Assembly: GCF_900129825.1 (NCBI RefSeq)
Contig: NZ_FQWZ01000005.1
Coordinates: 124,001 to 188,000, forward strand
From: Hydrocarboniphaga daqingensis
Lineage (GTDB): Bacteria > Pseudomonadota > Gammaproteobacteria > Nevskiales > Nevskiaceae
DNA: 64,000 nucleotides
Direction of reading: 5' to 3'
Shown: one piece after another, positions 1 to 64,000 of the stretch
Position numbering within the stretch: the stretch's first letter is position 1
Layout: the number at the start of each line of letters is the position of its first letter
Made by a program: the position numbers and the translations under genes
The notes under the pieces: model-generated
Seen by the model: only the letters and a program-made list of their open reading frames with translations
Databases searched by the model: none
What the model was told of the DNA's origin: nothing

Positions 1-219
1 GATCCGAAACCGCCGCTGGCCGTCGAGTTGACGCTGGTGACCAAGGACCTCGGCGAGTTGCGCTTCGTGTTCAAGCCGGGTTCCAACCCCGTTCCACAAG
101 GCCTTAACACCGTGGCGCCCCCAACCGGCGGCACGGGTGACACCGGCAATGGCGCCGGATCGCCTCCGCCCTCCGATCCCGACCCAGCACCGGCGCCCGA
201 TGCACAGCCCAGCGAATAA
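1..219 (+). CDS. gspJ: Type II secretion minor pseudopilin GspJ, C-terminal fragment
   Basis: Only the last 72 codons are present; the gene begins before the window. The frame is open from base 1 and reads PLAVELTLVTKDLGELRFVF near its start, which resembles the last strand of GspJ minor pseudopilins. A Pro/Gly/Asp-rich tail follows. GspJ sits with GspI, GspK and GspH at the tip of the periplasmic pseudopilus of the type II secretion system. The assignment rests mainly on position: the stop overlaps the start of gspK by 20 bases and gspL, gspM and gspN follow on the same strand. The tail of about 40 residues beyond the fold looks disordered. Confidence 0.75.
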   Translation, partial: DPKPPLAVELTLVTKDLGELRFVFKPGSNPVPQGLNTVAPPTGGTGDTGNGAGSPPPSDPDPAPAPDAQPSE

Positions 220-1168
220 GCGGCCCGCCGGGCAACGCGGCATCGCGCTGATTACCGCGTTGCTGATCGTATCGCTGGCCGTGATCGCTGCGACCGCGGT
301 GCTCAGTGCCGGCAGCCTGGCGATACAGCGTACGGCGACCTTGCAGGAAACCGAGAAGTCCTGGTGGTATGCCGTTGGCGTCGAGTCTTGGGTGACGACG
401 ATCCTGGCGCGCGATGCGCGCCAGAACAAATACGACGCGCTGAACGACATCTGGGCGCAGCCGGTGGACTTTCTCCCCGTCGAGCAAGGATTTTTGAGCG
501 GCCGCATCGTCGATCTTCAGGGTCGCTTCAATCTGAACAATTTCGCGGTCGCGGACCCGGCCACGTTCAAGCAATGGCAGGACATCTTCACGCGGCTGTT
601 CGAGCAACTGAAGCTGGAGCCGCAGTTGGCGCGCCCAATCTCGGAGGCCGTACGCGACTGGATCGATACCGACCAGGATCCGACGCCCTACGACGGCGCC
701 GAAGACAATGAGTACCTGTCGGCCCGCGCGCCGGCATTACCGCATCGTGCAGCCAATCGACTGATGATGAGCGTCACCGAGTTGATGGCAGTCAAGGGCA
801 TGACCCGCGAGATCTATCAGGCGCTGCTGCCCTACGTCAGCGCACTGCCACTCAGCGATACGACGATCAACGTCAATACGGCGCCCGAGCCTTTGTTAAG
901 GGCGCTGACGCTCAAGCCAAGCGCGGCATTCGAGGAGTTCATTCGCGAGCGCGTGCAGAAACCAGCGGAAACCAAGAGCGAGCTGACCAGCACTCAAGTA
1001 CTGGTTGCTCAAGATGCCGATCCGGCTCGATACGACATCAGCAGCCGGTTCTTCCAGCTGCGTGCCGAGGCCGCTATCGGCAATTCTCGTGTGGCACTAT
1101 ATGCGCTGATTTTCCGCCCTTCGCAGGGCGTGCCTCTAGTGCTGTCCCGCACTACCGACAGCGAATAA
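200..1168 (+). CDS. gspK: Type II secretion minor pseudopilin GspK
   Basis: GspK, the large minor pseudopilin that caps the pseudopilus tip. The 322-residue protein starts at the ATG at 200, inside the end of gspJ. It opens with a short basic leader and a type IV prepilin-like hydrophobic segment (GIALITALLIVSLAVI), where the conserved Glu+5 is absent, as is usual for GspK. The body has the family's helical insertion with the VRDWIDTDQDPTPYDGAEDN stretch, and the later TTINVNTAPEPLLRAL motif typical of GspK. The longer reading frame from 137 adds a Pro/Arg-rich stretch that does not look like a leader, so the internal start is preferred. gspL follows after 19 bases. Confidence 0.93.
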   Translation: MHSPANKRPAGQRGIALITALLIVSLAVIAATAVLSAGSLAIQRTATLQETEKSWWYAVGVESWVTTILARDARQNKYDALNDIWAQPVDFLPVEQGFLSGRIVDLQGRFNLNNFAVADPATFKQWQDIFTRLFEQLKLEPQLARPISEAVRDWIDTDQDPTPYDGAEDNEYLSARAPALPHRAANRLMMSVTELMAVKGMTREIYQALLPYVSALPLSDTTINVNTAPEPLLRALTLKPSAAFEEFIRERVQKPAETKSELTSTQVLVAQDADPARYDISSRFFQLRAEAAIGNSRVALYALIFRPSQGVPLVLSRTTDSE

Positions 1169-1187
1169 GCCCAGACCCCACATCCAC

Positions 1188-2411
1188 GTGCGCGAGATCT
1201 TCTACATCCGCCTTCCGTCCGGCGTATCCGCCGGCGACCTCGCCGAAGCGCCCGTGGACTACGGCGCCGCCCCGACCGAAGGGACGGCGCTGATCGACGC
1301 CCAGCGCGCGCCTTTGTCGCAGGCGCTGGACCACGCCGGCAGCCGTCGCATCGTGCTGATCGTGCCGGCCGCCGACGTGCGGTTGGCATCGGTCAGCGTG
1401 CCGGCGCGTCAGCCGGCCAAGGTGCTCGCAGCGGCTCCGTACCAGCTCGAAGACCAGCTCGCCGACGACGTCGAGACGCTGCATTTTGCGATCGGCGCCC
1501 GGCAGAGCGATGGCAGCAATCCGGTGGCCGTCGTTGCGCGTCGCCAGATGGATCGTTGGCTCGCACCGCTGCTGGAGCGCGGCCTGAAAGCCGACGCGGT
1601 CTATCCGGAGTCGCTGGCGCTGCCGCATGAAGTCGACGAAGGGGCCTGGACCGCGCTGATCGAGGCCGAGCAAGTGGTCGTGCGCAGCGGCGCCTACTCC
1701 GGTTTCAGCTGTTCGCCGGATGATCTGAGTTTGTACCTGCAGATGGCCGACCCGGAGCGCAGCCGCCCGCTACGCCTGTTGACTCTTGCCAGCGCCGATC
1801 TCGACTTCAGCCGTATCGACTGGCCGCTTGAACTCAGGCCCGGCTACTCCAGCGCGCTTGATGCCTTCAGCCGCCATCTGCAACCGGCACTGAGCATCAA
1901 TCTGCTGCAAGGCGCGTATTCGCAAAGCCCTTCGCTGCAGCGGCACTGGCTGCCGTGGCGACCGGCCGCCGCCCTCGCTGCGGCCTGCCTCTTGGTGGCA
2001 TCGGTGGCTTACCTGATTCAAAACGCCCAGCTGTCCCGCGAAATCGCCGCTCAAGACGCTGCCAACATCAGCCGCTTTCAGCAGCTGTTTCCGAGTCAGA
2101 CCCGTATCGTCGATCTCAGTGCGCAAGTCGACCAGCAGCTGCGCGCCATCAGCGGCGCAAGCCGCAACGGCGGCGTATTTCCGCTACTGGAAGTCTGGGC
2201 TCAGGCACTGGGCGCAAACCAGGGGTTGAAGATGCAGAACGTCCAGTACCGCGACGGCGCTCTGTATCTGGCGCTGCGGGCGACGGACCTGCAGGTCGTC
2301 GAACGTTTGCGTGAATGGTTTGCGAGCCAGCGTGGCACGGCACTGGAAGTGCAGTCGGCCGATGCGGGCAACGATGGCGTGCAAGTGCGCCTCAAGCTGA
2401 GTCCTGCCTGA
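1188..2411 (+). CDS. gspL: Type II secretion inner-membrane platform protein GspL
   Basis: GspL links the cytoplasmic ATPase GspE to the inner-membrane platform. The 407-residue protein begins at a GTG at 1188. It has an actin-like cytoplasmic domain over roughly residues 1-250, including the typical PYQLEDQLADDVETLHFAIG stretch. One transmembrane helix lies near residues 262-280 (AALAAACLLVASVAYLI), and a periplasmic ferredoxin-like domain occupies the last 110 residues. The stop codon TGA shares its final A with the ATG of gspM, so translation of the two is probably coupled. Length and layout match the family. Confidence 0.92.
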   Translation: MREIFYIRLPSGVSAGDLAEAPVDYGAAPTEGTALIDAQRAPLSQALDHAGSRRIVLIVPAADVRLASVSVPARQPAKVLAAAPYQLEDQLADDVETLHFAIGARQSDGSNPVAVVARRQMDRWLAPLLERGLKADAVYPESLALPHEVDEGAWTALIEAEQVVVRSGAYSGFSCSPDDLSLYLQMADPERSRPLRLLTLASADLDFSRIDWPLELRPGYSSALDAFSRHLQPALSINLLQGAYSQSPSLQRHWLPWRPAAALAAACLLVASVAYLIQNAQLSREIAAQDAANISRFQQLFPSQTRIVDLSAQVDQQLRAISGASRNGGVFPLLEVWAQALGANQGLKMQNVQYRDGALYLALRATDLQVVERLREWFASQRGTALEVQSADAGNDGVQVRLKLSPA

Positions 2412-2932
2412 TGGCCAATGCTGCCCTCCAATCCGCGATTGCCGATGCCCGCAGTCGCTACCGCCAACTGGCGCCTCGCGAGCGGGTGCTGCTGGTCGTC
2501 GGTGGCGCCGCGGTACTGCTGACATCGATCTACCTCGGGTTGATCGAACCCGCCGTCAACGCGCACGCCAGCCGTATTGCGGCCCTCGCGTCGTCGCGGG
2601 CGATCGCCACCCAACTCGAGTCGGCTGCGGCGGCGGTTGCTGCCGCCGGACCCAAGTCAGGCGCGGGCCAGATGGGTCGCGGCATGTCGCTGCTGGCGGC
2701 CATCGATCAGTCCACGCGCGGCGGCGTACTGACCAAGCCGCCCGAGCGCATGCAACCCGAAGGCGAGCGCGAGGTGCGCGTCTGGTTTGACGACGTGCCT
2801 TTCGACAGCCTGGTGCGCTGGGTCGCGTTGCTGCAGACGCAGTACGGCGTCACCGTCCAGATGCTCGACATCGAAGCCCAGCCCGGCGCCGGCCTGGTCG
2901 ATGCGCGGCTGTCCCTGACGCGCGCAAGCTGA
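2411..2932 (+). CDS. gspM: Type II secretion inner-membrane protein GspM
   Basis: GspM is the bitopic partner of GspL in the type II secretion inner-membrane platform. The 173-residue protein begins with a short cytoplasmic segment containing RYRQLAPRERVLL, a signature of the family. One membrane helix follows (about residues 33-54), then a periplasmic domain of about 120 residues. The ATG overlaps the gspL stop by one base (TGATG). A longer frame opens at 2315 but would overlap gspL by almost 100 bases and precedes the family N-terminus, so it is not used. gspN starts 8 bases after the stop. Confidence 0.9.
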   Translation: MANAALQSAIADARSRYRQLAPRERVLLVVGGAAVLLTSIYLGLIEPAVNAHASRIAALASSRAIATQLESAAAAVAAAGPKSGAGQMGRGMSLLAAIDQSTRGGVLTKPPERMQPEGEREVRVWFDDVPFDSLVRWVALLQTQYGVTVQMLDIEAQPGAGLVDARLSLTRAS

Positions 2933-2940
2933 AGGTCGCC

Positions 2941-3741
2941 ATGAAGACTCGTTGGCTGGTTCTGTCGTGCGTGTTGGTCTTTGTCTACACGGCAATCACG
3001 CGTGCGCCGTTGGGCGTGATCTACGGCTACTTCAAGCCGGCGTCCGGTGCGGCGTTCGATCTGATCGGGCTCGAAGGCAATCTGCAGCAAGGCGGCGCCG
3101 CAGGCGTGATCGTCGGCAATCAAACGGCGCTGCGTGACCTGCGCTGGACGATGCTGCCGCTGCAATTGCTGATCGGTCGAGCTGCATTCGACCTGTCCGC
3201 CAGCGGCGATGGCCTGCTGCTCGCAGGACGCGTAGCACAGAGCATCAGCGGCCAGACGCATATTCATGACCTGACCGCGAGCGGCTCAATCAAGCCCTTG
3301 CTGGCCGCATTCAAGCTGTTCGTTCCGGTCGACGGCACCCTGAGCCTGGACCTACAGCAGATGAGCCTGGCCCAAGGGCTGCCGACCACGGCCGAAGGTC
3401 GTGTCGACCTTAAGGGCCTGCAGTGGAAGCTGGCCCGCGACCCGATGCCGCTCGGCGATTTCTCGGCCGTCGTTGCGCCAACGGATCAGGCGCTGACGGC
3501 CACGATCAGCGCCGACCGCGGCCCGCTCGACGCCAGCGGCGACGCGCGCCTGCTGCCCGATCGGCGCTATGAACTGCATTTGCAGATCAAGGCCAAGGCC
3601 GATGCACCGCCCCCGCTGGTCAACATGCTGGCGAACCTGGGCGCACCCGACAACCAGGGCTATTACCACATTCGTCGCAGCGGACAGCTCGCAGCACCCG
3701 CAGCACCGGCAGCGGCTGTGACCGATGGAGCCTCGCCGTAA
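2941..3741 (+). CDS. gspN: Type II secretion protein GspN
   Basis: GspN is an accessory inner-membrane component found in some type II secretion systems, including the Xanthomonas Xps system; its exact role is unclear. The 266-residue protein has one N-terminal membrane helix (WLVLSCVLVFVYTAITRAP) and a periplasmic beta-rich domain with the GLEGNLQQG start typical of the family. It ends in an Ala/Pro-rich tail. In Xanthomonas the secretin gene follows gspN; here a Nudix gene overlaps the stop codon instead, and no gspD is present downstream. Confidence 0.87.
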   Translation: MKTRWLVLSCVLVFVYTAITRAPLGVIYGYFKPASGAAFDLIGLEGNLQQGGAAGVIVGNQTALRDLRWTMLPLQLLIGRAAFDLSASGDGLLLAGRVAQSISGQTHIHDLTASGSIKPLLAAFKLFVPVDGTLSLDLQQMSLAQGLPTTAEGRVDLKGLQWKLARDPMPLGDFSAVVAPTDQALTATISADRGPLDASGDARLLPDRRYELHLQIKAKADAPPPLVNMLANLGAPDNQGYYHIRRSGQLAAPAAPAAAVTDGASP

Positions 3742-4211
3742 TGCCGGCCACCCATGCCGACTGGTCGCCGCACATCGTCGTGGCAACCGTCGTCGAGCGT
3801 GACGGTCGGTTTCTGCTGATCGAAGAGCGGATCAATGAGCAGCGCGTACTCAACCAGCCGGCGGGCCATTGGGAGCCCGGCGAAACGCTGGTCGAGGCGG
3901 CTCGGCGGGAAACGCTGGAAGAAGCCGGCTGGGACGTCGAACCGACGCATCTGTTGGGCGTCTATGAATGGCAGCCCGCCAGCCTGCCCTACCCGTTTGT
4001 CCGCTTCGCGTTCGCCGCAACGCCGCTGCGCCACCATCCCGACCGGCCGCTGGACGCCGGCATCGAGCGCGCATTGTGGATGACGCCCGACGAGATTCTT
4101 CAGGCCGAGCCACGCTGGCGCAGTCCGTCGGTGCAGACCTGCATCACCGACTTTCAGGCAGGTGTCCGCTATCCGCTGGACTTGATCCGGCACCTGGCGC
4201 CATCGCGCTGA
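3741..4211 (+). CDS. nudJ: Nudix hydrolase, NudJ-like phosphatase
   Basis: A 156-residue Nudix protein that probably hydrolyses nucleoside di- and triphosphates or thiamin pyrophosphate-type substrates, as E. coli NudJ does. The complete Nudix box spans residues 42-64: G42, E48, R56-E57, E60-E61 and G63 fit GX5EX7REUXEEXGU. The start ATG shares its A with the gspN stop. mnmA follows after 7 bases; nudJ-mnmA adjacency is also found in E. coli, which supports the subfamily call. The substrate is not determined by the sequence. Confidence 0.88.
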   Translation: MPATHADWSPHIVVATVVERDGRFLLIEERINEQRVLNQPAGHWEPGETLVEAARRETLEEAGWDVEPTHLLGVYEWQPASLPYPFVRFAFAATPLRHHPDRPLDAGIERALWMTPDEILQAEPRWRSPSVQTCITDFQAGVRYPLDLIRHLAPSR

Positions 4212-4218
4212 TCTGCCG

Positions 4219-5307
4219 ATGAGTGGCGCCGGTGCACATGTCGTCGTGGGTTTGTCCGGCGGCGTCGATTCAGCCGTATCGGCCTATCTGCTGAAGCAAC
4301 AAGGCTACCGGGTGTCGGGCTTGTTCATGGTCAATTGGACCGACGACGAGCAGGGCTACTGCACCGCCGCCGACGACTTCCAAGACGCCCGCGCCGTTTG
4401 TGAAGAGCTGCAGATTCCGTTGCATCGCGTCGATTTTTCGGCCGAGTACCGCGAACGCGTGTTCCAGCACTTCTTGGCCGACTACGCCGCTGGCAAGACA
4501 CCCAATCCCGACTTGCTGTGCAATCGCGAGGTGAAGTTCCAGCCGTTTCGCGAGCATGCGCTGCGCTTGGGCGCCGACTACGTTGCCACCGGCCACTATG
4601 CCCAATTGCAGCAGGCCCCGGATGGCCCGCGACTGCTGCGCTCGGTGACCGAGGACAAGGACCAGACCTACTTTCTTGCGCTGGTTGCCCGCGCGCAGTT
4701 CGAGCGCGTGTTGTTTCCAATCGGGGGCCTGACCAAGCCGCAGGTCCGCGAGATCGCCGTCAAGGCGGGGCTGCCGAACCATCGCAAACGCGATTCCACC
4801 GGTATCTGCTTCATTGGCGAACGCGAATTTCGCGGGTTTCTGCAGCAGTACTTGAAGCCGGATCCGGGCGATATCGTTGACGATAACGGGCGCACGATAG
4901 GCCGGCATCAAGGCCTGATGTACTACACGCTCGGGCAACGCCGAGGCCTGAACATCGGCGGTGTGCGCGGTGCTCGTGAGGCGCCGTGGTTCGTCGTCGC
5001 CAAGGACAGCGCGCGCAAGCAGCTGCACGTGAGCCAAGATCCGCAGCATCCGCTGCTGATGAGGATGGCGCTGCGGACAGTGCCGTTTTCATGGATCCGC
5101 CGGCCCCCGGTGACACCGCCGCGGTTGCTCGCCCGGATCCGGCATCGCCAGACGCTGCAAGGGTGCACGGCCACGATCAATGACGACGGGCGGGTTGACG
5201 TGGTGTTCGAGCAGGCTCAGCGCGCGGTGTCACCCGGCCAATACTGCGTGCTGTATGACGGCGAGGAATGCCTCGGCGGCGGCGAGATTGAAGCGGCGCT
5301 ACGTTAG
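4219..5307 (+). CDS. mnmA: tRNA-specific 2-thiouridylase MnmA
   Basis: MnmA adenylates and thiolates U34 of tRNA-Lys, -Glu and -Gln to make the 2-thio group of mnm5s2U, taking sulfur from the Tus/IscS relay. The 362-residue protein has the PP-loop motif GLSGGVDSAV at residues 11-20. The two catalytic cysteines are C101 (in NPDLLCNREVKF) and C197 (in STGICFIGE), and a beta-barrel C-terminal domain follows. Length matches the family. It is the last gene of the plus-strand run that begins with gspJ and converges with lapB 23 bases away; no terminator hairpin was seen between them. Confidence 0.97.
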   Translation: MSGAGAHVVVGLSGGVDSAVSAYLLKQQGYRVSGLFMVNWTDDEQGYCTAADDFQDARAVCEELQIPLHRVDFSAEYRERVFQHFLADYAAGKTPNPDLLCNREVKFQPFREHALRLGADYVATGHYAQLQQAPDGPRLLRSVTEDKDQTYFLALVARAQFERVLFPIGGLTKPQVREIAVKAGLPNHRKRDSTGICFIGEREFRGFLQQYLKPDPGDIVDDNGRTIGRHQGLMYYTLGQRRGLNIGGVRGAREAPWFVVAKDSARKQLHVSQDPQHPLLMRMALRTVPFSWIRRPPVTPPRLLARIRHRQTLQGCTATINDDGRVDVVFEQAQRAVSPGQYCVLYDGEECLGGGEIEAALR

Positions 5308-5330
5308 GCGCCAGCGACGAACTCAGCGCA

Positions 5331-6512
5331 TCAGGTTTTGACCGGCGTCAGACGATCATCCGCTGGTACGACACTGCCCCACTGCTTGCACGACGGGCAC
5401 TGCCAGAACAGAAGGCCGGGGGCCAAGCCACAGCTGGTGCAGCGATAGCGGGTACGCGCCGACGCCGCGATCCGCAACGCCTCCTGCAGCGTGTTCATGG
5501 CCAGCGCCATGCTTTCGTCCTGCGGCGGTTCAATGACCTTGAGCAGTTCCTCGAGCAAGGCCCAGCGCGGGTTGGCAGCGAAGGACTCGGCCAGGAAACG
5601 CGCCGGATTGCTGCCGGTTTCGCGCAGCAGCCGAGCCTGCGCCAGTACGCTGACGCTGACCGTATCTTCCGCGTCCAGCTCCCTTAGAAACTCCAGGAAC
5701 TCCGGCAGTTGATGCTCGGCTTCCGAGCAGCGGAGCAAGGGTTCGACGATTTCCGGGATGTACCGCAGATCCTGCTCCGGGACGCGGCGCAAGGCCTTGA
5801 TCGCACCGAGGCGATCGCCTTTGGCTTCGAGCACCGAACCGAGCAGCAGATTGGCCCGAACGCAACCCGCTTCTTCGTCGAGCGCGCGCAGCGCCAGGCG
5901 TTGCGCCTCATCGAGATTCTTGGCGCGACGCGCCTCGTCGGCCAGCTCGCAGTAATACTGCGCCGTGATCGCCTGGCGCGGCTGGGCAGCCACCGCCTGC
6001 AGACGCCGGCTGGCATCGATCGCGCGCCGCCACTCGTGACTCTGCTCGTGGATCGATACCAATGATTCCAGCGCCGAGGTCACGTGCAGTCCGCGCTGGC
6101 TCAAGGCTTCGAACAGGGTTTCGGCCCGGTCGATCATGCCGGCCTTCAGATAGTCGAGTGCCAGCTCATAGCGAGCGCGGTCGAATTGGTCGGGCCGCAG
6201 CGGTGCCCGCTCGACCAATGCCTCGTGAACGCGAAGCGCCCGGTCCACTTCGCCGCGCTTACGAAACAGCGCCCCGAGCGTCAGGTGCAGTTCCACGGCC
6301 TGGCTGTCGAACTCACCGACACGCAGCAACGCTGCCAGCGCCTGGTCCGGATCATCGGCGACCAGATGGCTCATTCCGGCCATGGCCTCCGCCGTGGGGC
6401 GATCGTCGTCAGCAGCTCCGGGGCTGCCGGGACGCCCCGGGCGACCCCGGATATACCAGCCGAGCGCGATCCCGAGCGGCAGGATCAACCAGGCGGCGAC
6501 GCTATCCGACAT
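5331..6512 (-). CDS. lapB: Lipopolysaccharide assembly protein LapB (YciM)
   Basis: LapB is an inner-membrane-anchored cytoplasmic TPR protein that with FtsH controls LpxC turnover and so LPS synthesis. The 393-residue protein has an N-terminal membrane helix (VAAWLILPLGIALGWYIRG), a run of TPR helices over most of its length, and a C-terminal rubredoxin-like metal site with two CxxC pairs (CTSC and CPSC) near residues 363-380. Its start overlaps the end of lapA by 11 bases, giving the usual lapA-lapB pair below ihfB. An Arg/Gly/Pro-rich linker and an acidic stretch follow the anchor. Confidence 0.95.
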   Translation of the reverse strand: MSDSVAAWLILPLGIALGWYIRGRPGRPGSPGAADDDRPTAEAMAGMSHLVADDPDQALAALLRVGEFDSQAVELHLTLGALFRKRGEVDRALRVHEALVERAPLRPDQFDRARYELALDYLKAGMIDRAETLFEALSQRGLHVTSALESLVSIHEQSHEWRRAIDASRRLQAVAAQPRQAITAQYYCELADEARRAKNLDEAQRLALRALDEEAGCVRANLLLGSVLEAKGDRLGAIKALRRVPEQDLRYIPEIVEPLLRCSEAEHQLPEFLEFLRELDAEDTVSVSVLAQARLLRETGSNPARFLAESFAANPRWALLEELLKVIEPPQDESMALAMNTLQEALRIAASARTRYRCTSCGLAPGLLFWQCPSCKQWGSVVPADDRLTPVKT

Positions 6513-6795
6513 CTTTCAGCGGAATGTTGCGCAGCGATTTCAGTTCGGTCTCGGCGTCGCGCAGTTGCTTGCGCAGGCGCCTGGCCTCGCCTTTCAGCGC
6601 CAGGATCCGGGCCCCGCAGACCAGTAGCGTCAGCAGCACCGCGATGAAGAAATCGGCCAGCACCAGCGCGATCAATGGCAGCTCGATCTGTCCGGCCAGG
6701 TAATCAAAACGAATCGGCTGAGCGTTGAAGTAGCCGATCGTGGCGCCTGCGCACAACACCAGCACCAGGACGACGGTGACGAATATCCGGTACAT
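6502..6795 (-). CDS. lapA: Lipopolysaccharide assembly protein LapA
   Basis: LapA (DUF1049) is a small inner-membrane protein that works with LapB in LPS assembly. The 97-residue protein has two hydrophobic segments (about residues 4-22 and 42-63) and a basic, coiled-coil-like C-terminus (EARRLRKQLRDAETELK). The F-N-x-Q-P-I-x-F-D loop between the helices is typical. It lies between ihfB and lapB, as in most gammaproteobacteria. Confidence 0.92.
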   Translation of the reverse strand: MYRIFVTVVLVLVLCAGATIGYFNAQPIRFDYLAGQIELPLIALVLADFFIAVLLTLLVCGARILALKGEARRLRKQLRDAETELKSLRNIPLKDVG

Positions 6796-6866
6796 GATGG
6801 TCTTCCTTGTTCAGTGGACGGGCCGACACCTGCGGCAGCCCGCCAAGGCGCTCGGTAACGACAGAC

Positions 6867-7157
6867 TCAGTCTGATGCGCTGTCGTTGACGCGCTCACGC
6901 ATCTCTTTGCCCGGCTTGAAGTGGGGCACATGTTTGGCCGGGATCGTGACCGCTTCGCCGGTTTTCGGGTTGCGTCCAATCCGGCTCGGCCGATGGTGCA
7001 ATGCAAAACTGCCAAAACCGCGGATTTCCACCCTGTCCTGCTTCGCCAAGGCCATGCTGACACGGTCCAAGATCAACTTGACCGCCAACTCAACATCCTT
7101 GTGCATCAGGTGGGTCTGCCGCGCGGCCAGACGTTCGATCAGCTCCGACTTCGTCAT
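6867..7157 (-). CDS. ihfB: Integration host factor subunit beta
   Basis: IHF-beta pairs with IHF-alpha to form a sequence-specific DNA-bending protein used in recombination, replication and transcription control. The 96-residue protein has the full HU/IHF fold: [11 protein letters not shown] at the N-terminus, VEIRGFGSF at the dimer core, and the arm motif [20 protein letters not shown] with the intercalating proline. Placement directly after rpsA, and the [10 protein letters not shown] end, identify the beta rather than the alpha subunit. It follows a strong terminator, so it probably has its own promoter in the 46 bases upstream. Confidence 0.97.
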
Positions 7158-7203
7158 ATTCAGTAAGGGAATGAGGCCGCAGCGTTGACGATAGAGAAAA
7201 AAG

Positions 7204-7229
7204 AAGGGCCGCGCAAGCGCGGCCCTTCG
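7204..7229 (-). terminator. Rho-independent terminator after rpsA
   Basis: An 11-bp perfect G/C-rich stem closes on a four-base loop: on the plus strand GAAGGGCCGCG (7204-7214), CAAG, CGCGGCCCTTC. On the minus strand the stem is followed by a run of six T residues (7198-7203 region), so it ends the rpsA transcript. The plus strand also carries GATTTTT after the stem, so it may work in both directions. Confidence 0.93.
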
Positions 7230-7267
7230 ATTTTTCCCAATACTTCTGGGTAGATAGAGCGAGCAGC

Positions 7268-8944
7268 TTAGTTGTCGTTGCCGCCCAGCTGATCCTTGAG
7301 CAGGTCGCCCAGCGACGTCTTGCCGGTGGAGGCGTTGCGGGAGTATTCCTGCACGATCTCGGCTTCTTCCTGGATTTCCTTCTCGCGAACCGACAGCGTC
7401 ACGATGCGGCTCTTGCGATCCACACCGATGAAGCGGGCTTCCAGCGTGTCGCCTTCCTTCAGGACCTTGGTGGCGTCTTCAACACGCTCGCGCGACAGGT
7501 CGTTGGCCTTGATGTAGCCCTCGACGCCGCCAGCCAGTTCGATGACCGCACCGCGGGTTTCGACCGACTTGACCGTGCCCTTGACCATCGCGCCCTTGGC
7601 GTTCTCTGCCATGAACTGGGTCAGCGGGTCCTGAGCAACCTGCTTGACGCCGAGGCTGATGCGCTCACGGGCCGAGTCGATCGCCAGCACAACGGCGTTG
7701 ACTTCCATGCCCTTCTGGTACTTGCGCACGGCGTTGCTGCCGTCGTCGTTCCAGTCCAGATCCGACAGATGGACCAGGCCGTCGATGCCGCCATTGAGGC
7801 CGATGAACACACCGAAGTCGGTGATCGACTTGATCTGGCCGGTGACCTTGTCGCCCTTCTGGTAGTTCTGGCTGAACTCTTCCCACGGATTCGGGACGCA
7901 CTGCTTCATGCCCAGGCTGATACGGCGGCGTTCGCCGTCGATATCCAGGATCATCACCTCGACTTCCTGACCGATGGTAACGGCCTTGTTCGGGTTGATG
8001 TTCTTGTTGGTCCAGTCCATTTCGGACACGTGGACCAGGCCTTCGACGCCCGGCTCGATTTCGACGAACGCGCCGTAATCGGTGATGTTGGTGACCTTGC
8101 CGAACAGGCGGGTCTTTTCCGGGTAGCGGCGGGCGATGTCGACCCACGGATCGGCGCCCAGCTGCTTCAAGCCGAGGCTGACGCGACGACGCTCGCGGTC
8201 GTACTTCAGCACCTTGACTTCGATTTCCTGGCCGACCTGAACGACTTCCGCCGGATCCTTGATGCGCTTCCAGGTCATGTCGGTGATGTGCAGCAGACCG
8301 TCGATGCCGCCCAGGTCGACGAACGCGCCGTACTCGACGAGGTTCTTGACCACGCCCTTGAGGACGATGCCTTCCTGGAGGTTGGCAAGCAGGCTGTCGC
8401 GCTCAGCGCTGTACTCGGCTTCGAGCACTTCGCGGCGGCTGACAACGACGTTGTTACGCAGACGGTCGAGCTTGATGACCTTGAACTCGAGCGGCTTGCC
8501 TTCGAGGTAGGACGTGTCGCGGACCGGGCGAACGTCGACCAGCGAACCCGGCAGGAACGCGCGGACCGTGCCGATGTCGACGGTGAAGCCGCCCTTGACC
8601 TTGCCGGTGATGATGCCGATGACCGTTTCCTTGCCGTCGAACGCCTTCTGCAGGCGCTCCCAGGTCTTGATCCGCTCGGCCTTTTCCTTGCTGAACTTGG
8701 TTTCGCCAAAGCCGTCTTCGACGGTTTCCAGCGCCACTTCCACCTGATCGCCGACGGCGATGCTGAGGACTCCGTCGACCATGAACTCGGCGATCGGGAT
8801 CACACCTTCGGACTTCAGGCCCGCATCGACGATGACGACGTCGGGCTTCAGCTCCAGCACGATCGCGTTGACGATGGTGCCCGGCTGCATGGACTGGCCA
8901 CCTTTCAGGCTGGCTTCAAATAGTTCGGCAAAAGACTCAATCAT
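7268..8944 (-). CDS. rpsA: 30S ribosomal protein S1
   Basis: S1 binds the 5' regions of mRNAs and brings them to the 30S subunit. The 558-residue protein carries six S1 (OB-fold) domains, close to the E. coli length of 557. The repeats are plain in phrases such as [20 protein letters not shown] and [21 protein letters not shown]. No strong Shine-Dalgarno sequence lies just before the start (only AGGA about 17 bases up), which fits the known self-repressed, structure-dependent initiation of rpsA in E. coli. It is downstream of cmk and ends at a strong terminator. Confidence 0.98.
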
Positions 8945-9061
8945 TCATTGACTCGCATAATCCTGCCCGGGACGGAGGCGGCAGTCGTGTTGGATATCAA
9001 AGGCCGCATCCGTTTACGGCCCAGACCCCAGCAACGCAAAACAGCACAGTCCAACAAGTTT

Positions 9062-9757
9062 TCAGGCTTGGAGGAAACCCCGATCCTTTAACAAATCGTC
9101 AATACGTTCAGCCACTTGAGTGGGACTCAGGAACGTCGTGTCGATCAGGATCGCGTCACTTGCAGGCACCAATGGCGCCACGCTGCGAGTGCGGTCCCGC
9201 TCATCGCGGGTGCTTATTTCGGTGGAGAGGTCTTCCAATATAGCGCTTTGACCGGCAGCGCTCAACTGACGCAAACGCCGCCGCGCTCTCTCCTCGGCAC
9301 TCGCGGTCAGGAACAGCTTTAAGGCGGCGTCGGGAAATACGACGGTGCCCATATCGCGTCCATCGCCGATCAAGCCGGGCGCGACCCGGAAATCCTTCTG
9401 ACGCTGCAGCAGTGCGGCGCGGACGGCCGGTGCCGCGGCGATCTGCGACGCCAGCCCGCCCGTGGCCTCGGCGCGTACCCGATCGCGAAGATTGCGTCCG
9501 TCGACCCAGATCGCTTCGTTGTCCTCGTGGTCGCCGGTAAACCGGATATCGAGCTTGGGCGCCAGCGCTGCAACGGCGTCGGTGTCGCGCAGCGAAACAC
9601 CGGCATCGACGGCCGCCAGCGCGAGAATCCGGTACAACGCGCCGCTGTCGAGGCGATGCCAGCCGAGCTTTTCGGCCAGGCCACGCGACACGGTGCCCTT
9701 GCCGACGCCGGACGGACCGTCGACGGTGATGACGGGGACTGCACTGCTGCTGTTCAT
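9062..9757 (-). CDS. cmk: Cytidylate kinase
   Basis: Cmk phosphorylates CMP and dCMP to the diphosphates. The 231-residue protein has the P-loop GPSGVGKGT at residues 14-22, the LDSGALYR motif that binds the nucleotide, the IGDGRDMGTVVFPDAALK segment and the lid with DERDRTRSVAPL. Length is usual for the bacterial family. It sits between aroA (10 bases upstream) and rpsA, the classic order, so it is probably co-transcribed with aroA. Confidence 0.97.
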   Translation of the reverse strand: MNSSSAVPVITVDGPSGVGKGTVSRGLAEKLGWHRLDSGALYRILALAAVDAGVSLRDTDAVAALAPKLDIRFTGDHEDNEAIWVDGRNLRDRVRAEATGGLASQIAAAPAVRAALLQRQKDFRVAPGLIGDGRDMGTVVFPDAALKLFLTASAEERARRRLRQLSAAGQSAILEDLSTEISTRDERDRTRSVAPLVPASDAILIDTTFLSPTQVAERIDDLLKDRGFLQA

Positions 9758-9767
9758 GGGTGGCGTC

Positions 9768-11096
9768 TCAAGCCGAGGTCAACGCCGCGAGTCGCAAAAA
9801 ATAGTCCGGGAACGTTTTGGCCACGCAGCCCGGATCATGGATTCGCAGGGGCACGCCACAAGCAGCCAGCGAAAAACTCATCGCCATCCGGTGGTCGTCA
9901 TAGGTGTCGATCGCCGCGGTCTTCAATACCGCCGGCGGCGTGATGCGCAGAAAATCCGGGCCCGCTTCAACGGCGGCGCCGAGCTTGGCGAGTTCGGTCG
10001 CCATCGCGGCGATGCGGTCGGTTTCTTTGACGCGCCAGCTTCCTATGTTCTTCAACACGCAAGGGCCGTCGGCAAACAGCGCCATCACGGCTGCCGTCAT
10101 GGCGGCGTCCGGGATGTGGTTGAAGTCGGTGTCGAATGCAGCGGGACGAAACCCGCCGGCCAGCCCGGCCGACTGCACTTCAGTCCAGTCCTCGCCTTGT
10201 GTCACGTCCGCACCCATGGCGCTGAGCACGTCGATGAATCGCACGTCGCCTTGAAGGCAGCTGCTGCCCATGCCGTGGACGCGAACCGGTCCGCCGGCCA
10301 GCGCGCCGAGCGCAAGAAAATAGGAAGCCGAAGAGGCATCGCCCTCGACGTGGAAGCGGCCGGGTGCCAGATACCGTGCGCCGGCCGCGACGGTGAAACG
10401 CGGCGTACCCGACTCCGTTTGCGAGCGCTCAACGGTGACGCCGAAGCGCTGCATCAGCGCGATGCTCAGGTCGATGTATGGCTTGGAGATCAGTTCGCCT
10501 TCCACGTCGACGATCAAATCGTGCTCGCGCGCCAGTAGTGGCGCTGACTGCAGGATGCCGGTCAGGAACTGGCTGGAGGCGTCACCGCGTACGCGAACCG
10601 GCTGAGTCGATCGCGCCTGCGCTGGCTCGATCAGCAACGGCGGGAAACCATCCTGCTGCGAATAGGTGATCTGCGCGCCGAGCGGACGCAAGGCGTCGAC
10701 CAAGTCGCCGATTGGGCGCTCATGCATCCGCGGCACGCCGGACAACCGATAGCGTCCCTCCATGAACGCCAGCACGGCCACCAGTGTGCGCACCGACAGG
10801 CCGGAGTTGCCAACGAAGATGTCGGCTTCGCGGATCGGAAAGCGCGCTGCGCCTCGTACCTGCCATTCATCGCCGTGCTGCTGCAGCGGAACGCCGCAGG
10901 CTTTAAGCGCCTCGCGCATCACGCGCGCGTCATCGGAGTCGAGCAGCCCGCTTAAGCACGTCTCGCCATCAGCAAGCGCTGCGAGCAGCAGCGCGCGGAT
11001 CGACACGCTTTTGGAGCCGGGCAGGTAAAGATCGCCGCGGGCACTCCGGATTGTCGCCAGATCGAGGAACGACGATGCCGTCGCAGCAGCGCTCAT
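9768..11096 (-). CDS. aroA: 3-phosphoshikimate 1-carboxyvinyltransferase (EPSP synthase)
   Basis: AroA joins PEP to shikimate-3-phosphate in the shikimate pathway. The 442-residue protein has the substrate motif [16 protein letters not shown] near residue 26, [19 protein letters not shown], the catalytic [15 protein letters not shown] and [12 protein letters not shown]. The PEP-site loop reads [10 protein letters not shown] (residues 96-105) instead of the E. coli GNAGTAMRPL, so the positions matching T97 and P101 are Leu and Thr. Its ATG overlaps the stop of tyrA by four bases (ATGA), which suggests translational coupling. Confidence 0.97.
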
Positions 11097-11962
11097 TCGA
11101 TCTGCGTCAGGTAATGCTCGCGCGCAGCACGCGCTCGCTCGAAAGTGGCTTTCATTTCATCCCAGCGGCCGGACGTGATCATGTCCTGCAAGGCTTGTAG
11201 GTCGGCGATCTGTCGCGTCAACAGATCGCTGACCGCCGCTGCATTGGCGCGCACGATGTCGTGCCACATTTGCGGCGAGCTGCTGGCGATCCGCGTGAAG
11301 TCGCGAAACCCGCCACCGGCGTTCGGGAAGATCCCGGCGCTGTCATCGAGCTTGCCGATCATGTCGACGAAACTGTAGGCGAGAACGTGAGGCAGGTGCG
11401 ACGTGGCGGCGAAGATCAGGTCGTGCTGCGCCGGCGCCATTTCGACGACCCGCGCACCACAGGCCTCCCAGAGCCGACGCACCGTCGACAGCGCAACGGC
11501 GTCCTGACACCGATGCGGCGTGAGAATCACGCGATGTTTGCGGAACAGGTCGGCCAGCGAGTTCGACACGCCGCTCTTCTCGGTTCCCGCGATGGGATGG
11601 CCGAGCACGAACCACGGCGGCAGTTCGCCGAAAACCTGCTCGACATCGGTCGCGACCGACTGCTTGGTGCTACCGACGTCAGTGACGATCGTGCCCGGCC
11701 GCAGTGCATCGCGGATCGCGCTCAGCGCTTCGACGGTCCGCAGCACCGGCACGGCAACGATGACCAGATCGGCTTCGCGCACGCAGGCGGCTGCGCTTGA
11801 GTGCGCCGTGTCGATGACACCAGCGGCCAGTGCGTCTTCGCGCTGACGCGGGTCCGGGTCATAGCCGCTGATGCGGCCGACGACGCCGGCAGCGCGCAAG
11901 GCGCGCGCCACCGAACCGCCGATCAGACCCAGGCCGACGACGGCCAGATGCGCAGCCAGCAT
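11093..11962 (-). CDS. tyrA: Prephenate dehydrogenase
   Basis: Converts prephenate to 4-hydroxyphenylpyruvate for tyrosine synthesis (or arogenate to tyrosine; the sequence does not decide). The 289-residue, single-function enzyme has an N-terminal Rossmann fold ([15 protein letters not shown]), [11 protein letters not shown] and the active-site [12 protein letters not shown], followed by the helical dimer domain with HLPHVLAY. No chorismate mutase domain is attached. The start at 11962 is chosen because the Rossmann strand begins six residues later; the longer frame to 12142 runs over hisC and is a shadow. It lies between hisC and aroA. Confidence 0.93.
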
Positions 11963-11969
11963 CGCCGAA

Positions 11970-13124
11970 TCAGCCGCGCTGCGTGCCGAGCACGTCGCGC
12001 AGTGCGTCAATGAAGCGGTTGTTTTCACTGCGGGTGCCGATGCTGACGCGCAGGAAGTTCGGCAAGCCGTACGAGGCCATCGGCCGCACGATGATGCCGC
12101 GCTCGAGCAGGCCTTGATGCACCGGCGCCGCGTTGCGAGCAAAGTCGATCGTCAGGAAGTTGGCCTGCGACGGCAGGATCTTCAGACCCATCGACTGCAG
12201 CAGCGGCGGCAGGCGCAGCCGCTCCGCCGCATTGAGTTCGACCGACTCGCGCACGTGGTCTTGGTCGGCCAGCGCCGCTTCGGCGGCAATCAGTGCCAGC
12301 GCGTTGTTATTGAATGGCTGCCGCACACGGTTGAGCAAATCGGCAACCGCCGGGTGTGACAACGAATAGCCGACGCGCAGCGCCGCAATGCCGTAGATCT
12401 TCGAGAACGTGCGGCACACCAGCAGGTTCGGATACCGGTCGAGCCAGGCGCGCGCATTGGAGCGCAACTCCACATCCTGGTAGTCGAAATAGGCCTCGTC
12501 GAGCGCCACGATCACGTGCGGCGGCACCGTGTCGAGGAAGGCTTCGATCTCCTGCGGCGTATTCCAGGTGCCGGTCGGGTTGTTCGGGTTGGCGATGAAC
12601 ACCAGGCTCACGTCCGGGCGCGTCTTCAGCACGCGGGCGAACGCGGCCAAGTCGTGGCCGAACGGCATCGTCGGATGATCGGCCGGAAACGCCGGCACGA
12701 TGACGGCCTCCGCGTTCTGCGCCTGAGTGGCCAGCGAGTAAACCGCGAACGCGTAGTCCGAGAACATCACGGCGCGGCCCGGGCCGGCATAGATCCGCGA
12801 CAGGAATTCCAGGATGTCGTTGGAGCCGTTGCCGAGCGTGATCTGCTCGGGCTGCACGTCGTGATACCGGGCAATCGCCTGTTTCAGTGCGTAGCCGCTG
12901 CCATCCGGGTACAAGCCCAGATTCTGGTCGGCCGCCGCCGCCGCAACCGCCTTGCGCACCGCCGGGCTTGCGCCCAGCGGGTTCTCATTGGACGCCAGCT
13001 TGAGTACATCTTTGATGCCGAGCCGGCGTTGCAGTTCGTCGATCGGCATGCCGGGCGTGTAGGCGTGCAGAGACAGCACGCCGGGCAATGCATTCTGCGT
13101 CAGGCTATCAACCAGGCTGGTCAT
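11970..13124 (-). CDS. hisC: Histidinol-phosphate aminotransferase (aromatic aminotransferase candidate)
   Basis: A class I/II PLP aminotransferase of 384 residues in the HisC family. Visible motifs are ASNENPLG, the IANPNNPTGTWN loop, LDEAYFDY and the PLP-lysine region TFSKIYGIAALRVGY. HisC-type enzymes next to pheA and tyrA commonly transaminate phenylpyruvate and hydroxyphenylpyruvate as well as imidazole acetol phosphate. Since no other his gene is nearby and the flanks are pheA (3 bases upstream) and tyrA (7 bases downstream), an aromatic aminotransferase role (HisC2/AspC-like) is likely. That role is inferred from context. Confidence 0.92.
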   Translation of the reverse strand: MTSLVDSLTQNALPGVLSLHAYTPGMPIDELQRRLGIKDVLKLASNENPLGASPAVRKAVAAAAADQNLGLYPDGSGYALKQAIARYHDVQPEQITLGNGSNDILEFLSRIYAGPGRAVMFSDYAFAVYSLATQAQNAEAVIVPAFPADHPTMPFGHDLAAFARVLKTRPDVSLVFIANPNNPTGTWNTPQEIEAFLDTVPPHVIVALDEAYFDYQDVELRSNARAWLDRYPNLLVCRTFSKIYGIAALRVGYSLSHPAVADLLNRVRQPFNNNALALIAAEAALADQDHVRESVELNAAERLRLPPLLQSMGLKILPSQANFLTIDFARNAAPVHQGLLERGIIVRPMASYGLPNFLRVSIGTRSENNRFIDALRDVLGTQRG

Positions 13125-13127
13125 GAA

Positions 13128-14213
13128 TCAGATCACCGCTTGCGGGTAGGAGCCGAGCACGCGGAACAAGGCAGCGCGCTGGCGGATTTCGTCGAGGACC
13201 GGCTTGATCAAAGGGTCTTCGCAATGGCCGTCGATGTCGACGTAGAAGTTGTAGTCCCAAGCTGCACGGCGCGACGGCCGCGATTCGAGCTTGGTCAGGT
13301 TGATGCCGGCGGCCGCAAACGGCGCCAGCAGTTCGAACAGCGCACCAGGGCTGCCCTTGTGCGCCGAAAACACCAGCGAGGTCTTGTCGCGACCGGTCGG
13401 GTCGGACAGCTTGCGGCCGATGATCAGAAAGCGCGTCGTATTGCTGGGATCGTCCTCGATGTTCGACGCCAGCACGTTCAATCCATACAGCTCGGCAGCC
13501 GCCTTGCTGGCGATCGCCGCGCCGACGCCGGTTTCAGCGACCTGCTGCGCCGCGGCGCCGTTGCTGGCGACCACGGCCTGCGAGGCGTTCGGCAGCGTCG
13601 CGTCGAGCCAATGGCGGCACTGCGCCAGCGACTGCGCGTGCGAAAAAATCACCTTGACCTGATCGATACGCTCGACCTTGGCCATCAAATGGTGGTGCAC
13701 CGGCAACAGCACTTCGCCGCAGATCGACAGGTTCGCCGTCGCCAGCTCGTCGAGCGTGTTGCTGACGATACCGCCGATCGAGTTTTCGACCGGCACGACG
13801 CCGTAGGCGGTCTGCCCCGAATCGACGTCGCGGAAAATCTCGTCGATCGCGCGCTTGGCGCGCGCCTCGACCGCATGGCCGAAGTGCTTGTACACCGCCT
13901 CTTGCGTGTACGTGCCTTCTGGCCCCAGGTAGGCGACCGTCAACGGCGATTCCAGCGCCAGGCACGCCGACATGATCTCGCGCATCAGCCGGGCCATTGC
14001 CTCGTTGGAAAGTGGGCCGGTGTTGCGAGCCATCGCCAAGCGCAGCACTTCGGCCTCGCGCGCCGGGCGGTAGTGGTCGCCATCGGCACCGGTCTGAGCT
14101 TTGATGTCGCGTACCGCCTCAGCCAGACGGGCACGCTCGTTGATCAGGCCCTGGACCTTTTCGTCCAGCGCATCGATCAGGGCGCGGGCTTGGGCGAGTG
14201 TGGTGGGTTTCAT
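13128..14213 (-). CDS. pheA: Bifunctional chorismate mutase/prephenate dehydratase
   Basis: Converts chorismate to prephenate and then to phenylpyruvate. The 361-residue protein has three parts: a chorismate mutase domain (about residues 1-90, with ALIDALDEKVQGLINERARL), a prephenate dehydratase domain (about 95-275, with VAYLGPEGTYTQEA and VPVENSIGGIVSNT), and a C-terminal ACT domain with the Phe-sensing GALFELL and ESRPSR motifs, so feedback inhibition is expected. The ATG at 14213 is chosen because the mutase helix begins there; upstream in-frame sequence runs into palindromic repeats. hisC starts 3 bases after its stop. Confidence 0.97.
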   Translation of the reverse strand: MKPTTLAQARALIDALDEKVQGLINERARLAEAVRDIKAQTGADGDHYRPAREAEVLRLAMARNTGPLSNEAMARLMREIMSACLALESPLTVAYLGPEGTYTQEAVYKHFGHAVEARAKRAIDEIFRDVDSGQTAYGVVPVENSIGGIVSNTLDELATANLSICGEVLLPVHHHLMAKVERIDQVKVIFSHAQSLAQCRHWLDATLPNASQAVVASNGAAAQQVAETGVGAAIASKAAAELYGLNVLASNIEDDPSNTTRFLIIGRKLSDPTGRDKTSLVFSAHKGSPGALFELLAPFAAAGINLTKLESRPSRRAAWDYNFYVDIDGHCEDPLIKPVLDEIRQRAALFRVLGSYPQAVI

Positions 14214-14257
14214 AAGAGCAGGTTCGAAAGGACGCGAAGAATACAGCGGTTTGCTTG

Positions 14258-14300
14258 CCTCTCCCACCGGGAGCGGGTGGCCCGAAGGGCCGGGTGCGGG
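14258..14300 (+). repeat. Composite intergenic palindromic repeat, copy 1
   Basis: A CCTCTCCC-ACC-GGGAGCGGG hairpin is joined to a GGCCCGAAGGGCC hairpin and ends with GGGTGCGGG. The ends can also pair with each other. It is a degenerate copy of the element at 14437-14482 and lies in the 337-base gap between pheA and serA. Confidence 0.85.
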
Positions 14301-14327
14301 TCGGCCGGATGGGCGCGATTGCCGGAC

Positions 14328-14371
14328 GCCCTCACCCGGCGCTACGCGCCGACCTCTCCCGAAGGGAGAGG
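14328..14371 (-). repeat. Composite intergenic palindromic repeat, copy 2 (inverted)
   Basis: Inverted relative to copy 1. It begins with GCCCTCACCC, has a GGCGCTACGCGCC hairpin in place of GGCCCGAAGGGCC, and ends with the CCTCTCCC-GAA-GGGAGAGG hairpin. With copy 1 it makes a head-to-head pair spaced by 27 bases. Confidence 0.85.
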
Positions 14372-14436
14372 CAAGCGCGCATGCGTTCTGGCCGAACCAG
14401 GAATCAGAAGGAGAACGCAGCAGCACGCTGCTAGTT

Positions 14437-14482
14437 GCCCTCTCCCACCGGGAGAGGGTGGCCCGAAGGGCCGGGTGAGGGC
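14437..14482 (+). repeat. Composite intergenic palindromic repeat, copy 3
   Basis: The cleanest copy. It has a CCCTCTCCC-ACC-GGGAGAGGG hairpin, then GGCCCGAAGGGCC, then GGGTGAGGGC. The first nine bases can pair with the last nine, so the whole unit can fold as a three-way junction. Together with copies 1 and 2 it fills the gap between serA and pheA, which otherwise shows no gene. Confidence 0.88.
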
Positions 14483-14550
14483 CTCGACGCGCCGAGCATC
14501 CCCTACCCCCGCAATCCGAACGCCTTTTCCTGCATAAAAATCAGGCCGCG

Positions 14551-15726
14551 CTAGCGAGCCGCGATCACCCGCGTCGACAGCACGCCCGGAATCGTCGCGA
14601 TCTCGTCGATCACCGTCTGTGGGATCGCGGTATCGACGTCGACCAGCGTGTAGGCCAGATCACCGCGCGACTTGTTCAGCAGGTCGGCGATGTTCAGGTT
14701 GCGACGCGCCAGCGCGGTCGAGATCTGGCCGACCATGTTCGGCACGTTCTCGTTGACGATGCACAGGCGATGCTTGCCCGGCAACAGTGCCAGCACCGCT
14801 TCGGGGAAGTTGACGGAATTGGTGACGTTGCCGGTCAGCAGGAAGTCACGCAGCTGCTCGGCCACCATCACCGCGCAGTTGTCCTCGGCTTCGTTGGTCG
14901 ACGCGCCCAGATGCGGCAGCGCGACGACGCGCGGATTGCCCTTCAGCGTGTTCGATGGGAAGTCGCAGACGTAGGCGTGCAGCCGGTTCTCGTTGAGCGC
15001 TTCGACCAGGGCCGTCTCGTCGACGATGCCTTCGCGAGCGAAGTTCAGCACCACGCCGCGCGGCTTGAGCAGCCGGATCCGCTCGGCGTTGACCAGATTG
15101 CGCGTGGCCGGCAGCAACGGCACATGCAACGACACGAACTGCGAGCGCGCCAGCAGTTCGTCGACGGTCAGCGCCTGCTTGACGCGCGCATCGAGCTTCC
15201 ACGCGTTCTGGACCGTCATGGCCGGGTCATAGCCCCAGACCTCCATGCCCAGCTCGATGGCGGCATTGGCCAGCTTGACGCCGATCGCGCCCAGGCCGAC
15301 CACGCCCAGCGAGCGGCCCGGCAGTTCCATGCCGACGAACTTCTTCTTGCCGGCCTCGACCGCCTCGTGCATCGCGCGATCGTCACCGTCGAGCTTGCGC
15401 ACGAAGTCCAGCGCCGGGGCGATGTTGCGAGCCGCCAGCAGCAGGCCGGCCAACACCAGTTCCTTGACCGCGTTGGCGTTGGCACCCGGCGCGTTGAACA
15501 CCGGCACGCCACGCTTGCTCATCAGTGCCACGGGGATGTTGTTGGTACCGGCACCGGCCCGGCCGATCGCCTTGACCGACGCGGGAAGCTCGACTGCGTG
15601 CAGGTCGGCCGAACGCACGAGGATCGCGTCGGGCTGCGCAACATCCGGGCCGGTGTCGAACTGCGGCGCCGGCAGGCGCTCCAGTCCCTGCGCGGCGATG
15701 TTGTTGATCGTCTTGATTTTGAACAT
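14551..15726 (-). CDS. serA: D-3-phosphoglycerate dehydrogenase
   Basis: First step of serine synthesis, oxidising 3-phosphoglycerate to 3-phosphohydroxypyruvate. The 391-residue protein has the substrate-binding half with IGRAGAGTNNIPV, the NAD fold with LGVVGLGAIGVKLANAA, the catalytic Arg/Glu/His set (NFAREGIVDE and LPHLGASTNEAEDN), and a C-terminal ACT domain (MVGQISTALARRNLNIADLL). It is the short form without the extra ASB domain. It sits between serC (27 bases upstream) and pheA, an insertion into the usual serC-pheA order that fits serine synthesis and probably shares serC's promoter. Confidence 0.93.
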   Translation of the reverse strand: MFKIKTINNIAAQGLERLPAPQFDTGPDVAQPDAILVRSADLHAVELPASVKAIGRAGAGTNNIPVALMSKRGVPVFNAPGANANAVKELVLAGLLLAARNIAPALDFVRKLDGDDRAMHEAVEAGKKKFVGMELPGRSLGVVGLGAIGVKLANAAIELGMEVWGYDPAMTVQNAWKLDARVKQALTVDELLARSQFVSLHVPLLPATRNLVNAERIRLLKPRGVVLNFAREGIVDETALVEALNENRLHAYVCDFPSNTLKGNPRVVALPHLGASTNEAEDNCAVMVAEQLRDFLLTGNVTNSVNFPEAVLALLPGKHRLCIVNENVPNMVGQISTALARRNLNIADLLNKSRGDLAYTLVDVDTAIPQTVIDEIATIPGVLSTRVIAAR

Positions 15727-15753
15727 GCAGAACTCCGCTGATGGCCGTGAGGC

Positions 15754-16836
15754 TTAACCGTGTGTCCGGGCGAATTCCTTCATGTACGAGATCAGCGCCG
15801 CAACGCCTTCCTCGGGCATCGCGTTGTAGATCGACGCGCGCATACCGCCGACGATGCGATGGCCCTTCAAGCCCGGCAGGCCGGCTGCCTTGGCACCCTT
15901 CAGAAAGTCGGCATCGAGCTCGGTGTTGGCCAGCACGAACGGCACGTTCATCTTCGAGCGCACCGGTTTGGCGACCGGGTTGCGGTAGAAGTCCTGGCTG
16001 TCCAGGTAGTCGTACAGCGCAGCCGCCTTGCGTGCATTACGCTCGCCGATCGCGACCAGCCCGCCCTGATCCTTGATCCACTTGAACACCAGGCCACAGA
16101 CGTACCAAGCGAACGTCGGCGGCGTGTTGAGCATGGAGTCGTTGTCGAACACGCTCTTGTAGTTGTGGATGTTGAACGTGCCGGGCGTCACCTGCCCGAT
16201 CAGGTCGTCACGGACGATGACCACCGTCAGACCGGCCGGACCGATGTTCTTCTGCGCGCCAGCGTAGATCAGGCCGTACTTGGACACGTCCAGCGGACGC
16301 GACGCAAAGCTCGACGACATGTCGCTGACCAACGGCACGCTGCCAACGTCCGGCGCGTCCGGGAACTCGACACCATGAATCGTCTCGTTCGACGTGATGT
16401 GGACGAACGCCGCATCGGGGTCGAGCTTCCACTGCGCACGGTCGGGGATGTCGGTGAACTTGCTGGCTTCGCTGGTCGCCGCCAGGTTGGCGCGGCCGTG
16501 GTTGGCCATTTCCTTGTGCGCCTTCTTGCCCCATTCGCCGGTCACGATGTAGTCGGCGCTGGTCTTGCCGCGCAGCAGGTTCTGCGGCACCAGCGCGAAC
16601 TGCTCGGTGGCCCCGCCCTGCATGAACAGCACCTTGTAGTTGGCCGGGATGTTCAGCACCTCGCGCATGTCGCGCTCGCAGTCGGCTGCGATCGACATGA
16701 ACTCCTTGTCGCGATGGCTCATTTCCATCACGCCCATGCCGGCGCCGCGCCAGTCAAGCAACTCGGCCTGAACCTGCTCCAGCACGGGCAAGGGCAGCGT
16801 CGCGGGGCCGGCGCTGAAGTTGAAGATACGGCTCAT
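15754..16836 (-). CDS. serC: Phosphoserine aminotransferase
   Basis: Converts 3-phosphohydroxypyruvate to phosphoserine and also serves pyridoxal phosphate synthesis. The 360-residue class V PLP enzyme starts MSRIFNFSAGPATLP, has MEMSHRDKEF, the GGATEQFALVP loop, and the PLP-lysine region LIYAGAQKNIGPAGLTVV. A strong ribosome-binding site (AGGAG) lies just before the ATG. It is the first gene of the minus-strand cluster that runs to lapB. Confidence 0.97.
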   Translation of the reverse strand: MSRIFNFSAGPATLPLPVLEQVQAELLDWRGAGMGVMEMSHRDKEFMSIAADCERDMREVLNIPANYKVLFMQGGATEQFALVPQNLLRGKTSADYIVTGEWGKKAHKEMANHGRANLAATSEASKFTDIPDRAQWKLDPDAAFVHITSNETIHGVEFPDAPDVGSVPLVSDMSSSFASRPLDVSKYGLIYAGAQKNIGPAGLTVVIVRDDLIGQVTPGTFNIHNYKSVFDNDSMLNTPPTFAWYVCGLVFKWIKDQGGLVAIGERNARKAAALYDYLDSQDFYRNPVAKPVRSKMNVPFVLANTELDADFLKGAKAAGLPGLKGHRIVGGMRASIYNAMPEEGVAALISYMKEFARTHG

Positions 16837-16941
16837 GATGTCTCCTGGGGGTGGTTATGGCCGGGCAGCGTGGCCCGGCGGTCGATCAAATAAGTTGTGA
16901 AATGGGGACTGCAGAACGCGCGGCTGACTAGGGTTCGTCGA

Positions 16942-17373
16942 TCAGCCGTTGATGGACGCAGCCGCGCCGGATGAGCGCAGCCAGTTGTCGACGTCCAGGC
17001 CCGGCACCGACAGATAACGATTCGGCTGCTCGGTGACCAAGGTCAGTCCATGCGCCAGCGCGGTGGCGGCCTGGATCAATTCGAAGCCGCCGAGGCTTTC
17101 CTGCTGCTGCGCGAGATAACCGGCCAGCTGGCTCGCGTGCTGGGCCTCGACACTGCCGAATTCGATGACCCGCACCGTCGCCAGCAATTGCTTGAGCAGA
17201 TCACCGTAGCGGGCCACCGCGCGCGGTTGCAGCCGCAGCCCGGTTTCAGCCTGCACCTGACCGACGATGGACACGCAGACGTCGCCGGGCTTGAGCTGCG
17301 CCAGCGCCAGCACCACGGGCAAGCGACCTTTGACCGCCGCCACCAGCGTGGCCGCATCGAGCAGCACGCCCAT
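16942..17373 (-). CDS. PIN-domain (VapC-like) protein, possible toxin
   Basis: A 143-residue PIN-fold protein. VapC toxins are ribonucleases using four acidic residues. Here D6 (MGVLLDAATLV) and E43 (VQAETGL) are present, the third position reads E98 (GGFELIQAATALAHGL) rather than Asp, and the usual T-x-N-x-x-D near the end is replaced by TEQPNRY. The active site may be weak or lost. Its start lies one base after the stop of the RHH gene, the normal antitoxin-toxin order. The toxin role is inferred from this pairing. Confidence 0.75.
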   Translation of the reverse strand: MGVLLDAATLVAAVKGRLPVVLALAQLKPGDVCVSIVGQVQAETGLRLQPRAVARYGDLLKQLLATVRVIEFGSVEAQHASQLAGYLAQQQESLGGFELIQAATALAHGLTLVTEQPNRYLSVPGLDVDNWLRSSGAAASING

Positions 17374-17374
17374 G

Positions 17375-17608
17375 TCAGCGCGCCTCGCCTGGGGTCCAGA
17401 CCTGAAAATCGGCGATGCCGGCCGCCAGCTCCGGCGCTGGATTGCGGAAGTGCTCGCGCAGCTCCGGCGGCCAGTCACTGGCCTCGAAACGCGCCAGCCA
17501 GTCCTTGACCGCAGTCGAGATCAAGCGGTTGCGCGTCGTGCCGGTGGCTTCGACAGCCCGAGCCAGCCGCTCAAGCGTGTCGTCGTCGAGGTGGAGGCTG
17601 AAATTCAT
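17375..17608 (-). CDS. Ribbon-helix-helix (CopG-type) antitoxin-like protein
   Basis: A 77-residue protein with a ribbon-helix-helix DNA-binding fold at the N-terminus: the strand FSLHLDD followed by TLERLARAVEATGTTRNRLISTAV. The C-terminal 30 residues are Pro/Glu-rich and would wrap the PIN partner. It is upstream of and one base from the PIN gene. A palindrome 12 bases before the start is a likely self-regulatory operator. Antitoxin function is inferred from fold and partner. Confidence 0.78.
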   Translation of the reverse strand: MNFSLHLDDDTLERLARAVEATGTTRNRLISTAVKDWLARFEASDWPPELREHFRNPAPELAAGIADFQVWTPGEAR

Positions 17609-17619
17609 ACGCGAATTAC

Positions 17620-17638
17620 AACATAACAGGACATGTTA
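17620..17638 (-). promoter_or_regulatory. Candidate operator of the RHH/PIN pair
   Basis: Two nested inverted repeats lie 12 bases upstream of the RHH gene: TAACA-5-TGTTA (17624-17638) and AACAT-8-ATGTT (17620-17637). Antitoxins of this fold usually bind such sites and repress their own operon. AT-rich composition sets the site apart from its GC-rich surroundings. Confidence 0.5.
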
Positions 17639-17758
17639 GGCAATGCCGATACGCCACGCGTTCCACTTTCAACTGGCCGAAACATGCATTGGGCATCTTG
17701 GAAGGCTCAGCGCGTGTTCCATCGACGCATGCGCGCCCCTCATCACCAGGAAGCGCCT

Positions 17759-18970
17759 TTGATCTCCGCCCACCACCGCCGCTGGTTGCTTGCCATTTGC
17801 ATCTGCATAGCGGCTTGCGATGGACGCGCGCCAGGAGACCACGACGCGGCCCCCAACCCTCCCACCTCGCCAGCAACACCGACGCTGCCTCCGGTCGCCA
17901 GCCTCGACAATGGCGTCTGGCTGAAAGGCGACCTGCATATCCATTCGCGACATAGCACCGACTCCAGCAACAACCCCGAATCGAAGATCATCGCGCTCGG
18001 CGAGAGTGTCGGCATGGACTACTTGGCCATCAGCGATCACGACAACCACGTCGGCGGTGACGTCGCCAACAACACCTGGGCCGACCCCGAACTCCGGTCC
18101 AACGCCTTGCTGTTGCTCTACAGTGCCGAGTTCACGACGGCCCGCGGCCACGCCAATCCGTTTTCTGCCACGCCTTACAACCATCAGCGCCTATACGATG
18201 CACGCGACGGCCTGGACACCGCGCTGGCGAAGATCATCAAGGAAGAGGGGCTGCATTTTTCCGCCAATCACCCCAACGGCGCCGACCACTTCGGCTATAG
18301 CTACGACTTGGTCGATTCGATCGAAGTGTGGAATTCGGCGATCTGGTCCAGCAACGCAGGCTCGATGCTGATCTGGCAGGACATGCTGAACTCCGGCCGC
18401 AACATCACCGCACGTGGCGGCAGCGACTCGCATCACGGCTATCCCGGCATCGGCGATACCCCCGGGCAGAACAGCCTCCAGGCGGGCGCGAACAATGTGG
18501 GCACTCCGACAACCTGGGTCTATGCCACCGCACGGACCTCGGAGGCGGTGATCGCCGCACTCACGAATGGCCGCGTCAGCATCAGCAGCAACCCTAATGC
18601 ACCGCGCGTGGTGCTGTATGCCGACCGCGACCGGGATGGCACGATGGACATGATGATGGGCGACAACGCCGCACCGCCTGGCAGCGCCGTCGATTTTCGC
18701 GTCGACCTGGTCGGTGTCGGCGTGGCCCTGCTGCCGTACACCGTCACAGTCATCAAGAACGGCAGCACGTTGGGCACCTATACGATGCAGCCCACATCGC
18801 CGTCGCTACGTTTCACCGACACGCCCGCCGCGGGTGAGCGCAGCTATTACCGCGTGCAGGTCGAAGGCCAACCAGCACCCTATCCGCAGGTGCCTGCATC
18901 GTCATTGCTGAGCGCGAACATGATCGCACTCAGCAATCCGATCTACTTCAACTTCAACCGGCCGCGCTGA
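17759..18970 (+). CDS. CehA/McbA-type PHP-domain metallohydrolase, predicted lipoprotein
   Basis: A PHP-superfamily metal-dependent hydrolase predicted to be exported and lipid-anchored. Metal ligands appear as DLHIHSRHSTD, LAISDHDNH, SAEFTTARGH, SANHPNGADHFGY, and RGGSDSHHG, the pattern of the CehA/McbA group. The C-terminal 110 residues look like a beta-sandwich domain. The TTG at 17759 is preferred: it follows AGGAAG by about eight bases and gives a lipoprotein leader ending LAICICIAAC. An ATG at 17729 would add ten residues. The substrate is unknown; characterised relatives act on carbamates, phosphoesters or similar bonds. It shares a short divergent promoter region with the RHH gene. 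Confidence 0.8.
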   Translation: MISAHHRRWLLAICICIAACDGRAPGDHDAAPNPPTSPATPTLPPVASLDNGVWLKGDLHIHSRHSTDSSNNPESKIIALGESVGMDYLAISDHDNHVGGDVANNTWADPELRSNALLLLYSAEFTTARGHANPFSATPYNHQRLYDARDGLDTALAKIIKEEGLHFSANHPNGADHFGYSYDLVDSIEVWNSAIWSSNAGSMLIWQDMLNSGRNITARGGSDSHHGYPGIGDTPGQNSLQAGANNVGTPTTWVYATARTSEAVIAALTNGRVSISSNPNAPRVVLYADRDRDGTMDMMMGDNAAPPGSAVDFRVDLVGVGVALLPYTVTVIKNGSTLGTYTMQPTSPSLRFTDTPAAGERSYYRVQVEGQPAPYPQVPASSLLSANMIALSNPIYFNFNRPR

Positions 18971-19018
18971 GCGGACCGCAGTCTGCGCCGCGACCCGGCA
19001 TCAGCAGCGCGCGGATTG

Positions 19019-19807
19019 CTACCAGCGAATCGACAGCCCCAGCGCGACTTGCAGGTCGGGAGTGTCGCGATTCAGGCCGGCATAAGCCGCGGCGTCGAGT
19101 TGCACATCCTGACTCAGCAGCAAGGCAAAGCCGGTATCGAACCGAACTTGCGTCGGCGCGCGATCACCGCCGCCGATGTCTTCGGACGCCAGTTCGGCGA
19201 AGGTCCGGAACGTGTCGGTCCAGGCATAGCCCGCTGTAGCACCGATCAGCGCAGCGGTGTAGCGATCACCCGCGTCATCGGTGTTCCAGATGACGCCGGG
19301 CATCACGCCCACCGACCAGCGATCTGCCGGCGCCCATTCGGCGACGTAGCGCAGTGATGGGCGGAGTTCCTTGCCGCGAAACTCCGAGGCACCGGACGGA
19401 ATATCGACATGGACCAGCACCGCACTCGACGCGCCGAGCCAATCCGCATCTGAGGTGTGCCATTTCACGCCCAGCGCGATCTCACTCCAGCCGGTGACCG
19501 CGCTCTCGCCGTCGACGTGGTCGCGCTTGTAGCCGTCAGTTTCAAGCCGTGCCTCGAGCACGTCTCCGAGGCCCAATCGCAGCAGCGTCGGCGAGGACAA
19601 TGTCTGCGACTTGAACCCCGACGCTTGATCGTTCTGATGCGCGACGCTGGTTTCAACCTGAAAACGACCCGCGCCGACGACCAGACTGGATTCGACGAAG
19701 TCCGGCCGGTCGGTGCTGATGGGCTCGGCATAGGCCGATGCGGGGATCGTGGCCAGCAGCAGCACGCCAGCGCCGCCCAAGGCAGGCCGCCAATCGTGGA
19801 TCGACAT
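19019..19807 (-). CDS. Outer-membrane beta-barrel, phenol MetA-pathway transporter-like family
   Basis: A 262-residue exported protein with a signal peptide ending near ASAYAEP and then TDRPDFVESSLVVGAGRFQ, the N-terminal signature of the 'putative MetA-pathway of phenol degradation' barrel family. The rest alternates short amphipathic strands, and the chain ends in an aromatic residue (SIRW), as outer-membrane barrels do. The ligand is unknown. The start at 19807 is chosen because it begins the signal peptide; the longer frame to 19876 is Arg/Gly-rich. It converges with the PHP lipoprotein gene 48 bases away. Confidence 0.75.
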   Translation of the reverse strand: MSIHDWRPALGGAGVLLLATIPASAYAEPISTDRPDFVESSLVVGAGRFQVETSVAHQNDQASGFKSQTLSSPTLLRLGLGDVLEARLETDGYKRDHVDGESAVTGWSEIALGVKWHTSDADWLGASSAVLVHVDIPSGASEFRGKELRPSLRYVAEWAPADRWSVGVMPGVIWNTDDAGDRYTAALIGATAGYAWTDTFRTFAELASEDIGGGDRAPTQVRFDTGFALLLSQDVQLDAAAYAGLNRDTPDLQVALGLSIRW

Positions 19808-20101
19808 GAAAATTCCCTCAAAAAGGGACCGTGCCCCACGGCTGCGACGCATCCTGCGCCCTGCACCGCCAGCCACCAGCCCAATACGGCCGCCATTCTG
19901 TGCGGTCGATCAGCGGGTAACGGCAGCAGCGGCGTCGACTTGAGTGCCGCACGGGCACCGCGGGCGTCGCGTTTTGATGGAGTGACGAGCCTTGGTGGCG
20001 CTGATTAGCCGAAGCGGCGGTGTTGCGCCAATGCGCGGCACGGTGCCGCCGGGCCGACCCCGCTATCGGGAATCGGCCGGCATATCGGCACTGCCCGCAG
20101 G

Positions 20102-22819
20102 CTACTCGGCTGCGGCGTCGTCCGGACCTTCGAGCGGCGCCGCGATGTCGTCGGGCGAAGCGTCGTCGTCGGCTTCGATTTCGATCCGGTCGACACCGAC
20201 CAGGCGGTCACCCGCGTTCGGCTTCATCAGACGCACGCCCTGGGTGTTGCGGCCCATGGTGCGGACGTCGGTAGCCTTGAAGCGGATCAGGTTCGCCGAC
20301 TCGGAAATCAGCATCACCTGATGGCCGTCGGTGACCTCGATCGCGCCGATCAGGTTCCCGGTCTTGTCGGTCAGCGCCTGGGCGATGACGCCCATGCCAC
20401 CGCGTCCACGCAGCGGGAACTGGTCGATCGGCGTGCGCTTGCCGTAGCCGAACTCGGAGGCGGTCAGAATGTCGGCGCGGGCGCTGCCGGCTTCTTCCGG
20501 AGATACGACGATCAGCGCGATGACGCGAGCCTGCGCCGGCGCCGATTCCTCAGCGCCATCGGCGTCGGCGACCGACGCATCCGCCGACTCGTCGGCCGAG
20601 GCCTCGTCGTCGCGACGCACCAGTCGCATGCCGCGCACGCCGGTGGCGGTACGGCCCATCGCGCGCACGTCGTTCTCGTTGAAGCGGATCACGCGGCCGG
20701 CGTCGCTGAACATCAGCACGTCACTATTGCCGGTGGTCAGCGCCACGCCGACCAACGAGTCGTCGACTCTCAGGTCGAGCGCGATGATGCCGTTGCTGCG
20801 GATGTTGGCGAACGACGCCAGATCGGTCTTCTTGACCGTGCCCAGACGCGTGGCCATGAAGATGTAGCGCGGCGAACCGTCTTCGTTTTCGAACTTCTTG
20901 ACCGACAGCACGGCGCTGATTTTTTCGCCCGCTTCCAGCGGCAGCAGGTTGACGAACGGCCGCCCGCGCGAGCCGCGTGAGCCGCCCGGCAACTCGAACA
21001 CGCGCAGCTTGTAGACCTTGCCGGTGCTGCCGAAGCACAGCAGCCAATCGTGCGTGTGCGCGACCCACAAGCGGTCGACGAAGTCTTCCTGCTTGTTGGC
21101 GGTGGCCAGCTTGCCGCGGCCGCCACGCTTCTGCGCTTGGTACTCGGTCAGCGGCACGCTCTTGACGTAGCCCTCGTGGCTCAGCGTGACGACCATGTCC
21201 TGCGGCGCGATCAGGTCTTCGCGCGCCATGTTCAGCGCCGCGTCGGTGATCTCGGTGCGACGCTCGTCGCCGTACTGCTCCTTGACCGCCAACAGCTCAT
21301 CGCGAATCACCGTCAGCAGCCGCGACTCGGACGCCAAGATGTCGAGATAGTCGACGATCGATTCCAGCAGCTGCTTGAACTCGTCGTGGATCTTGTCCTG
21401 CTCCAAGCCGGTCAAGCGCGACAGGCGCATTTCCAGAATCGCGCTCGCCTGCGCTTCCGACAGCCGGTAGGCCGCCTTGCCTTCCAAGTCCAGAATGCCG
21501 AATTCGGCCGCCAGATCTTCGGGCCGCGACGCCGTGGCGTCGGCGCGCTCGAGCAGCGTCGTCACCAGGCCGGCATCCCAGGTACGCGCCATCATGGCCA
21601 CCTTGGCCTCGGCGCTGTTGGGCGAGCGACGGATCAGCTCGATCATCTCGTCGATGTTGGCCAGCGCAACGGCCAGGCCTTCGAGGATGTGCGCGCGCTT
21701 GCGCGCCTCGCGCAGCAGGTAGCGAGTACGCCGCGTGACCACTTCGCGGCGGTGGCGCACGAAGATTTCAAGCAACTCCTTGAGCGACATCGTTCGCGGC
21801 TGGCCGCCGTCGAGCGCGACCATGTTGATGCCGAACGTTACCTGCAGCGAGGTCTGCTGGAACAGGTTGTTCAGCACCACCTCTTCGTTCTCGCCGCGCT
21901 TGAGCTCGATGTAGACGCGCATGCCGTCCTTGTCGGACTCGTCGCGAATCTCGGCGATGCCTTCAACCTTCTTTTCCTTGACCAGCTCGGCGATCCGCTC
22001 CTGCAGCCGCGCCTTGTTCACCTGATACGGCAACTCGGTGACGATGATCGCCTGCTTGTCATTGCCGACTTGCTCGAAGTGCGTGCGGGCGCGGATCACG
22101 ATGCGACCCCGGCCGGTCTCATACGCCTCCTGCAGGCCATGAGCGTCGAGAATCAGGCCCGCAGTCGGGAAGTCCGGCGCCGGGATCAGCTTCATCAAAC
22201 CGGCGGTGTCGATGTCGGGGTTGTCGATCAATGCAACGCAGCCCGAAATGATCTCACCGAGGTTGTGCGGCGGGATGTTCGTCGCCAAACCGACCGCGAT
22301 GCCTGCGGAGCCGTTGACCAGCAGCTGCGGGATGCGCGTCGGCAGCACCACCGGCTCGATGTCTTTTTCGTCGTAGTTCGGGACGAAATCGACCGTTTCA
22401 GAATCGATGTCGGCCAGCATCTCCGACGTCAGGCGCGCCATCCGGCACTCGGTGTAACGCATCGCCGCCGCGCGGTCGCCGTCAACGGAGCCGAAGTTGC
22501 CCTGCCCGTCGACCAGCAGATAACGCATCGAGAACGGCTGCGCCAAGCGCACCAGCGCGTCGTAGGCCGCCGTGTCGCCGTGCGGGTGGTACTTGCCGAT
22601 CACGTCACCGACGACGCGGGCGCACTTGATGTACGGGCGGTTCCACGTGTTGTTGAGCTGACTCATCGCGTACAGGATGCGGCGATGCACCGGCTTGAGC
22701 CCGTCGCGCGCGTCGGGCAATGCGCGGCCGACGATGACGCTCATCGCGTAATCCAGATAAGACCGACGCATCTCGTCTTCGAGATTGACGGACAGCACTT
22801 CCTTGGCGAATTCAGTCAT
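20102..22819 (-). CDS. gyrA: DNA gyrase subunit A
   Basis: The breakage-reunion subunit of DNA gyrase. The 905-residue protein has the catalytic tyrosine in [10 protein letters not shown] and the quinolone-determining region [20 protein letters not shown], where the E. coli Ser83 position is Thr and Asp87 is kept. The GyrA box reads QKRGGRG, followed by a six-blade C-terminal domain and an acidic tail. The C-terminal domain carries an extra Asp/Glu/Ala/Ser-rich stretch of roughly 26 residues after [10 protein letters not shown] that E. coli lacks. It lies upstream of the serC cluster, as usual, but separated from it by accessory genes. Confidence 0.98.
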
Positions 22820-23082
22820 TGGCGCAATGGCAGCTCGGGCAGCCTTGGCGGGCCGCCTCTATAGTCGGGAGGGATGAAAGCAATATGCGTTAAATTCTAA
22901 CACGCCAGCGCCTGCAGTGACGCCAAGGGCGCAGCTTGGGCTACAGCGTAGGGGGATAGCCGCACCGTCATACGGCGCCCGGCAGTGGCCCCAGCATCCG
23001 TGGGCGACGCTTGCGTGCCACCAAAACCCGGCAGCAGCGATGCAATGGCGACCCGCCACGACATCGCTGCCAGGCGCAGCCC

Positions 23083-24285
23083 TCAGGTCAGCGTGATGCC
23101 TTCGACGCGCGCCACCGTGAAGATGTCCTTGTCGCCGCGGCCGGACAGGTTGATCACGATGTTCTGGTCCGCCGACATCGTCGGCGCCAACTTCTTGGCA
23201 TAGGCGAGCGCATGCGCCGGCTCCAGCGCCGGGATGATGCCTTCGATCCGCGAGCATTCGTGGAACGCGGCCAGGGCCTCATCGTCGTTGATCGCCGTGT
23301 ACTCGACGCGGCCCAGGTCCTTGAGCCAGCTGTGCTCGGGGCCGACACCGGGATAATCCAGACCGGCCGAGATCGAATGCGTGCCCTGAATCTGGCCGTT
23401 TTCGTCGGCCATGATGTAGGTGCGGTTGCCGTGCAGCACGCCCGGCTTGCCGGCCGACAGCGGCGCGGCGTGACGGCCGGTCTCGATGCCGTCACCGCCG
23501 GCCTCGACGCCGATCATCCGCACGCCGTCGTGTTCGATGAACGGGTGGAACATGCCGATTGCGTTGCTGCCACCACCGACGCAGGCCACCAGCGCATCGG
23601 GCAGACGGCCGATCTGCTCACGCGACTGCCACAGCAGTTCGCGGCCGACCACCGAATTGAAGTCGCGCACCAGCATCGGATAAGGGTGTGGGCCGGCGGC
23701 CGTACCGATCACGTAGAACGTGTCGTCGACGTTGGTCACCCAGTCGCGCATCGCCTCATTGAGCGCGTCCTTCAGCGTCCGAGTGCCGGACGTGACCGGT
23801 ACGACCGTCGCGCCGAGCAGCTTCATCCGGTAGACGTTCGGCGACTGGCGTTCGACATCGTCGGCGCCCATGTAGACCACGCACTTGAGCCCGAGCCGCG
23901 CGGCGATCGTCGCCGATGCCACGCCGTGCTGGCCGGCACCGGTCTCGGCAATGATGCGCGTCTTGCCCAGATGCTTGGCCAGCAGCGCTTGGCCGACGGT
24001 GTTGTTCACCTTGTGCGCGCCAGTGTGGTTCAGGTCTTCACGTTTGAGCCAGATGCGCGCGCCGCCCCAGGCGCGGGTCATCCGCTCAGCGAAGTACAGC
24101 GGCGACGGACGGCCGACGTAGTGTTTGAGGTCGTAGTCGAGCTGCTGTTGAAACTTCGGGTCGGCTTTGAACTGCTCGTAGGCCTGTTCGAGCAGCCGCA
24201 GCGGCTCCATCAGCGTTTCGGCGACAAAGCGGCCGCCGTAGGGGCCGAAGTGGCCGCGGTTATCCGGAAACTGTTCGTATTTCAT
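23083..24285 (-). CDS. trpB: Tryptophan synthase beta chain
   Basis: TrpB condenses indole and serine to tryptophan. The 400-residue PLP enzyme has the PLP lysine in [27 protein letters not shown], the phosphate loop [12 protein letters not shown] and [16 protein letters not shown]. The start at 24285 matches the family N-terminus ([19 protein letters not shown]) and overlaps the trpF stop by four bases. The reading frame continues open upstream to 24648 but that part is antisense-like shadow of trpF. No trpA follows; the next gene on this strand is gyrA. Confidence 0.97.
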
Positions 24286-24920
24286 GGTCTTGACGACTGG
24301 AGATCGGCGCGGCGAACCGCGTCGACGAACGCCCGCATCAGGGCGGGATCTTTGATGCCCGGTGCCGACTCGATGCCGCTGGACACGTCGACGGCGGGAG
24401 GGCTTGCCATTGTAACCGCGCTGGCGACGTTGGCCGGGTTCAGACCACCGGCCAGCACCCAGCTTTTGCTCAACACGCGGGGCGCCCGAGACCAATCGAA
24501 TGCATGGCCGGTACCGCCGAGAGCGCCCGGCGCATGGCTGTCGAGCAGCAAGGCGCGGGCATGCGGATAACGAGCGCACCATTGTTCCAAATCCTGGGCT
24601 TCGGCCATCGGCACCGCCTTCAGGTATGGACGCTGCCAACGCTCGCAAAACTCAGCCGACTCGTTGCCGTGAAACTGAAGCAGGTCGGGGTCAGTGGCGG
24701 CGATCGCCTCGTCGATCAGGCTGGCCGGCGCATCGCGGAACAGCGCCACGCGGCTGACGAAGGCTGGTACCTGCCGGCTCAGCGCGGACGCGACATCAGC
24801 CGTGACGGCGCGCTTGCTGCGCGGATCGAAGATCAAGCCGACGGCGTCGATACCCAAGCTCAGCGCCTGGGCCAGATCGTCGGCACGGGTGAAGCCGCAA
24901 AACTTGATGCGGGTCGGCAA
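24282..24920 (-). CDS. trpF: Phosphoribosylanthranilate isomerase
   Basis: TrpF isomerises phosphoribosylanthranilate in tryptophan synthesis. The TIM-barrel has the N-terminal catalytic Cys in [32 protein letters not shown], and the catalytic Asp region [20 protein letters not shown] followed by [10 protein letters not shown] and [12 protein letters not shown]. The TTG at 24920 is preferred since it gives [10 protein letters not shown], the family start. An ATG at 25028 would add 36 residues resembling a lipoprotein leader and overlap truA by 62 bases. The stop overlaps trpB. Confidence 0.88.
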
Positions 24921-24966
24921 CGGAATCTCGTCGAGTGCGTCGGTCGCGGTGCTTGCGTTCGCTGGA

Positions 24967-25752
24967 CTAAGGCAGCCAGAAGTCGGCAGCAGCAGGCAAA
25001 CCGTAATGAGCCGGATAATCGGCAGCAACGAAGTATAGCCCCTGAGCCGGGGCGTTCATGCCCGCGCGCGTGCGGTCCCGGCTGGCCAGCACCTCGGCGA
25101 CCCAAGCCTCTGACTGACGTCCCTGCCCGACTTCCATCAGGGTGCCGGCGATGTTGCGCACCATGTGATGCAAAAACGCATTGGCGCGAATGTCGATCAG
25201 CACGAAGTCGTTGCGCCGCCAGACCGCGATGTCGGTGACGCAGCGCCACGGCGTCGTCGACTGGCATTGCGCGCCGCGGAATGCGGAGAAATCAAGCTCG
25301 CCGATCAGGCATTGCGACGCGCGATGCATCGCTTGCTCGTCCAGCGTCCAGGCCAGCCACGCCGCCCGGTCCGACAGCAGCGCCGATCGTGCCCGGCTGT
25401 TGTGGATCACGTAGCGATAACGCCGCGCGACCGCGCTATGGCGGGCATGAAAGTCCGGCGCGACGGCTTGCACCCAGCGCAGCGACACGTCGGGCGGCAG
25501 ATGCGTGTTGGTGCCGAGCAGCCAGGCATAAGGACTGCGCCGCGACGGCGAATCGAAATGAATGATCTGCGCGTGCCCGTGCACGCCGGCGTCGGTGCGC
25601 CCGGCGGCCGATACGGCCACTGGATGCGCAGCGACGCGACTTAGCGCGGTTTCAAGCTCGCCTTGGACCGAAGGTGCATGTTGCTGCGACTGCCAGCCCG
25701 AATAGCGCGTGCCGACGTATTCAACGGCCGCGGCCCAACGTGTGATTTCCAT
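24967..25752 (-). CDS. truA: tRNA pseudouridine(38-40) synthase
   Basis: TruA makes pseudouridine at positions 38-40 of the anticodon stem of many tRNAs. The 261-residue protein has RWAAAVEYVGTRYSGWQ at the start, the catalytic Asp in SAAGRTDAGVHGH, and FLHHMVRNIAGTLMEVG near the end, all typical. Length matches E. coli TruA. It lies between fimV (33 bases upstream) and trpF. Confidence 0.97.
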   Translation of the reverse strand: MEITRWAAAVEYVGTRYSGWQSQQHAPSVQGELETALSRVAAHPVAVSAAGRTDAGVHGHAQIIHFDSPSRRSPYAWLLGTNTHLPPDVSLRWVQAVAPDFHARHSAVARRYRYVIHNSRARSALLSDRAAWLAWTLDEQAMHRASQCLIGELDFSAFRGAQCQSTTPWRCVTDIAVWRRNDFVLIDIRANAFLHHMVRNIAGTLMEVGQGRQSEAWVAEVLASRDRTRAGMNAPAQGLYFVAADYPAHYGLPAAADFWLP

Positions 25753-25785
25753 TCGCCATTATCGACCAGCCTCGGCCCGCGGCGC

Positions 25786-28092
25786 TCACGCCGGCAGACG
25801 CAGCAGCAGCAAATGCGCATCGGCCTGCTGCGTCGGTGTGCCTTGCTGGGCCACTTCCGTGAGCAGATCGCGCGCCATCTGCGTATCGCCCATGTCGATG
25901 TAAGCACGCGCCAGATCGAGCTTGGTACCGACTTCGTCATCGGTTGCGAGGTCGCTTTCGGGCTCTGGCTCGAACAAGTTGATGTCGTCCGGGTCCAGCG
26001 CCAGCAGTTCTTCGACCGGAATCGTCTGCGGATTCGACAGGTCCAGCGCCGGCATTGAGCCAGCGGCCGCGGTGGGCCCCGTGGCGACTGGCGTCGGACC
26101 GAACGAAAAGTCGATCCGGTTGGCGTGCTCGGTTGTTGCGGGGGTCGCCTCCGCAGGCGGCGTCACCGGTGCGGACCAAGCGGGCGGCGCGTCGAGGGAG
26201 AAATCGACGCGATGCGCCGGCTCCGGCTCCAGCTCCAGCGTCGACACCGGAGGCAGGGATTGCGGTGTCGACAGCGGCTGGGACGGATCGCGGAACAGTG
26301 CGGAATCGGGGCACAGCTGCGCGCCCATGAACGTCAGCCGCGACCAATCGGCGGCCGACAGCCGGAACTGCAGCTGCTGGGCCAGCGCTTCGAAGTCGTC
26401 TGGCCGCCCGGCAGCAAAGTAGGTTTCGGCCAGCTTGACCGCCAAGTCGTCGCGGCCCGGCTCGACGGCGATGGCGTCCAGCAGCCCGCGCACCGCCTCG
26501 TCGTACAGGCCGTACGACAGATGAAACTCGGCCTCGGCGAGCGGATCGAGTTGGTCCAACGACGGCGTCGCCGGTGTCGTTGGGTCAGCGGCCAAGTCGA
26601 TATCGCCGTCGCCCTGCGGCAGATCGGGATCCATCAGCACCTGCTCGGACGGGGTCGGCACCGCGTCGGCCGGTTCGTCGAATTCGACATGCGGATCGTT
26701 TGGTGGCGCGACCTCGCTGGCGAACTCGCTGGCGAGCGCGTCATCCGCGACGACGGGATCGGCAGCGGCAGCCGCATCGAGCGTCTCGCCAACCGTTGCA
26801 GCGTCGTCGATGCGGTCCGGGGCGTCGGCGGTCTGAACGGCGTCGGCCGCGGATGTTTCGGGCTCGACCCCGGCAGCGCCGGACGGTTCGACGCGCGGAG
26901 CCGCCACCGTTTGCGTATGGCGCCGACGCCACAACACGACCAAGGCCAGCAGCAGGAACGGGGCCGTCATCAGCGCCCAGATCGAGCCGGCCGTCCTGCG
27001 GTCGATGACCGACTTGGGCGGCGTCGCAACCGGGGCTGCGGCGACGACCGGCTCGGCAACCGGGGCGCTGGCAACGGGCTCGTCCGCTGGCGGTTCGGCC
27101 GCGACGACGCCATCGCCAACCACGGTCGTGGCATCGCTGCCCGCCACCACGGGATCGACTGCGGTAGCGTCGACCGGCTGCGCCGGCGCTTCTGCTGCCG
27201 GCGACCCCGCGGTGTCGGCTGCAGGCGGCGCCTCGTTTGCGGGCGGAGCCAAAACGGCGGGCGGCGCGACGACGGTGGCGGTGTCGACGGGCGCGGGCGG
27301 CGGCTCGGTCGCCGGAGCAGGAGCGGCAGCAGGAGCGGCAGCAGGGGCAGTCGCAGGCGGCGGCGATGGCGACACGGCCACCCACTTGGATGCCGGCGGC
27401 GGGCGACGGGCCGGTGTAGCAGCGGTATTACCGGCACGCAGCGCGGCAATCCGGCGATGCGCCTCGGCCTCGGACACGCTGCGCATCTGCTCAAGGCTCG
27501 GGACTCGCAGCACGGCGCCGGTCAGCAAGCCGTTGATGCCGCCAAAGAACGCTTCCGGATTGGCGGTGTACAAGGCCAACAAGGTCTGGTCCATCGAAAC
27601 CTGAGCGGGATCGGGCCGAAGCCGGGTGGCGACGCTCCAGAATGTCTCGCCGGCCTTGACCGGTCCGTACTGACGATCCCCAGTGGCCGCTTCCGGGCCG
27701 GCCGGCCCATCCGCCGCCGGCAAATCGAGCAGCACCGTGTAGCCGCGCAGCACGCGACTGCTGCCGGCGCGCGCTTCGACCAACAACGACAGCATCGGCT
27801 CGCGGGCGCTCTGCTGGCTGCTGATCCGCACCAGATTGCCGCTGATCGCGAATCGGAGACCGGCGACGAAATCGGTCAGCGTGAGTCCCGCCTTTTCAAA
27901 CTCTTCAGCCGATGCCAGTTGAACCTGCAGGCTCTCAGCTTCGTCCTCACTGAGCGTGCTCAAGCGAAGCGTGGCAACCAGCGGCTGGTTCAGTCGCGAA
28001 TCGACCGCGATATCGCTCAAGCCCAACGCATGGGCACCCATGCTGGTGACCGTCAACAAAGGGGCAACGATACCGACCCATCCATGCCGCAT
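25786..28092 (-). CDS. fimV: FimV family protein, pole-organising type IV pilus assembly protein
   Basis: FimV homologue needed for type IV pilus assembly and polar protein location. The 768-residue protein has a signal peptide ending near GAHALG and the FimV N-terminal domain (LSDIAVDSRLNQPLVATL). A LysM peptidoglycan-binding domain (GPVKAGETFWSVATRLRP) lies near residues 150-210, followed by a long Ala/Pro/Val-rich linker, a membrane helix (GSIWALMTAPFLLLALVVLW), an acidic cytoplasmic region and a C-terminal TPR-like domain (TKLDLARAYIDMGD). The ATG at 28092 follows GGAGA at eight bases, which supports it over upstream ATGs. Confidence 0.92.
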   Translation of the reverse strand: MRHGWVGIVAPLLTVTSMGAHALGLSDIAVDSRLNQPLVATLRLSTLSEDEAESLQVQLASAEEFEKAGLTLTDFVAGLRFAISGNLVRISSQQSAREPMLSLLVEARAGSSRVLRGYTVLLDLPAADGPAGPEAATGDRQYGPVKAGETFWSVATRLRPDPAQVSMDQTLLALYTANPEAFFGGINGLLTGAVLRVPSLEQMRSVSEAEAHRRIAALRAGNTAATPARRPPPASKWVAVSPSPPPATAPAAAPAAAPAPATEPPPAPVDTATVVAPPAVLAPPANEAPPAADTAGSPAAEAPAQPVDATAVDPVVAGSDATTVVGDGVVAAEPPADEPVASAPVAEPVVAAAPVATPPKSVIDRRTAGSIWALMTAPFLLLALVVLWRRRHTQTVAAPRVEPSGAAGVEPETSAADAVQTADAPDRIDDAATVGETLDAAAAADPVVADDALASEFASEVAPPNDPHVEFDEPADAVPTPSEQVLMDPDLPQGDGDIDLAADPTTPATPSLDQLDPLAEAEFHLSYGLYDEAVRGLLDAIAVEPGRDDLAVKLAETYFAAGRPDDFEALAQQLQFRLSAADWSRLTFMGAQLCPDSALFRDPSQPLSTPQSLPPVSTLELEPEPAHRVDFSLDAPPAWSAPVTPPAEATPATTEHANRIDFSFGPTPVATGPTAAAGSMPALDLSNPQTIPVEELLALDPDDINLFEPEPESDLATDDEVGTKLDLARAYIDMGDTQMARDLLTEVAQQGTPTQQADAHLLLLRLPA

Positions 28093-28416
28093 TCCGAGTT
28101 CTCCGCGCGCCATCAGGGACGCTTGATTGAAGGCCTGAATCTGAAACCAACGCAACGCATCGCCGACATCGTGTTGAAGTCAAGACTGCGACGCGGGCCT
28201 GACTGGCCGCAGCGCCAATACAGTAGCAAAGTGCCCCAAGCACGATGGCTCCGGGCACCTCGCCTGGTATCAGCGGCGGACAGCACGGGATCAACGGTGC
28301 AGACGCTCGTTTCAGACCGTACCAACGCGGATCGCTACGCATGTAGGACAAGCCCTCTGCGCAGCGGAGGCCACCGCTGACATCGAACTGGCAACACTCT
28401 TGCCTATGCTGCTGCC
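28093..28416. other. Divergent intergenic region between fimV and a secreted protein gene
   Basis: This 324-base stretch holds no gene that can be supported. It must carry the promoters of fimV (minus) and the gene at 28417 (plus). On the minus strand a TTGACT hexamer (28178-28183) resembles a -35 box, but no good -10 box sits at the right distance. No repeat or strong hairpin was seen. Confidence 0.5.
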
Positions 28417-29187
28417 ATGGATTGCCGAAACCGCAACACACCTCCGCCGATCCGCTGCTGGTTGATCGCGCTGCTGCTGGCGATGGCCACGCCGCTGCGG
28501 GCCGCCGCGCAGGAGCCCATCGATCGGCCCGGCCATTCGGAACTGTCGACGCTGTTTGCCTCGCCCGGCTTCCGCAACAACATGCTCGACAAAATCGGCC
28601 GCCCGGTCCTTGCCGCTGGTACCCGCAGTGTTCTGGGTCATCAAGCCGTCAGCCCGGCCCGTTACGTCGCCGATCTGAATTACTACGCCAGCCCCGGTAT
28701 CAGCCGAACGCTGGGCCAACAGATCGCCAGCAGCGTTGTCGACGCCGACCCGGGGCAGACACGTCACATCCGCGAATTACTGGCCAGCGGCCGCGTCTGG
28801 CAGCGCTTCGATCGCGTGCTGTCGGGCACCGGCTACTCGAGTCGCAATCTGGCCGATGTGATGGCCTGGTACTACGTCACCAGTTGGGAAATCATCAACG
28901 AGCAGGACGCGCCGCCGGCGCTGTATCGCGCGGTGCGCGACCAGATCGCCGAATCGCTGCAGTACAGCCCCGAGGTGCTGTTCATGAGCAATGCGGAGAA
29001 GCAGCGCGTGTCCGAGTCGATCGGCATCATGTGCACGATCGTCGATGACGGCAGCCAGCAGCTTCGCGACCAAGGCGACCAGATCGGCTACCTGGCGGTT
29101 CAGAACGCCGTTCGCGAGTCCCTGCTGGAGCAAGGCCTCGACATGAAGCGCCTGAGGCTGACCCGGCGCGGCTTCTCGACCCAGTAG
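28417..29187 (+). CDS. Secreted protein of unknown function
   Basis: Not recognised with confidence. The 256-residue protein has a signal peptide (WLIALLLAMATPLRAAAQ) and no other membrane helix, so it is probably periplasmic. The mature part is mostly alpha-helical. A central ADVMAWYYVTSWEIINEQDA segment vaguely recalls small secreted DUF families of gammaproteobacteria (DUF6683-like is a weak guess). It is the only plus-strand gene in a long minus-strand block, lying between asd and fimV, genes that are usually neighbours in Xanthomonadaceae. Confidence 0.7.
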   Translation: MDCRNRNTPPPIRCWLIALLLAMATPLRAAAQEPIDRPGHSELSTLFASPGFRNNMLDKIGRPVLAAGTRSVLGHQAVSPARYVADLNYYASPGISRTLGQQIASSVVDADPGQTRHIRELLASGRVWQRFDRVLSGTGYSSRNLADVMAWYYVTSWEIINEQDAPPALYRAVRDQIAESLQYSPEVLFMSNAEKQRVSESIGIMCTIVDDGSQQLRDQGDQIGYLAVQNAVRESLLEQGLDMKRLRLTRRGFSTQ

Positions 29188-29254
29188 ATCAGCGCCTTGC
29201 CCAGCCGTCCGGAAGCGGCACTGCTGCGACCACTCGCAGCGGTGCCGCTGAGAC

Positions 29255-30370
29255 TCAGGCGCCGAGCAGAATCCGCAGCATGCGCCGCAACGGCTCAGCC
29301 GCACCCCACAGCAACTGGTCGCCGCAGGTGAAGGCGCTCAAGTAGTCCGGCCCCATGTTCAGCTTGCGCAAGCGGCCGACCGGCACCTGCAGCGAGCCGC
29401 TGACGGCGGCCGGCGTCAGCTCGCGCATGCTGGCGTCCCGGTCATTGGGCACCACGCGCACCCAGTCGTTACTGGTCTTGATCAGCGCTTCGATGTCGGC
29501 CATCGGCACGTCGCGACGCAGCTTGATCGTCAGCGCCTGCGAATGGCAGCGCATCGCGCCGATGCGCACGCACAAGCCGTCGACCGGCACCGGGTCGGCT
29601 TCGCGGCCGAGGATCTTGTTGGTTTCGGCCTGCCCCTTCCACTCTTCCTTGGACTGGCCGTTGTCGAGCTGCTTGTCGATGTATGGAATCAAGCTGCCTG
29701 CCAGCGGCACGCCGAACTGCTGGGTCGGGAAGGCGCTGGATCGCAGCGTCTCGGACACCTGCGTGTCGATCGCCAGGATGCTGCTGGCCGGGTCGGCCAG
29801 AAGACCGGCGACGGCCGCATGTGTTGCGCCCATCTGCGCGATCAGTTCGCGCATGTTCTGCGCGCCGGCGCCGCTGGCGGCCTGGTAGGTCATCGCGCTC
29901 ATCCACTCGACGAGGTTTTCGCGATACAGCGCGCCCAGTGCCATCAGCATCAAGCTGACGGTGCAGTTGCCGCCGACGTAGTTGCGCACGCCGCTGTCGA
30001 TACCGCGCTTGATCACATCGAGATTGACCGGGTCGAGCACGATGATCGCGTCGGACTTCATCCGCAGCGCCGACGCCGCGTCGATCCAGTAGCCGTTCCA
30101 GCCGCTGGCGCGCAGCCGCGGGTAGACGTCATTGGTGTAGTCGCCACCCTGGCAGGTCAGGATCACATCCATCGCGCGCAGCGCGTCGATGCTGTTGGCA
30201 TCGTGCAGGATGCCGCCCGACTTGCCGCCGAACGATGGCGCGGCGCCGCCGACGTTCGACGTCGTGAAGAACTGCGCGTCGATCAACGCAAAATCGTTTT
30301 CCTGCTGCATGCGCTGCATCAGCACACTGCCCACCATGCCGCGCCAACCGACCAATCCGACTTTCTTCAT
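29255..30370 (-). CDS. asd: Aspartate-semialdehyde dehydrogenase
   Basis: Reduces aspartyl phosphate to aspartate semialdehyde, the branch point to Lys, DAP, Thr and Met. The 371-residue protein is of the E. coli (gamma) type: it starts [20 protein letters not shown], has the catalytic Cys in [31 protein letters not shown], and the late active-site His in [10 protein letters not shown]. The start at 30370 follows GGGA by eight bases. Repeats occupy the gap to leuB. Order leuC-leuD-leuB-asd-fimV matches Xanthomonadaceae apart from the inserted secreted-protein gene. Confidence 0.97.
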
Positions 30371-30470
30371 GACGAGTCCCTGCAATGTTGTGATCCCTCT
30401 CCCTGAGGAGAAAGGATTGCGAAGCACCGGATCAGGGTGCTCGCGAATGGATTGACCTCGACACTGCGAG

Positions 30471-30515
30471 GCCCTCACCCGCCCCTTCGGGGCACCCTCT
30501 CCCGGCGGGAGAGGG
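30471..30515 (-). repeat. Composite intergenic palindromic repeat, copy 4
   Basis: Reads GCCCTCACCC, then GCCCCTTCGGGGC, then the CCCTCTCCC-GGC-GGGAGAGGG hairpin, in the same orientation as copy 2 near 14.3 kb. A degenerate half copy (CCCTCTCCC-TGA-GGAGAAAGG) lies at about 30395-30415. Together they fill most of the asd-leuB gap. Confidence 0.85.
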
Positions 30516-30521
30516 GAAACG

Positions 30522-31598
30522 CTAGCGCCGCAGCGCGGCGATCACCGCGTCGCCCATTTCGCGCGTGCCGATGACCTTCTCGCCAGCTTGCGCGATATCA
30601 CCGGTGCGATAGCCAGACTTCAGCACGGCCTTGACCACTGCATCGATACGATCGGCGATATCGCTGCGGTCGAAGCTGTACTTGAACATCATGCCCACCG
30701 ACAGGATCGTCGCCAGCGGATTGGCCTTGTTCTGGCCGGCGATGTCCGGCGCGCTGCCGTGGATCGGCTCGTACATGCCTTTGCCGTTCACGTCGAGCGA
30801 TGCCGACGGCAGCATGCCGATCGAGCCACCGAGCATCGACGCTTCGTCCGACAGGATGTCGCCGAAGATGTTGCCGGTAACGATCACGTCGAACTGCTTG
30901 GGCCGGCGAATCAGCTGCATCGCGGCGTTGTCGACGTACATGTGGCTCAACTCGACGTCGGGATAGTCCTTGCCGACTTCGATCACCACTTCGCGCCACA
31001 GACGCGAAGTTTCGAGCACGTTCTCCTTGTCGACCGAACACAGCTTCTTGCTGCGCTTGCGCGCCGCCTCGAAGCCGAGCTTGGCGATGCGCGCCACTTC
31101 GTCGCGCGCGTAGTGCATCGTGTCGTAACCCTCATCGACGCCGGCGGCGTTGACGCGGCGTCCGCGCGGCTGGCCGAAGTAGATGTCGCCGGTCAGTTCG
31201 CGCAGGATCAGCAGGTCGAGGCCGGCGATGACCTCCGGCTTCAGCGACGAGGCCGCCGCCAGCTCCTCATAGGCCAGTGCCGGACGGAAGTTGGCGAACA
31301 GGCCGAGGTCCTTGCGGATGCCGAGCAAGCCGCGCTCCGGGCGCAGTTCGCGCGGCAGCGCGTCGTACTTCGGGCCGCCGACGGCACCGAGCAGGATCGC
31401 GTCGGCCTCGCGTGCCAGCTTCTGCGTCGACGCCGGATACGGATGACCTTCGGCGTCGTAGGCCGCGCCGCCGAGCACACCGAATTCGTATTCGATCGCC
31501 TCGCCTTCGCTGCGCAGCAGGTCGAGTACCTTGACCGCTTCGGCCATCACTTCGATGCCGATGTAGTCGCCGGGGAGGATTGCAATTTTCTTGGTCAT
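30522..31598 (-). CDS. leuB: 3-isopropylmalate dehydrogenase
   Basis: NAD-dependent oxidative decarboxylation of 3-isopropylmalate in leucine synthesis. The 358-residue protein starts [20 protein letters not shown], with [11 protein letters not shown], the Arg/Tyr active-site region [15 protein letters not shown], the metal-binding [20 protein letters not shown] and the NAD-binding [18 protein letters not shown]. Length fits the family. It follows leuD by 49 bases. Confidence 0.97.
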
Positions 31599-31647
31599 AT
31601 CGGGATTTCGGTAGACGTCAGTGTCGGCGGCAGCGCGCTTGAGCCGA

Positions 31648-32295
31648 TCAGACAGGGTTCGTAAACAGCCAGGGCGCCTGCTCGCGGCGACGCGCTTCAT
31701 ACGCGCGGATCGCATCGGCGTGCTGCAGGGTCAGGCCGATCTCGTCGAGGCCACGGATCAGGCAGTCCTTGCGGAAGGCGTCGATGTCGAACGCATGCGC
31801 AAGGCCACCCGGCGTGATCACCCGCTGTGCCGGCAGATCGATCGTCAGCGTATAGCCGGGGTTGGCAGCGAGTTCGCGGAACAGCGTTTCGATCACGTCA
31901 GCCGTCAGCGCCACCGGCAGAAAACCGGTCTTGAAGCTGTTGTTGTAGAAGATGTCGGCAAAGCTGGACGCGATCACCGCGCGGAAGCCGAAGTCGTCGA
32001 GCGCCCAGACTGCATGCTCGCGCGACGAGCCGCAGCCGAAGTTTTCGCGGCTCAGCAGAATCTGCGCATCGCGGTAAGCGGGCTGGTTCAGCACGAAGTC
32101 CGGGTTCGGACGGCGCGAGGCGACCGGGATATCCAGATCACCGGCGTCCAGATAGCGCCAGTCGTCGAACAGGAACTGGCCAAAGCCAGTGCGCTTGATC
32201 GACTTCAGATACTGCTTGGGAATGATCGCGTCGGTGTCGACGTTCGGCCGGTCCAGCGGCGCGACTTTGGCGGTCAAGGTGGTGAAGGCGCGCAT
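31648..32295 (-). CDS. leuD: 3-isopropylmalate dehydratase small subunit
   Basis: Swivel-domain subunit of isopropylmalate isomerase, working with LeuC. The 215-residue protein has [20 protein letters not shown] near the start and [15 protein letters not shown], the standard LeuD motifs. The start ATG shares a base with the leuC stop codon (TGATG), suggesting coupled translation and balanced subunit supply. Confidence 0.97.
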
Positions 32296-33707
32296 CAGAC
32301 GAAGCTCCGGACGTCGACGAAGTGACCGGCGATGCCGGCGGCAGCGGCCATGGCCGGCGATACCAGATGGGTGCGGCCGCCCTGCCCCTGACGACCTTCG
32401 AAGTTGCGGTTGGACGTCGACGCGCAGCGCTCACCCGGCTCCAGGCGGTCGGCGTTCATCGCCAGGCACATCGAGCAGCCGGGCTCGCGCCACTCGAAAC
32501 CGGCGTCGGTGAAGATGCGGTCCAGCCCTTCGGATTCAGCCTGGGCCTTGACCAGACCCGAGCCCGGCACGACCAGCGCGAGCTTGACGTTGGCGGCCTT
32601 GCGCTTGCCGCGGACCACGCTGGCCGCCGCGCGCAGATCCTCGATCCGCGAATTGGTGCAACTACCGATGAACACCTTGTCGATCGCGATCGATTCGATC
32701 GGCTGGTTCGGCTGCAAGCCCATGTAGGCCAGCGCCTTCTCCATGCCGGAGCGCTTCACCGCATCGCCGACGCTGGCCGGATCCGGAACGCTGGCGGTGA
32801 CCGGCAGCACCATCTCGGGCGACGTGCCCCAGGTGACCTGCGGCTGGATCGATTGCGCGTCGATCACCACTTCGCTGTCGAACACCGCACCGTCGTCCGA
32901 ATGCAGCGTGCGCCAGTGCGCCACGGCGCGGTCCCAGGTTTCGCCTTTGGGCGCATACGGCCGGCCCTTGCAGTAGTCGATCGTGGTTTGGTCGACCGCG
33001 ATCAGACCGGCGCGCGCGCCACCTTCGATGGCCATGTTGCAGACCGTCATGCGGCCTTCCATCGACAGCGCGGCGATCGCCTCGCCTGCGAACTCGATCG
33101 CGTAGCCGGTGCCGCCGGCCGTACCGATGCGGCCGATGATCGCCAGCACGATGTCCTTGGCGGTCACGCCGGGCCCGACTTGGCCACGGACCACGATGCG
33201 CAAGGTCCGGCTCTTTTTGGCGACCAGCGTCTGCGTGGCCAGCACATGCTCGACTTCCGAGGTGCCGATGCCAAAGGCCAGCGCTCCGAAGGCACCGTGC
33301 GTCGACGTGTGCGAGTCGCCGCAGACGACGGTCATGCCCGGCAGCGTGGCGCCCTGTTCCGGCCCGATCACGTGGACGATGCCCTGGCGGCGATCGTTCA
33401 TGCGGAACTCGGTGATGCCGAACTCGGCGCAGTTGCTGTCGAGCGCGTCGACCTGGGTGCGCGAGATCGGATCGGTGATGCCGCCAGCGCGGTCGGTGGT
33501 CGGCACGTTGTGGTCGGCCACCGCGAGGTTGGCGGCGATGCTCCACGGCTTGCGGCCGTTCAGGCGCAGGCCGTCGAAGGCCTGGGGACTGGTGACTTCG
33601 TGGACCAGATGACGGTCGATGTAGATCAGGCAGGCGCCGTCGCCGCTGTCGCGGACGACGTGCTCATCCCAGATCTTGTCGTACAGGGTGCGCGGGGTAG
33701 CCGACAT
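32295..33707 (-). CDS. leuC: 3-isopropylmalate dehydratase large subunit
   Basis: Aconitase-family [4Fe-4S] subunit of isopropylmalate isomerase. The 470-residue protein starts [13 protein letters not shown] and has [36 protein letters not shown] and [15 protein letters not shown], giving the three cluster cysteines. The start at 33707 matches the family; the frame upstream to 33791 overlaps the regulatory region. It is the first gene of the leuCDB unit and is divergent from a LysR gene. Confidence 0.98.
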
Positions 33708-33789
33708 GGAACGCTCGCAGGGGTCAGAGACGGCGCGCAGTCTAGGCGGCGCCTTGCCATAACTCCAATGAATCGTTTGAATATCCAGC

Positions 33790-33804
33790 ATTCCATACTG
33801 GAAT
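33790..33804. promoter_or_regulatory. Candidate LysR-type regulator binding site between leuC and lysR
   Basis: A 15-base dyad ATTCCA-TAC-TGGAAT lies in the 122-base divergent region between leuC and the LysR gene. It contains the T-N11-A framework typical of LysR-type sites. A second overlapping dyad, TCCAG-9-CTGGA, spans 33784-33802. Binding by the neighbouring regulator is inferred from position and symmetry. Confidence 0.5.
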
Positions 33805-33829
33805 CTGGAAACCCCAGCCGGAGCCCGTC

Positions 33830-34714
33830 ATCGACACCCAGGACTTGAGCGCCTTCGTCGAAGTTGCCGATAGCGGCTCATTCTCGGCCGCTGCCGAGCG
33901 GCTGCATCTGACCCAGCCGGCGATCAGCAAGCGCATTGCCGCGCTCGAGGCGCGACTGCACCGCAGCTTGTTTGATCGCGTCGGCCGGCGCATCACGCTG
34001 ACCGAGGCCGGCATCGCGCTGCTGCCGTATGCGCGGCGCGTGCTGCACGAGATCGAGGATGCGCGCCGCGCGGTGTCGCGGCTGTCGGCCGAAATACGCG
34101 GGCGCTTGTCGATCGGCACGAGCCATCACATCGGGCTGCACCGGCTGCCACCGGTGCTCAAGCGCTACACGCAGCAGTTTCCCGACGTCGATCTGGACAT
34201 CCACTTCATGGATTCCGAAGACGCCTGCGATGCGGTGCTGGCCGGCAAGCTGGAACTGGGCATCGTCACGCTGCCGCTGTCGCCGCTGCCGAATCTTGAG
34301 CAGCACCGGATCTGGCCCGACCCGCTGGCCGTGGTCGTCGCGCCTGAGCACGAGTTGGCGCAGCGACACCCGATCAGCCTGCCGCTGCTGGCCGACTACC
34401 CGGCAGTTCTGCCGGACCGCGACACCTACACGCACCGCATCGTCACCGCTGCCCTGCAGCGCCACGGCGTTGCGCCGCGCGTGCGGCTGGCCACCAACTA
34501 CCTGGAAACGCTGAAGATGCTGGCTGCGATCGGCTTGGGCTGGAGCGTGCTGCCGCAGTCGATGCTCGACGACAGCATCTGCGCGATCGAAGTCGAAGGC
34601 TTCCGCCTGCAGCGGGAGCTGGGCGTGGTCTGGCACCAGCGCCGCACCCAGTCGGCGCCGGCGCGCGCGCTGATCGAAGAGCTGATCGCCTCGGCCACGG
34701 CGGCTGTGGCATAA
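33830..34714 (+). CDS. LysR-family transcriptional regulator
   Basis: A LysR-type regulator of about 290 residues with an N-terminal winged helix-turn-helix (FVEVADSGSFSAAAERLHLT followed by QPAISKRIAALE) and a periplasmic-binding-like effector domain. It probably controls the divergent leuCDB genes, possibly with 2-isopropylmalate as signal; this is inferred from context. The start is unusual. The family N-terminus fits the ATC codon at 33830 (IDTQDLSAFVEV), while the nearest standard start codon is the TTG at 33845. No in-frame ATG is available before the HTH. Confidence 0.88.
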   Translation: MDTQDLSAFVEVADSGSFSAAAERLHLTQPAISKRIAALEARLHRSLFDRVGRRITLTEAGIALLPYARRVLHEIEDARRAVSRLSAEIRGRLSIGTSHHIGLHRLPPVLKRYTQQFPDVDLDIHFMDSEDACDAVLAGKLELGIVTLPLSPLPNLEQHRIWPDPLAVVVAPEHELAQRHPISLPLLADYPAVLPDRDTYTHRIVTAALQRHGVAPRVRLATNYLETLKMLAAIGLGWSVLPQSMLDDSICAIEVEGFRLQRELGVVWHQRRTQSAPARALIEELIASATAAVA

Positions 34715-34753
34715 GGCGCTATCCGTTCACCCGCCCGGTCCCTGACCCATCCG

Positions 34754-35614
34754 ATGTCCGTCTCTGCCCTGCTGTCCCATACCGCCACGATCGGCGGTGT
34801 TCGTACCCGCGTACTGGAGCGCCCTGGCGACGATGCGCTGACGCTGCTGCTGATCCACGGCTGGGCTGATAGCGCCGATACCTGGAAGCCGCTGATCGCC
34901 GCGCTCGACGACCTGCCGGCGCGGATCGTGGCATTCGACCTGCCGAGCTTCGGCGCCGCCGGCGACCTGCAGCCCGGCCCGCAGCTACCGCAGTTCGTCG
35001 CCACGGTCGCGGCGGCGTTACAGCAGTTCGCCGGACGCGGCCGGCTGCTGCCGGTGGGTCAGTCGCTCGGCGGCCGCGCGCTGCTGATGGCACTCCACCA
35101 GGCCGACGCGGCGTCGCGGGCGATCCCCGGCTGCATCGTCATCGGCCCGGCGCCGCTGGAGCTGCCGGCCTGGCAGAAGATGCTGGTGCGCAACGGCTCG
35201 CTGGCGCCGAGCGCCAGCCGCCTCGGCGAGCCGCTCGACGCCGCGCAGCAACGCGCCGAGTTCCTGAAAAGTTTCAAGCGCACCTGCCTGGCTGAGCCCG
35301 ACCGGGTCGACGCCTCGGTCTACGACGATTACCTGCGCCACTACACGGCCGAGCGCATCGGCCGGCACATGGAATCGCTGCGTTTGATCGGTGGGGAGCT
35401 GCAGCAGCCGCTGTCGCTGGACCGGGTGCAGATGCCGGTCGAGATCATCTGGGGCGAGGCGGACCGCATGGCGCCGGTTGGCGGCGCCGACCGCTACTGC
35501 CAAGCGCTGCGCGACGCGCGCCTGACGCGACTGCCCGGCTGCGGCCATCACGCCCATCTGGAGCGGACCGACGACGTCGCCGCGATCGTGCGCCGCATGG
35601 CGCAGCCGGTCTGA
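34754..35614 (+). CDS. Alpha/beta hydrolase
   Basis: A 286-residue alpha/beta-hydrolase-fold enzyme. The oxyanion region LLLIHGWADSADTW, the nucleophile elbow VGQSLGG, the acid in IIWGEADRMAP and the final His in GCGHHAHLE make a complete Ser-Asp-His triad. No signal peptide is seen. The substrate cannot be told; the fold includes esterases, lipases and C-C hydrolases. The following AlkB-like gene begins 22 bases later, so the two may be co-transcribed. Confidence 0.85.
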   Translation: MSVSALLSHTATIGGVRTRVLERPGDDALTLLLIHGWADSADTWKPLIAALDDLPARIVAFDLPSFGAAGDLQPGPQLPQFVATVAAALQQFAGRGRLLPVGQSLGGRALLMALHQADAASRAIPGCIVIGPAPLELPAWQKMLVRNGSLAPSASRLGEPLDAAQQRAEFLKSFKRTCLAEPDRVDASVYDDYLRHYTAERIGRHMESLRLIGGELQQPLSLDRVQMPVEIIWGEADRMAPVGGADRYCQALRDARLTRLPGCGHHAHLERTDDVAAIVRRMAQPV

Positions 35615-35636
35615 GCAACCGCCCCTCGACGCGGTG

Positions 35637-36266
35637 ATGGCGCCGGACCCGTTGGCACTGTTCGACAGCGGCCCACAAACGCTGATCCAAGATGATCAGG
35701 GCGGCGTGGTCTATCGGCCGGGCTGGCTCGACGCCGCACAAGCGCAGCGATGGTTCGAGCGGCTGCGCGACCAGATTCCATGGCAGCACCAGCGCCGGAT
35801 GATGTACGAGCGCGAAGTCGACGTACCGCGCTTGATGGCGCACTACCGTCATGACGATCCGGCGCTGCACCCGATTCTCAAAGTCGCGCTACGCAGCGTC
35901 GAGCAGGCCAGTGGCGTGGCCTTCACCAGCCTGGGCCTGAACTACTACCGCGACGGCCAGGACAGCGTCGCCCCGCATCACGACCGGCTCGAAGACCTGA
36001 TGCCGGGCTATCCGATCGTATTGCTGTCGCTGGGCGCGACGCGGACGATGCGGATCAGCCGCCAGCAGCCGCCGCGCCACCGCATCGACATCGACCTGCA
36101 GGCGGGCAGCCTGCTGACGATGAGCTATGCCTCGCAACTGCAGTATCTGCACGGCATTCCCAAACAGAGCGCTGCGCTGCTTCCACGCATCAGCATCGCG
36201 TTTCGCGTGCGGCCACGCGCACCCGCCTCGCCTTCGCCACCGCTGCCGCGACCCACTGCGCCGTAA
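35637..36266 (+). CDS. AlkB-like 2-oxoglutarate/Fe(II) dioxygenase
   Basis: A 209-residue AlkB-family oxygenase, probably a DNA or RNA demethylase for alkylated bases. Iron ligands are H114 and D116 (in VAPHHDRLED) with H172 (in QYLHGIP); R184 and R190 (PRISIAFR) fit 2-oxoglutarate and substrate contacts, and LNYYRDGQDSVAPH is a typical segment. A GTG three bases upstream is a possible alternative start. The Pro/Ala-rich C-terminal tail is probably unstructured. It resembles the AlkB type found in Xanthomonas and human ALKBH2/3 more than E. coli AlkB. Confidence 0.88.
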   Translation: MAPDPLALFDSGPQTLIQDDQGGVVYRPGWLDAAQAQRWFERLRDQIPWQHQRRMMYEREVDVPRLMAHYRHDDPALHPILKVALRSVEQASGVAFTSLGLNYYRDGQDSVAPHHDRLEDLMPGYPIVLLSLGATRTMRISRQQPPRHRIDIDLQAGSLLTMSYASQLQYLHGIPKQSAALLPRISIAFRVRPRAPASPSPPLPRPTAP

Positions 36267-36356
36267 GCGCCATTGCCGCCGACCTCGTCGGGACGCACGA
36301 GGCCGGCGCCGGCCCCGGTCGGCAGCATCACCGCCATAACAACGGGGAGAACGCTG

Positions 36357-38603
36357 ATGCGAAGGATCATAGCGACCTACAGTGTCGTCGCCGGCAGCCT
36401 GTGGCTGGCCGCCTGCAGCGGTGCGGCCAGTCCGCAGGGGCCTTCAGTGGCGCCACCGCCGGGCCTGGGGGCCAGCCGCTGCGGCGCCGACCTGCAACAG
36501 CGCCCCTGGTGCGACACCCGGCTCGATGCCGCACAACGCACGGCCTTGCTGTTGGACGCGATGACGCTGTCGCAGAAGATCGCGCTGATGGCCGGCGACA
36601 ACCCGACCAGCGTCATCAACGGCATGCCGGCGACCGGCGTCGTCGACGGCATCGCCGAACTCGGCATCCCGACCTTGTTCATGTCCGATGGGCCGGTTGG
36701 CCCGCGCGAAGGACGGGCCACCGCGATGCCGTCGCCGATGGCACTCGGCGCCAGCTTCAACCCCGCACTGGCTGAGCGCATCGGCGCCACGATCGCCGAC
36801 GAGGTCCGCAACAAGGGCAACGATCTGCTGCACGGCCCGACCGTCGACGTGATGCGCACGCCGCTGTCGGGTCGTGCGTTCGAGACCTTCGGTGAAGACC
36901 CGTATCTGAGCAGCCAGCTGGCGGCGCCGTGGGTCATCGGCGCGCAGTCGCAAGGCGTGATCGCCAACGTCAAGCACTTTGCCGCGTACACGCAGGAAGG
37001 ACAGATCGGCGTGCCACCGATCACCGCGCTGATCGGCGGCCGGCAGTTGGTCAACGCGATCATCGACGAGCGCACGCTGCGCGAGCTGTACCTGCCGCCG
37101 TTCGAGAGCGCCGTCCGCGACGGCGACGCCGGGTCGATGATGTGTGCCTATCACGCGGTCAACGGTGCGCCGACCTGCGCCAGCGCAGCGCTGCTGCAAC
37201 GCGTGCTGCGCGACGAGTGGGGCTTTGACGGCTTTGTCGTGTCGGACTACTACCTGGCGGTCAAGGACACCGTGCTGAGCGTGCGCAACGGGCTGGAGAT
37301 CGAGATGCCGATCGGCACGTTCTACACGCCGCTGCTGCTGGAACTGCAAGTGCGCAGCGGCTTGATCGATGAAGCGCTGATCGACACCCGCGTCGGCAAC
37401 ATCCTGCGCACGCTGCTGCGCTTCGGCTTCTTCGACCGAGCCGACTTCGTCGCCGATGACACCCGCATCGACCAGGATGCGCATGCCGAGGTGGCACGCG
37501 ATGCGGCCGAACAGGCGATGGTGCTGCTGCACAATCAGCGTGCACTGCTGCCGCTGGACCTGCAGCGGACACCACGGATCGCGGTCATCGGAGAGTCCGC
37601 AACGCGGCTGCCCAACGGCGGCGGCTCGTCGGCCGTGATGCCGTTTACCTTCGTCACGCCGCTGGACGCGATAACCGCGCGCGTCGGCAGCGCCGGCACG
37701 GTGCGCTATGCCAGCGGCGAGTCGCGTGATGATGCAGTGGCGCTGGCCGCCGATGCCGACATCGTGCTGCTGTTTGCAGCCGACAACGCATCCGAAGGCG
37801 TCGACAAGCGCTGCCTGTCTCTGGACTGCCCGCTGCTCGGCAGCAGCGCGCAAGACCGGCTGATCGACGCCGTCGCCGCCGCCAACCCGAACACCGTGGT
37901 GATCCTGCAGGTTGCCGCGCCCGTGCTGACGCCGTGGCGCGAGCGCATCGGCGCGCTGCTGGTGGCCTGGTATCCAGGCCAGGAATCCGGCGCTGCACTG
38001 GTGCGTGTGCTCTGGGGCGACACCGATCCGGGCGGACGCCTGCCAAGCAGCTTTCCGGTTGCCGAGACCGACACCGCAACAGCCGCCAACCCGTTGCGCT
38101 ATCCGGGCGTTGCCAACCAAGTGCTGCACTCAGAAGGCCTGCTGACCGGCTATCGCTGGCACGACGCACAGGGTGTGGAGCCCGCCTATCCATTTGGTCA
38201 TGGACTGTCTTACGCACGCTTCGATTACAGCGGACTTCAGATCGATGTCGGCAGCGCCGGCGACCGGATCGACGCCCGTTTCAGCGTCCGCAACAGCGGC
38301 ACGCGCGCCGGCTGGGCCGTACCGCAGCTGTATCTGGGCCTGCCCTCGCCAGCAGACGACATTCCACAGCCGCCGCGCGTGCTCAAAGGATTCGACAAGC
38401 TGTGGCTGCAACCCGGCGAATCGCGCCGTGTGTCGCTGGCACTGGACGCCCGCGCGCTGTCGTACTGGGACGTCGCTAGCGGCAGCTGGCGGATCGCCGA
38501 TGGTTGCTATCGCGTTGAAGCGGGCGCTTCGTCGCGCGATTTGCCGCTGCAGACCCGAGTGCTGCGGCGCGACGGCGCCGATTGGCAGGTCGGCGGCTGC
38601 TAG
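36357..38603 (+). CDS. Glycoside hydrolase family 3 beta-glucosidase, predicted lipoprotein
   Basis: A 748-residue GH3 enzyme with a lipoprotein leader (SVVAGSLWLAAC), so probably periplasmic and membrane-anchored. It likely removes beta-linked glucose or xylose from oligosaccharides. Domains: GH3 N-terminal barrel to about residue 350 with NVKHFAAYTQEG and the nucleophile D297 in FVVSDYYLAV (SDY instead of the more common SDW); the alpha/beta sandwich with DNASEGVDKRC; and a fibronectin III-like C-terminus after YPFGHGLSY. The start at 36357 begins the leader; the upstream frame from 36273 is low in hydrophobic residues. Its stop overlaps that of the convergent EAL gene. Confidence 0.9.
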   Translation: MRRIIATYSVVAGSLWLAACSGAASPQGPSVAPPPGLGASRCGADLQQRPWCDTRLDAAQRTALLLDAMTLSQKIALMAGDNPTSVINGMPATGVVDGIAELGIPTLFMSDGPVGPREGRATAMPSPMALGASFNPALAERIGATIADEVRNKGNDLLHGPTVDVMRTPLSGRAFETFGEDPYLSSQLAAPWVIGAQSQGVIANVKHFAAYTQEGQIGVPPITALIGGRQLVNAIIDERTLRELYLPPFESAVRDGDAGSMMCAYHAVNGAPTCASAALLQRVLRDEWGFDGFVVSDYYLAVKDTVLSVRNGLEIEMPIGTFYTPLLLELQVRSGLIDEALIDTRVGNILRTLLRFGFFDRADFVADDTRIDQDAHAEVARDAAEQAMVLLHNQRALLPLDLQRTPRIAVIGESATRLPNGGGSSAVMPFTFVTPLDAITARVGSAGTVRYASGESRDDAVALAADADIVLLFAADNASEGVDKRCLSLDCPLLGSSAQDRLIDAVAAANPNTVVILQVAAPVLTPWRERIGALLVAWYPGQESGAALVRVLWGDTDPGGRLPSSFPVAETDTATAANPLRYPGVANQVLHSEGLLTGYRWHDAQGVEPAYPFGHGLSYARFDYSGLQIDVGSAGDRIDARFSVRNSGTRAGWAVPQLYLGLPSPADDIPQPPRVLKGFDKLWLQPGESRRVSLALDARALSYWDVASGSWRIADGCYRVEAGASSRDLPLQTRVLRRDGADWQVGGC

Positions 38604-41092
38604 GCGCCGATTTCGGCCATCGGCCAGGGAAAATGACGGTCGCGACGCACCCAGTCGCAAATCGTCGTCGCCGACTGCGCCTTGGCGTATAGCCAGCCTT
38701 GGGCTGATCCGCAGCCGATATCGCGCAGATAGCGCGCCGTGCTGGCGTGTTCCACGCCCTCGGCCACGACGTCGAGCTTGAGCCGGTGTGCGAGTTCGAC
38801 CGTTGTCTGCACGATCTCGCGCACGCGAGGGTCGCGATCGAGATTGCAGACGAAGCTGCGGTCGATCTTGATCGAATCCACCGGCAGTTGATGCAAGTAG
38901 CTAAGCGATGAGTAACCCGTGCCGAAATCGTCCAGAGCGATGCCGATGCCCTGATCGCGCATGCCGCGCAAACGCTGCGCCACACCACGGAAATCGCGAA
39001 CCAGAACGCCTTCGGTGATCTCGAGCTTGATCCGACGCCGCGCCAGCGGATGATGCTGGAACATCAGCTGCAGCCGATCGATGAACTCCATGTCGCAGAC
39101 GTCGTCAGGCGACACGTTGATCGAAATCCACGGCGTGGTCAGATCACCGCGCAAGCCCGCCCAGCTTTCAACCAGCTTGACCGCTTCGCTCACTGCGCCC
39201 AGCGTCAATGCATGGACGTGCTGCGTACGCTCCGCCCAGCTGACGATCTCCGGGATGTTGATGTCGAACACCGCCTCCGGCCAGCGCAGCAGTGACTCGA
39301 AGCCGACGATGCGACCGTCGGCGAGATTGACCACCGGCTCGTAGAACTGTCGGAATTCGCCGCGCTCAAACGCGCGCAGCAGCGCGGCGTCGTGCTGCGT
39401 CGACGCGGCAGCCGAACGCGGCGCGGCGATCGCCGCCGATGAAGGATGCATCGTCGAGCGCTCAAGATGCAGGTAACGGCGACTCAGCACCGCCACTTGC
39501 CGGTCCATGTCGCGCAAGGTTTCACGCCGATCGCCGGCCAGCACGATCGCCGCGGCCAACGCAGCGCCGAGCAACTGCACCATGACCTGCACGAACCACC
39601 ACTGCAGCGAAAACGAGTAGGCCGTCGCCGTCGGAATCCCGAGCCGCAGTTCGAGCGGATGCCCGGCCAGCGTGATCTTCTGCTGCCAGTAGACCTCGCC
39701 GGCGGCAAAGGCGGCGCGCTCACGAGTTTCCGCGATCCGACTGCCGCTGGCGTCGCCGGTATACAGCAGCCGGCGCGACGAGATCGCGCTGACATCGAGC
39801 AACTGGACCCAGGCGCCACTCGGCAGGCCAGAGGCGTCTTCGATGGCCTGGCGCAGCAGCGACTCGGGCTTTTGCATCACGAGCACATACTGCGGCGGCC
39901 ACTGTGCCCGACGTGGCATCGGTATCAGCCAGATCAGGTAAGGGTCGTCATGGCTACCGGCCTTCTGCAGCACCGCGTTGCCACTGACGATCTGCACGCG
40001 GGGCTCATTACTGCCTGCGACCACCTGCAGTCCCAGCCCCGTGTCGCGGCCGAGCGTCAAGCCGACCATTCGTGTCGCCGATGAAGCCGGCACGGCAGCA
40101 TCGACGACCCAGCCGCCGCTTCCACCGGGCGCGAAAACGACCAGCGCCATCGCGTCCAGGCTGGCGTCCCGCGCCAACATCGTCGCCGCCACTTCCTGAA
40201 ATGCCGCCTCGTCGATGCCGGTGGGCGCCGCAACCGCGCGCAGGCCGATCGCCATCAGATCGATGTCTTCGGCTTCGTCGGCGATATGCCGTGCCGCGAT
40301 GGCGAAGCGTTCGCGCACCCCGCTGCGTTCAAGCTGGATGGCGTTGTAGACCAGCAGCGCGGCCAGCGCCCAAGTGCCGGCCGCGACCACCGCCGCAGTG
40401 GCGATCATTCCCGGCGAACGGTAGCGGCTGCTGGTGTTGCGCAAGCGCCGTTCGAGCAGCCAAGCCAGCGGATAAATCACCGTGACGCCCAGCATCGAGC
40501 CGACGTAGGTTACGACCCAGAAGCGCAGCGGCGTGATGCCGGGCAAGCCCTGTTCGAAGTGCAATACCCACGTGGTGATCGATGCGCTGACGACGCAGCT
40601 CAGCGGCGCCACCAGCAACAGCCCGATCAGCGGATTGAAGCGGGTGCCGGAGCGACGCTGCAATCGTCGATAGAGCAGCGACTGCAATTGTCCTTGCAGC
40701 GCTTGCCCGCTAATCACCATCGCCGCCGACATCGGGCTCACTGGCGATTGGTATTGCACTGGCCAACCCAGATAGGACGACTGCAGATAGCCCAGGCTCA
40801 GACCGATGACAGAGGCGATGACGCCACGCGGTCCCAGACAGAGCGCGACGACGAACACCACGCCCGAGATCGGGCTCAGCAGGCTGGCAATGCCGGTTTC
40901 GCCCAGAGCCGCCAGTTCAAGCGTCGCGAATACTGCGCTGAACAACGCCGCCAGGCTCAGCCCGATGATCGGACGGCTGCGGTCGGGTTTCAGCTTGGTT
41001 CGCAAGGGCGCTCCTCGAGGGCCGGCAGGTTGAGCGTTGTCGAAAACAGGGATGCCCGTGAAGCGAGCACGCAACACCGTTGGCGGCCGCAT
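38600..41092 (-). CDS. Membrane-anchored EAL-domain c-di-GMP phosphodiesterase
   Basis: An 830-residue signalling protein. The N-terminal 300 residues form a MASE1-like multi-helix membrane domain (GISGVVFVVALCLGP-type helices), then a predicted periplasmic CHASE-like sensor of about 230 residues between two helices, then a cytoplasmic EAL domain from about residue 590. Catalytic residues are intact: E in GFESLLRW, N in ISINVSPDD, LEITEG, LDDFGTGYSSLSYL, IKIDRSF, VVAEGVE and AQGWLYAKA. There is no GGDEF domain. Active c-di-GMP breakdown is expected. The start at 41092 avoids overlap with the MFS gene. Confidence 0.88.
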   Translation of the reverse strand: MRPPTVLRARFTGIPVFDNAQPAGPRGAPLRTKLKPDRSRPIIGLSLAALFSAVFATLELAALGETGIASLLSPISGVVFVVALCLGPRGVIASVIGLSLGYLQSSYLGWPVQYQSPVSPMSAAMVISGQALQGQLQSLLYRRLQRRSGTRFNPLIGLLLVAPLSCVVSASITTWVLHFEQGLPGITPLRFWVVTYVGSMLGVTVIYPLAWLLERRLRNTSSRYRSPGMIATAAVVAAGTWALAALLVYNAIQLERSGVRERFAIAARHIADEAEDIDLMAIGLRAVAAPTGIDEAAFQEVAATMLARDASLDAMALVVFAPGGSGGWVVDAAVPASSATRMVGLTLGRDTGLGLQVVAGSNEPRVQIVSGNAVLQKAGSHDDPYLIWLIPMPRRAQWPPQYVLVMQKPESLLRQAIEDASGLPSGAWVQLLDVSAISSRRLLYTGDASGSRIAETRERAAFAAGEVYWQQKITLAGHPLELRLGIPTATAYSFSLQWWFVQVMVQLLGAALAAAIVLAGDRRETLRDMDRQVAVLSRRYLHLERSTMHPSSAAIAAPRSAAASTQHDAALLRAFERGEFRQFYEPVVNLADGRIVGFESLLRWPEAVFDINIPEIVSWAERTQHVHALTLGAVSEAVKLVESWAGLRGDLTTPWISINVSPDDVCDMEFIDRLQLMFQHHPLARRRIKLEITEGVLVRDFRGVAQRLRGMRDQGIGIALDDFGTGYSSLSYLHQLPVDSIKIDRSFVCNLDRDPRVREIVQTTVELAHRLKLDVVAEGVEHASTARYLRDIGCGSAQGWLYAKAQSATTICDWVRRDRHFPWPMAEIGA

Positions 41093-41150
41093 CGTTGTAG
41101 CGGTACGCAACGAGGTTGGCAATGGATGAATTGTCGCATGCGCTATCGAG

Positions 41151-42329
41151 TTACGCGCCGGGCGAGCGCGGCAGATACCGCCACGCAATCAGCGTTCCCA
41201 CGGCCCCGACCAGCGCCGCCAGCAGGAACAAGGCTTCCGGGGACGCCGCATCCCAAAGCCAGCCGGACGCGACCGAGCCGATCGAGCCGCCGATGCCGTA
41301 CGAGGCCGAGTTGTAGAGCGCTTGGCCGCGGCCGTGCAGCGCGGGTGGAAACAGCGTCTGCACGTAGTACATCGCCACCAAGTGATAACAGGCAAAGCTG
41401 CTGGCGTGCAGCAACTGGGCCAGCAGCAGCACCAGCAGCGAGTCGACACCCAAGCCGATCGCCAGCCAGCGCAGCACCGTGGTCAGCAGCGCAAAGCTCA
41501 TCAAGCGGCGCGCGCCAACGGTCGACAGCAGCCGCGTGCCGAGCGCGAACAACACGATCTCGGCGATCACCGCCAGCGCCCACAACTGCCCGGCCAAACT
41601 GCGCGAATAGCCGTGTCGTTCCAGGAACACCGTGAAGAAGTTGTAGTACGGCGCATAGCTCAGCTGCGAGCAGAAGCACACCAGCAGCAGCGCGATCACG
41701 GCCGGCTGGCGCAGCACCGCGGTCAGCGACGGCGTCGCCGCGTCCGTGGCGCCGGCTGACTCACCGGCGCGGCGTAGCGGCGCCGCGCTCCGATGTTCGG
41801 GCACGGCCCAGGCCGCCACGGCCATGCCGGCAAACAGCACCGCCACCAGCCACGGCTCCCATTGGATGCCGATCGCGTCGAGCAGCGGGCCGACCGCCAG
41901 CACGGCGCCGACGAAGCCCACCGAACCCCACAGCCGCACGCGCGAATATTCGCCGCCACCATCGCGCAAATGGTTCAGTGCCACGACTTCGAACTGCGGC
42001 AGCAGCGCATTCCAAAACAAGGTGTAGGCCAGCATCAGCGCCATCACCGCCGGGACCGTCTGCACCAGCGGAATCGCCGCGAAGATCAGCAGGCTGGCCA
42101 ATGCCGCCAGGCGGATCATCACCATGCGCTCGCCGCGGCGGTCGGCCCACCAGCCCCACAGCACGGGAACCGTGGCGCGCGACACACCCATCAAGCCGAA
42201 CGCGACGCCGACCTGGGTCGCGCTCAATCCACGCGCCAGCAGATACGGCGTCCAGTACGCCATGAAAGCGCCGACGGTGCCGTAGTAGCAGAAGTAGAAG
42301 CCGGCGAGTCGGGCGTTGAGAGGCGTCAT
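41151..42329 (-). CDS. MFS transporter, HcaT/MFS_1-like
   Basis: A 392-residue 12-helix major facilitator. The N-terminal FYFCYYGTVGAFMAYWTPYL and GVAFGLMGVSRATVPVLWGW followed by ADRRGERM match the MFS_1-like group that includes HcaT (phenylpropionate) and nucleoside/lactose symporters. The substrate is not known. The basic loop after helix 6 (about residues 195-210) is the usual cytoplasmic linker. The start at 42329 begins MTPLNARLAGFYF; a longer frame adds nine residues. It is divergent from imuA. Confidence 0.85.
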   Translation of the reverse strand: MTPLNARLAGFYFCYYGTVGAFMAYWTPYLLARGLSATQVGVAFGLMGVSRATVPVLWGWWADRRGERMVMIRLAALASLLIFAAIPLVQTVPAVMALMLAYTLFWNALLPQFEVVALNHLRDGGGEYSRVRLWGSVGFVGAVLAVGPLLDAIGIQWEPWLVAVLFAGMAVAAWAVPEHRSAAPLRRAGESAGATDAATPSLTAVLRQPAVIALLLVCFCSQLSYAPYYNFFTVFLERHGYSRSLAGQLWALAVIAEIVLFALGTRLLSTVGARRLMSFALLTTVLRWLAIGLGVDSLLVLLLAQLLHASSFACYHLVAMYYVQTLFPPALHGRGQALYNSASYGIGGSIGSVASGWLWDAASPEALFLLAALVGAVGTLIAWRYLPRSPGA

Positions 42330-42413
42330 GAGAAGCAACGGAGGCAAGCCGCGCACTGTACCCGAAGTGTCGCTCAGGCCATTGGCCGCGCAGCCAACAA
42401 AATCAATACCTTC

Positions 42414-42421
42414 AAGTACTT
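42414..42421. promoter_or_regulatory. Candidate operator palindrome upstream of imuA
   Basis: AAGTACTT is a perfect palindrome within TTCAAGTACTTTGACC, in the 201-base divergent region between the MFS gene and imuA. imuA operons are commonly LexA-controlled, so this AT-rich palindrome is a candidate site, but it does not match the E. coli LexA consensus and the link is speculative. Confidence 0.25.
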
Positions 42422-42530
42422 TGACCTGAATCCTGATGCGAATCCAAGGCTTCGGCGGAGTTCGACGAAAGCGGGTTCCCGGCGCGCGCCGACGGCGCTA
42501 ACGTATCGACCCATCCCCGCTGCACCCGCC

Positions 42531-43160
42531 ATGCCCAGCCGCATCCTGCCCGAGCACCTGTTGCAACGCCGCGACCTCTGGGTCGGGACGCGGCCGGCTG
42601 CCATCGCGGCAGAACCGACCGGCCATGCCGCACTGGACCGCCTGCTGCCCGGCAATGGCTGGCCTCGCGGCGCGCTCAGCGAGCTGATCGTGCCGCGTCC
42701 CGGCGTCGGCGAACTGGGCTTGATCGTGCCGCTGCTGGCGCGGATGACCCAGGCCGGCCGTCGCGTCGCGCTGGTCGCACCGCCGCACATCCCGTATGCG
42801 CCAGCGCTACGGGCGGCCGGCGTGGACCTGGCGCAGTGCTGGGTCGTCGATGCGAACCAGGCCGCCGACATCATCTGGACACTGGAGCAGTTGCTGCGTT
42901 GCCCGGCGGTCGGCGCCGTGGCCGGCTGGCTGGCAATGGCCGATGAACGTGTACAGCGTCGATTGCAATTGGCAGCCGAGCACAACGGTGATGCCGGCGG
43001 CGCCGTCGGGCTGTTGCTGCGGCCTCTGGCCGCGCGTCAGCAGCCATCGGTTGCCGCGCTGCGCCTGGCGCTGCAAGCCGATGCTCATGGCACGCAAGTC
43101 GAAATCCTCAAGTCGCGCGGCGGCCGCGTCGGCCACAGCGTGTCGCTGGTGATGCCGTGA
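42531..43160 (+). CDS. imuA: Translesion synthesis protein ImuA
   Basis: ImuA is a RecA-like protein of the damage-induced mutasome with ImuB and DnaE2. The 209-residue protein starts MPSRILPEHLLQRRDLWVG and has the family segment TGHAALDRLLPGNGWPRGALSELI followed by a RecA-fold core. No intact Walker A motif (GxxxxGKT) is visible, as is usual for proteobacterial ImuA. Its TGA overlaps the GTG start of imuB by four bases. An open frame extends upstream but is antisense to the MFS gene. Confidence 0.92.
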   Translation: MPSRILPEHLLQRRDLWVGTRPAAIAAEPTGHAALDRLLPGNGWPRGALSELIVPRPGVGELGLIVPLLARMTQAGRRVALVAPPHIPYAPALRAAGVDLAQCWVVDANQAADIIWTLEQLLRCPAVGAVAGWLAMADERVQRRLQLAAEHNGDAGGAVGLLLRPLAARQQPSVAALRLALQADAHGTQVEILKSRGGRVGHSVSLVMP

Positions 43161-44602
43161 GCGACCTGCGCAGCGGCCCGCTGTGGCTGTGCATCGAGCT
43201 TCCGGCATTGCCGCTGGAAGCGCTGGCGCTACCACGCGCCGCGCCTGGCGAGGCGGACAGTGACGGCGCCCACTGCGTCGTCTACGCCCAGCACGGTGCG
43301 CGCCGCTGGGTCGTGGCCGGCAATCATCCGAAGATCGGCACTGGCGAAGCGCTCGGCAGCGTGCAAGCGCGCTATTCGGACCTGCGCGTGCTGCCGCGCG
43401 ACCGTGCGGCCGAAGCCGCGGCGCTGCAGGCGATCGGCTGCCTCGCCTACACATTGAGCGACCGCATCGTGCTGATCGACGACGCGCCGCGCGGCTGGTT
43501 CGATCGGCCGTTCCAGGCCGTGGCCGTCGACATCGCGCCGAGCCTGAAACTGTTCGGTGGACTCGACGCCCTGCTCGAGCGCGCAGGCGCACTGATGGCA
43601 ACGCAGGTCTACCGTCATCGGCTCGGCGTGGCGCCGACGCTGGAAGCGGCCGCCGTTGCCGTGCGTGCAGCACTGACGCCGGTCACGACGCTCGACACGC
43701 TCGAGGCACGGCTGTCGCCGCTGCCGCTGGGCGTGCTGCGCTGGCCGCTGCCGGCGCAGGAACTGCTCGCCGGGACCGGCCACGCCAGCCTGGGCGACGT
43801 GCTGCGCCACGATGCCAAAAGCCTGGCGGCACGGCTCGGCCGCGAGTTTCCGCTGGCGCTGGCGCGGCTGCTCGGACGCGCGCCCGATCCACGGCCTTGG
43901 TTCACGCCCCCGGCACGATACCGGCGGCGCTGGGACCTCGATGCCGAGATCGACGACTGGCAGGCGCTGCTGTTTCCGCTGCGGCGCTTGTTCGACGAGT
44001 TCGAGGCCTATTTGCGGGCGCGCCAGGTGATGGCCGCGCAGCTGACCGTAACGCTGGCGCGGCGACGCACCGAAGGCGAGCACTTCGTGTTGCGCACCAC
44101 CAGCCCGACGCACGACACCGACGTGTTTCTGCGACTGCTGCGCGAGCGCTGGAATGCGCATCCGCCGACGGCGGCCGCCAGCGAACTGCGTTTGCGCGCC
44201 GACCAGTTCATCACGCCGCCGTCACCGCAGACGCAGTTGTTCGATGACGGGCAGCAACAAGGCGAAGCCTGGAATGCCTTGGTCGATCGCCTGCGCGCCC
44301 GGCTCGGCGACGAGGCGCTGTGGCAACCCGGCTTGCACGCCGATCATCGGCCTGAACGCAGTTGGATGCCCAATGGCGACACTCAGGCGCCGACGACGCC
44401 GTTGCCACCGCGACCCCTGTGGCTGCTGCGCCGACCGCAGCGCTGGACACCGCGTGGCCCGGTCAGCGGGCCCGCGGAGCGGATCAGCAGCGGTTGGTGG
44501 GACGACGCGCCGATCGACCGCGACTACTACCGCGAGCCGACGTCATGGGTCTACCAGGACCGTCGCGACGGGCACTGGTATCTGCACGGGCTGTGGCGTT
44601 AG
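43157..44602 (+). CDS. imuB: Y-family polymerase-like mutasome protein ImuB
   Basis: ImuB resembles Y-family DNA polymerases but is catalytically dead; it bridges DnaE2, ImuA and the beta clamp in error-prone repair. In this 481-residue protein the first catalytic position reads LWLCIELPAL and the usual S-I-D-E-A motif is replaced by VAVDIAPSLKLFGG, so the metal-binding acidic residues are missing, as expected. The GTG start overlaps the imuA stop (GTGA), and the C-terminus ends DGHWYLHGLWR. dnaE2 does not follow directly: an antisense peroxiredoxin gene lies between. Confidence 0.92.
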   Translation: MSDLRSGPLWLCIELPALPLEALALPRAAPGEADSDGAHCVVYAQHGARRWVVAGNHPKIGTGEALGSVQARYSDLRVLPRDRAAEAAALQAIGCLAYTLSDRIVLIDDAPRGWFDRPFQAVAVDIAPSLKLFGGLDALLERAGALMATQVYRHRLGVAPTLEAAAVAVRAALTPVTTLDTLEARLSPLPLGVLRWPLPAQELLAGTGHASLGDVLRHDAKSLAARLGREFPLALARLLGRAPDPRPWFTPPARYRRRWDLDAEIDDWQALLFPLRRLFDEFEAYLRARQVMAAQLTVTLARRRTEGEHFVLRTTSPTHDTDVFLRLLRERWNAHPPTAAASELRLRADQFITPPSPQTQLFDDGQQQGEAWNALVDRLRARLGDEALWQPGLHADHRPERSWMPNGDTQAPTTPLPPRPLWLLRRPQRWTPRGPVSGPAERISSGWWDDAPIDRDYYREPTSWVYQDRRDGHWYLHGLWR

Positions 44603-44617
44603 CAGCCCGCGCGGCGC

Positions 44618-45175
44618 TCAGCCTTGCGGATGCGCGTCGCGCCAGGCCTTCAGCGCCTTGAGCGTGTTGCTCACGTGTTCGTCAGGACCCAGCGCCGAAT
44701 AGGCGTACAGCACTTTGCCGTCGGGCGTGATCACGTACGAGGTGCGGTCGGCATGACCGGGCCACAGCATCAGCGTGGCGTCGTAGGACTTGGCGACTTT
44801 GAGGCCTGGATCCGCCGCAACGGCGAATTTGCTGCCGCATTCGCTGACCGAGAATTTGTGCAGCGTATCGAGATCATCCTTGGACACCCCAATGACTTGT
44901 GCGCCCAGCGCTTTGAACTGCTCGGTGGCCTCGGCGAACTTGCGCGCTTCAATGTTGCATCCCGATGTGAAGGCCGCCGGGTAGAAGTACAGCACCACCG
45001 GCCCTTTCTTCAGCTCGTCGGCCAGCGAGAACGTGAACGGTTTGCCGGCCAGCGAGGCTTGCGCGGTAAACACCGGGGCATCGGCCCCGACCTTGAGGCT
45101 GGCGAGCACCGGCATCGCCACCAGCGCGGCGAACGCGGCCAAGAGCCAACGGGATTGCAAACGCAGTTGCGACAT
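44618..45175 (-). CDS. Exported BCP-type peroxiredoxin
   Basis: A 185-residue thiol peroxidase of the AhpC/TSA-BCP group with a signal peptide (WLLAAFAALVAMPVLAS), so probably periplasmic. The peroxidatic Cys is C73 in YPAAFTSGCNIEAR and a likely resolving Cys is C113 in SVSECGSKF. It would reduce peroxides using a thiol donor exported to or active in the periplasm. It is on the minus strand between imuB (15 bases away, convergent) and dnaE2 (85 bases away, divergent), splitting what is normally one operon. Confidence 0.88.
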   Translation of the reverse strand: MSQLRLQSRWLLAAFAALVAMPVLASLKVGADAPVFTAQASLAGKPFTFSLADELKKGPVVLYFYPAAFTSGCNIEARKFAEATEQFKALGAQVIGVSKDDLDTLHKFSVSECGSKFAVAADPGLKVAKSYDATLMLWPGHADRTSYVITPDGKVLYAYSALGPDEHVSNTLKALKAWRDAHPQG

Positions 45176-45260
45176 GGGAACTCCTTGAAAGAACGAGCAA
45201 CACCGACGTGATGGTCAAACTGTACGGCGCCGCGCCCGGCCGGGATGCGAAGATCCGCCG

Positions 45261-48200
45261 ATGAGCCGCGTGCCTGCCTATGCCGAGCTGCATTGCAGCT
45301 CCAATTTCAGCTTCCAGCGCGGGGCCTCGCACGCCGACGAACTGATCGAGCGCGCGGATCAACTCGGCTACGAGGCGATCGCGATCACCGACGAATGCTC
45401 GCTGGCGGGCGTCGTGCGCGCCTGGGAGGCGATCAACCGGCTGCGCAAAGACCAGCCGGCACGCGGTGACGACCGGCCGCTGGTGCAGTTGATCGTCGGT
45501 GCCGAGTTTCATCTGCAGGACGGGCCGTCATTCGTGCTGCTGGCGCCGAGCCGGGCGGCTTACGCGCAGATCAGCCGGCTGATCACGCGCGGCCGGCAGA
45601 CCTCGCCCAAAGGACAGTACCGGCTGCTGCGCCGCGACTGCGATCAGCTCGGCGAGTGCATCGCGCTGTGGCTGCCCGATGCCGCGCCCTCGGTTGACGA
45701 CGGCCTGTGGCTGGCCTCGCAAGTGGCCGACTGCGCGATCGCCGTCCACCAGCACCGCTGTGCAGAAGACGAGCCACGAATGGCCCGGTTGCAGTCGCTG
45801 TCGCAAGCCAGCGGACTGCGCTGCGTGGCCGCTGGCGGCGTGCTGTTCCACGACCCGTCGCGCAAGGCGCTGCACGATGTACTGACCGCCGTACGCCTTG
45901 GCAAAACGGTTCACGATAGCGGGCTTGATCTGCTGCCCAACGCCGAGCGTCACTTGCGCCAGCGCGAGGAGCTGGCATCGCTGTATCCACCGGCGATGTT
46001 GGACGAGGCGGTCGCCATCGCGAGGCGCTGCCACTTCGATCTGGCACAACTGCGCTACGACTATCCGCAGGAACTGGTGCCGCCGGGCGAGACGCCCACC
46101 ACGCATCTGCGTCATCTGACCGAAGCCGGCTTACGCTGGCGCTGGCCCGATGGCGTACCCGACGACGTACGCCGGCAGATCGACAAGGAACTGACGCTGA
46201 TCGCCGAGCTGCGCTACGAGCCGTTCTTCCTGACCGTGGAAGACATCGTCCGTCATGCGCGCTCGATCGGCATCTTGTGCCAGGGCCGCGGCAGCGCCGC
46301 CAATTCGGCAGTCTGTTATGCGATCGGCGTGACCTCAGTGCGACCCGAGAACGAAAATCTGCTGTTCGAGCGCTTCCTGTCCAAGGAGCGTAACGAGCCG
46401 CCCGACATCGACGTCGACTTCGAACACGAACGCCGCGAAGAAATCATCCAGTACGTGTTCAACAAGTACGGCCGTCATCGCTGCGCGATCGCCGCGACGG
46501 TGATCTGCTACCGCGTACGCTCGGCGCTGCGCGACGTCGGCCGCGCGCTGGGCATGGAAGAAGAGGACATCGCGCGCCTGAGCAAGACACTGGCCTGGTG
46601 GGATCAGGCCGGCGAGCTGGACCCGCGCCTGGTCGAACAGGGCTTCGACCCGCAGGCGCCGCGGATGCGGCAATGGGTGACGTTGACGCAGACGCTGACC
46701 GGCTTTCCGCGGCATCTGTCGCAGCATGTCGGCGGCTTCGTGATCGCCGAGCGCACGCTCGACGAACTGGTGCCGATCGAAAACGCGGCAATGCCCGACC
46801 GCCAGGTGATCCAGTGGGACAAGGACGATCTCGAAAGCCTGGGCTTGCTCAAGGTCGATGTGCTGGCGCTGGGCATGCTGACGGCGATCCGCCGCACGCT
46901 CGGCTTGATGCGCAACTTCAATCCCGACGACGACTACTCGCTGGCGACGATCCCGCCGGAAGACCCGGCGACGTATCAGATGATCCGCGAAGCGCGCACG
47001 GTCGGCGTCTTCCAGATCGAGTCGCGCGCACAGCAGAACATGCTGCCGCGGCTGCGTCCGCAGACGTTCTACGATCTGGTCGTCCAGATCGCGATCGTGC
47101 GGCCGGGCCCGATCACCGGCGGCATGGTTCACCCGTATCTGCGGCGTCGCAACGGTGAAGAGGCGCCTGACCATCCGCCGCAGCTCGAATCCATCTTGGG
47201 CCGCACGCTGGGCGTGCCGATCTTCCAGGAACAAGTGATGCAGATCGCGATCAAGGCCGCCTGCTTCACACCCGGCGAAGCCGACCAGATGCGTCGGTCG
47301 ATGGCCGCATGGAAGCGGCACGGTGGCCTGACGCATTTTCATGACCGGCTGGTCGATGGCATGCTCGGCAACGGCTACACGCGCGAATTCGCCGAGCAGA
47401 TCTATCACCGGATTCTGGGCTTTGGTTCCTACGGCTTCCCGGAGTCCCATTCGGCAAGCTTTGCGCTGCTGGCCTATGCATCGGCCTGGCTCAAGTGCCA
47501 TCACCCGGCCGCGTTCACGGCCGGCCTGCTCAACAGCCAGCCGATGGGCTTCTATCCGCCGTCGATGCTGGTGGCCGAAGCGCGCCGCTGCGATGTCGAC
47601 GTGCGGCCGATCGACGTCCAGCACAGCCACTGGTATTGCACTCTAGAGCCGCGCGACGTCGACGGCCAGCCGGCGATCCGGCTCGGCTTGCTGCAAGTGT
47701 CCGGGCTGTCACGGGAGGCGGGCGACACGATCACCGCGGTGCGCGGCACGCAGCCGTTTGCCAGCGTCGACGATCTGGCGCGGCGCGCGCGGCTGACGCG
47801 CCGCGACTTGCGCGTACTGGCCGATGCCGGTGCCCTGCAGTCGTTGGCTGGCAATCGCCATGCGGCGCGCTGGGCGATCGCGGCGCAGACGCCGGACACG
47901 GCGTTGTCGATGCCGCGTGCCGAGGAACCACCTGCCGATCTGCTGCCGCCGAGCACCGCTGAAGACGTACTCGACGATTACCACAGCACCGGGCTGTCGT
48001 TGCGACAGCATCCCTTGTCGCTGTTCCGCGAACGATTGGCGGCACGCAAGGTCAGTACCGCCACCGAGTTGCTGCAGATGGCAGACCGCGAGCACGTGCG
48101 CGTTGCCGGCATGGTGATGTTCCGCCAGCGGCCCCCTTCGGCAAAAGGCGTGATGTTCATGACCATCGAAGACGAATCGGGCTCGGTGAATCTGATCGTG

Positions 48201-48371
48201 CGTCCACGCTACATCGAGAACAACCGCGACGTCGTACTCGGTGCGCGCATCATGATCGTGGCCGGCGAAGTGCAGCGCAGCGGCAGCATCGTCCATTTGA
48301 TGGTCGAAAAGATCATCGACATCACCGGCTGGTACGCCGACCTGCCGGCGCTATCGCGCGACTTCCGATGA
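45261..48371 (+). CDS. dnaE2: Error-prone DNA polymerase DnaE2
   Basis: The C-family polymerase of the damage-induced mutasome. The 1036-residue protein begins with a PHP domain (YAELHCSSNFSFQRGASHADE), has the catalytic PPDIDVDFEHERREE in the palm, ESRAQQNMLPRLRP, and ends with an OB-fold (VAGMVMFRQRPPSAKGVMFM). It lacks the C-terminal tau-binding region of DnaE1, and length is as expected for DnaE2. Because it is separated from imuAB it must have its own promoter in the 85-base region shared with the peroxiredoxin gene. Confidence 0.95.
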   Translation: MSRVPAYAELHCSSNFSFQRGASHADELIERADQLGYEAIAITDECSLAGVVRAWEAINRLRKDQPARGDDRPLVQLIVGAEFHLQDGPSFVLLAPSRAAYAQISRLITRGRQTSPKGQYRLLRRDCDQLGECIALWLPDAAPSVDDGLWLASQVADCAIAVHQHRCAEDEPRMARLQSLSQASGLRCVAAGGVLFHDPSRKALHDVLTAVRLGKTVHDSGLDLLPNAERHLRQREELASLYPPAMLDEAVAIARRCHFDLAQLRYDYPQELVPPGETPTTHLRHLTEAGLRWRWPDGVPDDVRRQIDKELTLIAELRYEPFFLTVEDIVRHARSIGILCQGRGSAANSAVCYAIGVTSVRPENENLLFERFLSKERNEPPDIDVDFEHERREEIIQYVFNKYGRHRCAIAATVICYRVRSALRDVGRALGMEEEDIARLSKTLAWWDQAGELDPRLVEQGFDPQAPRMRQWVTLTQTLTGFPRHLSQHVGGFVIAERTLDELVPIENAAMPDRQVIQWDKDDLESLGLLKVDVLALGMLTAIRRTLGLMRNFNPDDDYSLATIPPEDPATYQMIREARTVGVFQIESRAQQNMLPRLRPQTFYDLVVQIAIVRPGPITGGMVHPYLRRRNGEEAPDHPPQLESILGRTLGVPIFQEQVMQIAIKAACFTPGEADQMRRSMAAWKRHGGLTHFHDRLVDGMLGNGYTREFAEQIYHRILGFGSYGFPESHSASFALLAYASAWLKCHHPAAFTAGLLNSQPMGFYPPSMLVAEARRCDVDVRPIDVQHSHWYCTLEPRDVDGQPAIRLGLLQVSGLSREAGDTITAVRGTQPFASVDDLARRARLTRRDLRVLADAGALQSLAGNRHAARWAIAAQTPDTALSMPRAEEPPADLLPPSTAEDVLDDYHSTGLSLRQHPLSLFRERLAARKVSTATELLQMADREHVRVAGMVMFRQRPPSAKGVMFMTIEDESGSVNLIVRPRYIENNRDVVLGARIMIVAGEVQRSGSIVHLMVEKIIDITGWYADLPALSRDFR

Positions 48372-48399
48372 GCACGTCAGCCCCCGCCTGCGGTCCAGC

Positions 48400-48981
48400 T
48401 CACAGTGCGGCCAGCAATTCAGCGATCTGATCCAGTGGCAGCACGTAGTCGACCGACCCGGCGGCAATCGCCGCTCTCGGCATGATGTCGACGGCCGCCT
48501 GATCAGGCGACTGCACCACCGCCAGACCGCCAGCGCGGACGATCGCCTGCAGTCCAGCCGCACCATCGTGATTGCCGCCCGACAGCACGATGCCAAGAAC
48601 GCGACGCTGGTACAGATCCGCTGCTGATTCGAACAACACATCGATCGACGGGCGCGAGAAATTGACCAGCTCGTCGGCCGACAACGCGATCTGCGGTCCA
48701 ATGTCGACCATCAAGTGGTAGTCCGGTGGCGCGAAGTAGACCGTGCCGGGCTGTATCGGATCCTTGTCCTGCGACTCGGCGACGTGCAAGCGACAGCGCG
48801 GTCGAAAGATATCGACCAGCAAGCTGGGCCGGTCGCGTGGCACATGCAGCACGACCAACACCGTCAGCTTCGATGACGCCGGCAATTGCGGCAGCAACTG
48901 GGTCAGCGCTTCGATGCCGCCGGCCGATGCACCGATCACCACGGCGTCGATGCGACCTTCGAGCGACTCGTACCGGTTCAC
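48400..48981 (-). CDS. cheB: CheB-type protein-glutamate methylesterase domain protein without receiver
   Basis: A 193-residue stand-alone CheB catalytic domain. The triad is intact: S19 in VVIGASAGG, H46 in VVLHVPRD and D139 in LSGGNHDGAAG. The N-terminal receiver domain of chemotaxis CheB is absent, so it is not controlled by its own phosphorylation. It overlaps the end of cheR by four bases and lies below a hybrid kinase. No chemoreceptor gene is near, so its target may be the kinase itself or an unlinked protein. That target is unknown. Confidence 0.88.
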   Translation of the reverse strand: MNRYESLEGRIDAVVIGASAGGIEALTQLLPQLPASSKLTVLVVLHVPRDRPSLLVDIFRPRCRLHVAESQDKDPIQPGTVYFAPPDYHLMVDIGPQIALSADELVNFSRPSIDVLFESAADLYQRRVLGIVLSGGNHDGAAGLQAIVRAGGLAVVQSPDQAAVDIMPRAAIAAGSVDYVLPLDQIAELLAAL

Positions 48982-49826
48982 AGGCCGTCTCCGGCACGGT
49001 CTTTCTTCTGATACAAGCGATACTCGCGATCGACATCGACGAAGTCATTCGAGTGATCAGAGAAACGCAAGGACTCCTTGGCACCGATGCCGAGAAAGCC
49101 CTTGCGGCACAGCGCATCGCGAAACAAGCCGATCGCCCGGTCCTGCAGGCTGCGGTTGAAGTAGATCAGCACGTTGCGACACGACACCAGCTGCACTTCG
49201 GCGAACACGCTGTCGGTGGCCAGGCTATGGTCCGAAAACACGATGTTGCGTCGTAGCGACTTGTCGAAAACAGCGCGGCCATACGCCGCCATGTAGTAGT
49301 CCGAAAGCGAACTACTGCCACCGGACCGACGATGGTTCTCGGTGAAGCCGGCGATCCGGTCCAGATCATAGATCCCGGCCTCGGCTTTCTGCAGTGCCTG
49401 TCCGTTGATGTCGGTGGCGTAGATCAGCGTGCGGTCGAGCAGCCCCTCCTCGCGCAGCAGAATCGCCATCGAATACGCTTCCTCCCCGGTACTGCAGCCG
49501 GCAATCCAGATTTTCAGCGACGGATATGTCCGCAGCATCGGCACCACGTGCCGGCGCAGCGCCTGATAGTAGGCCGGGTCACGAAACATGTCGCTGACCT
49601 GCACCGTCAGGAAATCCATCATCGCCGTCAGCATCGCCGGCTCGCGCAGCACACGATCCTGCAGTTGCGACAGCGAGCTGCAGTTGAAGCGCAGCAGGGC
49701 CGCTCGCATGCGACGTCGCAGCGAGGCTTGCGCGTAGCCACGAAAGTCGTAGTGGTACTTTAAATAGATCGCATCGATCAGCAGTTGCAGCTCGATGTCG
49801 AAATCCTGCAGCTCGCTGGCGCTCAT
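48978..49826 (-). CDS. cheR: CheR-type protein-glutamate O-methyltransferase
   Basis: A 282-residue SAM-dependent methyltransferase of the CheR family. The N-terminal helical domain has YHYDFRGYAQASLRRRM; the catalytic domain has IWIAGCSTGEEAYSMAI (SAM loop), IYATDINGQAL and the LVSCRNVLIYFN motif, ending GAKESLRFSD. The start at 49826 gives the standard N-terminus; the in-frame extension to 49943 is a shadow of the upstream kinase. It begins 13 bases after the kinase stop and overlaps cheB, so the three are one operon. Confidence 0.92.
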   Translation of the reverse strand: MSASELQDFDIELQLLIDAIYLKYHYDFRGYAQASLRRRMRAALLRFNCSSLSQLQDRVLREPAMLTAMMDFLTVQVSDMFRDPAYYQALRRHVVPMLRTYPSLKIWIAGCSTGEEAYSMAILLREEGLLDRTLIYATDINGQALQKAEAGIYDLDRIAGFTENHRRSGGSSSLSDYYMAAYGRAVFDKSLRRNIVFSDHSLATDSVFAEVQLVSCRNVLIYFNRSLQDRAIGLFRDALCRKGFLGIGAKESLRFSDHSNDFVDVDREYRLYQKKDRAGDGL

Positions 49827-49839
49827 GCGGGCGTCCGCA

Positions 49840-52800
49840 TCACTTGGGCATCCAGACGCGGACCAACGACAGCAGCTTTTCAACGTCCAGCGGCTTGGCG
49901 ATGTAGTCGTTGGCGCCGGCGGCGAGGCACTTCTCCTGGTCATCCTTCATCGCCTTGGCGGTCAGTGCGATGATCGGCAGCTTGGTCCATTCGACTTGCT
50001 TGCGGATCTGACGCATCGCCGTGATGCCGTCCATCTCCGGCATCATGATGTCCATCAGTACCAAGTCGATCGGTCGCGCTGTGGGACTGCGACTGGCTGC
50101 CAGCGCATCGAGGGCCTCTTGGCCATTGCGCGCAATCTCGATCGTCGCGCCTTTGGGCTCGAGCACGCTGGTCAGCGCGAACACGTTGCGGACATCGTCT
50201 TCGACAATCAGGATGCGGCGGCCTTCAAGCGTGGCGTCGCGGTCGCGCACTTCCTTGAGCATGCGCTGACGCTCGGCCGGCAAACGCGACTCGACTTGAT
50301 GGATGAACAGCGTCACTTCGTCCAGCAGTCGCTCTGGCGAGCGCGCATCCTTGATGATGATCGACTTCGAGAAGCGTCGCAGCTGCTGCTCCTCGTCGCG
50401 GGTCAGAGAGCGACCGGTATAGACAATCACCGGCGGGAACGACACCTCGTGCTGACTGGCCATTTTCTCGAGGAACTCATAGCCGCTCAGATCGGGCAGA
50501 TTCAGGTCGACGACCATGCAGTCGTAGGTGTGCGCCTTGAGCTGATCCAGCGCCTCGCCAGCTGTGGCCACGGCGTTGATCTGCACATCGCCGCCGGCCA
50601 GCAACTGCGTGATGCTCTCGCGCTGGCGCTCATCGTCTTCCACGACCAGTACGCGTCGCAGTGACTGCGAAAACTTGGCTTCGAGACGTCGGATCGCATC
50701 GACTAGCTGCTCTCGCTTGACCGGCTTGAGTGCGTAGCCGATCGCACCCCGTTCCAGCGCCTCCTGCGAGTAATCGGCCACTGACAGCACATGGACGGGA
50801 ATATGCCGGGTCTTGGGGTTGTGTTTGAGCAGGTCGAGCACGCCCAAGCCGCTGTGATCGGGCAGGTTCATGTCGAGCAGGATCGCGCTCGGCCGGTACT
50901 GAACGGCCGCTGCGACACCGTCATTGGCCGAATGCGTGGCGACGAACTGGAAGCCCATCTCATGGACCAGATCACGCAGGATCGCCGAGAAGCGCAGATC
51001 GTCCTCAATCGCCAGAATCAGGCGCGCGTCGGGTACCAGATGTGCGCGATCGTCTTCGATCGACGGCGGCTTGAGCAGGGTGCTGGTGACGGCTTGGCTC
51101 GCAGCACGCGAGGCGCCCGCCTCGGGTCGGGCACTGACCGCGCTCAGCGTCGGCCGTTCGTCGACGCGGGCAGGTGCGACATCGGCGTCGCCTTGCACAG
51201 GACATTGCAGGGGCAGCATCAGCGTGAAGGTACTGCCCTGCCCCGGCGCACTGTCCACGCTCAGGTCGCCGCCAAGCAGCCGCGCCAGGTCACGCGATAT
51301 CGACAGCCCCAGGCCGGTGCCGCCGTACTTGCGGTGCGTACTGCCATCGGCCTGACGAAAGGCTTCGAAGATGATCTGCTGCTGGTGCTCGGCGATGCCG
51401 ATGCCGGTATCGCGTACCGCGAACAACAGCCCGCCGTCGGGGTTCGGTGCCACGTGCACCGACACTTCACCCTGATCGGTGAACTTGAGCGCGTTCGACA
51501 GCAGATTCTTCAGGATCTGACCGAGGCGCTGCGGGTCGGTGTGCAAGCTGTCGGGCGTCGCAGCGTCGACATGCGCGACCAGGCGTAGCTTCTTTTGTTG
51601 AGCGACAGGGTCGAACGTCTTGATCAGCGTGTCGATGGTACGAGCCACCAGTACCGTCTCGGGCGCGATCTCGACTTTGCCCGATTCGATCTTCGACAAG
51701 TCGAGGATGTCGTTGATCAAGGCCAGCAGGTCGTTGCCGGCCGAGAAAATCGTCTGGGCGAATTTGACCTGCTGATCGCTGAGATTCCCGGCTTTGTTGT
51801 CGGCCAGCAGGCCGGCCAGGATCAGCGTCGAGTTCAGCGGCGTGCGCAGCTCGTGACTCATGTTGGCCAGGAACTCGCTCTTGTATTGGTTCGACCGCTC
51901 CAGCTCGGCCGCTTTATCCGCCAACGTCGACTGCGCGCGTGCCAGATCATCGCGCTGCGTCTCCAGCAGTTGCATCTGCTCTTCCAGCTGGGAGTTGGTT
52001 TGCTCCAGTTCGGCTTGTTGTGCTTCGAGTTGAGCCTGAGACTGCTTGAGCGCATTGCCCTGCTCTTCCAGCTCCTCGTTGCTGACGCGCAGCTCCTCCT
52101 GTTGCGTCTGTAGCTCTTCAGCCAGGCGCTGGGTTTCCTCCAGCAGTGCCTCGAGGCGGCTGCGATCGTGAGACGAGCGGACCGCGATGGCGAGCATCTC
52201 CGATACGCGGTCGAGCAGCTCCAGATCGGTCGCGGTGATGTGCCGAAAGAAACCGAGTTCGATGACCGCCTGTATGCGTCCGTCGACGATGGCCGGCGCA
52301 ATCACGAGTTCGCGTGCGTCGGCATGACCGGTGGCTGACTGCACGCGCAGATAACCGGCGGGAACCGCCCGTATGTGTACCGCGCGGCGGTCGCGCGCGG
52401 CTTGGCCGAGCAAGCCTTCACCGTCGCGCCACTGATCGAGCGCGGAGTCCGGCGGAAGCGCATAGCCGGCGATGCGCTGATACCGCGCGCCTGACTCGGC
52501 CAGGTACAGGGCACCGACCTGCGCGCCGAGATACCCAGCGAGATAATCCAGCACTTGGCTGCCGAGTTGATCGAGACGCTGCTCGCCCTGGATACGGGTG
52601 CTGAGCCCCATCTGCCCGACACGAACCCAGCCCTGCGCTTCGCGATGGACGAAGTCGCGGGATGTCAGACTCGCCGCACCCAGGATCAGCAACAGCAGCA
52701 ACGCCGAGCTGGCCCAGGTGAACGTCGTGGAGAACTGCGCTGCATCGCGCCATTGCTGTTGATGCAGTGCCAGCTGACGCCGCTCTTCGGTCTGCATCTC

Positions 52801-53322
52801 GGCGATGATCGAGCGGATCAGATCCATCGAGGTCTTGCCGCGATTGCTGGCCACCACGTCGAGGGCACTCTTCACGTCGCCAGCGCGACGACGTTCGACG
52901 GTCTTGGCCATCTCCTCCATCTTCTCGCCCGACAGCTGCTCGACGATATCGAAGCGGCGGCGTTGCTCGGGATCATCGCGGATGATCGTCTTGAGCGCCG
53001 CCAGTTCGGCGGGCAGCATCGCTTGCGCGCTGTTGTAGGGAACCAGATAGCTCTCGTCGCCGGTCAGCAGAAAGCCACGCTGACTGGTTTCAGCATCCTT
53101 GACCCGTGACAGCACCAACTGCATTCGTTGAGTGACATCGAGCGTGCGGGTGACGCTCTGGGTCGCTTGGGCGGCGCTTTCGGCCGACTGGTAAGACACT
53201 GAACCGATCAGCACGACGGCGAGGATCGCGATGACGAAGCCGATCATCGTCATCGGCGGCAGTAAGCGCGATGTGCGCGGCCCCGCTCGACCGCCCGACG
53301 ACAACGGGGTGTTCTGACTCAT
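49840..53322 (-). CDS. Hybrid sensor histidine kinase with three receiver domains
   Basis: A 1160-residue membrane-bound hybrid kinase. Approximate layout: TM 24-46; CHASE3 sensor 50-180 ([20 protein letters not shown]); TM 190-213; GAF-like 235-375; long Gln/Glu-rich coiled coil 385-490; HisKA with SHELRTPLN near 500; HATPase with NALKF, DTGIGI and GTGLGLSIS; then three receivers. All three keep the phospho-Asp (LLDMNLP, VVDLNLP, LMDIMMP). The second has KD instead of KP after its Lys. No HPt domain is attached, so phosphotransfer needs another protein. It heads the operon with cheR and cheB. The signal is unknown. Confidence 0.92.
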
Positions 53323-53463
53323 GAATGAATCCTTTCGATCATGTGTTCGTCGGGTTTGCAGCACGCTGTCGGCATCACAGCGCCGCAGCCGAAGGGCCTG
53401 ATGCCCTAGGACTGCGCAATGGTCTGGATGATAGCCCAGCGATCCCGCGCCGGGCTTGGCCGG

Positions 53464-54501
53464 TCAGGGGTGTCCCGTACCGAACGGCTCCAGCACCAGT
53501 TTGCCGCTGACCTCACCGGCGTCGATCCGGCGATGCACGTCGGCGGCTTGCGACAGCGGCAGTCGCCCGGCGACCACCGGCTGGATCAGGCCTTGGCGCA
53601 ACAGGTCGAGCAGGTGGCCAAGATCGTCGGCGTACCAGCCGGGCTGCTGCTGCCGCAGCGTCTGGATGTTGTAGAACGCCGTCCGCCGTCCGCCGGTCGG
53701 CAGCAGTTTCCACAACAGCATCAGCTTGGCGAATCCGAGTAGCACGGGCATCAGCGGCTCATCGCCGCGGGCGATGTTTTGCGCGCCATAGCCGACCAGC
53801 AGTCCTCCTGGCCGAAGGCAGCGCATCGACAAGTCCCAATGTCGTCCGCCGATGGCGTCGAACACCGCATCGACGCCGTTGCCGGTCAGTTCGGCAACGC
53901 GCGCGGCGATGTCCTCACGCCGGTAGTCGATCACCTCGCAGCCATGCTCGCGCAACAGTCCGGCTTTCGATGCGCTGCAGGTGCCGATCAGACGCAGACC
54001 CAGATGACGACCCAGCACCAGCAGCGCCGTCCCGGTGGCGCCCGATGCGCCATGGATCAGCACGCTCTGCCCGGCTCTCAGCTTGGCCACGCGCGTCAGC
54101 ATCTGCCAGGCCGTGACGAACGACAGCGGCAAACAGACCGCCTCGGCCGGATCGCAGTCATCGGGCACCGCGACCAGCGACGCGGCCGGTCGCAGCAGGT
54201 ATTCGGAGTAGCCCCCGATGATCGGCATGTCGGCGACGCGCTGGCCGACGCGCCAGCGATCAACCCCCGGGCCGACCGCATCAACGACCCCGACGATGTC
54301 ATACCCCGGCGTCAGCGGCGGCTTCTGCTTGACGCCCGGATAGCGGCCACGACGAATGATCGTATCGGTGAAGCCGGTGCCGGCCGCGAGCACGCGGACG
54401 CGCACCTCGCCCGGGCCTGGCGTGGGCAACAGCGGCTCGGTGACCCAATGCAGTTGTTCGGGGCCGCCATGAGCGGCAAGTACGATGCGGCGGTACGGCA
54501 T
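53464..54501 (-). CDS. Zinc-free MDR-family NADPH:quinone oxidoreductase-like protein
   Basis: A 345-residue medium-chain dehydrogenase/reductase. The N-terminal GroES-like domain (GEVRVRVLAAGTGFTDTIIRRG, PGYDIVGVVDAVGPGV) lacks the zinc-binding Cys/His set, and the Rossmann domain has VLIHGASGATGTALLVLGRHLG. These fit the quinone-oxidoreductase branch. The substrate is unknown. The start at 54501 gives MPYRRIVLAAHGGPEQL, a usual start for the group; the longer frame runs into the divergent GGDEF gene. Confidence 0.87.
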   Translation of the reverse strand: MPYRRIVLAAHGGPEQLHWVTEPLLPTPGPGEVRVRVLAAGTGFTDTIIRRGRYPGVKQKPPLTPGYDIVGVVDAVGPGVDRWRVGQRVADMPIIGGYSEYLLRPAASLVAVPDDCDPAEAVCLPLSFVTAWQMLTRVAKLRAGQSVLIHGASGATGTALLVLGRHLGLRLIGTCSASKAGLLREHGCEVIDYRREDIAARVAELTGNGVDAVFDAIGGRHWDLSMRCLRPGGLLVGYGAQNIARGDEPLMPVLLGFAKLMLLWKLLPTGGRRTAFYNIQTLRQQQPGWYADDLGHLLDLLRQGLIQPVVAGRLPLSQAADVHRRIDAGEVSGKLVLEPFGTGHP

Positions 54502-54539
54502 GGCGAACTCTTGATGTCGACAGGCCTGAGCCTGCCACA

Positions 54540-55859
54540 GTGCGGAGTCCGCGCCTGACGCATGTAGACGAGCCCAAAGCAGCGTTGATGGCGGACGGTC
54601 GCCGTCATTGGTGTGACGTGCGGCATCATCACGCCGTATCCTTTCGCAACCGGCTTCGGCAGACTCTGCCGACCGCAAGATCGCAATGTGATCCCGATTT
54701 GATCCGATCGAGTCTGAGTGACGCGTTTCCGCATCTACCGCAACGCAGCGGGGGGCCTGACGACCGCGAACCCGATCCTGACACGGCATTCAGATCGTTC
54801 TATCTCGAATCGACGCGCCAGCCCGCGATCTATCTGAATCTGTTTTTCGGCTTGCTGCTGCTGGCGATCGTGCCCATCCGATCCCTGTGCTTTGGCCTTC
54901 CGGTATTTCCAACGCTGAGCGCCGCACTGCTCGAATGGGGCGTCATGGTGCCGGCGTGCTTCGCCACACTGTATCTGCGTGCGTCAACCTGGCCGACTGC
55001 CGTCGTCATGCGCGGCACCAGCGCCCTGATCGCGCTGAACTTCACGGCCTTGTTTTTCGATCTGCTGATCTGGCAACTGAACGGCGTGCCGATACCGTAT
55101 GAGTACACCGCGCTGTATTTCGTCGGCCTGCTGTCGGTCGATGGCCTGCCGGCTCGCTACACGCTGGCGCTGTGCGGTCTGTTTCTCGGTTTGAACGTGA
55201 CGGCGGTGCAGATGATTCACGGCTGGACGCCGGCTGCCGGCTTCGAGCTGTACTTCGATATCGTGGCCGTCTGCATCGCGCTGCTGAACTCGCTGATGTT
55301 GCGAAACGAAGCGATGGTGGCGTGGACGCTGAAGACACGGCTCAACACGATGGCGTTCCGCGATGCACTGACCGGGCTGGGTAATTGGTACCACCTCGAT
55401 GACCGCGTCGGTCCCTTGTTCCAGCGCGCGCATCGCGAGCGCCGCCCCGTCAGCGTTGCGTTGGTCGACGTGGATCGATTCAAAGGCTTGAACGATTCGC
55501 ACGGGCACCCCGCAGGTGACGCGGCACTGCAGCAGCTTGGCCGTGCGCTTCAGCACGTCGCCGTCGGCCCGATCGATATTGCCGCACGGATCGGTGGCGA
55601 TGAATTCATCCTCGTGTGGTTCGACATCGACCGAGCCCGATGCGAGCAGCTGTGCCGCGAACTGCAGCTCGCGATTGCCGACGCCGGAATTCGCAACACA
55701 GCCTCGGATACCGGCGTACTGACCACCAGCATCGGCGCCGTGACCGGCGTGCCAGCGCAGCGCGACGACTTTGAGCACTTCCGGCGCTGCGCCGATGCCG
55801 AGTTGTACAAGGTCAAAAACAACCGCAAGGTCGAGTCGCTGCGCAGCGCATCGATCTAG
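54540..55859 (+). CDS. Membrane-bound GGDEF-domain diguanylate cyclase
   Basis: A diguanylate cyclase making c-di-GMP. After a hydrophilic N-terminus come about six membrane helices (ALLEWGVMVPACFATLYL and others) and then a GGDEF domain with DALTGLGNWYHLDDR, DVDRFKGLNDSHGHPAGDAAL and an intact IAARIGGDEFILVW. The usual RxxD inhibitory site before GGDEF is not seen (GPID), so product inhibition may be absent. The start is uncertain: the ATG at 54540 gives 439 residues, but the first 50 look uncoding and a TTG at 54699 is an alternative. No good ribosome-binding site marks either. Confidence 0.87.
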   Translation: MRSPRLTHVDEPKAALMADGRRHWCDVRHHHAVSFRNRLRQTLPTARSQCDPDLIRSSLSDAFPHLPQRSGGPDDREPDPDTAFRSFYLESTRQPAIYLNLFFGLLLLAIVPIRSLCFGLPVFPTLSAALLEWGVMVPACFATLYLRASTWPTAVVMRGTSALIALNFTALFFDLLIWQLNGVPIPYEYTALYFVGLLSVDGLPARYTLALCGLFLGLNVTAVQMIHGWTPAAGFELYFDIVAVCIALLNSLMLRNEAMVAWTLKTRLNTMAFRDALTGLGNWYHLDDRVGPLFQRAHRERRPVSVALVDVDRFKGLNDSHGHPAGDAALQQLGRALQHVAVGPIDIAARIGGDEFILVWFDIDRARCEQLCRELQLAIADAGIRNTASDTGVLTTSIGAVTGVPAQRDDFEHFRRCADAELYKVKNNRKVESLRSASI

Positions 55860-55887
55860 TGCCGGGCCGCGGCTGCGCACGTCGCGC

Positions 55888-55916
55888 TTGTTGAGCACCC
55901 CGAGCCTGACTACAAT
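55888..55916 (+). promoter_or_regulatory. Sigma70-type promoter of the manganese riboswitch transcript
   Basis: TTGTTG (55888-55893) and TACAAT (55911-55916) are separated by exactly 17 bases and match the -35 and -10 consensus at four and five of six positions. Transcription would start at about 55923, right where the riboswitch begins. Confidence 0.7.
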
Positions 55917-55922
55917 CGCCGC

Positions 55923-56060
55923 ACTCTTTGGGGAGTAGCCACCGTCGCCGATTGCTCGGCGCGGCTTGCACGTCAACATACTTGCCGCATTGCTGGCATG
56001 GCGTGCAGAGATTCCAGCGCATCACGCGTTGGTTTCGGGTGAGACCAACGACCACGGACG
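55923..56060 (+). promoter_or_regulatory. yybP-ykoY manganese riboswitch
   Basis: The three conserved blocks of the yybP-ykoY family occur in order: GGGGAGTAGCC (55930-55940), TCAACATACTT (55973-55983) and GGGTGAGACC (56037-56046). The last lies in a hairpin CGTTGGT-10-ACCAACG (56027-56050). In known members the first loop and the GAGACC loop dock to form the Mn2+ site, and Mn2+ turns on exporter expression. The element sits between a good promoter and a GDT1-family gene, the classic context. The expression platform (about 56051-56118) is GC-rich with overlapping inverted repeats; no terminator with a T run is seen, so control of translation is more likely. Confidence 0.92.
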
Positions 56061-56118
56061 CCGGCATGCCGGGCGGCGGCCGCGCGTCGTTGTCCACCAT
56101 CCCGGCCGGTTCTCTCTG

Positions 56119-56700
56119 ATGATCTTCGAAGCCTTTACCGTCTGCACCAGCGTCGTCGCGCTCGCCGAGATGGGAGACAAGACGCAGCTGCTGTCGCTGT
56201 GCTTGGCCGCCCGCTATCGCAAGCCGCTGCCGATCGTGCTGGGCATTCTGGTTGCCACCTTGCTCAATCATGGCCTCGCCGGCTGGCTCGGCGCCTGGGT
56301 AGCGACGCACGTCCCCGAAACGTATCTGCGCTGGGCACTGGGCCTGAGTTTCATCGCGATGGCGGGCTGGCTGTTGGTCCCCGACCGTTTCGACGATGCC
56401 GATGACAGCCTGACGGCGCGACGCGGCACGATCTTTCTGACCACGCTGTGGCTGTTCTTCATTGCGGAGATCGGTGACAAGACCCAGATCGCGACGATCG
56501 GTCTGGCGATGCGCTACGACAGCCTGCTGGCCGTCGTGGCGGGCACGACGCTGGGCATGATGTTGGCCAACGTGCCGGCCGTGTTCCTAGGCGACCGCTT
56601 CGCGCGGCGGATGCCAGCCGACCTGATGCGCCGCATTGCCGCTGCGGTATTCGCCGTGATCGGCCTGCTGATGCTGCTCGGCGTCGGCGACGGTTTGTAA
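56119..56700 (+). CDS. TMEM165/GDT1 (UPF0016) family manganese exporter, MneA-like
   Basis: A 193-residue membrane protein with two repeats of three helices. Each repeat carries the family signature E-x-G-D-K-T: AEMGDKTQLLSL in the first and AEIGDKTQIATI in the second. Members of this group export Mn2+ (MneA of Vibrio) or exchange cations for protons. The Mn2+ riboswitch directly upstream supports manganese efflux here. The start at 56119 gives the normal N-terminus. It converges with hutH 13 bases away. Confidence 0.92.
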   Translation: MIFEAFTVCTSVVALAEMGDKTQLLSLCLAARYRKPLPIVLGILVATLLNHGLAGWLGAWVATHVPETYLRWALGLSFIAMAGWLLVPDRFDDADDSLTARRGTIFLTTLWLFFIAEIGDKTQIATIGLAMRYDSLLAVVAGTTLGMMLANVPAVFLGDRFARRMPADLMRRIAAAVFAVIGLLMLLGVGDGL

Positions 56701-56713
56701 TGGCCGACAACAC

Positions 56714-58249
56714 TCAGCCGTCCTGACTCCACGACGGCAGTAGATCGGCGACGATCGGCGTCAGCACTTCGGTCGCCAGCAGATCATCGGCGGCGGCGAT
56801 GTCCGGTGCAAAGTAGCGGTCGTGCTCGTAGAACGGCACTTTTTGCCGCAGCGCTTCATGGACGAAGCGCAGCGGTTCGGACGTGGCCAATGGTGCGTGA
56901 AAGTCGATGCCTTGCGCGGCGGCCAGCAGTTCGATCGCGACGATCGTGCGCGTGTTGGCCGTCATCTCCAGCAGCCGCCGCGCTGCGAAGGTCGCCATGC
57001 TGACGTGGTCTTCCTGGTTGGCCGACGTCGGCAGGCTGTCGACGCTGGCCGGATGCGCCAAGGACTTGTTTTCCGACGCCAGTGCCGCCGCGGTGACGTG
57101 GGCCATCATGAAGCCTGAATGCAGCCCGGCATCGCGAACCAGAAACGGCGGCAAGCCCGAGAGCGTCGAGTCGATCAGCAGCGCAATGCGGCGCTCCGAC
57201 AACGCGCCGATCTCGGCAATCGCCAGTGCCAGCGTATCGGCGGCCAGCGCCACCGGCTCGGCGTGGAAGTTGCCGCCGGACAGCACCTCGTCGCCGAATA
57301 CCAGCGGATTGTCGCTGACCGCATTGGCCTCGATCACCAGCGTGCGCGCGGCCTGCCGAAGCAGATCCAGACAGGCGCCCATCACTTGCGGCTGGCAGCG
57401 CAGGCTGTATGGGTCCTGCACGCGATCGTCATGGATGCGGTGCGACTGGCGGATCGCGCTGCCGGCCAATAGCCGGCGGTATGCAGCCGCCACATCGATC
57501 TGTCCGGTTTGCCCGCGCACTTGATGAATGCGCGCGTCAAACGGCGCATCGGAGCCGCGCGCCGCATCGACCGACAAGGCGCCGGTGACCACGGCTGCCG
57601 CATAGACGTCCTCGGCTTCCATCAATGCGCGCAAGGCCAGCGCCGTCGACACTTGCGTGCCGTTGAGCAGTGCCAAGCCTTCCTTGGCGGCCAGGTCCAG
57701 CGGATCGATACCCGCTTCGCTCAGCGCTTGGCGTGCCGGGACGACCAAGCCATCGATACGCACCTCGCCCTCGCCGATTAGGGCCATCGTCAAATGGGCC
57801 AGCGGCGCCAGATCACCGGAGGCACCGACGGACCCCTTGGCCGGGATGCAAGGCAGCACGCCTGCGTTGTACAGCGCCAGCAGCCGTTCGACGAGGCAGC
57901 GGCGTACGCCCGAATAACCACGCGCGAGGCTCGCGGCCTTAAGCAGCAGCACCAGTCTGACGGTTTCATCATCAAGCGGTGCGCCGGTGCCGACCGCGTG
58001 CGAGCGCACCAGGTTGCGCTGCAGCGCGGCCAGCTGATCGACCGGGATGTGCGTCTTGGCCAGCTTGCCGAATCCGGTATTGATGCCGTACAGCGGCTCG
58101 CCGCGGTCGACAGCGGCCTGAACCGCGGCAGCCGACGCATCCACCGCTGCCCAGGCTTGGGGCGCGATCGAGACCTGCGTGCGTCCATCGAGCAGATGGC
58201 GCAGCTCGCGCAACTTGAGCTTGCCGGGGTTCAGATGCCACTCGGACAT
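56714..58249 (-). CDS. hutH: Histidine ammonia-lyase
   Basis: HutH deaminates histidine to urocanate using an MIO cofactor formed from A143-S144-G145 in [15 protein letters not shown]. Other family marks are Y54 in [40 protein letters not shown] and [11 protein letters not shown]. The 511-residue length is typical. No hutU, hutI, hutG or hutC is in the window, so the rest of the pathway must lie elsewhere. The sequence alone does not exclude a tyrosine-ammonia-lyase activity, but histidine is more likely. Confidence 0.92.
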
Positions 58250-58386
58250 GGCCGTTCTCCTGTCGTGCCGCAGTTGTCGCGATCATCCATGGCGGTCGCA
58301 CCGCTCTGCAGCCATCGGACCATCAGCCGCGGGCCGATGCAAGCGCGACGCGACGCGGGCCGCCAGCCGGCTGGCACAATGTGCCG

Positions 58387-59070
58387 ATGCGCATCCTGGT
58401 CATCGAAGACGACGCCGACACTGCCCGCTACCTGATCAAGGGCTTGCGCGAGGCCGGTCACGCGGTCGATCACGCCGCCAATGGCAAGGACGGCTTGTTC
58501 ATGGCCGCATCCGAACCGTATGACGGCTTGATCGTCGACCGCATGCTGCCGCACGTCGATGGCCTGACGATCGTCTCGACCTTGCGTGCTTCCGGCAATG
58601 CGATGCCGACGATCATCCTGTCGGCGCTGGGCGAAGTCGACGACCGCGTGCGCGGCTTGCGCGCCGGCGGCGACGACTATCTGGTCAAGCCATTTTCGTT
58701 TGCCGAATTGCTGGCGCGGCTCGAAGCGGTGCTGCGCCGCAGCCGCGGCAGTGGCGCGACCGACACCGTGCTGCGCGTCGCCGATCTGGAAATGGACTTG
58801 CTCGGCCGCAGCGTGCGACGCGGTCATCGCGCTATCGACCTCAAGCCGCAAGAGTTCCGGCTGCTCGAATACCTGATGCGCAACGCCGGGCAGGTTGTGA
58901 CCCGGACGATGCTGTTCGAGCACGTCTGGGACTACCACTTCGACCCACAGACCAACGTCATTGATGTCCACATCTCGCGACTGCGCGGCAAGATCGATGA
59001 TGCTCAGAGTGTTGCGCTGATTCATACCGTACGCGGCGCCGGCTACTGCCTGCGTGCGAGCAAAAGCTGA
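58387..59070 (+). CDS. OmpR/PhoB-family response regulator
   Basis: A 227-residue two-component regulator. The receiver has IEDD at the acidic pocket, the phospho-Asp in LIVDRMLPHVDG, and the conserved Lys in YLVKPFSF. The C-terminal winged helix has LKPQEFRLLEYLMRNAGQVVTR and ends RGAGYCLRASKS, typical of OmpR/PhoB. An in-frame GTG six bases upstream is an alternative start. Its stop overlaps the start of the kinase gene by one base, so they form a pair. It is divergent from hutH; targets are unknown. Confidence 0.94.
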   Translation: MRILVIEDDADTARYLIKGLREAGHAVDHAANGKDGLFMAASEPYDGLIVDRMLPHVDGLTIVSTLRASGNAMPTIILSALGEVDDRVRGLRAGGDDYLVKPFSFAELLARLEAVLRRSRGSGATDTVLRVADLEMDLLGRSVRRGHRAIDLKPQEFRLLEYLMRNAGQVVTRTMLFEHVWDYHFDPQTNVIDVHISRLRGKIDDAQSVALIHTVRGAGYCLRASKS

Positions 59071-60443
59071 TGCGCGGTCGCGATCTGCTGCGATCGCGCG
59101 CATTGCGCCTGGCGCTGCTGTATGCCGCGTTGTTCGGCGTGTCGATCACGGCGCTGCTCGGTGCGATCTACCTGCTGGCGGCCAACCAGGTCCGCAGCCA
59201 CGTCGATGAGTTCGTCGCGTCCGAGCTGGAAATGCTGCAGGCCGACTATGTCGTCGACGGGTTCGACGGCGTACTGGGGCTGGTGCAGTCCCGTGACGCG
59301 TCCGACCGCAGCAACCATTGGCTGTACTTGTATGTCGCCGCCGATGGGAGCCGACTCGCTGGCGACGATGATCCCTGGCCGGATGCGACGCCAGACACCG
59401 ATGGCTTCCTGACCCTGCCCGCGCGCCAGCATCGCGGTGTGGTGCGGGCGCGCGTGGCGCACTTCCCCGACGGCAGCCGCATTCTGGTCGGGCTCAACGA
59501 CTACGAAGTCGGCGAGATGCGCTCGGCACTCGCGCGCTCGATGGGCTTGGGGCTGGGTGCGATGCTGCTGCTGGCGATCGGCGGCGGCATCTTGGTAACG
59601 CTGGCCATGCTCAGGCAGATCGAGGCGATCAACCGCGTGACCCGCGACATCATGGCCGGCGACCTGCGTCAGCGCGTGCCGATTACCGCGAGCAACGACG
59701 AGTTCGACATGCTCGGCCGCAACATCAATGCGATGCTCGATCGCATCAGCACGCTGATGGACGCGATCCGCGGCGTTACCGACAACATCGCGCATGACTT
59801 GCGCCTGCCGCTGTCACGGCTGCGTGGGCGGCTCGAAGCCAGCCTTGCCGATCGAAACCAGCCCGCACAACTCGAATCGGCGATCGAGCAGTCGATCGAC
59901 GACGTCGATTCGATTCTGACCACGTTCGGTGCCCTGCTGCGGATCGCCAACGTCGAATCAGGCCGGCCGCGTGAAAGCTTCACCCAAGTCGATCTGACCG
60001 CAATCGTGCACGACGCCGAACAGTTGTTCGAGCCAATGGCGAGCGCCGAGCACAAGACGCTGCGTCTCGATGCCGACGTTGGCGTGCAGATTCGAGGCAG
60101 TCGCGATCTACTGTTCCAGGCACTGGCCAACTTGGTCGACAACGCGATCAAGTACACGCGCGCGGGCGGGAACATTCTGATCACGTTGCGCCGCCGTGAT
60201 GCACATATCGAACTATGCGTCGCCGATGATGGTCCGGGCATACCCGAAGACCAGCGTGACAAGGTCTTCCAGCGGCTGTATCGCGCCGATCCAAGCCGGA
60301 GCAGTGCCGGTAATGGCCTGGGCTTATCGCTGGTGCGAGCCGTGGTGCTGCTGCACGACGGGTATTGCCAGATCGTCGACAACGCGCCCGGGGCTCGCGT
60401 GATCCTCAGTCTGCCGGTGGCGATCGACAGCCGGCTGGCGTAG
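59070..60443 (+). CDS. Two-component sensor histidine kinase
   Basis: The 457-residue partner of the upstream response regulator. It has an N-terminal membrane helix, a periplasmic sensor of about 130 residues, a second helix near residues 160-185 (GLGAMLLLAIGGGILVTLAM), a HAMP domain, a HisKA domain with the phospho-His in NIAHDLRLPLSRLR, and an ATPase with NLVDNAIKYT, DDGPGIP and GNGLGLSLV. The last 120 bases overlap the 3' end of the convergent PAP2 gene. The stimulus is unknown. Confidence 0.93.
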   Translation: MRGRDLLRSRALRLALLYAALFGVSITALLGAIYLLAANQVRSHVDEFVASELEMLQADYVVDGFDGVLGLVQSRDASDRSNHWLYLYVAADGSRLAGDDDPWPDATPDTDGFLTLPARQHRGVVRARVAHFPDGSRILVGLNDYEVGEMRSALARSMGLGLGAMLLLAIGGGILVTLAMLRQIEAINRVTRDIMAGDLRQRVPITASNDEFDMLGRNINAMLDRISTLMDAIRGVTDNIAHDLRLPLSRLRGRLEASLADRNQPAQLESAIEQSIDDVDSILTTFGALLRIANVESGRPRESFTQVDLTAIVHDAEQLFEPMASAEHKTLRLDADVGVQIRGSRDLLFQALANLVDNAIKYTRAGGNILITLRRRDAHIELCVADDGPGIPEDQRDKVFQRLYRADPSRSSAGNGLGLSLVRAVVLLHDGYCQIVDNAPGARVILSLPVAIDSRLA

Positions 60444-61100
60444 CGCGTCCAGCGCCGATGCGACCGACCAGGCCAGCGCGGCGCTCACGATGTCATGCGA
60501 AGGGAAATGAGCGCCGCGCAGCCACTGCGTTGCCGAAAACAGCAGCCCCATCACGAACACGCCGCACAGCACCGGCAGCGCATGCGACCACTGGCGCCGA
60601 CGCGCGATCCAGTACAAACCAAACCAGGCCCAAGCACCGGATGAATGTCCGCCCGGGAAGCAATGCCCGGCGCGGATCGCGGCGATGACACGGCCCTGCC
60701 CGACCTGCAACCAACTGATGCCCTCGACGTCGCCACCGTAACGCTGCCACTGCACGGGACAGTGCACCGGGCTGAAGTGCTTCAGTAGGGCCACCAGCCC
60801 GGTCGTTAGCGCGACGCACAGCAGCAAGTAGATCAGATCGTCGCGGTACGGCTTGTCGCGACCGCGGCGTATGCCCGCGACCCTCATCAGCAGCAATGCA
60901 ATGGCCGCGATCAGCACGGCCCGCGCGCCGCCATCATGAAGCAGCTTGTCGCCCCAGCCCGTACCGCGCGCAATGAAGTCGCCCCGGGCGGTGCTGAAGC
61001 AGACGTCGAGCACCCATTGATCCAAGCCGCTGCACTCGAATGCAAGCGCCGACAACAGCAGCAATACGGCCGGCGACCACCGCAGATGGACCGCGCTCAC
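60324..61100 (-). CDS. PAP2-family membrane phosphatase
   Basis: A 258-residue membrane protein of the type 2 phosphatidic acid phosphatase family. The three motif regions are KHFSPVHCP, HCFPGGHSSGAWAW (PGGH for the usual PSGH) and LRGAHFPSHDIVSA. LpxE/LpxT-type lipid phosphatases and undecaprenyl-diphosphate phosphatases belong here. The GTG start at 61100 overlaps the stop of the sulfatase gene (GTGA), which argues for coupling; the longer frame runs into that gene. The last 40 codons are antisense to the histidine kinase and look like a non-conserved tail. Confidence 0.85.
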   Translation of the reverse strand: MSAVHLRWSPAVLLLLSALAFECSGLDQWVLDVCFSTARGDFIARGTGWGDKLLHDGGARAVLIAAIALLLMRVAGIRRGRDKPYRDDLIYLLLCVALTTGLVALLKHFSPVHCPVQWQRYGGDVEGISWLQVGQGRVIAAIRAGHCFPGGHSSGAWAWFGLYWIARRRQWSHALPVLCGVFVMGLLFSATQWLRGAHFPSHDIVSAALAWSVASALDALRQPAVDRHRQTEDHASPGRVVDDLAIPVVQQHHGSHQR

Positions 61101-63064
61101 CGGTAGCGACGCGATTCGAACAAGTCGTACGCGGTCTGGTAGTAGGCCGTGGCCAGATCGGTCAACGGGCCGTCGGGTTTGGGCAGACGCGACAACTGCG
61201 TCGTTGCCGGGCCCGGCGCTCCGGGCAAGCGCGTATAGCGTTCGCAGCTGACATGCTGGCGTAAGCCCAGCACACACAGCGTCCCGTCGCGCAGCAAGGC
61301 GACGTCGTGGTTGTGGTTGAACAACAACGTACGCGGCTCACCTGCCGGCCAGCGCAGCACGTCCTGGCCAAAAAAAGGTGCCTGATACGGCAGCCCGAGC
61401 AAGCCGAGTACGGTCGGTGCCACGTCGATCTGACTGGTCAGCGTGTCGATGCGCCCCGGCGGCAAGCGCCCTGGCGCGAGGATCAGCATCGGGATTTCAT
61501 AGCTGTACAACGGAATGTCGGCCTTGCCGTAAGCACGCGCGCCGTGGTCAGCGACGATGATGAACACCGTGTCCTTGAACCACGGTCGCTGCCGCGCTTC
61601 GCGGAAGAACTCACCGATCGCATGGTCCGCATAGCGCGTGCCGGCGGTGCGTCCGCCGCCCTTGGCTTTGATGCCGGGAATGCCATCGGGAAACGTGAAC
61701 GGCTTGTGGTTGGACGTCGACATCACGATCGAGAAGAACGGCTTGCCTTCGCGGGCCCGCGCATCGAAATAGCCGATTGCGTGATGGAACAAGTCTTCGT
61801 CCGACACGCCCCAGATGTTGGCGAAGCGCGGATTGTCGATGTCGCTGCGGTCGGACAACGCAAAGCCGTTGCCGCCGAAGTACGCATTCATGTTGTCGAA
61901 CGCGCCGAAACCGCCGTACAGGAAGCTGGTGTGATAGCCCAAGCCGCGCATCACCTTGCCCCAGGTCGCGATGTCCTGATTGCCTTCGCGCTTGACGATC
62001 GACTCGCTCGGAATCGGCGGGATCGAAGCGCTGAACGCTTCCAGGCCGCGCACGGTGCGCGTGCCGGTGGAATACGCATGGGTGAACATCAGGCCCTCGG
62101 CCGTCAGCGCGTCGAATTCCGGCGTGAGCTTGCGCAGGTCGCCGTAGGCGCCGACAAACTCGGCGCCGAGAGATTCCTCCGACAGCAGCACCACGTTGAG
62201 CTTGCCCAAGCCATCGGCACGTGCCGGGAAACGCCGCGTCAGATCACCGCTGGCCGCATCGACGAATTCACCGCCACCCGCTTGCAGATCGGCGCGCAGC
62301 AAGGCCTGCATCTGCGTCGGATCGCCGCTGCGATAGAACGCGTGGTAGTCGATGTTGTTGGTGCGAAACGCCGCGAAGAAGTTCATCGGCCCATTGGCGA
62401 CCAGTTCATTGACGACGCGGTTGCGCGAGAACGACAGCCGGTCGGCGGGCCACAGTGCGATGGCCGCAACGATCGCCAGCATCAGCCCTGCCGCGAGCCG
62501 CAGCCGCGCCGCCCGCGGGATCACTGCGGTGCCCGGCCAGTTGCGCAAGCCGCGGGCCAGCAGCGCGGTCATCAGCAGCGCAATCATGGCGATCGCGGTC
62601 AACAATGGCGCCACCGGATACTCGGAGCGGATATCGCCGATGACTTCAGTCGGGTAGATCAGGTAATCGACGGCGACCAGATTGAAGCGCGCGTCGAACT
62701 CCTCAAAGAAGAAGTACTCGGCAACGGTGACGAACAGCATGCCGGCCAGCATCAGCGCGATGCCACCGAGCAGCAGCGCCCGCCCTGCTCCACTGCGATG
62801 CCAGCGCACTGGCGCCAGCGCCAGATACAGCGTCAGCGGCGTGAACAGATACAGGGCTTCGACGATGTCGTTGAGCACGCCCAGCGACAAGATCGCCGGC
62901 AGGCGCAGCGCCGGCACATGCGCCTCGACGCCGAAGCAGCCCCACAGCATCAGCCGAGTGGCGGCCGACAGTGCCAGAAACACACCGGCCATCCACCACA
63001 GCGGGCGAAAGCACGCGGCATCGATGCGCAAGCTGCCGGCGCCAGAGAAAACACGGGATCTCAT
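61097..63064 (-). CDS. LTA synthase/OpgB-like sulfatase-fold membrane enzyme
   Basis: A 655-residue inner-membrane enzyme of the alkaline phosphatase/sulfatase superfamily, of the type that moves phosphoglycerol or phosphoethanolamine from lipids to glycans. Five hydrophobic helices occupy the first 200 residues. The periplasmic catalytic domain has LSEESLGAEFVGAYG for metal binding, a nucleophile candidate in YSTGTRTVRGLEA, TSNHKPFTFP and IIVADHGARAYG. An alternative TTG start is nine bases upstream. It overlaps the PAP2 gene, which could recycle the lipid product; this link is inferred. The exact donor and acceptor are unknown. Confidence 0.87.
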   Translation of the reverse strand: MRSRVFSGAGSLRIDAACFRPLWWMAGVFLALSAATRLMLWGCFGVEAHVPALRLPAILSLGVLNDIVEALYLFTPLTLYLALAPVRWHRSGAGRALLLGGIALMLAGMLFVTVAEYFFFEEFDARFNLVAVDYLIYPTEVIGDIRSEYPVAPLLTAIAMIALLMTALLARGLRNWPGTAVIPRAARLRLAAGLMLAIVAAIALWPADRLSFSRNRVVNELVANGPMNFFAAFRTNNIDYHAFYRSGDPTQMQALLRADLQAGGGEFVDAASGDLTRRFPARADGLGKLNVVLLSEESLGAEFVGAYGDLRKLTPEFDALTAEGLMFTHAYSTGTRTVRGLEAFSASIPPIPSESIVKREGNQDIATWGKVMRGLGYHTSFLYGGFGAFDNMNAYFGGNGFALSDRSDIDNPRFANIWGVSDEDLFHHAIGYFDARAREGKPFFSIVMSTSNHKPFTFPDGIPGIKAKGGGRTAGTRYADHAIGEFFREARQRPWFKDTVFIIVADHGARAYGKADIPLYSYEIPMLILAPGRLPPGRIDTLTSQIDVAPTVLGLLGLPYQAPFFGQDVLRWPAGEPRTLLFNHNHDVALLRDGTLCVLGLRQHVSCERYTRLPGAPGPATTQLSRLPKPDGPLTDLATAYYQTAYDLFESRRYR

Positions 63065-63175
63065 CAAGCTCAATCTCGGAGAGGACTCTCCGCAGATTGC
63101 GCGACCGGGTCTATCCGGCGCCTTGCAGCCGGATTAACTCTGGTTCATGAAGCGGGTCTGTGGCGGCGGCACCGC

Positions 63176-64000
63176 TCAGGCTTGCGGTGCGATCCGTGGC
63201 GTTGCCGGCTGCACGTCGGCGTTCTGGCCGCGATGGCGCAGCAGGTGATCGATCAGCACCAGGGCGACCATTGCTTCGGCGATCGGCGTGGCGCGGATGC
63301 CCACGCACGGGTCATGGCGCCCGGTGGTGCGCATGTCCACGGCGTTGCCGTCGCTGTCGATCGACTTGCCGGGCGTGGTGATGCTCGACGTCGGCTTGAT
63401 CGCCAGCGCACAAACCAGGTCCTGGCCGGTGCTGATGCCGCCCGACACCCCGCCCGAGTGGTTCGACAGAAAGCCTTGCGGGGTCATCTCGTCGCGGTGT
63501 TCGGTGCCGCGCATCGCGGCGACCTTCATGCCGTCGCCGATCTCGACGCCCTTGACTGCATTGATGCCCATCAGCGCATGCGCGATATCCGCATCGAGCC
63601 GATCAAATACCGGCTCACCCAAGCCGGGTGGCAGGCCGGTGGCGACGACGCGAATCAACGCGCCGACCGAATCGCCGTCGCGACGCAGTTGGTCGATCAG
63701 GGCTTCGAGTTCGGGGATGCGCGATGCATCCGGCGAGAAGAACGCGTTGTTGTTGACCTCGGCCCAGTCGACCCGATCGAGCACGATCGGGCCCATCTGC
63801 GCCAGATAGCCGCGTACCGTCACGCCGAGCTTTTCGGCTAGGTACTTTTTTGCAACAGCGCCGGCCGCAACGCGCACCGCGGTTTCGCGCGCCGAGCTGC
63901 GACCCCCGCCGCGATGGTCGCGGATGCCGTACTTCTGGATGTACGCATAGTCGGCGTGATTGGGCCGAAACACCTGTGCGATCTTGGCGTAGTCGTAGCT
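63176..64000 (-). CDS. aroC: Chorismate synthase, N-terminus beyond the window
   Basis: AroC makes chorismate from EPSP with reduced FMN. The frame is open to the window edge, reading [20 protein letters not shown] at the cut end, so about 90 N-terminal residues are missing. Visible motifs are [29 protein letters not shown] and the late [17 protein letters not shown]. With aroA, pheA and tyrA it completes much of the aromatic pathway in this window, though it lies 50 kb away from them. Confidence 0.96.

Follow-up and report, generated by a model that had tools for sequence, protein, structure and literature searches.

Features of the locus

The window, by which we mean the whole 64-kb stretch of Hydrocarboniphaga daqingensis DNA analyzed here, contains a promoter-like sequence, a yybP-ykoY (RF00080) aptamer and a GDT1/UPF0016 family gene, one after another on the forward strand (Table 1). 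A preliminary description of this DNA had read these elements as one manganese-sensing unit, a reading that appears right as far as sequence allows it to be judged. The unit is flanked by genes for a GGDEF diguanylate cyclase (54540-55859, +) and histidine ammonia-lyase (hutH, 56714-58249, -), neither of which has an evident link to manganese.

Table 1. Coordinates of the features in the window
Feature	Position	Strand	Basis or remark
-35-like hexamer TTGTTG	55888-55893	+	weak; 3/6 consensus match (hand count)
-10 box TACAAT	55911-55916	+	5/6 consensus match (hand count)
Mn2+ aptamer, yybP-ykoY (RF00080 core)	55921-56054	+	lineage covariance model and RF00080
L1 block GGGGAGTAGC	55930-55939	+	TGGGGAGTAG invariant in 29/29 aligned relatives' aptamers
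Helix P2	55942-55964	+	RNA fold; P2 pairs covary in relatives
Helix P3 with L3 loop GTCAACATAC (55972-55981)	55966-56008	+	RNA fold; P3 pairs covary
3' strand of switch helix P1, GACCAACGACC	56043-56053	+	doubles as 5' arm of the competing hairpin
Competing Mn-free hairpin, anti-P1	56043-56094	+	CAACGAC 56046-56052 : GTCGTTG 56086-56092
Alternative hairpin h1:h1', anti-P1 3' strand in its loop	56068-56106	+	GCCGGG 56068-56073 : CCCGGC 56101-56106
GDT1/UPF0016 family gene, putative Mn2+ exporter, 193 aa, ATG start	56119-56700	+	Pfam GDT1

The encoded protein matches Pfam GDT1 (PF01169) at 164.2 bits against a cut-off of 27, over two stretches. Its reading frame is intact, and the two E-x-G-D-K-T repeats reported earlier are present as E-M-G-D-K-T and E-I-G-D-K-T. 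Judged by the motif E-x-G-D-(K/R)-(T/S), which GDT1/UPF0016 membrane proteins carry in one or two copies, the product belongs to this family. The ATG at 56119 is consistent with the start positions of relatives. A sequence search against solved structures at E 0.01 returned no match to the protein. Manganese export has been reported for V. cholerae MneA (PMC7380456), and Vibrio mneA is described as a UPF0016 gene under a yybP-ykoY riboswitch (PMC13274385).

The preliminary description had stressed the presence of GDT1 in place of the more familiar mntP, which is not unusual: a review counts a UPF0016/GDT1 gene under a yybP-ykoY riboswitch in 328 of 333 strains (PMC7380456). Within the window's family, a GDT1 homolog lies downstream of RF00080 in 28 of the 31 matches that we fetched, and was not found in the other three (L009, L011, L016). 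The pairing of this riboswitch with a GDT1 exporter is the norm, and the window carries an ordinary manganese-sensing switch.

Leaders compared and the promoter

For comparison with relatives, 108 of 111 loci gave a GDT1 match and, after removal of two that offered no usable start, 106 leaders were extracted. A strict L1 motif occurs within 300 nt upstream in 74 of these; the other 32 were left out, and we do not claim that they have no riboswitch. Exclusion of L045, where no GAGACC-type motif was found, leaves 73 leaders, and exclusion of L031, L038, L061, L082, L093 and L054 (wrong motif picks, odd pairing or duplication) leaves 67. L054 was kept in the exposure models and the P1-energy comparison, which comprise 68 leaders. 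The column counts use 47 sequences, namely 44 of a thinned set of 45 together with the window, its same-genus relative G007 and L005.

The spacer between TTGTTG and TACAAT is exactly 17 bases, as was originally noted, and the two boxes fare differently among relatives. Among 73 leaders, a set that counts the window and all relatives without thinning, a TANNNT sequence occurs 12-25 nt 5' of the L1 motif in 67 leaders versus 14% in shuffles, and its distance to L1 is 19-21 nt in 60 of those 67. The -35 box is poorly conserved across the same leaders, and a promoter scan of 55000-57500 at a stricter cut-off reported none, the -35-like hexamer included. TACAAT is also a plausible -10 box of the B. 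pertussis BP3410 riboswitch, for which the transcription start is reported to have been mapped (PMC8546581).

The aptamer

The three conserved yybP-ykoY blocks are all there in the order first described: GGGGAGTAGC, GTCAACATACTTG (from 55972) and GTGAGACC (56039-56046). These include the L1 sequence GGGGAGUAGC, an L3 loop with the Mn2+-contacting A, and GAGACC. The ACAUACU of L3 is identical to that of the X. oryzae riboswitch, where it is the L3 sequence of the reported crystal structure (PMC6754395). The lineage-model alignment places helices P1, P2 and P3 in the window. P1 is weak, at -6.0 kcal/mol versus a mean of -8.9 kcal/mol for 68 leaders, and gives no covariation signal of its own in species swaps.

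The Rfam score is low for so complete an aptamer. At the gathering cut-off, Rfam yields zero matches in the whole 64 kb. With a relaxed threshold, a search of 55700-56300 gives RF00080 at 55913-56114 with 40.2 bits (E 2e-9), the best of the matches listed, the other three having E values above 2. The RF00080 gathering score is 45 bits, which leaves the window copy 5 bits short; it is also the single match at E 0.001 in the 3.79-Mb genome. The preliminary description had named the lack of an RF00080 hit above threshold as grounds for rejecting the riboswitch, and because the copy scores below the gathering score, this test is formally failed. The aptamer itself stands. A lineage covariance model made from the aligned aptamers of 29 relatives (of 45 thinned), from which the window and its genus were excluded, matches 55921-56054 with 55.3 bits (E 5.8e-13), aligned over all 111 positions, and has no second match in the 64 kb up to E 10. 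Since a model made without the window's genus finds this site alone, we regard the aptamer as real. The curated Rfam gathering cut-off serves for filing and describes no biological feature, and we take the low score to reflect drift of the aptamer's outer parts. Within the family Nevskiaceae, RF00080 finds a match in 38 of 58 genomes, of which 33 score over the cut-off and five, the window's included, score under it. The gathering score therefore misses likely members in five of the 38 matching genomes.

By eye, CGTTGGT at 56027-56033 could pair with ACCAACG at 56044-56050, which would give the P1 3' strand another rival partner within the aptamer. This pairing is absent from the predicted RNA fold, and CGTTGG is missing in G007.

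The competing hairpin

The P1 3' strand has two potential partners: the 5' strand before L1 (-6.0 kcal/mol) or a strand at about 56086-56092 (-16.6 kcal/mol). The second pairing closes a hairpin at -28.1 kcal/mol (z -1.93), with 9 of 200 shuffles as stable. Hairpin and P1 are two competing pairings for one strand, and by base complementarity the hairpin excludes P1. Thermodynamic models favor the Mn-free fold by 8.4 kcal/mol, a figure that ignores tertiary contacts and Mn2+.

The relatives share this arrangement. The equivalent hairpins of the 67 leaders, the window's among them, have energies between -20.9 and -37.6 kcal/mol, with a mean of -30.7 kcal/mol. In 67 of 67 leaders the two strands form 11 or more pairs and z is below -1, with 65 below -2 and a mean z of -4.4 in a dinucleotide-shuffle control; the 67 of 67 rests on that control, because any strand will have some best partner. 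From the end of the stem to the start codon 3' of it there are 15-44 nt, and 18-42 nt in 64 of the 67. When the strand pairing is compared with shuffled downstream regions, the mean z is -2.9 and 57 of 67 leaders stand at no more than 5 of 100 shuffles. The window is weaker here, with 10 of 100 shuffles of the downstream region equally strong.

Species swaps point the same way. For 53 non-redundant leaders, the P1 3' strand pairs with its own downstream region at a mean of -18.9 kcal/mol and with swapped regions at -13.3 kcal/mol; swaps as strong as the native pairing number 161 of 2214 overall and 11 of 51 for the window. An initial version of this test chose the native strand by its pairing, and the version reported here uses the whole downstream region.

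Covariation was scored on the 47 sequences. Anti-P1 together with h1:h1' scores 0.288 versus at most 0.119 when slid by one to three columns, and none of 500 shuffles reaches 0.288. In anti-P1, 7 of 13 pairs are changed on both sides and 73.5% of cells are paired; the pair is missing at columns 11-82 in 28 and at columns 12-81 in 29 of the 47 sequences. The anti-P1 pairs were named from pairwise folds, and the covariation count therefore uses a structure derived from the same sequences. RNAalifold, run on a MAFFT alignment of 45 platforms, predicts h1:h1' only and not anti-P1. The window and G007 have the pairing CAACGAC:GTCGTTG in common, and most relatives show the UUUGAC:GUCAUU type.

The h1:h1' helix

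A third helix, h1:h1', has 89.1% of cells paired and 5 of 7 pairs changed on both sides in the 47 sequences, a count in which the window lies one column out of register. In the swap test, 920 of 2756 swaps are as strong as the native pairing (31 of 52 for the window), a result that is uninformative because the GGCCGG core is widely shared. The helix h1:h1' and the Mn-free hairpin are rivals, which would place h1:h1' in the Mn-bound, and probably the ON, state. In several relatives this helix reaches across the Shine-Dalgarno sequence.

Proposed mechanism

We conclude that the locus is very probably a manganese riboswitch of the yybP-ykoY (RF00080) class, which switches on expression of a GDT1-family Mn2+ exporter at high Mn2+ by strand exchange between P1 and the hairpin. 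Transcription would start just 5' of the P1 5' strand. Mn2+ would dock L1 on L3 and stabilize P1, thereby blocking the hairpin and raising expression. At low Mn2+, the P1 3' strand would pair with the strand about 25 nt 5' of the start codon, and the hairpin so formed would exclude P1 and lower expression. The h1:h1' helix would compete with that hairpin and lie against the ribosome-binding region. We infer the ON direction by analogy with published cases, as Mn is reported to induce E. coli mntP (PMC11647493), B. pertussis BP3410 (PMC8546581) and V. parahaemolyticus mneA (PMC13274385).

The closest known systems agree with this scheme in part. The Vibrio mneA and B. pertussis BP3410 riboswitches have an aptamer core and a promoter just upstream of it, as in the window, and Vibrio mneA also encodes an exporter of this family; for BP3410 the description given is that of a calcium:cation antiporter (PMC8546581). 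Compared with these two, the window has an RF00080 score below the gathering score by 5 bits, a weaker P1 and drifted P1 strands. In L. lactis (PMC11087558) and X. oryzae (PMC6754395), a Mn2+-stabilized P1.1 is reported to compete with a downstream hairpin, as P1 is predicted to do in the window. The L. lactis competitor is described as an intrinsic terminator (PMC11087558), whereas the window hairpin has no T-run. E. coli mntP resembles the window in that its P1 3' strand can pair with a downstream strand whose end lies about 21 nt 5' of the ATG, a comparison made without controls, and Rho-dependent termination has been reported there (PMC11647493). It differs in the gene controlled, which is mntP and not GDT1, and in a longer spacer between aptamer and switch strand.

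The output step

The preliminary description had noted that the leader has neither a terminator with a T-run nor a strong Shine-Dalgarno sequence. Both observations are borne out: only 2 T occur in the 12 bases at or after the stem end of the window hairpin, and a terminator scan of the leader finds no terminator with a T-run. As for an intrinsic terminator, the GC-rich hairpin is present and the T-run is missing. The Shine-Dalgarno:anti-Shine-Dalgarno energy of the window is -4.0 kcal/mol (median -3.6 kcal/mol), the 33rd strongest of 69. The further suggestion that switching might be atypical is not upheld. The competing hairpin is present in 67 of 67 leaders, the T-rich tail is absent in 54 of 67 (13 have at least 5 T in those 12 bases), the Shine-Dalgarno sequence ranks 33rd of 69, and E. 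coli mntP shows a similar strand exchange. Because relatives share the same competing hairpin, a missing T-run and a weak Shine-Dalgarno sequence are not signs of a new mechanism. They are common among the leaders compared, and a possible false lead is thereby corrected.

For the output, we lean weakly towards premature termination without a T-run, assisted by Rho, combined with poor translation, by analogy with E. coli mntP, where Rho is reported to terminate transcription in the leader and Mn to relieve this partly (PMC11647493). The 24 bases between hairpin and ATG in the window contain 46% C and 21% G, and 57 of 67 leaders have more C than G there; such a C-rich, G-poor spacer fits Rho and proves nothing.

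A purely translational switch, with the ribosome-binding site concealed in the Mn-free fold and uncovered by Mn2+, and without transcription stopping early, is a plausible contender to which we give somewhat less than even standing. E. coli mntP has been described as a translational riboswitch (PMC11647493), the published RNA-seq of V. parahaemolyticus mneA is reported to show no fall in reads across the riboswitch whether or not Mn is present, leading its authors to doubt termination there (PMC13274385), and the window hairpin has no T-run. Against this, modeled exposure of positions -16 to -5 is nearly equal in the two states: the mean change when P1 forms is 0.03, and 42 of 68 leaders show greater predicted exposure with P1. 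For the window itself, the models give 0.28 with P1 formed versus 0.40 without it at -16 to -5, and 0.67 versus 0.47 at the start codon. Simple exposure of the ribosome site by P1 was rejected, as the models show no consistent change. Moreover, an ON-state h1:h1' helix that reaches over the Shine-Dalgarno sequence, as in several relatives, has the wrong sign for a sequestering switch.

Two other routes to translational control were considered. Sequestration by base pairing between L1 and the ribosome-binding region, which form 12 pairs in the window's predicted Mn-free fold, was rejected, with 62 of 200 dinucleotide shuffles as strong; over 69 leaders the mean z of this pairing is +0.27, and only L041 and L111 fall below -1.5. 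Translational coupling through an upstream frame of 17 codons (56066-56119), with a TGA that shares bases with the exporter ATG (TGATG), is not favored; in G007 an ATTG replaces the ATG start of that frame.

Within the Rho-assisted reading, a three-way switch can be imagined, which we rate as possible and rather doubtful. At low Mn2+ the hairpin would leave the C-rich h1' and the start region single-stranded for Rho loading; at high Mn2+ h1:h1' would cover h1', acting as an anti-Rho element and not as a Shine-Dalgarno lock. If true, this would explain a conserved, covarying hairpin beside the ribosome site in the ON state. We found no description of a three-helix platform in the portions of the yybP-ykoY, mntP and UPF0016 literature searched, a statement that concerns those sources and makes no claim of non-existence. 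The platform of three competing helices offers a testable proteobacterial expression platform whose Rho-dependent or translational role could be tested in E. coli.

That the Mn-free hairpin alone stops RNA polymerase as an intrinsic terminator is unlikely for the window, where 2 T in 12 bases and the empty terminator scan weigh against a stem of -28 kcal/mol. The 13 of 67 leaders with at least 5 T at or after the stem end speak for it, as does the report that transcription of B. pertussis BP3410 stops in the leader without Mn (PMC8546581); the V. parahaemolyticus RNA-seq, with its reported lack of a drop-off (PMC13274385), speaks against it. Among Betaproteobacteria, the Mn-free hairpin of leaders L046, L083, L086 and L092 ends in GTTTTT. 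Intrinsic termination may be in use in these relatives, and others lack it.

We think it quite improbable that the window copy is decaying and losing its function. Its sub-threshold RF00080 score, its weak P1, the loss of the GGAG-like Shine-Dalgarno sequence that many relatives have and the extra pairing of the P1 3' strand with the upstream CGTTGGT (seen by eye and not in the predicted fold) could be read in this way. Yet L1, L3 and the exporter frame are intact, and G007, whose protein is 79% identical, keeps both the aptamer core and CAACGAC:GTCGTTG. A chance resemblance with no riboswitch at all, for which the score under the RF00080 gathering score might be cited, can be dismissed given E values of 2e-9 and 6e-13 and a position in front of a GDT1 gene, where such an aptamer is expected and where relatives have it.

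Genome setting and exporter relatives

In the window's genome, MntP has no match and Nramp only a sub-threshold one. Two TerC-family genes are present (G000:C4:420353-420865 and G000:C5:484442-485014) and carry no RF00080 match, the only one found in the genome being that of the window. A GDT1 domain match occurs in 47 of the 58 Nevskiaceae genomes. Within the order, the nearest protein to the window's exporter is that of G007, and a tree of 118 proteins pairs the two with support. The GDT1 copy in two further genomes of the genus is 53-54% identical and is placed elsewhere in this tree. Members of the genus (L142, L005, L019) differ in carrying two quite different GDT1 copies, 79% versus 53-54% identical to the window's protein, and the two types in one genus may reflect replacement or transfer of the exporter.
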